Source: Candidatus Gastranaerophilales bacterium
GTDB taxonomy: Bacteria; Bacillota; Clostridia; Lachnospirales; Lachnospiraceae
DNA: 36,998 nucleotides
Assembly: GCA_023663225.1 (NCBI GenBank)
Contig: JAMPHU010000028.1
Location: 1 to 36,998 of the forward strand
Reading direction: 5' to 3'
Each line of letters opens with the position of its first letter. Position 1 is the stretch's first letter. Positions 1 to 36,998 of this stretch are shown here, in pieces. The translations under genes were made by a program, and so were the position numbers. The notes under the pieces are model-generated. The model was not told the DNA's origin. It was given only the letters and a program-made list of their open reading frames with translations, and ran no database searches.

Positions 1-46
1 AGTCCGCTTAGGAGGCGATCGCTCTATCCAACTGAGCTACGAGGAC
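1..46 (-). tRNA. tRNA-Arg (anticodon CCU), partial
   Basis: The reverse strand from 46 reads as the 5' part of a tRNA: acceptor strand GTCCTCG, a D-arm GCTC...GAGC, then an anticodon loop CTCCTAA giving anticodon CCU (arginine AGG). The gene runs off the window edge, so the variable loop, T-arm and 3' end are not visible. It lies downstream of the DUF3881-like gene on the same strand. The 27-43 pair of the anticodon stem appears as A-A, which is a small oddity. Confidence 0.85.
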
Positions 47-110
47 TTGTATGAAAAATCTGCCGTCAGGCAAATCGTTCACCGATGAAATTGTATCGAC
101 ATTATCAAAA

Positions 111-998
111 TCAGGGTTCTTCCGGGAAATTGATGTATCCCTGCAGCCAGATAACGCCTTTGAAACGACGTCCCACCTGCGGCTCCCCGAACAAATCTAT
201 TATATTAATACTCACGTCAAATGTCAATTCATTACAGTAAATTGTTAAAATGTAGAGCTGTTCCCCGGTAATCTGATTGGTGACCAGACGCATACCCACG
301 ATCTCGCCCATCACGGAATACTGGTCGCACTCCACGCCGTAGGGCATAAAATAAGTGTCTACCAGACTGAAAATATCTTCTTTCTGAATCCGTTTGGATA
401 TGATCGTATACATATCCATATCCTCTAACGTCAGCGTCTCAATGGCGTCCTCGTCACCCTTCCTTGCGGCGGCCAGCAGGTTCGTGCGGTTTACGGAATC
501 CTGTTTGACCCGCTCTTTCTGTATCTCGTCTTTCATGATGGGCATCACAATCGTGCCGCTCACGGAGAGGGCTGACAGCGTGAGGGAAGTCCCTTGAATG
601 GGCAGTTTTCCCGTGGACTGCGCCTTTACATAAGGAATCATATTTCTCAGGTAAAAAATCAGCGAAATTCCCACCTTGATATCATCGCAGACTCCTGCAT
701 AAGAATCCTTGGACGCATGACGTTCCACGGACACATCCTCATAAGAGGTGACGCCGCTTCCCGATAAATAGGGATAATAGTAATCGTAGATAAATTTATC
801 GTCGTCGTCAAACTCACCGCAGACAGCGATTCCCATATCGTTGGCGAAATTCTTGCGGAATTCCCCCAGCATCACGTTTTCATGATTGATGGTATAAGCT
901 CTCGCGTCGGAATGCATCACCACGTCCGTTAGCAGTTCTTTCAACTTTCTGCGATCTGTCAGAGAAGCAAAACCGATGGCTTTCAAATATCTGTGCAA
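111..998 (-). CDS. DUF3881-like conserved protein
   Basis: A 295-residue soluble protein with no signal peptide or clear catalytic motif. I associate its pattern (an N-terminus reading MHRYLKAIGF, a conserved C-terminal strand-rich half with GVIWLQGYINF) with the Lachnospiraceae DUF3881 family, function unknown. The longer reading from a GTG at 1007 would put the Shine-Dalgarno AAGGAAG almost on top of the start. A TTG at 998 has that site about 7 nt upstream and gives the family-like N-terminus, so I chose it. It follows serS on the same strand but a terminator-like hairpin at 1063-1097 separates them, so it may have its own transcription. Confidence is high that it is a gene and moderate for the family name. 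Confidence 0.75.
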   Translation of the reverse strand: MHRYLKAIGFASLTDRRKLKELLTDVVMHSDARAYTINHENVMLGEFRKNFANDMGIAVCGEFDDDDKFIYDYYYPYLSGSGVTSYEDVSVERHASKDSYAGVCDDIKVGISLIFYLRNMIPYVKAQSTGKLPIQGTSLTLSALSVSGTIVMPIMKDEIQKERVKQDSVNRTNLLAAARKGDEDAIETLTLEDMDMYTIISKRIQKEDIFSLVDTYFMPYGVECDQYSVMGEIVGMRLVTNQITGEQLYILTIYCNELTFDVSINIIDLFGEPQVGRRFKGVIWLQGYINFPEEP

Positions 999-1062
999 AA
1001 ATTTCACCTTCCTTTCCCGGCCATGCTTTTGATGATCTTGGTGATCTATCGGCCTCCTTGGG

Positions 1063-1097
1063 AAAACGGCGGCAACGAATTAAGATACTTCCGCCGC
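1063..1097 (-). terminator. Rho-independent terminator after serS
   Basis: On the minus strand a CGGCGG/CCGCCG stem (1091-1096 with 1067-1072) directly follows the serS stop and is followed by four U residues (1063-1066). The loop is about 18 nt and the U-tract is short, so efficiency may be partial. Confidence 0.6.
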
Positions 1098-2387
1098 TTA
1101 TTTTTTTGTGGGACAGATCTGCTCTTTTCCGCCCATATAGGGACGCAGCGCCTCGGGAATGAAAATACTGCCGTCCTCCCGCACATTATTTTCCAGAAAA
1201 GCGATCAATCCTCTTGGAGTGGCAAGCACGGTATTGTTCAGCGTATGCACATAATAGGTGCCGTTCTCACCCTTGGTGCGTATGCCCAGACGTCTGGCCT
1301 GCGCGTCGCCCAACGTGGAACAGGAGCCGACTTCAAAATATTTCTGCTGTCTGGGACTCCATGCCTCCACATCGCAGGACTTCACTTTCAAATCAGCCAA
1401 ATCGCCGCTGCAGCATTCCAATGTACGCACCGGCACATTCAGACTGCGGAAAAATTCCACTGTATAAGACCACATTTTATCATACCATTCCATGGAATCC
1501 TCGGGCTTGCAGAGTACCACCATCTCCTGTTTCTCGAACTGGTGTACGCGGTAAACTCCGCGCTCCTCAATCCCGTGGGAACCTACCTCCTTGCGAAAAC
1601 ACGGAGAGTAGGAAGTCATCGTGATGGGAAGACTCTTCTCCTCCACAATCTGCCCTTTAAACTTGCCGATCATGGAATGTTCGGAAGTACCGATTAAGTA
1701 TAAGTCCTCGCCCTCGATTTTATACATCATCGCTTCCATTTCCGCAAAGCTCATCACACCGTTTACCACGCTGCTTCGGATCATAAACGGCGGGATGCAG
1801 TAAGTAAATCCCTTGTCGATCATGAAATCTCTGGCGTAACTAATCATGGCAGAATGGATTCTCGCCGCATCTCCCATCAGATAATAGAAGCCGTTGCCGC
1901 TGGTGCGTCCGGCGGCGTCCTTGTCCAATCCGCAGATGCTGTCCATAATATCTGCATGATAAGGCACCTCAAAATCCGGTACCACAGGGTCGCCATATTT
2001 TTGGATCTCCACATTCTCGCTGTCGTCCTTGCCGATCGGCACGGAGGGATCAATAATATTGGGAATCTTCATCATGATGCCGGTGACTTTCTCCTGCAAC
2101 TCATCTTCCAGAACTTCCAGTTCAGCCAGCCGCTTTGCACCTGCTGCCACCAAGGCTTTCTTCTCCTCGGCCTCTTCCTTCCTGCCCTGTCCCATCAGCG
2201 CCCCGATCTCCTTGGAAATTTTGTTCCGGTTCGCCCGCAGTTCGTCCGCCTCCTGTTTTGCCTTTCTGCTCTCCGCATCCAGCGCGATCACTTCATCCAC
2301 AAGGGGAAGCTTATCCTCCTGAAATTTTTTCCGGATATTCTCCTTGACTGCCTCGGGATTTTCTCTCAAAAATTTGATGTCTATCAT
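1098..2387 (-). CDS. serS: Serine--tRNA ligase
   Basis: A class II aminoacyl-tRNA synthetase of 429 residues that charges tRNA-Ser (and tRNA-Sec) with serine in the cytoplasm. Residues 1-110 form the tRNA-binding coiled-coil arm, rich in E, K and A heptads. Motif 2 is visible as FRKEVGSHG...RVHQFEKQEM near residues 265-290, and motif 3 as ATPRGLIAFLENN near residue 395. Motif 3 differs slightly from the common GLAVGRTLVAILEN form, but the essential arginine is present. Length is normal. The ATG has GGAGGAG just upstream. The gene is preceded by a 149-nt purine-rich leader (see the repeat entry) after the DUF4446-like gene, and ends at a hairpin terminator. I see no T-box elements in the leader. 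Confidence 0.97.
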   Translation of the reverse strand: MIDIKFLRENPEAVKENIRKKFQEDKLPLVDEVIALDAESRKAKQEADELRANRNKISKEIGALMGQGRKEEAEEKKALVAAGAKRLAELEVLEDELQEKVTGIMMKIPNIIDPSVPIGKDDSENVEIQKYGDPVVPDFEVPYHADIMDSICGLDKDAAGRTSGNGFYYLMGDAARIHSAMISYARDFMIDKGFTYCIPPFMIRSSVVNGVMSFAEMEAMMYKIEGEDLYLIGTSEHSMIGKFKGQIVEEKSLPITMTSYSPCFRKEVGSHGIEERGVYRVHQFEKQEMVVLCKPEDSMEWYDKMWSYTVEFFRSLNVPVRTLECCSGDLADLKVKSCDVEAWSPRQQKYFEVGSCSTLGDAQARRLGIRTKGENGTYYVHTLNNTVLATPRGLIAFLENNVREDGSIFIPEALRPYMGGKEQICPTKK

Positions 2388-2431
2388 ATGCTCCTCCGTC
2401 CTGCTATTTTATGATACTGATGTGATTCCTG

Positions 2432-2536
2432 TTGACACTTCTGTCGCTTTCGGTTTCTTATGCTTCTCTCGGTTTGCTTTTATTTACTTTCGCTTGCTTT
2501 CACTTACTTCTGTTTCTTTTTGTTTGCTTTGAACCT
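2432..2536 (-). repeat. Purine-rich imperfect tandem repeat in serS leader
   Basis: On the serS sense strand the spacer after the DUF4446-like gene is made of imperfect A/G-rich units such as AAGCAAGCGAAAG and AAGTAAGTGAAAG. It has almost no pyrimidine runs for about 90 nt. No ORF or hairpin explains it. It may be slippage-derived or an unstructured leader. Confidence 0.5.
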
Positions 2537-3064
2537 TTACGATTTGTTTTCTCCCGTGGCGATGGCCAGCGCTTCCGCTTCCTCCTTGCCAAGGGGCAGG
2601 GCGCTCTCCCCGTTTTGAATCTCTTTTGTATAAGAGTAGCACCCTTCCGTGCTGTGTACGGAATTCAAAATAAATCCGTTATTATTTTCATCCAGCATTG
2701 CCAGACAGAAACTCAGAGTTCCGCCCATCTGGCTGAACGCATCATATTTTACGAGTCCCATCTTCTGGTAGGCAAGTTCCATCTTTTTAAATAAAGTACG
2801 AATGTCCTTGCGGTTCTTCTCCACATTATTTTTCAAAAAATGGTTATCCTCAAACAATGTGGCAATATCCTCCTCAAGGCTCTTGCCGTCTTTCCCCGTA
2901 GTAAACTTGTCCAGCCTCTTCTTCAACTTGCCAGTCTTTCGGATCTGCACAATCAAAAGAATCAACACGATCAAAAATAACACAGCCAGCACACCGATGC
3001 CAATGACCAGATATCCCAGATCTAAGCCTGTCAGACCCATCTGTTCCAATACTGTTGTATTCAT
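2537..3064 (-). CDS. DUF4446-like single-pass membrane protein
   Basis: A 175-residue protein with one strongly hydrophobic N-terminal segment at about residues 15-42, then a basic stretch and a predicted coiled coil (about 45-105), and a compact C-terminal domain ending in charged residues. The C-terminal pattern LVKYDAFSQMGGTLSFCLAMLD...NNGFILNSVHS matches my memory of DUF4446, a family often found next to parB in Firmicutes; function unknown. The start ATG has AGAGGA at good spacing. It lies 80 bp downstream of parB on the same strand, with a small hairpin in the gap, so co-expression with parAB is likely. A role at the membrane near the chromosome origin is only inference. Confidence 0.85.
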   Translation of the reverse strand: MNTTVLEQMGLTGLDLGYLVIGIGVLAVLFLIVLILLIVQIRKTGKLKKRLDKFTTGKDGKSLEEDIATLFEDNHFLKNNVEKNRKDIRTLFKKMELAYQKMGLVKYDAFSQMGGTLSFCLAMLDENNNGFILNSVHSTEGCYSYTKEIQNGESALPLGKEEAEALAIATGENKS

Positions 3065-3079
3065 TTGTTCCTCTCATTC

Positions 3080-3095
3080 TGCCGCACATGCGGCA
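3080..3095. other. Short hairpin between parB and DUF4446 gene
   Basis: TGCCGC-ACAT-GCGGCA is a perfect 6-bp stem with a 4-nt loop (7 bp if the loop is two bases). No U-tract follows on the minus strand. It could be an mRNA processing or attenuation element within the parAB transcript. Confidence 0.5.
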
Positions 3096-3144
3096 CTAAA
3101 ATGACAAAGCAGAGTACGTGAAAAAAGATTACGGAGCAATCCTC

Positions 3145-4050
3145 CTACGCCTCCCGCATCATATCCATCAATCTCTCCAAATCTTCATGACTGTAGAACT
3201 CGATCTCGATTTTACCCGCGCCGTCTCCCTTGGGAGTCACCGTAACCTTGGTACTCAGGCGCTGCTTTAACTTTTCTTCAATGTCCTGATAGATTGCCTG
3301 CAAGGTCTTATCGTCCGGTTTTTTCGCCTTGACGGGTTTATGGAGATTCTTCACCATCTTCTCCACGTCGCGGACACTGAGTTTTTCGTCAAAAATTTTC
3401 TGCGCCAGATTGTATTGTTCTTCCGCATCCTCCACAGCCAGCAAAGCACGGGCATGTCCGGTGGAAATCATTTCGTCTATGACCATCTGCTGCACTTCGT
3501 CGGATAACTTTAACAGACGTACCGAATTGGTGACCGCGGCGCGGCTCTTGGACACGCGCTCCGCCACCTCGTCCTGTTTCAGGTTAAATTCCGTCAAAAG
3601 GCGCTTATATGCCTGAGCTTCCTCAATGGGATTCAAATCTTCCCGTTGAATATTCTCAATCAGGGAGATCTCCACGATCTCCTGATCCGTATAATTGCGG
3701 ATAATCACGGGGATTTCCTGCAGCCCGGCCATGCGGGATGCCCGCCATCTGCGCTCACCGGCGATGATCTCATAATGGTCTTTTCTATCCTGTACCAAAA
3801 TCGGCTGCAAAAGACCAAACTGTTTGATGGAATCGGCCAGCTCCTGCAAAGCGTCCTCGTCAAAATTCTTACGGGGCTGCTCCCTGTTCGGCTCTACCAT
3901 TGTAATTTTCACCATCGTCTCCGAACCTTCTGTGCCGGAGGCCTTCTGACCTGCGGCAGGCGCCTCTTTTTTAGCCTTTGTCTCGCCTACTACATTGGGA
4001 ATCAAAGAGTCGATTCCTTTTCCCAATCCTCTCGGTGCTTTCGGTGCCAT
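3145..4050 (-). CDS. parB: Chromosome-partitioning protein ParB/Spo0J
   Basis: A 301-residue CTP-dependent DNA clamp that loads at parS, spreads along the origin and recruits SMC condensin. The N-terminus MAPKAPRGLGKGIDSLIPN is the usual ParA-interacting tail. The CTP-binding region carries the GERRWRAS motif (about residue 98) and ENIQREDLNPIEEA (about 133). A central HTH follows at about 155-185 (KQDEVAERVSKSRAAVTNSV), and the C-terminal dimerisation domain ends the protein. The ATG has AGGAG 6-7 nt upstream. It follows parA by 57 bp in the same operon. Matching parS sites are at 5488, 5538 and 8082 in this window, supporting the assignment. Confidence 0.96.
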   Translation of the reverse strand: MAPKAPRGLGKGIDSLIPNVVGETKAKKEAPAAGQKASGTEGSETMVKITMVEPNREQPRKNFDEDALQELADSIKQFGLLQPILVQDRKDHYEIIAGERRWRASRMAGLQEIPVIIRNYTDQEIVEISLIENIQREDLNPIEEAQAYKRLLTEFNLKQDEVAERVSKSRAAVTNSVRLLKLSDEVQQMVIDEMISTGHARALLAVEDAEEQYNLAQKIFDEKLSVRDVEKMVKNLHKPVKAKKPDDKTLQAIYQDIEEKLKQRLSTKVTVTPKGDGAGKIEIEFYSHEDLERLMDMMREA

Positions 4051-4107
4051 AGTTTATCTCCTTATCTTATTTGTTGTCTCCCGCTCCCTGTATATTTCTT
4101 TTGGCTG

Positions 4108-4881
4108 TCACTCGGTTCCCTTTTTGTAATGGATCACTTCGTCCGCCAGATTCAGATAAGCCTCCGCACCCGCCGACTTGGGATCATACCTTGTGATGGG
4201 CATTCCGTAACTGGGAGCCTCTGCCAGACGGATATTTCTGGGAATCAAAGTTTCGTACACATGAGACTTTAGATTTTGTTTCACGTTTTCCACGACCTGC
4301 ATGGAAAGATTGGTACGGGAATCATACATAGTGAAAACCACGCCCTCCATATCCAAAGGGGGATTTAATCGTTCTTTCACAAGATTTACCGTATGAATCA
4401 GCTGGCTGAGTCCCTCCAGCGCATAATACTCGCACTGGATCGGTACGATCACACTGTCCGCCGTCGTCATGGCGTTGATTGTCAACATATTCAAAGAAGG
4501 TGGACAGTCGATAATAATGTAATCAAAATTATCTTTCACATAATCCACTTCATTCTTTAGAATGAACTCCTTCTTGTCTACGCCAATCAGCTCAATCTCG
4601 GCTGCCGCCAGATTGACATTGGAGGGAACGACGGATACGTTGTGAATCACATCTTTGATAATGCAGTCACCGATGGAACACTCGCCGAGAATCAGCTCAT
4701 ATATGGTATTGTCCAGATCGTTTTTGTCAATACCGAATCCACTGGTAGTATTGCCCTGCGGATCTGTATCAATTACCAAAACATTTTTGCCTTTCATGGC
4801 CAGAGCTGCAGATAAATTGATAGACGTAGTAGTCTTTCCTACACCGCCCTTTTGGTTTGCTATTGCAATTGTTCTTCCCAT
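4108..4881 (-). CDS. parA: Chromosome-partitioning ATPase ParA/Soj
   Basis: A 257-residue deviant Walker-type ATPase that works with ParB in origin segregation and, in Bacillus, modulates DnaA. The deviant Walker A motif KGGVGKTT is at residues 11-18 with the signature lysine, switch I is at the DTDPQGN motif (about 39), and Walker B is IIIDCPP (about 122). The length is that of chromosomal Soj, without the N-terminal HTH of plasmid ParA. The promoter region just upstream has a TATAAT -10 abutting a degenerate parS-like site, so feedback by ParB is plausible. It is first in the parA-parB-DUF4446 unit. Confidence 0.96.
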   Translation of the reverse strand: MGRTIAIANQKGGVGKTTTSINLSAALAMKGKNVLVIDTDPQGNTTSGFGIDKNDLDNTIYELILGECSIGDCIIKDVIHNVSVVPSNVNLAAAEIELIGVDKKEFILKNEVDYVKDNFDYIIIDCPPSLNMLTINAMTTADSVIVPIQCEYYALEGLSQLIHTVNLVKERLNPPLDMEGVVFTMYDSRTNLSMQVVENVKQNLKSHVYETLIPRNIRLAEAPSYGMPITRYDPKSAGAEAYLNLADEVIHYKKGTE

Positions 4882-4921
4882 GTTTTTTCGCCTTTCATCT
4901 TTGGGATTTTCATTTTAATCT

Positions 4922-4965
4922 TTTTTCACGTGTATCATTATATCATGAATGATTTTAAATATCTA
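4922..4965 (-). promoter_or_regulatory. Candidate parA promoter with degenerate parS
   Basis: On the minus strand a TATAAT -10 (4937-4942) sits 17 bp from TAGATA (4960-4965, four of six -35 matches). Directly downstream, at 4922-4937, lies TTTTTCACGTGTATCA, which matches 13 of 16 parS positions and overlaps the expected transcription start. Confidence 0.5.
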
Positions 4966-5056
4966 CTTATTTGAATGATTTTTAAAAAGGGGTTTTATTA
5001 TCAGGGATTAAATGGTAAAATTGGAGTATGGTTCATACCGCCTAACCACCTGTAAA

Positions 5057-5115
5057 TAGGCGATTGCGAAACACTCAATTCGGATTCCGAAAAACATCGT
5101 TTTGCAAAACGCCTA
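5057..5115 (-). repeat. Minimal copy of the GATTGCGAAAC repeat family
   Basis: A 59-bp element whose ends are inverted repeats (TAGGCGATTGCGAAAC on the left; the right end reversed is TAGGCGTTTTGCAAAACG) and whose centre has the TTCGGA-T-TCCGAA hairpin. Read on the minus strand it matches the left end of the copy at 9289 and the right end of the copy at 12410, so it looks like an internally deleted derivative. Its right end may also supply the -35 (TTGCAA, 5102) for the gene at 5147, with TAAAAT at 5124-5129. Confidence 0.65.
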
Positions 5116-5146
5116 GATACCTATAAAATCAGAAAGGGGAATCGTG

Positions 5147-5398
5147 ATGCTGGAATTTAAATATGATACGCAGTTGCTTTTGGAGGGAGAAAATCTGGAT
5201 GAAGACGAAATAAATGATTATATTACGGAACATTTCAAAGGGGACTGCCTCTTAGCGGTAGGGGATGAAGAATTAATCAAAATACATTTTCATACGAATG
5301 AACCTTGGAAGATCCTTGAATACTGCTCTACATTGGGAGAAATTTACGATATTGTAATTGAAGACATGGACCGCCAGTCCAGAGGACTTCAGGGCTGA
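5147..5398 (+). CDS. Stand-alone FakA/DAK-type small domain protein
   Basis: An 83-residue protein that matches, in pattern, the middle region of FakA-type (YloV) fatty-acid kinase and related DAK proteins: a start like LEFKYDTQLLLEGENLDEDE, then GDCLLAVGDEELIKIHFHTNEP, then LGEIYDIVIEDMDRQ. In the full enzymes this follows the DhaL ATP-binding domain and a DegV-like domain completes the pathway; neither is encoded here. The GTG at 5144 is possible, but the ATG at 5147 has AAGGGG at better spacing. It is the only plus-strand gene left of the origin, so it opposes replication. Its function alone is unknown; regulation of a kinase made elsewhere is one guess. Confidence 0.75.
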   Translation: MLEFKYDTQLLLEGENLDEDEINDYITEHFKGDCLLAVGDEELIKIHFHTNEPWKILEYCSTLGEIYDIVIEDMDRQSRGLQG

Positions 5399-5487
5399 TA
5401 AATCGACATTTTGGGAATGTTTCACACAGATTTCTTGTGATATTCTTACAATGTTTCACGGATTTCTTACAATATCTAGGGTTTTTA

Positions 5488-5503
5488 TGTTTCACGTGAA
5501 ACA
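5488..5503. promoter_or_regulatory. parS site (perfect)
   Basis: TGTTTCACGTGAAACA, an exact 16/16 match to the Bacillus-type parS consensus bound by ParB. It is about 12 kb from oriC. Half-sites TGTTTCAC also occur just upstream at 5418-5425 and 5452-5459, forming a cluster with the site at 5538. Confidence 0.95.
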
Positions 5504-5527
5504 TTATCTTGTGTCTTGATTTTCATA

Positions 5528-5563
5528 AAAAGGGAAATGTTTCACGTGAAACATTTCCCTTTT
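5528..5563. promoter_or_regulatory. parS site within 36-bp perfect palindrome
   Basis: The core 5538-5553 is a perfect parS. Symmetry continues outward as AAAAGGGAAA on the left and TTTCCCTTTT on the right, giving a perfect 36-bp palindrome. Because an A-run and a T-run lie at the outer ends, it could also act as a bidirectional terminator between the convergent genes at 5147 (+) and 5670 (-). Confidence 0.9.
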
Positions 5564-5669
5564 CCAGATATCGGTACTCATTTCCTAATTATTCTTCACT
5601 CTTTTCGAAAAAGTGTTCCTATATTAACTGCTCTATAAACCGGAATTGATGGCAGACGTAAGTTTGATT

Positions 5670-6194
5670 TTACCCTAATTCCATTTTATAGAATTTTGCC
5701 TTGAAGGTTTTACTACCGTCCAGTTTTGTGTATTCGCCGTAATGGTCAAATCTCAGTCCGCATTTTTCCATAACCTTGCCAGAACGAGGATTATCTATGG
5801 CATGGTCTGAACACACCTTTTTTACTCCAAGTTTTTTATATGCGAAATCAATAATAGCTTTCATCGCTTCGGTACAATATCCCTTGTGCCAATAATCATA
5901 ATGGAGATTGTATCCTATACCCCAATAATCTTTCATTTGTGCATTGGGACCTATACTCCCTGTTCCGATTACTTTATTTTCTTCTTTCAGAACAAATGCC
6001 CAATTCCACTCTTGTTCGTCATCAAAAGTGGAATTTATCCAATCTATCGTTTGACTAATATCAGTATATGTAGAATATGACATATACTTTGTAACTCTTT
6101 CATCACTGTTCCAACTGAAACAAGCTTCTGCATCATCAAGTGTAATAGGGCGCAAAATTAACCTGTCTGTTTCAATAATAGGTTCCTTATTCAT
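5670..6194 (-). CDS. GNAT N-acetyltransferase (RimJ/RimL type)
   Basis: A 174-residue acetyl-CoA-dependent acyltransferase of the RimJ/RimL-like branch, which acetylates protein N-termini, amino sugars or antibiotics; the substrate cannot be read from sequence. Visible features are the start TDRLILRPITLDDAEACFSW, the acetyl-CoA loop region GIGYNLHYDYWHKGYCTEAMKAI (about 90-115), and the closing DHAIDNPRSGKVMEKCGLRF motif. The ATG has GGAGAG about 7 nt upstream. The gene sits alone, and both its upstream and downstream flanks resemble those of the unrelated gene at 8282-8635 (see findings), which suggests acquisition as a unit. Confidence 0.9.
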   Translation of the reverse strand: MNKEPIIETDRLILRPITLDDAEACFSWNSDERVTKYMSYSTYTDISQTIDWINSTFDDEQEWNWAFVLKEENKVIGTGSIGPNAQMKDYWGIGYNLHYDYWHKGYCTEAMKAIIDFAYKKLGVKKVCSDHAIDNPRSGKVMEKCGLRFDHYGEYTKLDGSKTFKAKFYKMELG

Positions 6195-6280
6195 ATCATA
6201 CTCTCCGTTAAACTTCGATTTGTAAATACAATTATAACTTGTTTTTAACAGGTACGCAATTCCGAAAAGGAAGTTATTCT
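6195..6280 (-). repeat. Upstream flank shared with 8636-8715
   Basis: About 80 bp before the GNAT start resemble the leader of the gene at 8282: shared blocks include ATACAATT, AACTTG and ATTCCGAAAAGGA in the same order and spacing on the plus strand. The match is imperfect, roughly three-quarters by eye. Confidence 0.6.
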
Positions 6281-6291
6281 TTTTGCACCGC

Positions 6292-6400
6292 TAAACGTTT
6301 GCAAAAATCCAATTCAGCCAATTCAAATTATAGAGATCGTATATTTGTAAACAGACTCGACAGACCATCGGCACGCAAGGTTATTTTATTATGATTGATG
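6292..6400 (+). repeat. Degenerate, 3'-truncated repeat-family copy
   Basis: The order CGTTTGCAAAAA, CCAATTC, GATCGTATATT, ACAGACTCGACAG and ATGATTGATG..GCATCTTTA parallels the copy at 9289-9420 through its first 120 bp. It then ends at the stop of the GNAT gene at 6409. Identity is low but the block order is preserved. Confidence 0.5.
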
Positions 6401-6408
6401 CTGCATCT

Positions 6409-6954
6409 TTAAAATTGTAACACCATCAATATATCTTCATCATAGCTCCCGTCATCATATTGATTCGCATTGGGAATTCTTCCACATTCTTTAAATCCCA
6501 AGCTTTTATACAAACGATAAGCTCTACTGTTACCGCCTACTACTGTTAATTCAACCTGCTGAAATTTGAGATTTCTTATTTCTGTCAAAAGTCTTTCTAA
6601 CAGAAACCTCCCCAAACCAAACCCTGTATACTTCTGAAACAATGCAATTCCTATCCCCGCACGATGACGTACTCGCCGACTTCCCTTTTTGCCCTCAAAA
6701 GAACAGTTTCCCGCATATTCTCCGTCAACAAACGCTAAGATCAAAAGCGCATCCTTTGCTTCATTATGTTCACGTATAAATTGTTCTTCCTCTTTTACCG
6801 TATCCTTTACTTCATCGGACTCACAGAATAAAAATCTGGTTTCGCCTGTAACAGTTTTTAAATAATCAATCAACATTTGCGCTTCGTCTAATTTGGCACT
6901 GCGAAGTACAATCTCTTTTCCATTTAGTATATGTTTTTCTTCTGTCCATATCAT
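6409..6954 (-). CDS. GNAT N-acetyltransferase
   Basis: A 181-residue GNAT-fold acetyltransferase unlike the one at 5670. The central region carries GIGIALFQKYTGFGLGRFLL (about 105-125), which is the acetyl-CoA-binding beta4-alpha3 element with its Q/R-x-x-G-x-G/A type loop, followed by LKFQQVELTVVGGNSRAYRLYKSLGFKECGR, the typical C-terminal motif. The substrate is unknown. A reading from a TTG at 6975 is open, but the ATG at 6954 has GGGGA at about 7 nt, so I use that. It follows the DUF6483-like gene by 27 bp and is probably the last gene of the lipoprotein-DUF6483-GNAT unit. Confidence 0.88.
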   Translation of the reverse strand: MIWTEEKHILNGKEIVLRSAKLDEAQMLIDYLKTVTGETRFLFCESDEVKDTVKEEEQFIREHNEAKDALLILAFVDGEYAGNCSFEGKKGSRRVRHRAGIGIALFQKYTGFGLGRFLLERLLTEIRNLKFQQVELTVVGGNSRAYRLYKSLGFKECGRIPNANQYDDGSYDEDILMVLQF

Positions 6955-6981
6955 ATATACTTTCCCCATTTCCAATTTAAA

Positions 6982-7356
6982 TTACAGAAACATCTCCATA
7001 ACATTGTCCATCCCGTATCTCGATAAAACATCTTTTAATCCGTCTTTCACTTCTTCCCGACTAAACTGATTTGCCTCGAGAAAATCATCTTCTTGGTCGT
7101 TCAAATAGGAATAAAACAACAATGCGACCTGTATATTTGACAAATCCCCCTCTTCTGTCAAATCATAAACCATATTTTCCGCCTCGTTAATTTTCCCCTT
7201 GTCCACTAAATCGCATAATTTCTGATATGTTTCCTGATCTTCAGATTCCCGTAAAAACTCATCTGACGGAGACTCTGTATCAATACCAAACAATAACTTG
7301 AATACAGCTCTAATCATCTCTTTGATCAGCCGCATAATATAATCCTGTTCAAACAC
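6982..7356 (-). CDS. DUF6483-like small protein
   Basis: A 124-residue acidic, helical, soluble protein. The start VFEQDYIMRLIKEMIR and the following helix-rich body are what I recall for DUF6483, a Clostridia family of unknown function. A longer reading begins at 7428, but a GTG at 7356 has AGGAG 7 nt upstream and produces the family N-terminus, so the upstream 24 codons are probably not translated. The start lies 19 bp after the lipoprotein stop, so translation is probably coupled. The sequence pattern (pairs of helices around residues 40-100) suggests a TPR-like helical bundle, but this is a weak inference. Confidence 0.8.
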   Translation of the reverse strand: MFEQDYIMRLIKEMIRAVFKLLFGIDTESPSDEFLRESEDQETYQKLCDLVDKGKINEAENMVYDLTEEGDLSNIQVALLFYSYLNDQEDDFLEANQFSREEVKDGLKDVLSRYGMDNVMEMFL

Positions 7357-7375
7357 ATTGATTCTCCTTCTATGA

Positions 7376-8089
7376 TTACCGTTGTGAAGCGTCCGTCCCA
7401 ACCCAGACAGAATCCAGAATATACTCAAAAGTCTCTTCTATCTCATCCCATACCGAAACATCTACCGAAGCCTCAATATAATAAACGCCGCCAGATTTGG
7501 AAGGTTCTGGCAAGTCTTCCCCATTGAGATTTTCCATAGGATTTTTCAAACTCAATGTCATCCAAAGCGTGTCCTGTATTGTCTCCATATAAGACGTCCC
7601 GGTGATACCATTTGGCAGAGTAAAATGTTCTATGGTCACGCCTGTAGCACACATGCCAAGAAAAGTAGAGAGATAGGAGAGTTCAAAAACCGCATCCGGA
7701 TATTGCTCCGGCCAAAACAAAATAGAACAAACCGCAAGCCCGTCCTCTTTCTCTCTTTCTTCCACTGTCTTTATCTCATAATCCCAGCCGTCAGGAATAT
7801 CAAGAGAAAGATACAAATCTTCATAACGATATTCCGCCGTCAAGCTTCCGCACTGTACAAAACAAAATTCCGCCGATTCATCGCAAATCGTATCACTTTC
7901 CGCAATCCCCATATTCTCATCCGGATTATCCCCTTCAGAATCTTTCTGTTCTGTCTGCGCCGACGCTTCAACAGCTAAATAATCTTCCAAACTTAAGAAA
8001 CCGTCCTCTTCATCCTCCGGACTATTGTTACATCCTGCCAAAGCAAAAGCACAAAAAATTCCTGCCAAAAATACAAAACATTTTTTCAC
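7376..8089 (-). CDS. Hypothetical lipoprotein
   Basis: A 237-residue secreted lipoprotein: a basic start (MKK), a hydrophobic core FVFLAGIFCAFA and a lipobox LAGC give a lipidated cysteine near residue 20, followed by an acidic low-complexity linker (about 22-70) and a beta-rich C-terminal domain. I recognise no family. The ATG at 8098 is flush against GGAG, leaving no spacer; a GTG at 8089, nine nt from GGAG, gives the canonical MKK signal-peptide start and is my choice. A near-perfect parS (8082-8097) covers this start region, so ParB binding could affect expression. It probably heads an operon with the DUF6483-like and GNAT genes. Confidence 0.8.
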   Translation of the reverse strand: MKKCFVFLAGIFCAFALAGCNNSPEDEEDGFLSLEDYLAVEASAQTEQKDSEGDNPDENMGIAESDTICDESAEFCFVQCGSLTAEYRYEDLYLSLDIPDGWDYEIKTVEEREKEDGLAVCSILFWPEQYPDAVFELSYLSTFLGMCATGVTIEHFTLPNGITGTSYMETIQDTLWMTLSLKNPMENLNGEDLPEPSKSGGVYYIEASVDVSVWDEIEETFEYILDSVWVGTDASQR

Positions 8090-8097
8090 GTGAAACA
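8082..8097. promoter_or_regulatory. parS site (15 of 16) over a lipoprotein start
   Basis: TTTTTCACGTGAAACA differs from the parS consensus only at the second base. It covers the two possible start codons of the lipoprotein gene and is about 2.5 kb from the double parS at 5488/5538. Confidence 0.85.
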
Positions 8098-8229
8098 TCT
8101 CCTTCGATAAATTTCTTAGATATTAATATTGCTGTCCATGCAAACTGCTTGGATCATTGCATTGCTCTAAGAAATAGAACGAATAAAATCCAAAAAAGTT
8201 TTAAAAATTTTATCTAATTTTATTTTATC

Positions 8230-8281
8230 TCCGTTTTCAAAAAAATGTTTCTATATCAGCTACTCTGTAAACCCGAAGTTA
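8230..8281 (-). repeat. Downstream flank shared with 5605-5655
   Basis: The sequence after this gene (plus strand TTTTCAAAAAAATG, TTTCTATATCAGCTACTCTG, TAAACCCGAAGTT) parallels the sequence after the GNAT gene at 5670 (TTTTCGAAAAAGTG, TTCCTATATTAACTGCTCTA, TAAACCGGAATT). About three-quarters of bases agree by eye. Confidence 0.6.
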
Positions 8282-8635
8282 TTAAACTATCTTATCACTA
8301 TAATAATGGTTTTCTTTTAACATATCCTTTATGGATTTGAATTTACACTCACAAAGTTTTTCACACAAGGATAAGACTTCATCGTTCTTATAATTTTTTA
8401 CATCATATCTTCTTATTCCATCTTCAAGGTGGAACAAGAAAATGACACCATCGCATGACAGATACTCATTCCAATAACCTAACTCTAAATGCTTACTTAT
8501 AAATTGTTCCCATTCATCTGCTTTTTCCCTTGAAAATGCAACACCATAATTGCTTCCAAATTCCTCAATTATGAATCCACTATCTTTCAAAGCAAGAATC
8601 TCATCTCCTATTCCCATAACATAAGAATAATACAT
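8282..8635 (-). CDS. Hypothetical protein
   Basis: A 117-residue soluble protein that I do not recognise. It begins with YYSYVMGIGDEILALKDSGF and contains many aromatic and acidic residues, a mixed alpha/beta pattern and a lysine-rich C-terminus. The size and composition are like small immunity or regulatory proteins, but no toxin gene is adjacent, so that is only speculation. The ATG has a strong GGAGGTG 6 nt upstream. It stands alone, and its flanks on both sides match those of the GNAT gene at 5670. Its base composition is AT-richer than the neighbouring housekeeping genes, consistent with transfer. Confidence 0.75.
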   Translation of the reverse strand: MYYSYVMGIGDEILALKDSGFIIEEFGSNYGVAFSREKADEWEQFISKHLELGYWNEYLSCDGVIFLFHLEDGIRRYDVKNYKNDEVLSLCEKLCECKFKSIKDMLKENHYYSDKIV

Positions 8636-8722
8636 AAAAACACCTCCGCTAAATCTCGATTAAAATACAATTAACTTGCTTCTCATAGATACACATTCCG
8701 AAAAGGAGAATTTTATACCGTA

Positions 8723-9256
8723 CTAATTTTCCAAAGACGCAATAATATTCTGCAGATCCGCCGCTGCACGGGTCAATTCCAATTTTGCCCTGACGGGATC
8801 CGGACGGATAAACCGAACGCTTAATTCCATCTTATGATTTACACTCTCTAAATCCGCAACAAGAGAATCTGAAGAATCTTTCTCCTCTATCCTGCTTTTC
8901 TCTGCCCCGCTTTTCTCTGTCCCGCTTTCCTCTACCCTGCTCTCATCCGCCGCCCGCTCTAGCACATCAATGATCCGATTCCAGTGATCCCGCTCTTGAA
9001 TCAAGCGGGCGTTCTGCTCTTCATAATCGGCCTTCTTGATCTCAGACTGCTGTAAATCGCTCTTATAGGTTTCCTTCTTTCTTCTGGGAGAAAATACATC
9101 AAAATCTTTCTGCTCTCTATCCGATATTTTTTGGGCATACACTTTGGCTTCCTGAATATGAAGTTCATTGTCATCGATCTGAACCTGCAGAGCATCTCTT
9201 TTTTCATAAAACTCCTGCAGCAATTTTTTCAAATCTTCATAGGTAGATAATTTCAT
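8723..9256 (-). CDS. Degenerate DegS-like histidine kinase fragment
   Basis: A 177-residue protein. Residues 1-105 form a charged coiled coil reminiscent of the DegS sensor domain. After a low-complexity linker, the last 45 residues (ESVNHKMELSVRFIRPDPVRAKLEL) resemble the dimerisation segment of DegS/LiaS-type kinases, where the sequence is usually HDTTLQNL...HKIELSSxxID.DPxxAKLEL. Here the phosphoacceptor HD is not present (the aligned stretch is KDSSDSL) and no ATPase domain follows. It is therefore either a decayed kinase or an adaptor that pairs with kinases. The ATG at 9256 has GGAGGAG at 7 nt and is preferred over the 9277 start. Gene call is firm, the kinase relation moderate. Confidence 0.65.
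   Translation of the reverse strand: MKLSTYEDLKKLLQEFYEKRDALQVQIDDNELHIQEAKVYAQKISDREQKDFDVFSPRRKKETYKSDLQQSEIKKADYEEQNARLIQERDHWNRIIDVLERAADESRVEESGTEKSGAEKSRIEEKDSSDSLVADLESVNHKMELSVRFIRPDPVRAKLELTRAAADLQNIIASLEN
8891..8946. repeat. 15-bp tandem repeat within coding sequence
   Basis: About 3.5 units of CCTGCTTTTCTCTGC-like sequence encode the linker repeat (ESGTEK, SGAEK, SRIEEK) of the protein at 8723. In-frame units allow linker length to vary by slippage. Confidence 0.7.
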
Positions 9257-9288
9257 TACGCATCTCCTCCTTATCATTTATCATACAT

Positions 9289-9467
9289 GGCGTTTGCGAA
9301 ACCATATTTTTCGGAATCCGAATTGTGCAGATTGTATATTCATGAACAGACCCTAGCGAATCGCCCGTACACAACGTAACTTCGTTACGATTGATTTGTA
9401 TGTTAGCATCTTTAGCAATTCTTGGCGAAACACTCTATGGTGCAAGCCTTAGAAGTGCTTCTCACCT
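9289..9467 (+). repeat. Truncated copy of the intergenic repeat family
   Basis: Matches the full copy at 12410 in order: GCGAAAC, TCGGAATCCGAATTGTGC, GATTGTATATTCAT, CAGACCCTAGCGAA, a variable hairpin (here CGTAAC-TTC-GTTACG), then CTTGGCGAA..CAC..CTATGGTGCAAGCC and GAAGTGCTTCTCACCT. The right-hand terminal repeat is missing; divergent sequence runs to the rsmG stop. No coding gene occupies 9257-9543. Confidence 0.75.
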
Positions 9468-9543
9468 ATTTATCAATATAATTGCTGATATAGAACGTAT
9501 GTTTGTATATTATTTAGAATACAATGCTATCAGCCAGCATTCA

Positions 9544-10284
9544 TCAAAGCGGCTCTTTTCCGGGCAGCCCGGCCTTCCGTGGATATTTCTTCGGCGTGGC
9601 ACTCACTTTTTCTATGGAAAAGAGACAGCGGTAGATATCTGAATTCGGCAGCCGAAACTCTGTCTGCTCCGAAACTTTTCCGCCAAGCAACGCAATCGCC
9701 TTCTGCGCCGCCCCCAGCTCCTCCGCCAATTTCTCCGACTTATAAGAGATAAACATTCCCCCCGTTTTTACAAAAGGCAGGCAATACTCCGACAGAGTGG
9801 AGAGATTGGCAACCGCCCGGGACACGCACAGATCAAAACTCTCCCGGAGTTTCCCCGGCTTGGCAAAATCTTCCGCGCGCCCATGAATCGTCTCCACATC
9901 CAAAAGACCCAGCCGGTCCGCCACCGCCTCCAAAAACTGAATTCTTTTATTCAAAGAATCCAAAAGAGTGATCTTGATCTCCGGAAAAGCAATTTTCAGA
10001 GCAAGCCCCGGAAAACCGGCTCCCGTACCCACATCCATCACAGACACGGGACGATTCAGATCATATGCCTTGACGAGAGAAAGACTGTCCACAAAATGTT
10101 TTTTCATCACATCTTCATATTCGGTAATGGAAGTGAGATTCATCCACTGATTCCACTCTGTCAACATCTCATAATAGATCAGAAACTGCTCGGTCTGCTC
10201 CGCAGTCAATTCTATTCCCAAATGATGCAGATCCTTATGAAATTGCGTCGTATCAAATCGGGTAATGTCATATTCCTTTTTCAA
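9544..10284 (-). CDS. rsmG: 16S rRNA m7G527 methyltransferase RsmG
   Basis: A 246-residue SAM-dependent methyltransferase that modifies G527 of 16S rRNA (E. coli numbering). The SAM-binding motif VMDVGTGAGFPGLALKI is at about residues 82-98, followed by the conserved LLDSLNKRIQFLE and the SRAVANLSTLSEY region. Length is normal for GidB. The start is TTG at 10284, supported by GAGGA 7-8 nt upstream; no in-frame ATG fits. It lies 26 bp after mnmG on the same strand, the usual gidA-gidB order, so the two are probably co-transcribed. Confidence 0.95.
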   Translation of the reverse strand: MKKEYDITRFDTTQFHKDLHHLGIELTAEQTEQFLIYYEMLTEWNQWMNLTSITEYEDVMKKHFVDSLSLVKAYDLNRPVSVMDVGTGAGFPGLALKIAFPEIKITLLDSLNKRIQFLEAVADRLGLLDVETIHGRAEDFAKPGKLRESFDLCVSRAVANLSTLSEYCLPFVKTGGMFISYKSEKLAEELGAAQKAIALLGGKVSEQTEFRLPNSDIYRCLFSIEKVSATPKKYPRKAGLPGKEPL

Positions 10285-10310
10285 TCTGTTTTCCTCGCTA
10301 AAATTCTATC

Positions 10311-12272
10311 TCAACTCTTCCAATGCTCCAGATATACCAGTAGCACAGAAATATCAGCCGGTGAGACGCCGGAGATTCTGGAAGCCTGTCCCACCGACGT
10401 CGGGCGGAATTCTTTCAGCTTCTGCCTCGCCTCTCTCCGAAGAGATGGAACCTCATCATAATCCAACCGTTCGGGAATCTTCTTCGTCTCCATCTTTTTG
10501 TACTGTTCTACCTGACGTCTCTGGCGCAGAATATATCCCTCATATTTTATCTCAATCTCAACCTGTTCGATCACCGCGGGAAGCAAACTCCGATTGACAG
10601 GACCGTAGAATCCTTCCGCCTCCTGCAAAAACTTCTCCACAGATTCCTGCCTGCCGCCGTCAATCTCAGCTAAAACTTCATAAGACAATTCCGGACGGCA
10701 GATCAATTCCGCCAGACTTGCCGCTGTTTTCAAAGGAGAACTCTCATGAGCTTCCAAAAAGTCCTTAATTTGTTTTCCCGCTCCTACCATGGTATTTTTC
10801 AGGCGGTGAATTTCTTTCTTAATTAAAAATTTTTTAATTCGGAGATCTTGGTACTGTTGTGCGGAAATCAATCCAATTTGGAATCCCTTTTCCCTGAGAC
10901 GCAGATCCGCATTGTCCTGACGAAGCAACAGACGGTACTCCGCCCGAGAGGTCATCATGCGGTAAGGCTCTCGATTATCCTTCGTCACCAAATCATCAAT
11001 CAGAACGCCGATATAACCTTCGCTTCGATCGAGAATCAACGGCTCTCGCTGAAGAATCTCCATGGCCGCATTGATTCCCGCCACCAACCCCTGACAGGCT
11101 GCCTCCTCATATCCGCTGCTCCCGTTAAACTGGCCGCTGCTGAAAAGTCCCTTGACAGCTTTGAACTCCAAAGTGGAAAAAAGTTGTTTGGCGCTGATAC
11201 AGTCATACTCGATGGCATAGGCGTTCCGCACAATTTTACAATGTTCCAACCCGGGAACCGTGCGGTACATGGCAAGCTGCACATCCTCCGGAAGAGAAGA
11301 GGACATTCCGCCCACATACATTTCATTGGTGTGGATTCCCTCTGGTTCGATAAAAACCTGATGTCTCTCCTTCTCTGCGAATTTGACTACTTTATCCTCG
11401 ATGGAAGGACAATATCTGGGTCCCGTACCTTCGATGATTCCGGCATAAATCGGAGAACGGTCCAGATTGTTCCGGATAATCTCGTGAGTCTGTTCGTTGG
11501 TATAGGTCAGCCAGCAGGAAACCTGTTCTTTCTGGACGGCGTCGGCGTCCGTGGAAAAAGAAAAAGGGACGATCCGCTCATCTCCGAACTGTTCTTCCAT
11601 TTTGGAATAATCAATGCTGCGTCCGTCCATTCTGGCCGGAGTTCCCGTCTTAAAACGGCGCAGTTCTATTCCCATCTCCCGCAAAGAATCTGACAGATGT
11701 GTCGCAGCTTGTAATCCGTTGGGACCGGTATAAGTGATGGCCTCCCCGCAGAGGCATCTGGCATTCAGATAAGTGCCTGTACAGAGTACCGCCGCTTTAC
11801 ATTCATAGACCGCTCCGGTAAAGGTCCGCACACCGGTAATCACTTTTCTTCCAAGATCGGATTCCTCTGAAGCATCCTCCCACAAAAGCGCGCAGACTTC
11901 CGCCTGCCGGATCGTCAGATGCTCCTGATGCTCCAGAACGTTTCTCATCTCTCTGGTGTAATCCGCTTTGTCCGCTTGCGCCCGAAGGGAATGCACCGCG
12001 GGACCTTTTGACAGATTGAGCATCTTAGACTGAATAAAAGTCTTGTCAATATTTTTGCCCATCTCGCCGCCCAAAGCGTCCAGTTCCTTCACCAGATGTC
12101 CCTTGGAGGATCCGCCGATATTGGGATTGCAGGGCATCAAAGCGATACTGTCCACACTGACGGTAAAAATCACCGTCTCCAATCCCAATCTGGCACATGC
12201 CAAAGCTGCCTCGCATCCGGCATGACCTGCACCCACCACACACACATCTACTTTTTCATGTATCTCGGACAT
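10311..12272 (-). CDS. mnmG: tRNA uridine-34 modification enzyme MnmG
   Basis: A 653-residue FAD-binding protein that with MnmE installs the carboxymethylaminomethyl group at wobble uridine 34 of several tRNAs. The N-terminal dinucleotide-binding motif [19 protein letters not shown] is at about residues 10-28, followed by [22 protein letters not shown], the MnmG signature, and a C-terminal helical domain that binds MnmE. The open frame extends upstream to 12332, but the ATG at 12272 has AGAGGAG at 5 nt and starts the family-typical [11 protein letters not shown] 419-bp spacer full of repeats separates it from mnmE, which is normally adjacent. Confidence 0.96.
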
Positions 12273-12303
12273 TTCTTCTCCTCTTTTACGAATGGAATCC
12301 ATT

Positions 12304-12390
12304 AGACGATTGCAAAAACCTACTTTTGGCAATCTGAATGTGCAATTTGCACAATGACTCTTTGCAAATAGAATCGTTTTGCAAATGTCT
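12304..12390 (+). repeat. 87-bp mini copy of intergenic repeat
   Basis: Left end AGACGATTGCAAAA pairs with right end TTTTGCAAATGTCT. Its first 30 bp match the left end of the 262-bp element and its last 60 bp (GAATGTGCAATTTGCAC, AATGACTCTTTGCAAATA, GAATCG) match that element's right end, so it is an internal-deletion derivative. Confidence 0.75.
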
Positions 12391-12409
12391 ATGAATGGAA
12401 TCTATAGTT

Positions 12410-12671
12410 GATTGCGAAACAATATTTTTTGGCAATCCGAATTGTGCGGATTGTATATTCATAAGCAGACCCTAGCGAACCGTTGGCACTTAGGCGCTGT
12501 ATTTTAGCGCCTTGAGGTGAGATTTAGCACTTCTTGGCGAAGCACCCTATGGTGCAAGCCTTAGAAGTGCTTCTCACCTTGCCGCTTACGGTGAGGTGGG
12601 AGCGAAAGCGGGTCTGCGTTGAATGTGCAATTTGCACAATGACCCTTTCCAAATAAAATCGTTTCGCAATC
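12410..12671 (+). repeat. 262-bp structured element with terminal inverted repeats
   Basis: Bounded by perfect 11-bp inverted repeats GATTGCGAAAC (12410-12420) and GTTTCGCAATC (12661-12671). Inside are nested paired segments: GCAGACCC (12465) with GGGTCTGC (12610); AGGCGCT (12492) with AGCGCCT (12506); and a long hairpin 12515-12579 with arms AGGTGAG/CTCACCT, AGCACTTC/GAAGTGCT, GGC/GCC and GCACC/GGTGC around a CTAT loop. It has no ORF. It looks like a non-autonomous mobile element (MITE-like) and/or a structured RNA. Confidence 0.75.
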
Positions 12672-12691
12672 GTCTGAAATGGAATCCATTC

Positions 12692-14131
12692 CTATTTTCC
12701 CATACAAAACTCCGAAAAAATTTTTTCCACCAGATCATCTTCCACCTGTTCTCCGATGATCTTGCCCAGCTCCGAATAAGCCTCCATCAAATCAATGGAA
12801 TAAAAATCTTCCGGCATTTTCTGTTCGATACTTTTCCTCACCATACCCAGAGCTTCATAAGCATTCTGCAAGGCTTCCTTATGACGCAGATTCGTAATGA
12901 CAACCTCGTCATTTTCTTTCCATGCGCCGCCAAAAAACATTTCTTTTACGGTCTCTTCCAAAAGTTCCAGTCCCGTGTGATCTTTGGCGGAAGTGGAGAT
13001 AAAAACCGTCTGTTTATGATCCGGACACAGACGCTCAAAGAGTCTCCGCAAATCCGATTCCTTTAAAACAGGTTCCAAATCCGCTTTGTTCATCAGCACA
13101 ATCGTATTTTTATCCCCGATCAGGGAAATAATTTCTTTGTCGTTTTCATCCGACGTCATAGAAGTATCCGCCACATACAAAATCAAATCTGCTTCCGCCG
13201 CAAATTTTTTCGCCTTCTCCACGCCGATTTTTTCCACTGTATCTTCCGTGCTGCGGATTCCGGCAGTATCAATAATACGAAGTCCGACGCCCTGAATCAT
13301 GACAGATTCCTGCAGCACATCTCTGGTAGTACCCGGAATATCTGTCACAATGGCTCTGTCTTCCCCCAAAATTGCGTTTAACAGGGAAGATTTTCCCGCA
13401 TTTGGTTTCCCGAGAATCACCGTGGTAATTCCTTCTTTTATCAATCTGCCGTTATCCGCTGTACGCAGAAGTTCCCCGACGCCTTCCGTGAGCAGATCAA
13501 GTTTCTTCTCAAGTCTCTCGGGATAACCCTCCATGCTGATATGTTCCGGATCATCCAAAGCAGATTCAATCCATGCGATCTCGTAGAGCAGATCTTCCCG
13601 GAGCGCCTTGATTTTCTCATATAATCTGCCCTGAAGGTGGTTCACGGAAGAACGCAGCGCCAATTCATTCCGGGAGTGGATCAGATCCATAACGGCTTCC
13701 GCTCTGGACAGATCGATTCGTCCGTTCAAAAAAGCCCGTTTGGTAAATTCGCCGGGCTGTGCCAGCCTTGCGCCGTTTTTGCACACAAGCTCCAGAATTT
13801 TCCGTAACACAAGAACACCGCCGTGACAATTAATCTCTACCGTGTCCTCAGCGGTAAAACTTCTCGGACCCTTCATCACCGAAACCATCACCTCATCCAG
13901 AACCTGATATCCCAAAGAACCCTTTCGCTCAAAGTGACCGGTATCGGAATCATCCACAATATAACCATACTGTATGGTATGGCTGGGAACATTTTTCAAA
14001 ATCCGTCTCCCGCCCGGTGTGCGGAAAACTTTGTCTCCCACTTCAATAGCGTTCTCCCCGCTGATTCTGACAATGCCGATTCCCGAATCGGAGAGCGCCG
14101 TGGCAATGGCCGCAATCGTATCCGTTTTCAT
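12692..14131 (-). CDS. mnmE: tRNA modification GTPase MnmE
   Basis: A 479-residue dimeric GTPase, partner of MnmG in wobble-uridine modification. The N-terminal formyl-THF-binding domain (1-120) starts with DTIAAIATALSDSGIGIVRISG. The inserted G domain (about 215-385) has G1 GKPNAGKSS, G3 DTAGIR and G4 NKAD. The helical domain ends with FCMGK, the CxGK motif whose cysteine is essential for modification. The ATG at 14131 is preferred over the TTG two codons upstream because AAGG is better spaced. It stands after the jag terminator, so it probably has its own promoter. Confidence 0.96.
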   Translation of the reverse strand: MKTDTIAAIATALSDSGIGIVRISGENAIEVGDKVFRTPGGRRILKNVPSHTIQYGYIVDDSDTGHFERKGSLGYQVLDEVMVSVMKGPRSFTAEDTVEINCHGGVLVLRKILELVCKNGARLAQPGEFTKRAFLNGRIDLSRAEAVMDLIHSRNELALRSSVNHLQGRLYEKIKALREDLLYEIAWIESALDDPEHISMEGYPERLEKKLDLLTEGVGELLRTADNGRLIKEGITTVILGKPNAGKSSLLNAILGEDRAIVTDIPGTTRDVLQESVMIQGVGLRIIDTAGIRSTEDTVEKIGVEKAKKFAAEADLILYVADTSMTSDENDKEIISLIGDKNTIVLMNKADLEPVLKESDLRRLFERLCPDHKQTVFISTSAKDHTGLELLEETVKEMFFGGAWKENDEVVITNLRHKEALQNAYEALGMVRKSIEQKMPEDFYSIDLMEAYSELGKIIGEQVEDDLVEKIFSEFCMGK

Positions 14132-14181
14132 AGACAACTACCTTTTTACCAAAGTCAAATCACTCATCAAACATTTTATAC

Positions 14182-14218
14182 AAAAAACCGGATACATGAA
14201 TGATATCACATATCCGGT
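14182..14218 (-). terminator. Rho-independent terminator after jag
   Basis: Minus-strand stem CCGGATA/TATCCGG (14211-14217 with 14188-14194) with a 16-nt loop is followed by six U residues (14182-14187). It ends the rpmH-rnpA-yidD-yidC-jag operon just before mnmE. Confidence 0.85.
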
Positions 14219-14232
14219 CTCTCCATTGCAAA

Positions 14233-14997
14233 TTATCTCTTTAATGTGACAACCACTCTTCTGAAAGGTTCGTCTCCCTCACTGTGTGTGGTGACATATT
14301 TATCATTTTGAAGCGCGGCATGGATGATCCGTCTCTCATAGGGATTCATAGGTTCCAAAGAAACAGGTCTCTTGGTTCTCTTCACCTTATAAGCTATATT
14401 TCTGGCCAGATTCTCAAGGGTTTCCCTTCTTCTCTCCCTGTAATTCTCGGTGTCAACCTTCACCCTGATATAATCATCGCAGCCTTTGTTGACTACCAGA
14501 GAGACAAGATACTGGAGAGAATCCAATGTCTGTCCCCTCTTGCCGATCAGAATTCCCATCTCCTCGCCGCTTAAGTCAATATTCATGGAGCAGTCCGCAG
14601 CATTGTATTCCACATCCACGGAAGCTTCAATTCCCATAGCCTGAAACACGTCTTTCAGGAAAACTTCGGCTTTCTTCTTCATTGATTCATCCGAGAGAGA
14701 AGTTCCGGAAACACGCGTGGGCTGAGTTTCTTTTTCGCTCTTGGAGACCTTATTCTCTCTGGGAGCCGCCACAGACCTGCTCTCCTTTACGGCAACAACT
14801 TCCGGCTCGGCTTTCTCTTCAACCTCTTCCTTGACTGCCGCTCTGATAATCGCAGGTTTGGAACCGATTCCCAGAAATCCGTTGGATCCCTCTTCGATTA
14901 CTTCATAATAGAGCCTGTCGCTTGTCACACTCAATTTTTGGCAGGCTTCCGTGATCGCGTCACTCATGTTCTTAGCAGATACCTCGATAAATTCCAT
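14233..14997 (-). CDS. jag: RNA-binding protein Jag/KhpB
   Basis: A 254-residue protein with an N-terminal Jag domain (about 1-50: MEFIEVSAKNMSDAI...FLGIGSKPA), a charged linker, a KH domain (about 130-180) with the GxxG loop GKRG, and a C-terminal R3H domain (about 185-250, including ARNIAYKVKRTKRPVSLEPM). In Firmicutes it binds small RNAs and mRNAs with KhpA and affects cell division and elongation. The ATG at 14997 is preceded by AGGAGG at 8 nt; the extension to 15048 would overlap yidC and is rejected. It follows yidC by 22 bp, the normal spoIIIJ-jag arrangement. Confidence 0.94.
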   Translation of the reverse strand: MEFIEVSAKNMSDAITEACQKLSVTSDRLYYEVIEEGSNGFLGIGSKPAIIRAAVKEEVEEKAEPEVVAVKESRSVAAPRENKVSKSEKETQPTRVSGTSLSDESMKKKAEVFLKDVFQAMGIEASVDVEYNAADCSMNIDLSGEEMGILIGKRGQTLDSLQYLVSLVVNKGCDDYIRVKVDTENYRERRRETLENLARNIAYKVKRTKRPVSLEPMNPYERRIIHAALQNDKYVTTHSEGDEPFRRVVVTLKR

Positions 14998-15019
14998 ATC
15001 CAAACCTCCTGTCCGTGAA

Positions 15020-16345
15020 TTATTTGTTATTCCTCTTATTATACTCACTCACCATATTGGCCTTTGACATCATGCTTCCGGCTTTCGCATTCTTTCCAGC
15101 GGAGGAAACATCTTTATTCAGATCGGTGGAAACATTTGCCCGCTGCTTAATATTCTTGGTATTCATATTGGCGTAGGCATTGAGTTTTTCCTGATTTTCC
15201 TTCAGCTTCTCCAGCTGTTTGGCCCTCTTTACCGCATTCTTTTCCATGATGGCGTCAAAGTCCATTTTGTCGATATGCTTGTTGATGATGACCTGTAAAA
15301 TACCTCTCACCACCGCACCGGCTACCCAGTAGATACCCATACCTGCGGGCAGCGAAAAGCAAAACCACGCCGACATCAAAGGCATCAACATATTCATGGT
15401 TTTCATGGTACTCTGCATCTGGGCGGCCTGATCGTCCTGATTGCGGCTCTCCTCCTGCTGGGGCATCAGCTTGACGTTGATCCACTGTGTCACCGCGGAC
15501 AAAACAGGAATTGCCAAAGCGCCGATGAGCAGAAGCCATGCGCCGTTGTGAAAAGCTTCCACAATCAAATGCTGGGGAGAATCTCCGATATTCAAGCCAA
15601 GGAAATTATTGTAAGTATCGATCAGTCCCCGGGTCACATCGTTGCTGATAATCAGCTTTCCGTTAAAAGTCAAATCCGTAAGGTTATAATGCTGGGCAAC
15701 CAGAGACATGTCCGACGAGGAAAGCCTGTTCAGCACGTCCACGATACCGTTCTCCAGATCTCCGGTTGTCATGCTCTTTCCGTACATCGCCACCGTATTG
15801 GCAATTTTGCTGGAAGCGGCGATCTGTTCCGAATCCGCAAATTCAGTGAACGTGGGATTCATCAGCCACTCCGCGCCGTCCAACTCAATCACTTTGGCCG
15901 CAAGCACACGAAAAGTATCGCCGATCTTCTTCACATAGGCCGGCATTGCATAAATGACCCGATACAGCGCAAACAAAATCGGCATCTGTATCAACAGATA
16001 TCCGCATCCGCCCGTGGGCGACACGCCATATTTTGCATAGAGATTCTGCATTTCCTGCTGCATGGCCATCTGTGAATTCTGGTCCTTGCGGTCTTTATAT
16101 TTTGCCTGAATCGCCTGCAGTTCCGGATTCATCTTCAAGGAAAGCTTAGAAAACTTCTGCTGTTTGATTGTCAAAGGCATCATCAGCAGATTAATCACGA
16201 TTGTAAATAAAATGATGGCAAGACCGATATTCGGAATTCCTACCGCGTCGATGACGGTAAAAATTCCTTCCATGATCTTACCCAAGATCCACACGATATA
16301 CTTAAAGACAGGTGTGGAGTTCTGCGTCAATAAAATACCGTTCAT
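15020..16345 (-). CDS. yidC: Membrane protein insertase YidC/OxaI
   Basis: A 441-residue integral membrane insertase that folds and inserts proteins with or without Sec. The region PNIGLAIILFTIVINLLMMPLTIKQQKFS (about 35-65) is the first conserved transmembrane segment with cytoplasmic helical hairpin, followed by the YGVSPTGGCGYLLIQMPILFALYRVIY segment and further membrane spans at about 270-350. It is longer than Bacillus SpoIIIJ because of an extracellular insertion (about 145-260) and a basic 80-residue tail able to contact ribosomes. I see no lipobox. AGGAGG lies 4 nt before the ATG. It is in an operon with yidD and jag. Confidence 0.93.
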   Translation of the reverse strand: MNGILLTQNSTPVFKYIVWILGKIMEGIFTVIDAVGIPNIGLAIILFTIVINLLMMPLTIKQQKFSKLSLKMNPELQAIQAKYKDRKDQNSQMAMQQEMQNLYAKYGVSPTGGCGYLLIQMPILFALYRVIYAMPAYVKKIGDTFRVLAAKVIELDGAEWLMNPTFTEFADSEQIAASSKIANTVAMYGKSMTTGDLENGIVDVLNRLSSSDMSLVAQHYNLTDLTFNGKLIISNDVTRGLIDTYNNFLGLNIGDSPQHLIVEAFHNGAWLLLIGALAIPVLSAVTQWINVKLMPQQEESRNQDDQAAQMQSTMKTMNMLMPLMSAWFCFSLPAGMGIYWVAGAVVRGILQVIINKHIDKMDFDAIMEKNAVKRAKQLEKLKENQEKLNAYANMNTKNIKQRANVSTDLNKDVSSAGKNAKAGSMMSKANMVSEYNKRNNK

Positions 16346-16392
16346 TCATCCTCCTGATTTTGCCGTGTTCCGATATCATACTGAAAACCATA

Positions 16393-16602
16393 TTATGGAA
16401 CAGGATCATATCCCCCTTTTGAAAAGGGATTGCATCGAAGAATTCTCCAAAAAGCCAGAAGGCCTCCCTTCAGAGCGCCGTATTTCTCTATCGCCTCCAG
16501 TCCGTACTGGGAGCAGGTGGGAATATAAGGACACTTAAACCCCTTCAGTGGAGAAAGATATCTTTGATAAAATTTTATAACGGCAATTAAAAGTTTTTTC
16601 AT
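16393..16602 (-). CDS. yidD: Membrane protein insertion factor YidD
   Basis: A 69-residue protein of the YidD family, associated with the inner membrane and assisting YidC-dependent insertion. The conserved core [31 protein letters not shown] and the closing [17 protein letters not shown] are intact, including the three cysteines. Its ATG overlaps the rnpA stop by ATGA, so translation is coupled. The gap of 47 bp to yidC is the standard arrangement. Confidence 0.96.
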
Positions 16603-16937
16603 AGCCTTAGAATCTTATGAATTCTACCTAAATGTAACAACGCGCTCTCCACCTCTTTGTAACCTACGGCAGCGGCGCTCGGTCTTGCGATGATTACAAT
16701 GTCCAAACCACTATTGAACATGTTTTCCTGTAATCTGTAACTTTCCCGAATAAGTCTTGTGACGCGATGTCTCACAACACTGTTTCCCACTTTTTTACTT
16801 ACGCTGATTCCGATCCGGTTGATACCCAGGCCATTTTCCATACTATATATAATAAGGTATTTATTGGCATGTGATCTGCCGTTTTGAAACACGGATTGGA
16901 ACTGATGGTTTTTCTTCAAGGATTCCGAAAAATGCAT
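16599..16937 (-). CDS. rnpA: Ribonuclease P protein component
   Basis: A 112-residue basic protein that binds the RNase P RNA and helps process the 5' ends of tRNA precursors. The central RNR-motif region reads [17 protein letters not shown], with His where many species have Asn (RN); this variant seems common in Clostridia, from memory. The N-terminus [16 protein letters not shown] is typical. It lies between rpmH and yidD with a 4-bp overlap into yidD. Confidence 0.95.
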
Positions 16938-16985
16938 GAAATTTCCTCTTGCATAAAAATTGCAAAAAGGTCACATTACTGTGAC

Positions 16986-17120
16986 CTATGCTGACAATCT
17001 CTTTCTTCCCTTTGCACGTCTTGCAGCTAAAACTTTTCTTCCACCGGGTGTACTCATTCTTGCTCTAAAGCCGTGTACTCTGGCATGGGAACGCTTTTTA
17101 GGCTGATAAGTCATCTTCAT
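16986..17120 (-). CDS. rpmH: 50S ribosomal protein L34
   Basis: A 44-residue very basic protein of the large ribosomal subunit, too short for many ORF callers. The translation begins [20 protein letters not shown] and continues with [20 protein letters not shown], the canonical L34 sequence. AAGGAGGTG lies before the ATG. It is the first gene of the leftward operon from the origin, with a strong promoter at 17162-17190. Confidence 0.97.
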
Positions 17121-17161
17121 GAAAATGCACCTCCTTCTTTTTTAGGAAAATAGCATATTTG

Positions 17162-17190
17162 ATTTTATAAGAAAAGACGGACAATGTCAA
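17162..17190 (-). promoter_or_regulatory. Promoter of the rpmH operon
   Basis: On the minus strand a perfect -35 TTGACA (17185-17190) and -10 TAAAAT (17162-17167) are separated by exactly 17 bp, giving a transcription start about 35 nt before the L34 start codon. Confidence 0.8.
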
Positions 17191-17239
17191 GCAAAATCCC
17201 GAAAAATAAAGGTTTTCCATACAAAAAAATTTTGTAAAA

Positions 17240-17510
17240 AATATTTATACACAGAGATATCCACATTTTTTTACTAATATTCACTTATCCACAAATTGTT
17301 CATTACTTGTGGATAAATATTTTATAACTGAATTTATTTTCTAAAAAAATGTGTAAAAGATCAAAAAATCCTATTTTAGACAATCTGTATAACAGGGATT
17401 TCTTATCCACCGATTTTTTATCATATCCACACAAGAAATTCAAAAACAAAATTATTCACATAGTTATGAACAGTTTGTGGATAAGATTATTCCATTCATG
17501 TTCATAACTA
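17240..17510. other. Chromosomal origin oriC with DnaA boxes
   Basis: Three perfect DnaA boxes TTATCCACA occur at 17285-17293 (+), 17308-17316 (-) and 17476-17484 (-). One-mismatch boxes are at 17245-17253, 17257-17265, 17403-17411, 17423-17431 and 17452-17460. The region is very AT-rich, lies between rpmH and dnaA, and marks the point where gene orientation diverges. A further TTATACACA (19324-19332) touches the dnaN start, consistent with a bipartite Bacillus-like origin around dnaA. Confidence 0.9.
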
Positions 17511-17514
17511 ACAT

Positions 17515-17543
17515 TTGAAATATTCATTTCTTTATATTAAAAT
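17515..17543 (+). promoter_or_regulatory. Candidate dnaA promoter
   Basis: TTGAAA (17515-17520) and TAAAAT (17538-17543) with a 17-bp spacer lie at the right edge of the DnaA-box cluster. This would give a dnaA leader of roughly 190 nt. A perfect TTGACA at 17648 has no -10 at suitable spacing. Confidence 0.55.
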
Positions 17544-17580
17544 GATAAATAGGTGTTTCTGCGCTGTCATTTGTATTTGA

Positions 17581-17640
17581 TTCCCGCGAGCAATGAGCCA
17601 AGTCAATGTAGTTGACTTTAGGCCGGTACTCGCAGCGGAA
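17581..17640 (+). other. 60-nt hairpin in the dnaA leader
   Basis: Nested inverted repeats fill this stretch exactly: TTCC with GGAA at the ends, GCGAG with CTCGC, GCC with GGC, and AAGTCAA with TTGACTT around a short TGTAG loop. It lies between the predicted dnaA promoter and start codon, so it would fold in the mRNA; as DNA it could form a cruciform. Confidence 0.75.
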
Positions 17641-17662
17641 TTGTTAATTGACATAGATAATC

Positions 17663-17728
17663 CGCATATAAGAAATAGATCGCATAAAGAATAGATCGCA
17701 TAAAGAATAGATCACATAAAAAATAGAT
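17663..17728 (+). repeat. Four tandem 16-18 bp repeats before dnaA
   Basis: Units CGCATATAAGAAATAGAT (17663), CGCATAAAGAATAGAT (17681), the same (17697) and CACATAAAAAATAGAT (17713) run directly into the GGAG ribosome-binding site at 17729-17732. They form most of the last 75 nt of the dnaA leader. Confidence 0.9.
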
Positions 17729-17739
17729 GGAGATAACAA

Positions 17740-19104
17740 ATGGATTTGATTAAAGAAAACTGGGATACTGTCAAAGAAACCGTGAGAAGAGAATACGAAC
17801 TCTCCCCGATTTCTTTCCATACATGGGTAGAGCCTTTGCAATATCACGACACGGTGGACGATATTGTCTATATTATCATACCATCCGATCAGGGGATGTC
17901 CCTGAATTATATCTCCTCCAAATACGGCAAATTTTTTCAGGTTACCATCACGGAAATGTTTGACCATGATTATGAGATCAGTTTTATACTGGAGAAGGAT
18001 TTGAAATACAATCAGGTGGTGGAAAATTCCATACCTCATGTGAATCCTGTCTATAATATCAATTATGAAAACGCTCATTTGAATCCGAAATACCGATTTG
18101 ATACGTTTGTGGTGGGCAGCAATAATAAATTTGCGCACTCGGCCTGTCTGGCGGTGGCGGAAAATCCCGGAGAGGTCTACAATCCTCTTTATCTGTACGG
18201 TTGTCCGGGACTCGGCAAAACGCATTTGATGCATTCCATCGGACATTTTATTTTGGAACAGAATCCGGACAAGAAGGTCTTGTACGTCACGAGCGAAGAT
18301 TTTACCAACGAAGTGATCGATTCCATCCGAAGCGGTAACACGGCCTCCATGAGCAAACTCCGCGAAAAATACAGAAACGTGGATGTACTCATGGTAGACG
18401 ACGTGCAGTTTATAATAGGAAAAGAAAGTACGCAGGAAGAATTTTTCCATACCTTCAACGCGCTTCATTCCACAAGAAAACAGATTATCCTCTCCTCGGA
18501 CAAACCGCCGAAAGAGATCGAGATTCTGGAGGAGAGATTCCGCTCCCGGTTCGAGTGGGGGCTGATCGCGGATATTCAGGCGCCCGACTATGAGACAAGA
18601 ATGGCGATTCTGCGCAAAAATGCGGAAAACTGCGAGATGAATATCGACGAGCAGATACTGAATTATATCGCCACGAATATTAAATCAAACATCAGGGAGC
18701 TGGAGGGAGCTTTTAACAAAATTATCGCTGCCGCCAAATTGAATAAAGTGGAACTGACGCTTCCTCTTGCGGAGGAGGCTTTGAAGGACGTTATTTATCC
18801 CAATAAGCCCAAGGAGATCACCCCCACGCTGATTATCAATATCGTGGCGGACCATTTCGGAGTAAAACCCGAGGATATCACCTCCAAGAGAAGAAATTCC
18901 GAATTTGTGCTTCCCAGACAGGTGGTGATGTATCTCTGCAGGAATCTCTTGGACATTTCCTTAGAGAATATTGCAGCCATATTGAACAAGAAAGACCACA
19001 CCACCGTCATGCACGGTTATAAGAGAATCGAAAACGAGATCATGAACAATGTGGATTTCAAGAATAAGGTGGATATCATCATCAAAAAGATTAATCCGTC
19101 CTGA
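17740..19104 (+). CDS. dnaA: Chromosomal replication initiator DnaA
   Basis: A 454-residue AAA+ initiator that binds DnaA boxes, melts oriC and loads the helicase. Domain I (1-80) begins LIKENWDTVKETVRREYELSPISFHTWVEPL. The AAA+ domain has Walker A GCPGLGKTH (about 153), Walker B VDDVQF (about 213) and sensor motifs. The C-terminal HTH carries the signature KDHTTVMHGYKRI (about 425). Walker A has Cys-Pro where many species have Gly-Val or Asp-Ser, but the GxxGxGKT pattern is kept. Domain II is short. GGAG is 7 nt from the ATG. The leader has tandem repeats and a hairpin, so post-transcriptional or DNA-level control is possible. Confidence 0.98.
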   Translation: MDLIKENWDTVKETVRREYELSPISFHTWVEPLQYHDTVDDIVYIIIPSDQGMSLNYISSKYGKFFQVTITEMFDHDYEISFILEKDLKYNQVVENSIPHVNPVYNINYENAHLNPKYRFDTFVVGSNNKFAHSACLAVAENPGEVYNPLYLYGCPGLGKTHLMHSIGHFILEQNPDKKVLYVTSEDFTNEVIDSIRSGNTASMSKLREKYRNVDVLMVDDVQFIIGKESTQEEFFHTFNALHSTRKQIILSSDKPPKEIEILEERFRSRFEWGLIADIQAPDYETRMAILRKNAENCEMNIDEQILNYIATNIKSNIRELEGAFNKIIAAAKLNKVELTLPLAEEALKDVIYPNKPKEITPTLIINIVADHFGVKPEDITSKRRNSEFVLPRQVVMYLCRNLLDISLENIAAILNKKDHTTVMHGYKRIENEIMNNVDFKNKVDIIIKKINPS

Positions 19105-19209
19105 ACGCATGAATCAAAAGAAAAACGGATGTCGATAACTTCAAAGTTATTATGAAGTTATTCTGAAATATTCGCACAGAAAACCATTTCATTTTAGCCC
19201 CAAAAATAG

Positions 19210-19215
19210 TATAAT
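19210..19215 (+). promoter_or_regulatory. Candidate -10 of dnaN promoter
   Basis: A perfect TATAAT lies 117 bp before dnaN. The -35 region is poor (TTTCAT). The dnaA-dnaN gap (19105-19331) also has an inverted repeat ATAACTT-CA-AAGTTAT near 19134 and another GAAGTTATT copy. Confidence 0.4.
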
Positions 19216-19331
19216 AGAAGTGGTTTTGCACATATCAACAGCCATTACTAAGAAAGACGATGAAATTCTTTTATAAATACATACATTAGGACCTCTCAAC
19301 AAAGTTTTCAAAACAGAAGGGAGTTATACAC

Positions 19332-20441
19332 ATGAAATTAGTATGTTCAAAGTCAAGTCTGTTAAATGGGGTTCAGACCGTTTCAAAGGCAGTTCCCAAT
19401 AAGACGACCATGTCTATCCTCGAATGTATTCTGGTGGACGCTACTCAGGGGATGATCAAACTGACGGCGAATGATATGGAACTTGGGATTGAGACGGTTG
19501 TGGAAGGTACGATTGTTGAGAAAGGAATCGTCGCGCTGGATGCAAAGCTTCTCCTTGAGATCGTGAGGAAGTTCACGGGAAATGAGATCGTCATTGAGAC
19601 GGACGGATCCTACAAGACTGTTATTACCTGTGAAAAATCCGAATTCAAAATTATAGGCAAGTCCGGGGAAGATTTCTCCTATCTTCCCGTAATTGAGAGG
19701 GAATACAATATCGTTTTGAGCCAGTTTACGTTAAAAGAAATGGTGAGGCAGACGATTTTCTCCATCTCGGACAATGACAACAATAAACTGATGACGGGCG
19801 AATTGTTTGATATTAACGGCGATGAGCTGAAGATCGTCTCTCTTGACGGCCACCGGATCTCCATCCGGAAAATGAGGCTGAAGAACAGTTATGAACCGAA
19901 GAAAGTGGTGGTTCCCGGAAAGACGCTCAATGAGGTGAGCAAAATTCTGTCCGGAGACGCGGATAAAGATGTGACGATTTACTTTACGCCGAAGCATATT
20001 GTGTTTGAGTTTGACAAGACGACGGTGGTATCCCGGCTGATCGAGGGAGAATATTTCAAGATCGATCAAATGCTTTCGAGCGACTATGAGACGAAAGTAA
20101 AGATCAACAAAAAAGAATTTTTGAATTGTATAGACCGCGCCACGCTTCTGGTAAAAGAGGGGGATAAAAAGCCCGTTATCATCAATATCACGGCGGACGG
20201 CATGGAGTTGAAAATCAATTCGGTGCTGGGCAGCATGAATGAGGAAATTGACATCGAGATGAGCGGCAAAGATCTGATGATCGGGTTTAATCCGAAATTT
20301 TTGATCGACGCGCTCCGCGTGATTGACGACGAGGAGATTGAACTTTATATGGTGAATCCCAAAGCGCCTTGTTTTATCAAAAATGCTGAGGAAAGCTATA
20401 TTTATTTGATTCTTCCGGTGAATTTCTCGACGGTAAGTTGA
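19332..20441 (+). CDS. dnaN: DNA polymerase III sliding clamp (beta)
   Basis: A 369-residue protein forming the ring-shaped dimer that tethers DNA polymerase III to DNA. Three repeated clamp folds fill the sequence; the start MKLVCSKSSLLNGVQTVSKAVPNKTTM and the end YIYLILPVNF are typical. The C-terminal FxILPV-type motif is Y-L-I-L-P-V here. GGGAG is upstream of the ATG. It follows dnaA by 227 bp and precedes yaaA by 29 bp. Confidence 0.98.
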   Translation: MKLVCSKSSLLNGVQTVSKAVPNKTTMSILECILVDATQGMIKLTANDMELGIETVVEGTIVEKGIVALDAKLLLEIVRKFTGNEIVIETDGSYKTVITCEKSEFKIIGKSGEDFSYLPVIEREYNIVLSQFTLKEMVRQTIFSISDNDNNKLMTGELFDINGDELKIVSLDGHRISIRKMRLKNSYEPKKVVVPGKTLNEVSKILSGDADKDVTIYFTPKHIVFEFDKTTVVSRLIEGEYFKIDQMLSSDYETKVKINKKEFLNCIDRATLLVKEGDKKPVIINITADGMELKINSVLGSMNEEIDIEMSGKDLMIGFNPKFLIDALRVIDDEEIELYMVNPKAPCFIKNAEESYIYLILPVNFSTVS

Positions 20442-20470
20442 CTGTGAAGTGTGAGTGAAGAAGGGATATT

Positions 20471-20680
20471 ATGATACAGACAATACAGCTGAGAGATGAT
20501 TTTATCAAGCTCGGGCAGGTTCTCAAGGCCGCCGGACTGTCGGAATCCGGCGTAGATGCGAAATTTGCCATACAGGACGGACTTGTGAAAGTAAACGGCC
20601 GTGTGGAATTGCAGCGCGGCAAGAAGATCGTATCGGGCGATGTGGTGGAATATGACGGAAACACGGTTCATATCAAGTAA
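20471..20680 (+). CDS. yaaA: S4-domain RNA-binding protein (YaaA/RlbA type)
   Basis: A 69-residue single S4 RNA-binding domain: TIQLRDDFIKLGQVLKAAGL, GVDAKFAIQDGLVKVNGRVELQRGKKIVSGD. The Bacillus homologue YaaA (RlbA) in the same dnaN-recF position affects ribosome assembly. The S4 loop is complete. It lies 29 bp after dnaN and 73 bp before recF and is probably in their operon. Confidence 0.92.
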   Translation: MIQTIQLRDDFIKLGQVLKAAGLSESGVDAKFAIQDGLVKVNGRVELQRGKKIVSGDVVEYDGNTVHIK

Positions 20681-20753
20681 AAGCTTTTTTGAAATGCAAT
20701 TATGAAATGCAATATTGACGAAATGCGCATGACAGCGCACAGATAGGATAACC

Positions 20754-21863
20754 ATGATTATAAAATCATTAGAGCTGGCAGACTACAGAAACTACGATAC
20801 GCTTGAACTTTCTTTTGACAAAGGCACCAATATCTTGTACGGGGACAACGCACAGGGAAAAACAAATATTTTGGAGGCGATTTATCTGTCGGCCACAACC
20901 AAATCCCATAAGGGAAGCAAAGATAAAGAAGTTGTGAATTTCGACAAAGAGGAAGCCCATATCAGGACATATGTGGAAAAAGACCATATAGAGACGAGAG
21001 TCGATATGCATCTGCGCAAATCCAAATCAAAGGGAATTGCGGTGGACGGACAGAAGATCAAAAAGGCAGCGGATCTGCTGGGTCTGTGCAATGTGGTTTT
21101 TTTCTCTCCGGAAGATCTCGGAATTATCAAAAACGGCCCCGCGGAGAGAAGAAGATTTATCGACATGGAGCTTTGCCAGCTGGACAATATTTATCTCTAT
21201 AATCTGAATAATTACAATAAAATTGTCAACCAGAGAAATAAGCTTTTGAAGGATATGTTTATGAATCCGGATCTGAAGCAGACGTTGAATATCTGGGATA
21301 TGCAGTTGGTCTCCTACGGGACAAAGATCATAGAGCGCCGCAGAATGTTTGTGGAACAGTTGAATGAGATCATTTATGATATTCATAAGAAACTTTCCGG
21401 GGACAAGGAGGAACTTTGCATTGTGTATGAGCCGAATGTGGAACCGGAAGATTTTGAAAAAAGTATGAGATACAGTCAGGAGAGAGACATTAAGGCTAAA
21501 ATGACGACTGTGGGACCCCACAGGGATGACTTTTCTATTTTGATCGGCGGGATCGATATCAGAAAATTCGGTTCTCAGGGACAGCAGAGGACGGCTGCCT
21601 TATCCTTAAAACTTTCAGAGATAGAACTCGTAAAGAGACTTACCAAAGATAATCCCATCCTGCTTTTGGATGATGTGCTTTCTGAGCTTGACAGCAGCAG
21701 ACAAAATTATCTTTTAAACAGCATAGGAGAGATTCAGACGATCATCACCTGCACGGGACTGGAGGATTTTGTGAATAACCGGTTTGAAATCAACCGGGTA
21801 TTCCGGGTGGAAAACGGCGCTGTGACATTGATGACAAACAGCCTTGAAAATGGCGGAATGTGA
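20754..21863 (+). CDS. recF: DNA replication and repair protein RecF
   Basis: A 369-residue SMC/ABC-type ATPase that loads RecA with RecO and RecR at gapped DNA and stalled forks. The Walker A motif GDNAQGKTN is at about residues 30-38. The ABC signature FGSQGQQRTAALSLKLSE is at about 267-284, and Walker B LLLDDVLSELD at about 303. Length is normal. AGGA precedes the ATG. It ends 6 bp before gyrB, so the two are co-transcribed and translationally linked. Confidence 0.97.
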   Translation: MIIKSLELADYRNYDTLELSFDKGTNILYGDNAQGKTNILEAIYLSATTKSHKGSKDKEVVNFDKEEAHIRTYVEKDHIETRVDMHLRKSKSKGIAVDGQKIKKAADLLGLCNVVFFSPEDLGIIKNGPAERRRFIDMELCQLDNIYLYNLNNYNKIVNQRNKLLKDMFMNPDLKQTLNIWDMQLVSYGTKIIERRRMFVEQLNEIIYDIHKKLSGDKEELCIVYEPNVEPEDFEKSMRYSQERDIKAKMTTVGPHRDDFSILIGGIDIRKFGSQGQQRTAALSLKLSEIELVKRLTKDNPILLLDDVLSELDSSRQNYLLNSIGEIQTIITCTGLEDFVNNRFEINRVFRVENGAVTLMTNSLENGGM

Positions 21864-24083
<2,220 letters not shown>

Positions 24084-24124
24084 AAACGGTGAGTGCCTGT
24101 TAAAGCAGGCAGATGGGAGCAAGA

Positions 24125-26623
24125 ATGAACGACGATATTTTTGATAAAATCCATGAGGTGGATTTGAAGGAGCGGATGGAGACTTTCTACATAGATTATG
24201 CTATGAGTGTCATTGCTTCCCGCGCGCTCCCTGATGTGAGGGACGGTTTAAAGCCTGTTCAGCGACGCGTGCTTTATTCCATGATCGAGCTGAACAACGG
24301 TCCCGACAAACCGCACCGCAAAAGCGCCCGTATTGTCGGCGATACCATGGGTAAATATCATCCCCACGGAGACAGTTCCATCTATGGTGCGTTGGTCAAT
24401 ATGGCGCAGGAATGGTCCACCCGCTATCCTCTTGTGGACGGCCATGGCAACTTCGGCTCCATGGACGGAGACGGCGCTGCGGCCATGCGTTATACCGAGG
24501 CGAGACTTTCCAAAATTTCCATGGAACTTCTGGCTGACATCAACAAAGATACCGTTGACTTTGTGCCGAACTTTGACGATACGGAAAAGGAGCCTCTGGT
24601 GCTTCCCAGCCGCTATCCGAATCTGCTGGTCAACGGAACCACCGGTATTGCCGTGGGCATGGCTACCAATATACCGCCCCACAATCTCCGGGAAGTAGTC
24701 AATGCGGTGGTAAAGATTATCGACAACAAGGTGCAGGAGAACAGAGCCACCACAATCGAAGAGATTCTTCCCATTGTGAAAGCGCCTGATTTTCCCACTG
24801 GCGGCCTGATTCTGGGTACCAGAGGCTGCGAGGAAGCTTACCGTACCGGGCGAGGTAAAATCAGAGTCCGCGCGTTGACCAATATTGAGACGCTGCCCAA
24901 CGGCAAGACGCAGATCGTTGCCACAGAGCTTCCCTATATGGTGAACAAGGCCAATCTGATCGTCAAGATTGCGGAGTTGGTGAAGCTCAAAAAAGTAGAC
25001 GGTATCGTGGATATCCGCGACGAGTCCAACAGAGAGGGCGTCCGTGTGGTGATCGAGCTGCGGCGCGACGCCAACGCCAATGTGATTCTGAACCAGCTGT
25101 ATAAGCACACACAGCTGCAGGATACTTTCGGCGTGATCATGCTGGCTTTGGTCAACAATGAACCGAAGGTCATGAATCTTCTGGAGATGCTCACCTATTA
25201 TCTGCAGCATCAGGAGGACGTGGTCACCCGGAGAACCAAGTACGATTTAAATAAAGCCGAGGAGAGAGACCATATTTTACAGGGTCTGCTCAAGGCTTTG
25301 GATTTTATCGACGAAGTGATCTCCATTATCCGGGGAAGCCAGAATACACAGATCGCAAAAGAAAGGCTGATCGAGAGATTTGAGCTTTCCGACGCGCAGG
25401 CGCAGGCCATTGTGGATATGCGTCTGAGAGCGCTGACCGGTCTGGAGCGGGAGAAGTTAGAGAATGAACATAAGGAGCTGGAGATCCGCATCGGAGAATT
25501 GAAAGCGATTCTGGCAGACGAGAAACTGCTCCTTGGCGTCATCAAGGAAGAAATGATGATGATTGCGGAAAAATACGGAGATGACCGCAGGAGTTCCATC
25601 GGTTTTGACGAATTTGATATCTCTATGGAAGATCTGATTCCCTACGATAACACGGTAATCGCCATGACCAGACTCGGTTATATCAAGCGCATGACGGTTG
25701 ACAATTTCAAGGCGCAGAACCGCGGCGGCAAGGGTATTAAGGGGATGCAGACCATAGAGGATGATTATATCGAAGATCTTCTCATGAGTACTACACACCA
25801 TTATATGAATTTCTTCACCAACATGGGAAGAGTGTACAGATTAAAGGCATATGAGATTCCGGAGGCGGGCAGGACGGCCAGAGGAACCGCTGTGATCAAT
25901 CTGCTGCAGCTTCAGCCCGGAGAGAAAATAACGGCTATGATTCCCATCAAGGAATATGATGCGAATAAGTATCTGTTCATGGTGACGAAGAAGGGAATCG
26001 TGAAAAAGACTCCTTTGGCGGATTTCTCCAATGTGCGGAAAAACGGTCTTATGGCAATCAATCTGCGGGAGGACGATGAACTGATCGAGGTGAAAACCAC
26101 GGATGCGGAGAGCGAGATTTTCCTTGTGACGAGGCAGGGCATGTGTATCCGCTTTAAAGAGACGGATGTGCGCCCCACGGGGAGAAGCTCTATGGGTGTG
26201 ATCGGCATGAACCTCTCTCCCGGAGATGAGATCATCGGTATGCAGCTTCAGATTCAGGGGGATTCCCTGCTGATCGTGTCCGAAAACGGCATGGGAAAAC
26301 GCACTTACTTAGAAGAATTTACCGTACAGAAGCGCGGCGGAAAAGGTGTGAAGTGTTATAAAATTACAGAAAAAACAGGCGATGTGGTGGGCGTCAAGGC
26401 TGTGACGGACGACAACGAACTCTTGATGATTACCACGGAGGGCGTTATTATCCAGCTTCGTATGCAGGAGATCTCCACATTGGGCAGGATTACCTCTGGC
26501 GTGAAGATGATGAATCTGGACGAGGGTGTGAAAGTGGCCCAGATCGCCAAAGTCCGCGAGAAGATTTCCAACGGAGATCAGGAATTTGAGAATGTGGAGG
26601 AGGCTTTGGGCGAGACCACATAA
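24125..26623 (+). CDS. gyrA: DNA gyrase subunit A
   Basis: An 832-residue cleavage-religation subunit of gyrase. The active tyrosine lies in [13 protein letters not shown] (about residue 120) and the quinolone region reads [20 protein letters not shown] (about 73-95). The position matching E. coli Asp87 is glycine, while Ser83 is kept. The C-terminal beta-pinwheel has the GyrA-box [10 protein letters not shown] (about 533), which marks it as gyrase rather than topoisomerase IV. The ATG at 24125 has GGGAG at 5 nt and starts the family-typical MNDDIFDKI; the ATG at 24113 lacks one. A hairpin at 26676 follows the gene. Confidence 0.97.
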
Positions 26624-26675
26624 AAATATCTTGAAATTTGTAGATTTTGGGTGTAGATTATATGAGGATGTACCG

Positions 26676-26707
26676 GAAAAGTTTGTGCCTTGGGGTACAA
26701 ACTTTTC
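26676..26707 (+). terminator. Candidate terminator after gyrA
   Basis: Perfect 11-bp arms GAAAAGTTTGT and ACAAACTTTTC surround a 10-nt loop. Only a weak T-run follows, so it may be a partial terminator. An alternative pairing of TGTACC with GGGTACA overlaps it. Confidence 0.55.
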
Positions 26708-26752
26708 TTATGAAATAAGAAGTTCTGGATTTTAGAGAGCGTGGAGGTTGTC

Positions 26753-27226
26753 ATGTCGGTAGAAGCAGTGAAAAAATATCTGGAGCAATTCGGTTTGGAG
26801 GACAAAGTGGAGGAATTCGCAGAGTCCAGCGCCACGGTGGAACTTGCGGCACATGCGGCGGGAGTCATCCCCGCCATGATCGCAAAGACGCTGTCCTTTA
26901 AGGTGGGAGATCAGGCGGTGCTGATCGTGACTTGCGGCGATACCAAGGTGGATAATCGGAAATTTAAGGACAAATTCGGCACAAAAGCCAAGATGCTCAC
27001 GCCGGATGAAGTGGTGGAATATACCGGACACACCATCGGCGGTGTGTGTCCGTTTGCCAATCCCGAGGGAAAAATGAAGGTATATCTGGACGAATCCATG
27101 CGGCGTTTTGAGCAGATGCTTCCCGCCGCGGGGAGCAGCAGCAGTTGCGTGAGGCTTACCATAGAGGAGTTGGAGCGCGCCTGTGCGGGTGCGGAGTGGG
27201 CGGATCTGTGCAAATTGTCTGATTGA
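26753..27226 (+). CDS. YbaK/EbsC-family aminoacyl-tRNA deacylase
   Basis: A 157-residue trans-editing protein of the YbaK/ProX superfamily, which hydrolyses mischarged aminoacyl-tRNAs such as Cys-tRNA-Pro. Visible are AHAAGVIPAMIAKTLSFKVGD with the catalytic-type lysine, GDTKVDNRKFKD, and GGVCPFANP near residue 96. The exact substrate cannot be read from sequence. The frame extends to a GTG at 26741, but the ATG at 26753 has GGAGG 5 nt upstream. It sits between gyrA and the antiporter and probably shares a transcript with the latter, 24 bp away. Confidence 0.88.
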   Translation: MSVEAVKKYLEQFGLEDKVEEFAESSATVELAAHAAGVIPAMIAKTLSFKVGDQAVLIVTCGDTKVDNRKFKDKFGTKAKMLTPDEVVEYTGHTIGGVCPFANPEGKMKVYLDESMRRFEQMLPAAGSSSSCVRLTIEELERACAGAEWADLCKLSD

Positions 27227-27250
27227 TAAAATTTTTATGAGGAGTAAGTC

Positions 27251-28438
27251 ATGGAAGCATATGTCATTTTTAAAGACCTTGCCATTATTATTTTATTTGC
27301 GAAATTTCTGGGGCTGCTGGCCAGAAGGTTCAAAGCTCCGCAAGTAGTGGGCGAGATCATTGCAGGTCTTTTGATCGGGCCGAGTGTGCTGGGGTTTGTA
27401 CAACAGACGGATTTTCTGACGCAGATGGCGGAGATCGGCGTGATTCTTTTGATGTTTTCCGCAGGACTTGAGACGGATTTGAAAGAATTGTGCAAAACCG
27501 GTCCGATTGCGTTTCTGATCGCCTGCGCCGGAGTTTTTGTCCCGCTGGTAGGCGGAACTTTGCTCTATATGGGATTTTACGGCGTGGCGCCATGGGGATC
27601 CGAGAAATTCTATATGGCGGTATTTATCGGGGTGATTATGACCGCCACCAGTGTGAGCATCACCGTCCAATCCTTGAAAGAATTGGGCAAATTGAAAGGA
27701 AAAGTGGGAACCACCATCCTCAGCGCCGCAATCATAGACGACGTTATCGGCATTATTGTGCTGACATTTGTGGTGGGTGTGAAAAATCCCGATTCCAATC
27801 CGGGCAGAGTCGTTCTCTCCACGATACTGTTCTTTGTGCTGGTTTTGATCGTGGGATTCTTTCTCTATAAACTGTTCAACAGTTTCGACGAGAGATATCC
27901 TCATACCAGAAGAATTCCGATTCTGGGTCTGGCGCTCTGCTTTTTCTTTGCCTATGTGGCGGAGAAATATTTCGGCATCGCGGACATCACAGGAGCTTAT
28001 GTGGCGGGAATTATCCTTTGTTCTATCCGGGATTCCAACTATATAGCTCATGAGATGGACACCAATTCCTACATGCTGTTCGGACCTATCTTTTTCGCCA
28101 GTATCGGTTTGAAAACCAATATTGATAATATTAACATGGGAATCCTGCTCTTTTCTCTGGGATTTGTGATCGTGGCTTTGCTGTGTAAGATTATCGGCTG
28201 CGGACTGATGGCAAAACTCTGCAAATTCAATTTTTCCGATTCTCTGAAAATCGGCGTGGGCATGATGACCAGAGGAGAGGTGGCTTTGATCGTGGCGCAA
28301 AAGGGTCTGTCCGTGGGACTGCTCACCCCTGTGTACTTCACATCGGTCATTTTGCTGATTATCGTGTCCAGCATTTCCACGCCCATCATTTTAAAAGTAC
28401 TTTATGCGAGAGATACACATTATGAAACGGAATCGTGA
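27251..28438 (+). CDS. CPA2-family cation:proton antiporter
   Basis: A 395-residue integral membrane protein with about 11-13 hydrophobic segments, of the NapA/KefB-like CPA2 family that exchanges Na+ or K+ for protons. The signature GEIIAGLLIGPSVLGF is near residue 36, LMFSAGLETDL near 70, and the ion-binding Asp-Asp pair in AAIIDDVIGIIVL near 160. No C-terminal TrkA-N regulatory domain is attached, unlike KefB/KefC. GGAG is 7 nt before the ATG. Its last 19 bp overlap the end of the convergent gene at 28420. Confidence 0.93.
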   Translation: MEAYVIFKDLAIIILFAKFLGLLARRFKAPQVVGEIIAGLLIGPSVLGFVQQTDFLTQMAEIGVILLMFSAGLETDLKELCKTGPIAFLIACAGVFVPLVGGTLLYMGFYGVAPWGSEKFYMAVFIGVIMTATSVSITVQSLKELGKLKGKVGTTILSAAIIDDVIGIIVLTFVVGVKNPDSNPGRVVLSTILFFVLVLIVGFFLYKLFNSFDERYPHTRRIPILGLALCFFFAYVAEKYFGIADITGAYVAGIILCSIRDSNYIAHEMDTNSYMLFGPIFFASIGLKTNIDNINMGILLFSLGFVIVALLCKIIGCGLMAKLCKFNFSDSLKIGVGMMTRGEVALIVAQKGLSVGLLTPVYFTSVILLIIVSSISTPIILKVLYARDTHYETES

Positions 28439-29181
28439 AAATCGTCGTTTACCGCATATAGATAAGCTCGTCCGCTCTTTCCTGTCCGCTTTACGGTGCC
28501 TATAAAATAGAGGATGTTGAGAACTTTACCTGCCAGCGGGACAGGGATGTGGGCGGCTTTGGCAAACTCTTTGGCGGTAAATTCATTTTCCAGCTCATAG
28601 GGGACGAACTGCATATAGTCTTCTATGCGGTTGATCTCCACTTCATCGATCAGTTCCGTAGGGATTCGGTCATAACGGCTGGATCCCTTCTTTTTATCTT
28701 TGCTCCAGCCGTTTAAAAGCTTGTATTCCTCCATGTCCATGAGAATCAGTCTGAGTCTTAGATGAGGGTCTTTCAGAAACATTTTGATCTTATACAATTC
28801 GGGAAAAACCGTGTAGGGACTTCCCTTTAAGGGAGATTTGCGCGGTTTGCTCAATTCGCCGCTCTCCTCGTCTATCCAGATCAGCCATTTCTCTCTGGGG
28901 ATGGGATAGACGACCGTCACGGGATAGAGGGGGAGAAACGCTTTCAGCTTTTCCCGCAGCTTGTCAAAATGCCGCGTCTGGATCTCGGTGATTTCGCCGT
29001 CCCTGTAGATATCCGCCACATATCTGTCTATGGGAATCTCCTGATGGTCTTCGTCGGGTTCGCAGTAATTCTTAAGAATCGCGTGAACGGTTTTCTCCGA
29101 GAGCGTGCCGATTCCGAGACGCTGTCTGTCCACTCCTATGATTTTGTCTTTGGCGGCTTGGAAAGCCTGTTGATCGGACAT
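28420..29181 (-). CDS. Conserved protein, PD-(D/E)XK-like plus winged helix
   Basis: A 253-residue soluble protein that I recall as a conserved Clostridia family without assigned function. Residues 1-20 precede an IGTLSEKTVHAILKNYC helix. Then comes the run HQEIPIDRYVADIYRDGEITEIQTR (about 46-70), which matches the E...D...E-x-Q pattern of PD-(D/E)XK-fold nucleases. The C-terminus (about 200-245: FTAKEFAKAAHIPVPLAGKVLNILYFIG) looks like a winged HTH. The start ATG has AGGAG about 10 nt away. It is divergent from the methyltransferase at 29376 and may belong to the same island. Nuclease activity is inferred from pattern only. Confidence 0.75.
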   Translation of the reverse strand: MSDQQAFQAAKDKIIGVDRQRLGIGTLSEKTVHAILKNYCEPDEDHQEIPIDRYVADIYRDGEITEIQTRHFDKLREKLKAFLPLYPVTVVYPIPREKWLIWIDEESGELSKPRKSPLKGSPYTVFPELYKIKMFLKDPHLRLRLILMDMEEYKLLNGWSKDKKKGSSRYDRIPTELIDEVEINRIEDYMQFVPYELENEFTAKEFAKAAHIPVPLAGKVLNILYFIGTVKRTGKSGRAYLYAVNDDFHDSVS

Positions 29182-29340
29182 AGATCGTTACTCCTGCTTT
29201 ATGGATCAAATTTTCTTCCCGCAATGGTATTGACTGATAAAAATCAAAAACACCGTAAGTCAATCATATACGATCCGGCCGGAAATTACAAATGTTTCAG
29301 GAATCTGTCAAAATGCCTGGTTTTTTTGGCAAAGAACAGT

Positions 29341-29346
29341 TATAAT
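29341..29346 (+). promoter_or_regulatory. Candidate -10 of methyltransferase promoter
   Basis: A perfect TATAAT lies 30 bp before the start codon, with only a weak -35 (TGGTTT at 29318). The leader would be very short, with AGGAGGGGG as the ribosome-binding site. Confidence 0.45.
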
Positions 29347-29375
29347 AAAAGTATAAAGCACAAGGAGGGGGAGTA

Positions 29376-31385
29376 ATGCCTACCTTTATTGATTTGTTTG
29401 CCGGAGCGGGCGGCTTCAGCGAGGGATTTCTTCAAGCGGAATATCAGGGACGGCAGTTTGATTTTCTTCTGGCCAGCGATATCAACCCGACCTGTGAAGT
29501 GACCCACAGGATGAGATATAACCGCCAGCTTGGACTTGAGACGGAGTTTCTGACCAAAGACATTACGGATCCGGATTTTTCGGAAGTGTTGATGAACAAA
29601 ATACATAGAAGCAGCGGCGGCAGACCCGTTGACGTCCTGCTCGGAGGACCCCCCTGCCAATCTTTCAGTCTTGCGGGCTGCCGCAAGAAGAACGACAAGA
29701 AAGATGATTTATTTTCCTATTATTTGAAAGTCATTTCCCTCATAAAACCAAAGTATTTTGTCATGGAAAATGTATACGGGATATTGACCAAATATAACGG
29801 AAAGGTGAGAGAACGAATTCTAAACGAAATCAACGGGATCGTGGATGTGGACTCCCTCCTGCAATTTGCCGATTTGTCCGAGCAGTATATCGGAAGGCTG
29901 GATTCGTCGAAACCTTCTTATCTCGAAGGCTATTACGGCTGTCAAAAGCTTAGGATTGCACTCTCCAATGAGCGCATGACGCAGGAGAACAGCCGGGAAT
30001 ATTTGGATGTTTTGGAGACTGTTCAGGACAGTCAGATGACGGATGAACGGAAATCCTATCTCTATCAAGCGATTCTGTTACAAAAGCAGATTGTGGAGAT
30101 TCCGGAATTGGGCGTTTTCACGGATAAGCTGGAAGAGAAGTTTGTGGACGCCTTCCGAAATGACAAAACCGTGACCGAGAAGGAGCGGAATGTGATCCGT
30201 CAGGCTCTGAGGCTGATCAAAGAACAGTACAGAATTTCCGATATCAGCCATGCCGTGAAAAAAGAAATCAATGGCTGTCAGCTAAATGACAGCATTTATC
30301 AGTCAGAATTTGACGATATCACGGACGCTTTGGATTATGACCATATCCTCGACGTCTTTTATGCGGCCTGTGACCGGATCGAGAAGAAAGCCGAGACCCA
30401 GATGCAGAAAGCGGCCACGGCGGAAGTCAAGCTGGCGGTTTCGATTCTCTATGAGAATATACAGGAGACGATCCGTCACATGATCGAATTGATTGTTCCG
30501 GTCTTGACGGCGGAGGAACAGGAGCGTTATCGGGAGATTGCGGATTCCGTCCGCCTATACCATATCAATCGGGAGATTGTTTTAAATGCCTCGGATTATG
30601 GGGTTCCGCAGAACAGACTCCGCGTCGTTTTCATCGGATGCCGGAAGGATCAGCCGTTGATCACGGAGATTCCGCCCACCGTGGACGAGGGAGACAAAGT
30701 AACTACATCGGAAGCGCTGGACGATTTGCTGTTCATCGAAAACAACGCCACGGCTACGGCATATGACGATGCACTGTATGAGCAAGTCAACGAGAACAAG
30801 CCCAGACGGCGCGTACTTGGCCAGACGGCCGCCGCGGCGGACGGGGAACAGAGAACTTATATTGACTGGTCCAAAAGAGGCCGCCTGAATCCCAACCGCT
30901 TTCCAAATATCGGGACGCCCGCTTACACTGCGTCAAATGTCTGGAGCGAGGCGGATGAGGATACCTTTGTCACTATGGAGCTTCCCAACCATCAGACGCC
31001 CAATCAAAATGAGCTGGTGCGGAGGCGGTATGGCCTGATACGGCGGTATGGCAGCTGGGAGGCCGTCAGGGAGGCAGAGCAGGGCAATCCTGTGGCGGAG
31101 ACCAGCAAGCGCAATTACACCTGCCTCTATGCGGACTGCCAAGCGCCTACGATTATGACGCTCGGCGACGATTTTGTGCATTATGGAGACGACCGCTCCC
31201 TGACGGTCAGGGAGATGGCAAGGCTGCAGTCCTTTGACGACAGTTTTGTCTTTCAGGGAAAACGAACCACAGGAGGCGACCGGAGGAAGCTGGAGATTCC
31301 GCAGTATACGCAGGTGGGAAATGCGGTGCCGCCGCTGATGGCTCACGCAATCGCTCTGGAAATCTTAAAGAATATCACATTATAA
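29376..31385 (+). CDS. DNA C5-cytosine methyltransferase, large
   Basis: A 669-residue modification enzyme that transfers a methyl group from SAM to carbon 5 of cytosine, here to protect against the neighbouring endonuclease. Motif I TFIDLFAGAGGFSEGF is at 2-17, motif IV GGPPCQSFSLAG with catalytic Cys near 94, motif VI MENVYGIL near 130, motif VIII DYGVPQNRLRVVFIG near 407, motif IX-like REMARLQSFDDSF near 612 and motif X QVGNAVPPLMAHAIA near 646. The gap between motifs VI and VIII is about 280 residues instead of a few dozen, a large helical insertion. The recognition domain lies between VIII and IX. It converges on the endonuclease gene, overlapping it by six bases. Confidence 0.95.
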   Translation: MPTFIDLFAGAGGFSEGFLQAEYQGRQFDFLLASDINPTCEVTHRMRYNRQLGLETEFLTKDITDPDFSEVLMNKIHRSSGGRPVDVLLGGPPCQSFSLAGCRKKNDKKDDLFSYYLKVISLIKPKYFVMENVYGILTKYNGKVRERILNEINGIVDVDSLLQFADLSEQYIGRLDSSKPSYLEGYYGCQKLRIALSNERMTQENSREYLDVLETVQDSQMTDERKSYLYQAILLQKQIVEIPELGVFTDKLEEKFVDAFRNDKTVTEKERNVIRQALRLIKEQYRISDISHAVKKEINGCQLNDSIYQSEFDDITDALDYDHILDVFYAACDRIEKKAETQMQKAATAEVKLAVSILYENIQETIRHMIELIVPVLTAEEQERYREIADSVRLYHINREIVLNASDYGVPQNRLRVVFIGCRKDQPLITEIPPTVDEGDKVTTSEALDDLLFIENNATATAYDDALYEQVNENKPRRRVLGQTAAAADGEQRTYIDWSKRGRLNPNRFPNIGTPAYTASNVWSEADEDTFVTMELPNHQTPNQNELVRRRYGLIRRYGSWEAVREAEQGNPVAETSKRNYTCLYADCQAPTIMTLGDDFVHYGDDRSLTVREMARLQSFDDSFVFQGKRTTGGDRRKLEIPQYTQVGNAVPPLMAHAIALEILKNITL

Positions 31386-32630
31386 GTCGATCGTCTCGAT
31401 TTCGCCGAACAGCTCCGCCCTTGCATAGGGTTTGATCCGCCAAGCGTTGCCGTGGTTTTTGCCTCCGTAAGCTCCCTCTTTGGTAGTGTAGCCTCTCCAG
31501 TGGTAAGTAATTACCCCGGACTTGATCAGAGACAGGAACATGGAAAACTTCGGCGCGCGGGAAAATTCGATCTCATGGTATCGGAACTGAACCATATCCT
31601 CGCGCCGTCTGCTCTCCGCTTTCACCCACAATGTGGACGGATGTTTTTGGTAAAGCTGCGCCTTTAAGTCCTCGAACGTCCAATAGGCCGCCACTTCCCG
31701 CCGATCGGTGCGGGGATTCTTCCAGACGATATTGACCTCCCCCGCTTCGTCGTTTACCACCAGATAAAATCCCTGATGGTTCTGAGGTGCTTCCAAAGAT
31801 CCGATGGTAATATAGAGGCTGCTATATCCCGGATGTTTGTCGGAATCATAGCCATAGAGTCTGGCGAAGGCCGAAACCCGGTTTTTGTCTTTGGGTTCAT
31901 ATTCTGCCACCCGGGTGCCGTCAAATTGGGGACGAAGCGTAAACAGCGTATCCAAAGTCTGGCTTTCGCCCTTTGATTTCACTTCAATTAGGCCGTCATA
32001 ATCGGCGTCATGGCGGTTGTTGGTTCTGATTCCCAGAAGGTCTTCTAGCGTGTCTCCCACATCTTTCGGTGCGATGGAACCCGGACCTTTGGAATTATCA
32101 TAAAATCCTCCGTGAATGATTTCCCTAAGCCTTGGCTTGATCCGGTAAAACAGACGGGTAATCTCATCGACGCCCACGGCGCTTACGATCTCCCGCTCCG
32201 AAGGAATATTGTGGGTCAGATTGACAAAGTAGATCTGAGGAATCCCATTGTTCCTGCGGAACACGGAAAAATATAAAAGATCTCCCTCGTTGATCTCCCG
32301 CTTCTGCATCCTCTTTTTGACCGTTTCGATCGAGAAACGGCGGTCGCCTCTGCCGTTGGTCACTCTGTAGAATTTCAGGCGGACCGTCTCGGTTTTCCCG
32401 CTTTGGATGAACAAAGCGTCATGCGACACGCCGTATTGTCCCCCGTGGGCAAGCGTATTATAATCCACAAGTCCCCATTGATACAGCAGATCTCTTAAGA
32501 TCCCGTTCGCATCAAGGTTGTTCTTATCGATCATGGTAAAAGTCATTCGGAGCAATGCATATTCCTCATTGCGGTATTTCTGTATCCGGTTGATGATTTC
32601 ACTTTCGTCGGAATAAGGAGTAAAAATCAT
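31380..32630 (-). CDS. MvaI/BcnI-family type II restriction endonuclease
   Basis: A 416-residue endonuclease that should cut unmethylated DNA at a short site. The C-terminal half has DVGDTLEDLLGIRTNNRHDADYDG and LIEVKSK (about 195-218), the MvaI/BcnI form of the PD-(D/E)XK site, followed by TLDTLFTLRPQFDG. MvaI and BcnI cut CCWGG and CCSGG; which site is used here cannot be told from sequence. The N-terminal ~180 residues are an extra domain, perhaps for DNA recognition. The frame is open to 32912, but the ATG at 32630 has AGGGGG at 6-8 nt and removes an overlap with the regulator. It follows the regulator by 22 bp on the same strand. Confidence 0.88.
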   Translation of the reverse strand: MIFTPYSDESEIINRIQKYRNEEYALLRMTFTMIDKNNLDANGILRDLLYQWGLVDYNTLAHGGQYGVSHDALFIQSGKTETVRLKFYRVTNGRGDRRFSIETVKKRMQKREINEGDLLYFSVFRRNNGIPQIYFVNLTHNIPSEREIVSAVGVDEITRLFYRIKPRLREIIHGGFYDNSKGPGSIAPKDVGDTLEDLLGIRTNNRHDADYDGLIEVKSKGESQTLDTLFTLRPQFDGTRVAEYEPKDKNRVSAFARLYGYDSDKHPGYSSLYITIGSLEAPQNHQGFYLVVNDEAGEVNIVWKNPRTDRREVAAYWTFEDLKAQLYQKHPSTLWVKAESRRREDMVQFRYHEIEFSRAPKFSMFLSLIKSGVITYHWRGYTTKEGAYGGKNHGNAWRIKPYARAELFGEIETIDL

Positions 32631-32652
32631 ATAGAGTCCCCCTTGGTTTAAG

Positions 32653-33171
32653 TTAGATTTTTGGTGAAGAGGTGCGGGAAAACAGATCACATAGATCCGC
32701 ATCCGCCGTATAGGCCAAAGCGTCCAGAGTTCGTATACTTGGGTTGGTATATTTGCCTTGAACAATATGGCTGACATGAGATTCGGAAATTCCCGTCTCA
32801 ATGTAGGCCAAAGCCTGATCTTTCCGCAAATACCGCATCCTTTTCCTAAAATTTTCCACGAAGACCAGCAGATAATCATCTTCGGAAAATGAGTCTGTGA
32901 AACACAGCTCATTCTTTATCAAGTTTGTCATAAAATTGCGTGAGAACAGATCCGGAAAGGGAACATTCAATGCGCGCGCCAATTTTAAAGCCGTGTTCAA
33001 GTTGACATTTCGTCTCCCCTGTTCGAGTCTGAGAAGGCTGATTCTGTCATATTCTGCCTTGTAAGCAAGCTCCACCTTAGTCATCTCCCGTGTTTCTCTG
33101 GATCTGCGTATGTTTGCTCCGAAGACGAGCTGGATACTTTCTCTTTGATAATCGTCCCTTTGTCTGGCCAT
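32653..33171 (-). CDS. Double-HTH XRE regulator of the R-M system
   Basis: A 172-residue DNA-binding protein with two XRE-type helix-turn-helix domains. The first, about residues 15-77, reads FGANIRRSRETREMTKVELAYKAEYDRISLLRLEQGRRNVNLNTALKLARALNVPFPDLFSR. The second, about 107-165, is VENFRKRMRYLRKDQALAYIETGISESHVSHIVQGKYTNPSIRTLDALAYTADADLCDLFSR in pieces. Both end LFSR, so an internal duplication is likely. Single-HTH C proteins commonly control R-M timing; this one lies directly before the endonuclease, as a C protein would. The ATG at 33171 has GGAGG upstream and is preferred to 33201. Confidence 0.85.
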   Translation of the reverse strand: MARQRDDYQRESIQLVFGANIRRSRETREMTKVELAYKAEYDRISLLRLEQGRRNVNLNTALKLARALNVPFPDLFSRNFMTNLIKNELCFTDSFSEDDYLLVFVENFRKRMRYLRKDQALAYIETGISESHVSHIVQGKYTNPSIRTLDALAYTADADLCDLFSRTSSPKI

Positions 33172-33355
33172 GGGGATCACCTCCGTCAACCGTCCGCGCA
33201 AGCATGGATCAATACTCGCGGGTAATCAAATCACATCTGGCATTTTTAATTGATTTTAATATTCTTTATTATATACCAATTACCACTATATATTTGTAAT
33301 ATAACTATCATTTTAGAGGGAATGAAAAATTTTATATGAAAACTGCGGATGAATT
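33172..33355 (-). promoter_or_regulatory. AT-rich promoter region of the regulator
   Basis: A minus-strand TATAAT (33268-33273) is the best -10; the -35 is weak (CAAATA at 33291). No classic GACTnnnAGTC C-box is seen. The leader before the regulator is about 90 nt. Confidence 0.4.
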
Positions 33356-34096
33356 TTACGAATTGAGCGCGTGGCTCAAACTGTTCGGGATCCCTCTCGG
33401 GCCGCGCACAGCGTAAATTCCATACTCTTCTTTCAATTTCTCGAAAGGAAACTGTTCCGGGTCATATCTTCGCAGAAGTTTGATTTTCATCAATTTGGTA
33501 ATGGTCAGGTTCTTATCCTGATAATCATAAGGAATATCGGTCTCCGTTACTTTACACTGATAGAGAATCGCCGATAAAGGAGCCGCCACATACAGGAAAA
33601 CGGTATCTCCGGCTTTCATGCCGCTGCCCTGCTTCCAGTCGATTGTCTCCGCATTGTCAAAGGCGTGTTCCACATCGTAAAATTTGGGATTTGCCGGGAT
33701 GATCCATTCCTTGGGAGGGCGGATTTTCTCTTTCTTTTTCTTGGACGCGGTGGCCGCAAAGCTTACATCAATCAGGTCATAGATTTTTTCTTCCGGCACG
33801 GTTTGATCCAAAAGTACCGTGATCCAGTGTTCTTTGTTCATGTGGTAAGCCGGAAGAATGCCCTCCTCCCGCAGCAGAATATCCCTAAACATCATATCGT
33901 CGATCTTTAGATTGATCACGTCCGTATATCCGGTTCCCGGAAGCCCCAGCTTATCTCTTTCGACACTCATTACCAGAGCGAACCATTTTTGGTTGTCCCT
34001 ATGGCGGAAGACGGCATTTCCGTCATATTTTGCCCAAGGATATTCCGGAGTGGTTTGATATTTCTTTTTGATATAAGCAAAAATTGTCTCCCGCAT
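33356..34096 (-). CDS. MmcQ/YjbR domain fused to EVE-like domain
   Basis: A 246-residue two-domain protein. The N-terminal ~110 residues follow the MmcQ/YjbR pattern (PWAKYDGNAVFRHRDNQKWFALVMSVER, then MNKEHWITVLLD...IYDLIDVS), a small fold with DNA-binding-like features. After a basic linker (KKKKEKIRPP) the C-terminal half reads EWIIPANPKFYDVEHAF, WKQGSGMKAGDTVFLYVAAP and ILYQCKVTETDI, which is EVE/PUA-like. EVE domains bind modified bases such as 5-methylcytosine. It lies 8 bp after the NUDIX stop, with its ribosome-binding site inside that gap, so the two are coupled. Its position beside a cytosine-methylating system is suggestive. Confidence 0.82.
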   Translation of the reverse strand: MRETIFAYIKKKYQTTPEYPWAKYDGNAVFRHRDNQKWFALVMSVERDKLGLPGTGYTDVINLKIDDMMFRDILLREEGILPAYHMNKEHWITVLLDQTVPEEKIYDLIDVSFAATASKKKKEKIRPPKEWIIPANPKFYDVEHAFDNAETIDWKQGSGMKAGDTVFLYVAAPLSAILYQCKVTETDIPYDYQDKNLTITKLMKIKLLRRYDPEQFPFEKLKEEYGIYAVRGPRGIPNSLSHALNS

Positions 34097-34104
34097 TTTT
34101 TACC

Positions 34105-34716
34105 TCATTTCTGCGCCAAAAGCCATGCCATGATATGCACCGCCTGTTGGAATCTGCCCATCTCAATCCGGTCTTGGATTTCGTCTGCAGAATATTTCTC
34201 CACATTCAAAAACTCTGTCTCGTCCAGACTCTGATCTCTCAACCGGCGGCAGTTCTTTGCCGCAAAAATATGCGCGTAATTATCCGCTATGGTAGCGTTG
34301 GACGGTACGGTGAGCAGAAACCGCCAATCGTCCGATACATACCCGGTCTCCTCCAAAAGCTCCCGCTTGGCGGCCTCCAGCGCATCTTCTGCCGCTTGAC
34401 TGCGTCCCGGACCGTATTCCCTGCCGTCCGTCCGCTCGATGCCCCCTGCGGGAAATTCCGTCGTCACCTGCTTGATTCCCTGCCGGAACTGCCTGACGCA
34501 GAGATAATTTCCGTCCTCATCCGATGCGACGATCACGACATAATCCCTGCGGCTATAGCTGTAAAAGGGTTCAAACACGCTTCCGTCCGGGAAACAGTAG
34601 GCAGAACGCCTAAAGTCGATCCATTGATCCTGCACGATATGTTCTGTGCGGATTTCCTCCCATGTGAGTGTCTTGTCGATATCTCTTTCCGTTGCTTCTG
34701 ATGATTTTGTCGTCAT
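34105..34716 (-). CDS. NUDIX hydrolase
   Basis: A 203-residue pyrophosphohydrolase acting on nucleoside-diphosphate-linked compounds; ADP-ribose pyrophosphatase-like is the most likely subtype from length and layout. The Nudix box fits G-x5-E-x7-REUxEExGU: G-RSQAA-E-DALEAAK-RELLEETGY at about residues 106-130. It is preceded by FPAGGIE with an inserted loop (RTDGREYGP). Catalytic glutamates are intact. It begins after an AGGAAGGG site and is coupled to the MmcQ-EVE gene. Confidence 0.92.
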   Translation of the reverse strand: MTTKSSEATERDIDKTLTWEEIRTEHIVQDQWIDFRRSAYCFPDGSVFEPFYSYSRRDYVVIVASDEDGNYLCVRQFRQGIKQVTTEFPAGGIERTDGREYGPGRSQAAEDALEAAKRELLEETGYVSDDWRFLLTVPSNATIADNYAHIFAAKNCRRLRDQSLDETEFLNVEKYSADEIQDRIEMGRFQQAVHIMAWLLAQK

Positions 34717-34793
34717 ATTTTTCCCTTCCTATGGAATCCTACCCGGGCGTTTGCAGAAGGATATTTTCCAAATTTTCCGAACTATTATGCCGG

Positions 34794-35177
34794 TTAATCA
34801 ATTGACCCGGTATAAGCCACATAGCAGCATCCCATTTGTTTTAATTCCCGCTCCATATCCGGCGATAAGCTTGCGTAGAGTTCATTGCTGATCTCCGGCA
34901 TTCCGGGTATTTCATAGAATATGTCTTGATAGGTAAATTGGGTTCCCGCATGTTTTTCCGGGCAGACAGGCACAAAAGTTTCTTTTGCTTTTTGTGCGTT
35001 CTTGCGCCATTTCAAAATAAATTCCTTAAGTTCCGGCGGCAGTTGCTCTATGGAATCTTCACTGTATATTTGATAGGGATCAAACCATGACTCATAGTCA
35101 ATCCATATCATTTGTCCCTCCGCCTGTAGGGAAAGATATTGGCTTTTGTCCGCAGGTTCCTCGTAAAGTACAGACAT
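34794..35177 (-). CDS. Hypothetical protein
   Basis: A 127-residue acidic soluble protein rich in Tyr, Trp and Pro that I do not recognise. It starts SVLYEEPADKSQYLSLQ, has a mostly helical centre (LPPELKEFILKWRKNAQKAKETF) and ends in a stretch with Cys-Cys (QMGCCYVAYTG). No signal peptide or transmembrane span. An ideal AAGGAGG lies 5 nt before the ATG at 35177, so the longer reading to 35213 is rejected. It is divergent from marR, and its TGATATAAT extended -10 is overlapped by a repeated TGTGATAT motif, suggesting tight control. No function is inferred. Confidence 0.7.
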   Translation of the reverse strand: MSVLYEEPADKSQYLSLQAEGQMIWIDYESWFDPYQIYSEDSIEQLPPELKEFILKWRKNAQKAKETFVPVCPEKHAGTQFTYQDIFYEIPGMPEISNELYASLSPDMERELKQMGCCYVAYTGSID

Positions 35178-35217
35178 AATGACCTCCTTCCAACCCGTCC
35201 GGGTTAGAATCAACCGA

Positions 35218-35253
35218 TGTGATATAGATCTTTATGGTTCTGATTATATCACA
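35218..35253. promoter_or_regulatory. Inverted TGTGATATA pair over a -10 element
   Basis: TGTGATATA (35218-35226) and its exact complement TATATCACA (35245-35253) are separated by 18 bp. The minus-strand extended -10 TGATATAAT (35243-35251) for the gene at 35177 overlaps the right arm, as an operator would. Confidence 0.6.
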
Positions 35254-35304
35254 AGTTGTTTAGGGATTCCATTGGCAAATACCGCTATTCCGTATAAAAT
35301 GGCG

Positions 35305-35322
35305 TATGTGATATTTCACATA
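35305..35322. promoter_or_regulatory. Palindrome TATGTGA-N4-TCACATA
   Basis: Perfect 7-bp arms in the middle of the divergent region, 20 bp before the marR -35. It shares TGTGATAT with the pair at 35218-35253. It looks like a CRP/FNR-type site but with a 4-bp spacer. Confidence 0.55.
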
Positions 35323-35341
35323 GATCCTATTTGCAGTAGTC

Positions 35342-35408
35342 TTGACATAAAATACAGACCATGCTATATTATCAACAGTCAATAAATTGACTGTATAAAA
35401 ATTGACTG
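35342..35408 (+). promoter_or_regulatory. marR promoter and palindromic operator
   Basis: Perfect TTGACA (35342-35347) and TATATT (35365-35370) with a 17-bp spacer. Just downstream, ACAGTCAAT-AA-ATTGACTGT (35375-35394) is a perfect 9-bp inverted repeat across the transcription start, and a further half-site ATTGACTG lies at 35401-35408. This is the arrangement expected for MarR autorepression. Confidence 0.85.
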
Positions 35409-35419
35409 ATGGTGGTGCG

Positions 35420-35878
35420 ATGACAAAAGAAGATAAGAAAAATGCTAACCTTTACTGCAAATTCCGTGATGAACAGTTTGCATTATATGATGAATACGCC
35501 AAACGAAACGGAATGCTGATGAAAACGCTGCTGGTGGTCAATATACTCTTTTATGCCAAAGAAGGGCTGACGCAGAAAGCTATATGCAGCAGGACATTTC
35601 AATCTAAGCAGACGGTCAGCCTAATCATACAGAACCTGCTGAAGGAGACATATGTGACCGTTGAAGAACGGAAAGAAAATAAGCGGGAGAAGCTGGTGGA
35701 GATGACGGATGCGGGCAGGGCTTATTATGAAAAGACAGTCCGTCATATTACATGGGCAGAGGATACGGCAATGTCCATGTTGACAGCGGAGGAACAAAAA
35801 CAGCTTATTGACCTTTCAAGAACCTTTACGGAGAATCTGACAAAGCTTGTCAATCAAGATGCGGAGGCAGAAGTTTGA
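35420..35878 (+). CDS. MarR-family transcriptional regulator
   Basis: A 152-residue winged-helix dimer that usually represses its own gene and neighbours until a ligand binds. The winged HTH spans about 45-100: VNILFYAKEGLTQKAICSRTF, QSKQTVSLIIQNLLKETYVTVEERKENKREKLVEMTDAG. The C-terminal helix (about 115-150) dimerises. The frame is open from a TTG at 35402, but the ATG at 35420 gives the normal length; its ribosome-binding site is weak (GGTGG). A perfect promoter and operator lie upstream. The next gene downstream is the DUF1848-like gene, a likely target. Confidence 0.9.
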   Translation: MTKEDKKNANLYCKFRDEQFALYDEYAKRNGMLMKTLLVVNILFYAKEGLTQKAICSRTFQSKQTVSLIIQNLLKETYVTVEERKENKREKLVEMTDAGRAYYEKTVRHITWAEDTAMSMLTAEEQKQLIDLSRTFTENLTKLVNQDAEAEV

Positions 35879-35944
35879 AAACGGATTTTCAAATTGTTTA
35901 TTGGCAGCAGTATCGCAGTAAACTGCTCTGACATGGAGGTATAA

Positions 35945-36005
35945 GATTGAAAATTAAAATTTTCAATCTCGGACTTTGTGACGCTGCGCGTCCCAAAGTT
36001 CCCAC
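35945..36005 (+). promoter_or_regulatory. Two consecutive hairpins before DUF1848 gene
   Basis: AGATTGAAAATT (35946-35957... loop AA) pairs with AATTTTCAATCT as a perfect 12-bp stem. It is followed by GGACTTTG...ACGC...GCGT...CCAAAGTTCC, a second stem. No U-tract follows directly. They look like an attenuator or operator within the marR-DUF1848 transcript. Confidence 0.6.
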
Positions 36006-36012
36006 CGATTAA
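35947..36012 (+). CDS. Possible leader peptide (21 aa)
   Basis: TTG at 35947 has GGAGG (35935-35939) exactly 7 nt upstream and opens a 21-codon frame reading MKIKIFNLGLCDAARPKVPTD to a TAA at 36010. The frame coincides with two consecutive hairpins (next entry), so it may be a leader peptide controlling the DUF1848-like gene 78 bp downstream. It could equally be a remnant or a chance frame; only conservation would tell. Confidence 0.35.
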   Translation: MKIKIFNLGLCDAARPKVPTD

Positions 36013-36090
36013 AATGCCGCTGTTTTGGAACAGGTGAAACGTCCTGCTAAAAAAACCCTGCATTTTGGGAAATGGTAACGGAGGATAAAA

Positions 36091-36998
36091 ATGATTATAA
36101 ACACCGGCGGGCGGACAGATACCGTCCAATATTACACAGAATGGCTTTTGAACCGTTTTTCGGAAGGGTATGTGCTGGCGAGAAATCCCCTGTTTCCCAA
36201 CAAGGTGACACGCTATGAACTGAATCCGGACACGGTGGACTGCGTTGTCTTCTGTTCTAAGAATTACAAGCCGATACTCCCGCGCCTGCATGAGATTACG
36301 AACCGCTTTCATACCTATTTCCATTACACCATTACCGCATATGGAAAGGATATCGAGCCGGGCGTCCCGGGCATAGACGAGAGCATGGAAACCTTGAAGG
36401 AGTTGTCTGCTCTGGTCGGGAAACAGCGCGTTTCATGGAGATATGACCCTGTTCTGCTGACAAAGGAATATACCATAGAGCGGCATTTGGAAACCTTTGA
36501 ACGCATGGCAAGGGTGCTTTCTCCTCACATTGACCGCTGCATCTTCAGCTTTGTGGAAATGTATAAAAAGCTGGAAAGCAATATGCCGGAGCTTATCCCG
36601 CTGTCCAAACAGCATAAAGATTTGCTGGCGCAGGGATTAGGGGCTGTCGCTGAAAAATATGGCGTCTTTATCCAAACCTGCGGAACAAACGGGGATTATA
36701 CCCGCTATGGTATTCATGCTTCCAGCTGCACGACGCTTGATGTCTTGGGAAAGGCAAACGGCATCACGTTCAGGGACTTAAAGCATAAGGGGATGCGGCA
36801 GGGCTGCCACTGTATCGAAAGCAGGGATATAGGGGCTTATGATACCTGCATGAACGGCTGTAAATACTGCTATGCCAACAAAACCCCGCGGAGGGCATTT
36901 GAAAATTACAAATACCATGACAAGAATTCCCCTCTGCTGCTCGGCTGTAACGCGGCACTTTATGGTAGACGGGAAACGCATTTTATTTTCGACGGTAT
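36091..36998 (+). CDS. DUF1848-like cysteine-cluster protein, 3' partial
   Basis: The frame is open from the ATG at 36091 (GGAGG 6 nt upstream) through the window end, giving at least 302 residues of a protein that I recall as about 300-310 long, so little is missing. It starts IINTGGRTDTVQYYTEWLL and continues YVLARNPLFPNKVTRYEL. Near residues 239-260 it has Cys-His-Cys and C-MNG-C-KY-C-YAN, a cluster of at least five cysteines. The CxxxCxxC spacing is that of radical SAM enzymes, but it sits at the C-terminal end, not the usual place. An Fe-S cluster is likely; the reaction is unknown. It follows marR and may be regulated by it. Confidence 0.85.
   Translation, partial: MIINTGGRTDTVQYYTEWLLNRFSEGYVLARNPLFPNKVTRYELNPDTVDCVVFCSKNYKPILPRLHEITNRFHTYFHYTITAYGKDIEPGVPGIDESMETLKELSALVGKQRVSWRYDPVLLTKEYTIERHLETFERMARVLSPHIDRCIFSFVEMYKKLESNMPELIPLSKQHKDLLAQGLGAVAEKYGVFIQTCGTNGDYTRYGIHASSCTTLDVLGKANGITFRDLKHKGMRQGCHCIESRDIGAYDTCMNGCKYCYANKTPRRAFENYKYHDKNSPLLLGCNAALYGRRETHFIFDG

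What the first reader, a model, noticed from the sequence alone, without database searches (positions are those of the whole stretch)
12290..12690. MITE-like family with full, internally deleted and truncated copies
A 262-bp element with perfect 11-bp ends (GATTGCGAAAC/GTTTCGCAATC) sits next to an 87-bp version made of its two ends. Three copies of AATGGAATCYAT flank and separate them, like target duplications. A 59-bp minimal copy is at 5057-5115, truncated copies at 9289-9467 and 6292-6400. All sit in intergenic gaps of one small region. No transposase is present, so any mobility would depend on an enzyme encoded elsewhere.
Basis: seen in the sequence. Interest (0 to 1): 0.75.

Follow-up and report, generated by a model that had tools for sequence, protein, structure and literature searches.

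The report
Mini-transposon family with conserved hairpin core
The repeat belongs to a real family of non-autonomous transposons whose intact copies carry a conserved folded core, and that core also sits in a second, unrelated kind of mini-transposon in related gut bacteria.

Summary
The repeats exist as described. They are MITEs: 16-bp ends TAGGYRWTTGCGAAAC, direct repeats of mostly 10-13 bp flanking 28 of 87 elements (control 0.1%), and a matching autonomous IS in a relative (1,769 bp, 490-aa DUF772/IS1182-like transposase, exact 13-bp duplication). No such transposase was found in the window's own draft genome.

Two corrections. The 262-bp copy is a derivative of a ~207-bp element, with a second palindrome lodged in its centre. 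And the family is not local.

New: the intact centre is a conserved folded core of ~97 nt: 26 of 33 pairs with changes on both sides, a GNRA loop in 102 of 104 scored copies. Its model gives 85 matches in the window's genome, though not the interrupted window copy. It matches 51 of 73 genomes of the tool's genus and 7 of 10 family genomes, but 0 of 281 others of the class. The same core rides a second MITE type with other ends (GTAACAGTTYAGCC) and 8-bp duplications, and occurs in palindromes without recognised ends.

What the core does is unknown; RNA and single-stranded-DNA readings both remain open.

The parts
12405..12676 (+).
   Evidence: z = -12.0 for 12402-12680
12405..12420 (+). Left TIR, TAGTTGATTGCGAAAC
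   Evidence: same TIR consensus as the autonomous IS in L185
12661..12676 (+). Right TIR, GTTTCGCAATCGTCTG
12441..12461 (+). Left palindromic arm next to the core
   Evidence: homologous arms covary in 34 copies of G017
12620..12640 (+). Right palindromic arm
12465..12513 (+). 5' part of the core (P1 GCAGAC, P2, P3 5' strand, P4 hairpin)
   Evidence: alignment to intact copy L004; structure
12514..12580 (+). Second palindrome (module B) lodged in the core; it replaces the 3' strand of P3, so model R1 does not match this copy at E 0.01
   Evidence: the same module without the rest of the element at L035, L036, L044, L045, L050 in G036 and G001
12600..12617 (+). 3' part of the core: GNRA-type hairpin GAGCGAAAGCG and P1 strand GTCTGC
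12303..12391 (+). Small MITE copy (89 bp) with TIRs and right arm, core deleted
12290..12302 (.). Target duplication copy 1, GAATGGAATCCAT
12392..12404 (.). Target duplication copy 2, TGAATGGAATCTA
12677..12689 (.). Target duplication copy 3, AAATGGAATCCAT
5057..5115 (+). Minimal copy: two TIRs and 27 bp between them (59 bp)
9288..9467 (+). Truncated copy: left TIR, left arm, degenerate centre, module B; right end missing
6286..6400 (+). Decayed left half of an element
   Evidence: alignment only

Best explanation
The window holds members of a type II MITE family. SHOWN: copies share 16-bp TIRs with an IS of related bacteria, and many are flanked by direct repeats of mostly 10-13 bp. INFERRED: a DUF772/IS1182-like transposase moved them in trans by staggered cuts of about 13 bp, and the small copies are internal deletions. 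SHOWN: the intact ~207-bp element is a long palindrome whose centre is a ~97-nt core with orientation-specific bulges and a GNRA-type tetraloop; pairing is largely kept while arm sequences drift; the same core sits in a second MITE type with other ends and 8-bp duplications, and in palindromes without recognised ends. In the window's large copy this core is interrupted. INFERRED, most likely reading: the core is a separate REP-like folded module that passes between mini-transposon chassis by nested insertion or recombination, and is kept because one strand must fold, as transcript or as single-stranded DNA. I lean slightly to a role in the RNA of the surrounding intergenic region (about 0.4) over a single-strand mobility signal (about 0.35).
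For: MITE part: 87 non-redundant elements with both TIR1 ends in the loci I held (the IS among them), 28 with a flanking direct repeat scoring 7 or more, against 0.1% of mismatched flank pairs. IS L185:522-2290 with the same TIRs and exact duplication ATTTTGTAGCCCC; the same ends around related transposase genes in G005 (gene split into two frames) and G016. Transposase domain PF05598. Core: 26 of 33 pairs changed on both sides, 535 such cells against 138.7 shuffled, 59-117 when slid (that alignment was fitted to the model, the MAFFT alignment gave 22 of 33). GNRA in 102 of 104 loops scored of 109 distinct rows, closing pair changed in 6. Two chassis: 64 of 87 TIR1 and 13 of 20 TIR2 elements carry the core by a pattern test; 9 of 20 TIR2 elements have a perfect duplication (eight of 8 bp, one of 7), control 0 of just under 2,000. 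Specificity: 0 of 281 genomes outside the family, 0 of 44 outside the genus.
Against: 59 of 87 TIR1 and 11 of 20 TIR2 elements show no clear duplication. The transposase scores far below the NCBIfam IS1182 cut-off (72.9 against 270 bits) and was not found at E 1e-20 in the window's genome or in 92 others of the 99 searched, high-copy G017 included. The window's own large copy is not among the 85 core matches, and its own-genome kin with module B match only at E about 0.005-0.007. No wobble asymmetry marks an RNA strand: 6 G-U against 15 A-C in G017 arms; 403 against 338 in all arms (after correcting a double count in my script). No clear orientation preference relative to genes: 32 against 22. 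No Rfam match above gathering score in the window.
Confidence: 0.83

Rival explanations
1. The core is a structured non-coding RNA (or UTR hairpin) selected in the transcript, with the MITE as its vehicle.
For: GNRA loop in 102 of 104 scored copies; strong covariation; mostly intergenic, 2 rows flagged inside a long ORF; paired sites diverge less than unpaired ones in six orthologous pairs, 54/806 against 51/454.
Against: No clear G-U excess over A-C in arms or core; both orientations relative to genes; no Rfam family; no expression data were available.
Confidence: 0.4
2. The core is a folded single-stranded DNA signal for its own mobility, like a REPIN or an IS200/IS605 end, and inserts into MITEs.
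For: Same core in two TIR chassis and in palindromes without recognised ends; hairpin framed by CGTC-like and, on the other strand, GTAG/GTAA/GCAG tetranucleotides, as in tagged REPs (PMC3733652); no wobble asymmetry, as expected for DNA.
Against: A Y1 (RAYT-type) transposase is in 15 of 51 core-positive and 10 of 22 core-negative genomes of the genus, and was not found in high-copy G000, G012, G017 and G027. No defined boundary of a core-only insertion was found.
Confidence: 0.35
3. All types descend from one old palindromic element; TIRs were swapped by recombination in the shared core, which is merely conserved as a recombination hotspot or binding site.
For: A left half of one arm type joined to the right half of another in G000 (L009:1601-1768); query positions 25-99 (inner arm and core) are 81-88% identical between the window element and other G000 copies that lack its TIR.
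Against: Does not explain the strict loop and the maintained asymmetric bulges.
Confidence: 0.2
4. The arm covariation is produced by template switching inside palindromes, not by selection.
For: In L303/L306 three neighbouring arm changes are all compensated, one of them a transversion pair; G027 L048/L053 differ at four compensated arm positions beside the same core sequence.
Against: The same L303/L306 pair also has 13 single changes; over six orthologous pairs 40 single against 7 compensated, and paired sites diverge less than unpaired. Asymmetric bulges of the core persist.
Confidence: 0.2

Closest known systems
Type II MITEs of prokaryotes (review PMC10969869, passages read)
   Same: Short, no transposase gene inside, similarity to an autonomous IS confined to the ends as far as compared, target duplications, mostly intergenic, internal deletions.
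   Different: Two MITE types with unrelated ends and duplication lengths share one conserved folded core; the core also occurs without recognised ends.
REPINs / REP-RAYT (PMC3116915, passages read)
   Same: High-copy intergenic hairpins; compensatory changes in part of the hairpin.
   Different: In REPINs the ends are conserved and the middle varies; here the middle is conserved and the arms vary. Target duplications are present and no RAYT association was found.
GTAG- and CGTC-tagged REPs (PMC3733652, abstract, one section and a term search seen)
   Same: CGTC-like and GTAG-like tetranucleotides stand at the foot of the central hairpin; [quoted passage not shown]
   Different: Those repeats are 20-40 bp; the terms Firmicutes, Clostridi and Lachnospir do not occur in that main text.
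Small dispersed repeats of Nostoc and double-hairpin elements of fungal mitochondria (recalled, not read)
   Same: Structure kept while sequence drifts; nesting inside mini-transposons.
   Different: Much smaller, other organisms; comparison rests on memory.

Membership tests
MITE (type II) | Terminal inverted repeats | tested here: met
   16-bp TIRs (up to 3 mismatches each) in 87 non-redundant elements, one of them the IS
MITE (type II) | Target site duplication | tested here: met
   28 of 87, control 0.1%; window copies 12/13 and 10/11
MITE (type II) | Ends shared with an autonomous element, similarity confined to the ends | tested here: met
   Ends of the IS in G061, and of related IS in G005 and G016; interiors were compared only by eye
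MITE (type II) | No transposase gene inside | tested here: met
   Window elements are 59-272 bp, too short for one
MITE (type II) | Site-level empty orthologous site | tested here: inconclusive
   Element absent at two insertions in relatives about 78-86% identical; for the window only gap lengths, 10 of 13 read
IS1182 family (the autonomous partner) | NCBIfam IS1182 equivalog above cut-off | tested here: not met
   72.9 bits, cut-off 270; DUF772 domain present
REP/REPIN | RAYT (Y1) transposase in the genome | tested here: not met
   None found in G000; present in 15 of 51 core-positive genomes
REP/REPIN | Tagged hairpin (GTAG or CGTC) | tested here: inconclusive
   CGTC/CGCC and GTAG/GTAA/GCAG variants at the hairpin foot
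Known structured RNA (Rfam 15) | Match above gathering score | tested here: not met
   0 matches in the window; in five loci at permissive threshold one match, far below its gathering score
Structured non-coding RNA | Transcribed and folded in the cell | not testable with these tools
   No expression data

The most novel reading that the evidence does not exclude
The core is an independently mobile, strand-specific folded element of Lachnospiraceae with no enzyme of its own, which has colonised unrelated mini-transposon chassis and keeps its structure while its arms drift freely.
Probability: 0.25. Interest if true: 0.82.

Novelty: new variant of a known kind. Interest (0 to 1): 0.6.

Why it matters
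MITEs are usually read as decayed transposons with little but ends. Here a conserved, orientation-specific fold of about 97 nt is carried by two MITE types with different ends and different duplication lengths, with dozens of matches in several genomes (85 in the window's own), across part of a major gut-bacterial family. That makes it testable whether a non-coding palindrome can be a mobile unit in its own right, or a cargo that pays for its ride. The listings of seven library searches showed no description of it.

Tried and rejected
Rfam gave no match in the window at gathering score and one chance-level match in five loci at a permissive threshold. A RAYT partner was tested and rejected as a requirement. 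A cis-regulatory element with fixed orientation was tested and not supported; the gene calls there are crude, many loci had only 300 bp of flank, and neighbours were called on both sides for 75 rows. The idea that locus-specific outer arms in G032 come from inverted duplication of the target was considered; several copies seem to lie within terminator-like hairpins, but none of the 60 relatives searched was close enough to G032 to show the empty site, so this stayed open. Phage carriage: an exact pattern found 0 stretches in viral contigs. An autonomous partner for the second TIR type was not found: no TIR2 pair 1-3 kb apart among the places that one search listed (its list is cut). In one search my script counted part of the A-C pairs twice; the corrected total is 338.

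Dropped rows and limits: one search kept 35 cores and one search used 27 of them; one search counts 26 distinct rows, 109 distinct of 118. One search aligned 241 of 264 cores; the other 23 were too near a locus end or below score 12. One search scored 150 of 767 candidates, and its 85 matches include two cut off at contig ends and at least one overlapping pair. Searches scored only 35 and 14 candidates per genome, so their copy counts are lower bounds.

Full report
1. The observation. The repeats are in the sequence at the stated places. The precise elements are 12303-12391 (89 bp) and 12405-12676 (272 bp), each with imperfect 16-bp ends. Three copies of a ~13-bp sequence flank and separate them (12290-12302, 12392-12404, 12677-12689). 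The 59-bp copy is 5057-5115; the others are a truncated copy (9288-9467) and a decayed left half (6286-6400). The stretch 12402-12680 folds as RNA at -137.3 kcal/mol against a shuffled mean of -76.0 (z -12.0).

2. They are MITEs. A DNA search lists 72 matching stretches in the window's draft genome at E up to 10, the weakest of them chance level. Among the loci that I held, 87 non-redundant elements have both ends; 28 of them have a flanking direct repeat scoring 7 or more (9-14 bp, mostly 10-13), against 0.1% when left and right flanks of different elements are paired. In relative G061 the same ends bound a 1,769-bp IS (L185:522-2290) with a 490-aa transposase and an exact 13-bp duplication, ATTTTGTAGCCCC. 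The protein has a DUF772 domain and resembles IS1182 transposases, but stays far below that family's cut-off. Six of 99 genomes have a match at E 1e-20; the window's own genome has none. That genome is a draft (94.5% complete, 111 contigs), so a missed copy is possible. No solved structure matched at E 0.001.

3. What the 262-bp copy really is. Aligned to own-genome copy L004 (207 bp), the window copy has a second palindrome of 67 bp (module B, 12514-12580) in place of one strand of the central stem. Module B occurs without the rest of the element at five loci in G036 and G001. So the 262-bp form is best read as derived by nesting, and the 89-bp form lacks the core by deletion.

4. The core. 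Aligning copies from several genomes gives a ~97-nt core: closing stem GCAGAC/GTCTGC, a variable stem P2, stem P3 with CTTAG/CTTAYG internal loops, hairpin P4, and a small hairpin with a GNRA-type loop. On 26 distinct rows 22 of 33 pairs have changes on both sides. On a model-fitted alignment of 109 distinct rows it is 26 of 33, with 535 double-changed cells against 138.7 shuffled, falling to 59-117 when the partners are slid. That alignment leans towards the model; the first, by MAFFT, was not fitted to it. Of 104 loops scored, 102 are GNRA, one GACA, one AAAA; five rows could not be scored.

5. Distribution. The model gives 85 matches at E 0.01 in the window's genome; the interrupted window copy is not among them. 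It matches in 51 of 117 genomes at E 0.001, all within the tool's genus label (51 of 73 by my count of handles) and none of 44 from other genera of the order. Class-wide it matches 7 of 291 at E 1e-5: 7 of the 10 genomes listed as same family, own genome included, and 0 of 281 others. An exact pattern scan of GTDB contigs stopped at its limit with 115 stretches; the 80 rows shown are mostly named Lachnospiraceae, with Mediterraneibacter, Acetatifactor, Kineothrix, Clostridium, Blautia and five rows of a MAG labelled Muribaculaceae. None was found in viral contigs.

6. Two chassis. Other ends, TAACAGTTYAGCC, occur at 60 places in the window's genome and 105 in G012, with 0 and 1 for the reversed control; two of the ten genomes searched have none. 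Of 20 such elements with both ends, 13 carry the core and 9 have a perfect duplication, eight of 8 bp and one of 7 bp; control 0 of just under 2,000. One search lists further 8-bp cases under looser end matching. The different ends and duplication lengths suggest two different enzymes; the second is not identified. In G016, G032 and other genomes the core lies in palindromes in which I recognised neither end.

7. Arms. Of 264 cores, 241 could be aligned arm to arm with scores above 12; up to 300 shuffled right arms never exceeded 11.9. Arm sequences differ between copies but stay largely paired. In 34 copies of G017, 715 of 748 arm cells are Watson-Crick. In orthologous copies L303/L306 three neighbouring changes are all compensated, though the same pair has 13 single changes elsewhere. 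Over six orthologous pairs there were 7 compensated and 40 single changes, and paired sites diverged less (54/806) than unpaired sites (51/454). This favours selection on pairing over free template switching, without proving it.

8. Which strand, which molecule? Wobble pairs do not clearly favour a transcript strand: G-U 6 against A-C 15 in G017 arms; 403 against 338 over all arms (corrected). In the core alignment A-C cells also outnumber G-U once the conserved loop-closing G-U is set aside, partly through misregistered P2. Orientation relative to genes is not clearly biased: 32 against 22 co-directional cases, 12 convergent, 9 divergent, of 75 with both neighbours called. The GNRA loop and the asymmetric bulges do demand a strand-specific reading. 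I therefore keep RNA and single-stranded DNA as open rivals.

9. Empty sites. The mnmG-mnmE gap of 419 nt is 2-95 nt in 10 of the 13 relatives where my script found mnmG (start codons chosen by script); three have longer gaps, one because the match covers only part of mnmE, and 16 of the 29 loci fetched could not be read. At two other insertions (L339/L095 against L036, L142 against L362) a relative has a short gap with no palindrome seen.

10. Comparison with the known. The elements fit type II MITEs (PMC10969869, passages). The core resembles REPs and REPINs, but with the logic inverted: conserved centre, variable arms (PMC3116915, passages). CGTC- and GTAG-like tags frame its central hairpin, as in tagged REPs (PMC3733652, abstract, one section and a term search). 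A review of small mobile sequences was also looked at in passages (PMC2229807). A RAYT-type gene is not associated: 15 of 51 core-positive and 10 of 22 core-negative genomes. The listings of seven library searches showed no description of this family; that library lacks most subscription journals.

Noticed in passing
window 5487-5560 and 8068-8098: Repeated TTTCACGTGAAAC palindromes beside parA/parB-like ORFs; they look like parS sites (motif recalled, no call names it).
   Followed up: no
window 17213-17485: Inverted repeats with TTATCCACA-like motifs just upstream of the dnaA-like ORF, the likely origin of replication (motif recalled).
   Followed up: no
window 29376-33201: A C5 DNA methyltransferase-like ORF beside a convergent ORF and a helix-turn-helix-like ORF; looks like a restriction-modification unit from the ORF sequences alone.
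   Followed up: no
starts of G000 contigs C4, C26, C33, C42, C96, C97, C111: A TIR2 end lies at about base 40-57 of each of these contigs, so the assembly seems to break inside these repeats.
   Followed up: partly
L306, about 5794-5960, against L303: A strongly folded stretch present in one Mediterraneibacter genome and largely absent from its neighbour; not this core.
   Followed up: no
L401 about 2807-2890 and L381 about 5287-5370: Another conserved palindrome-like sequence (TTTGCGGGT...ACCCGCAA) close to a core in two Lachnospiraceae genomes.
   Followed up: no
L305, L333, L347, L373, L378: Core copies in a MAG labelled Muribaculaceae; perhaps a mislabelled or mixed bin, not checked.
   Followed up: no
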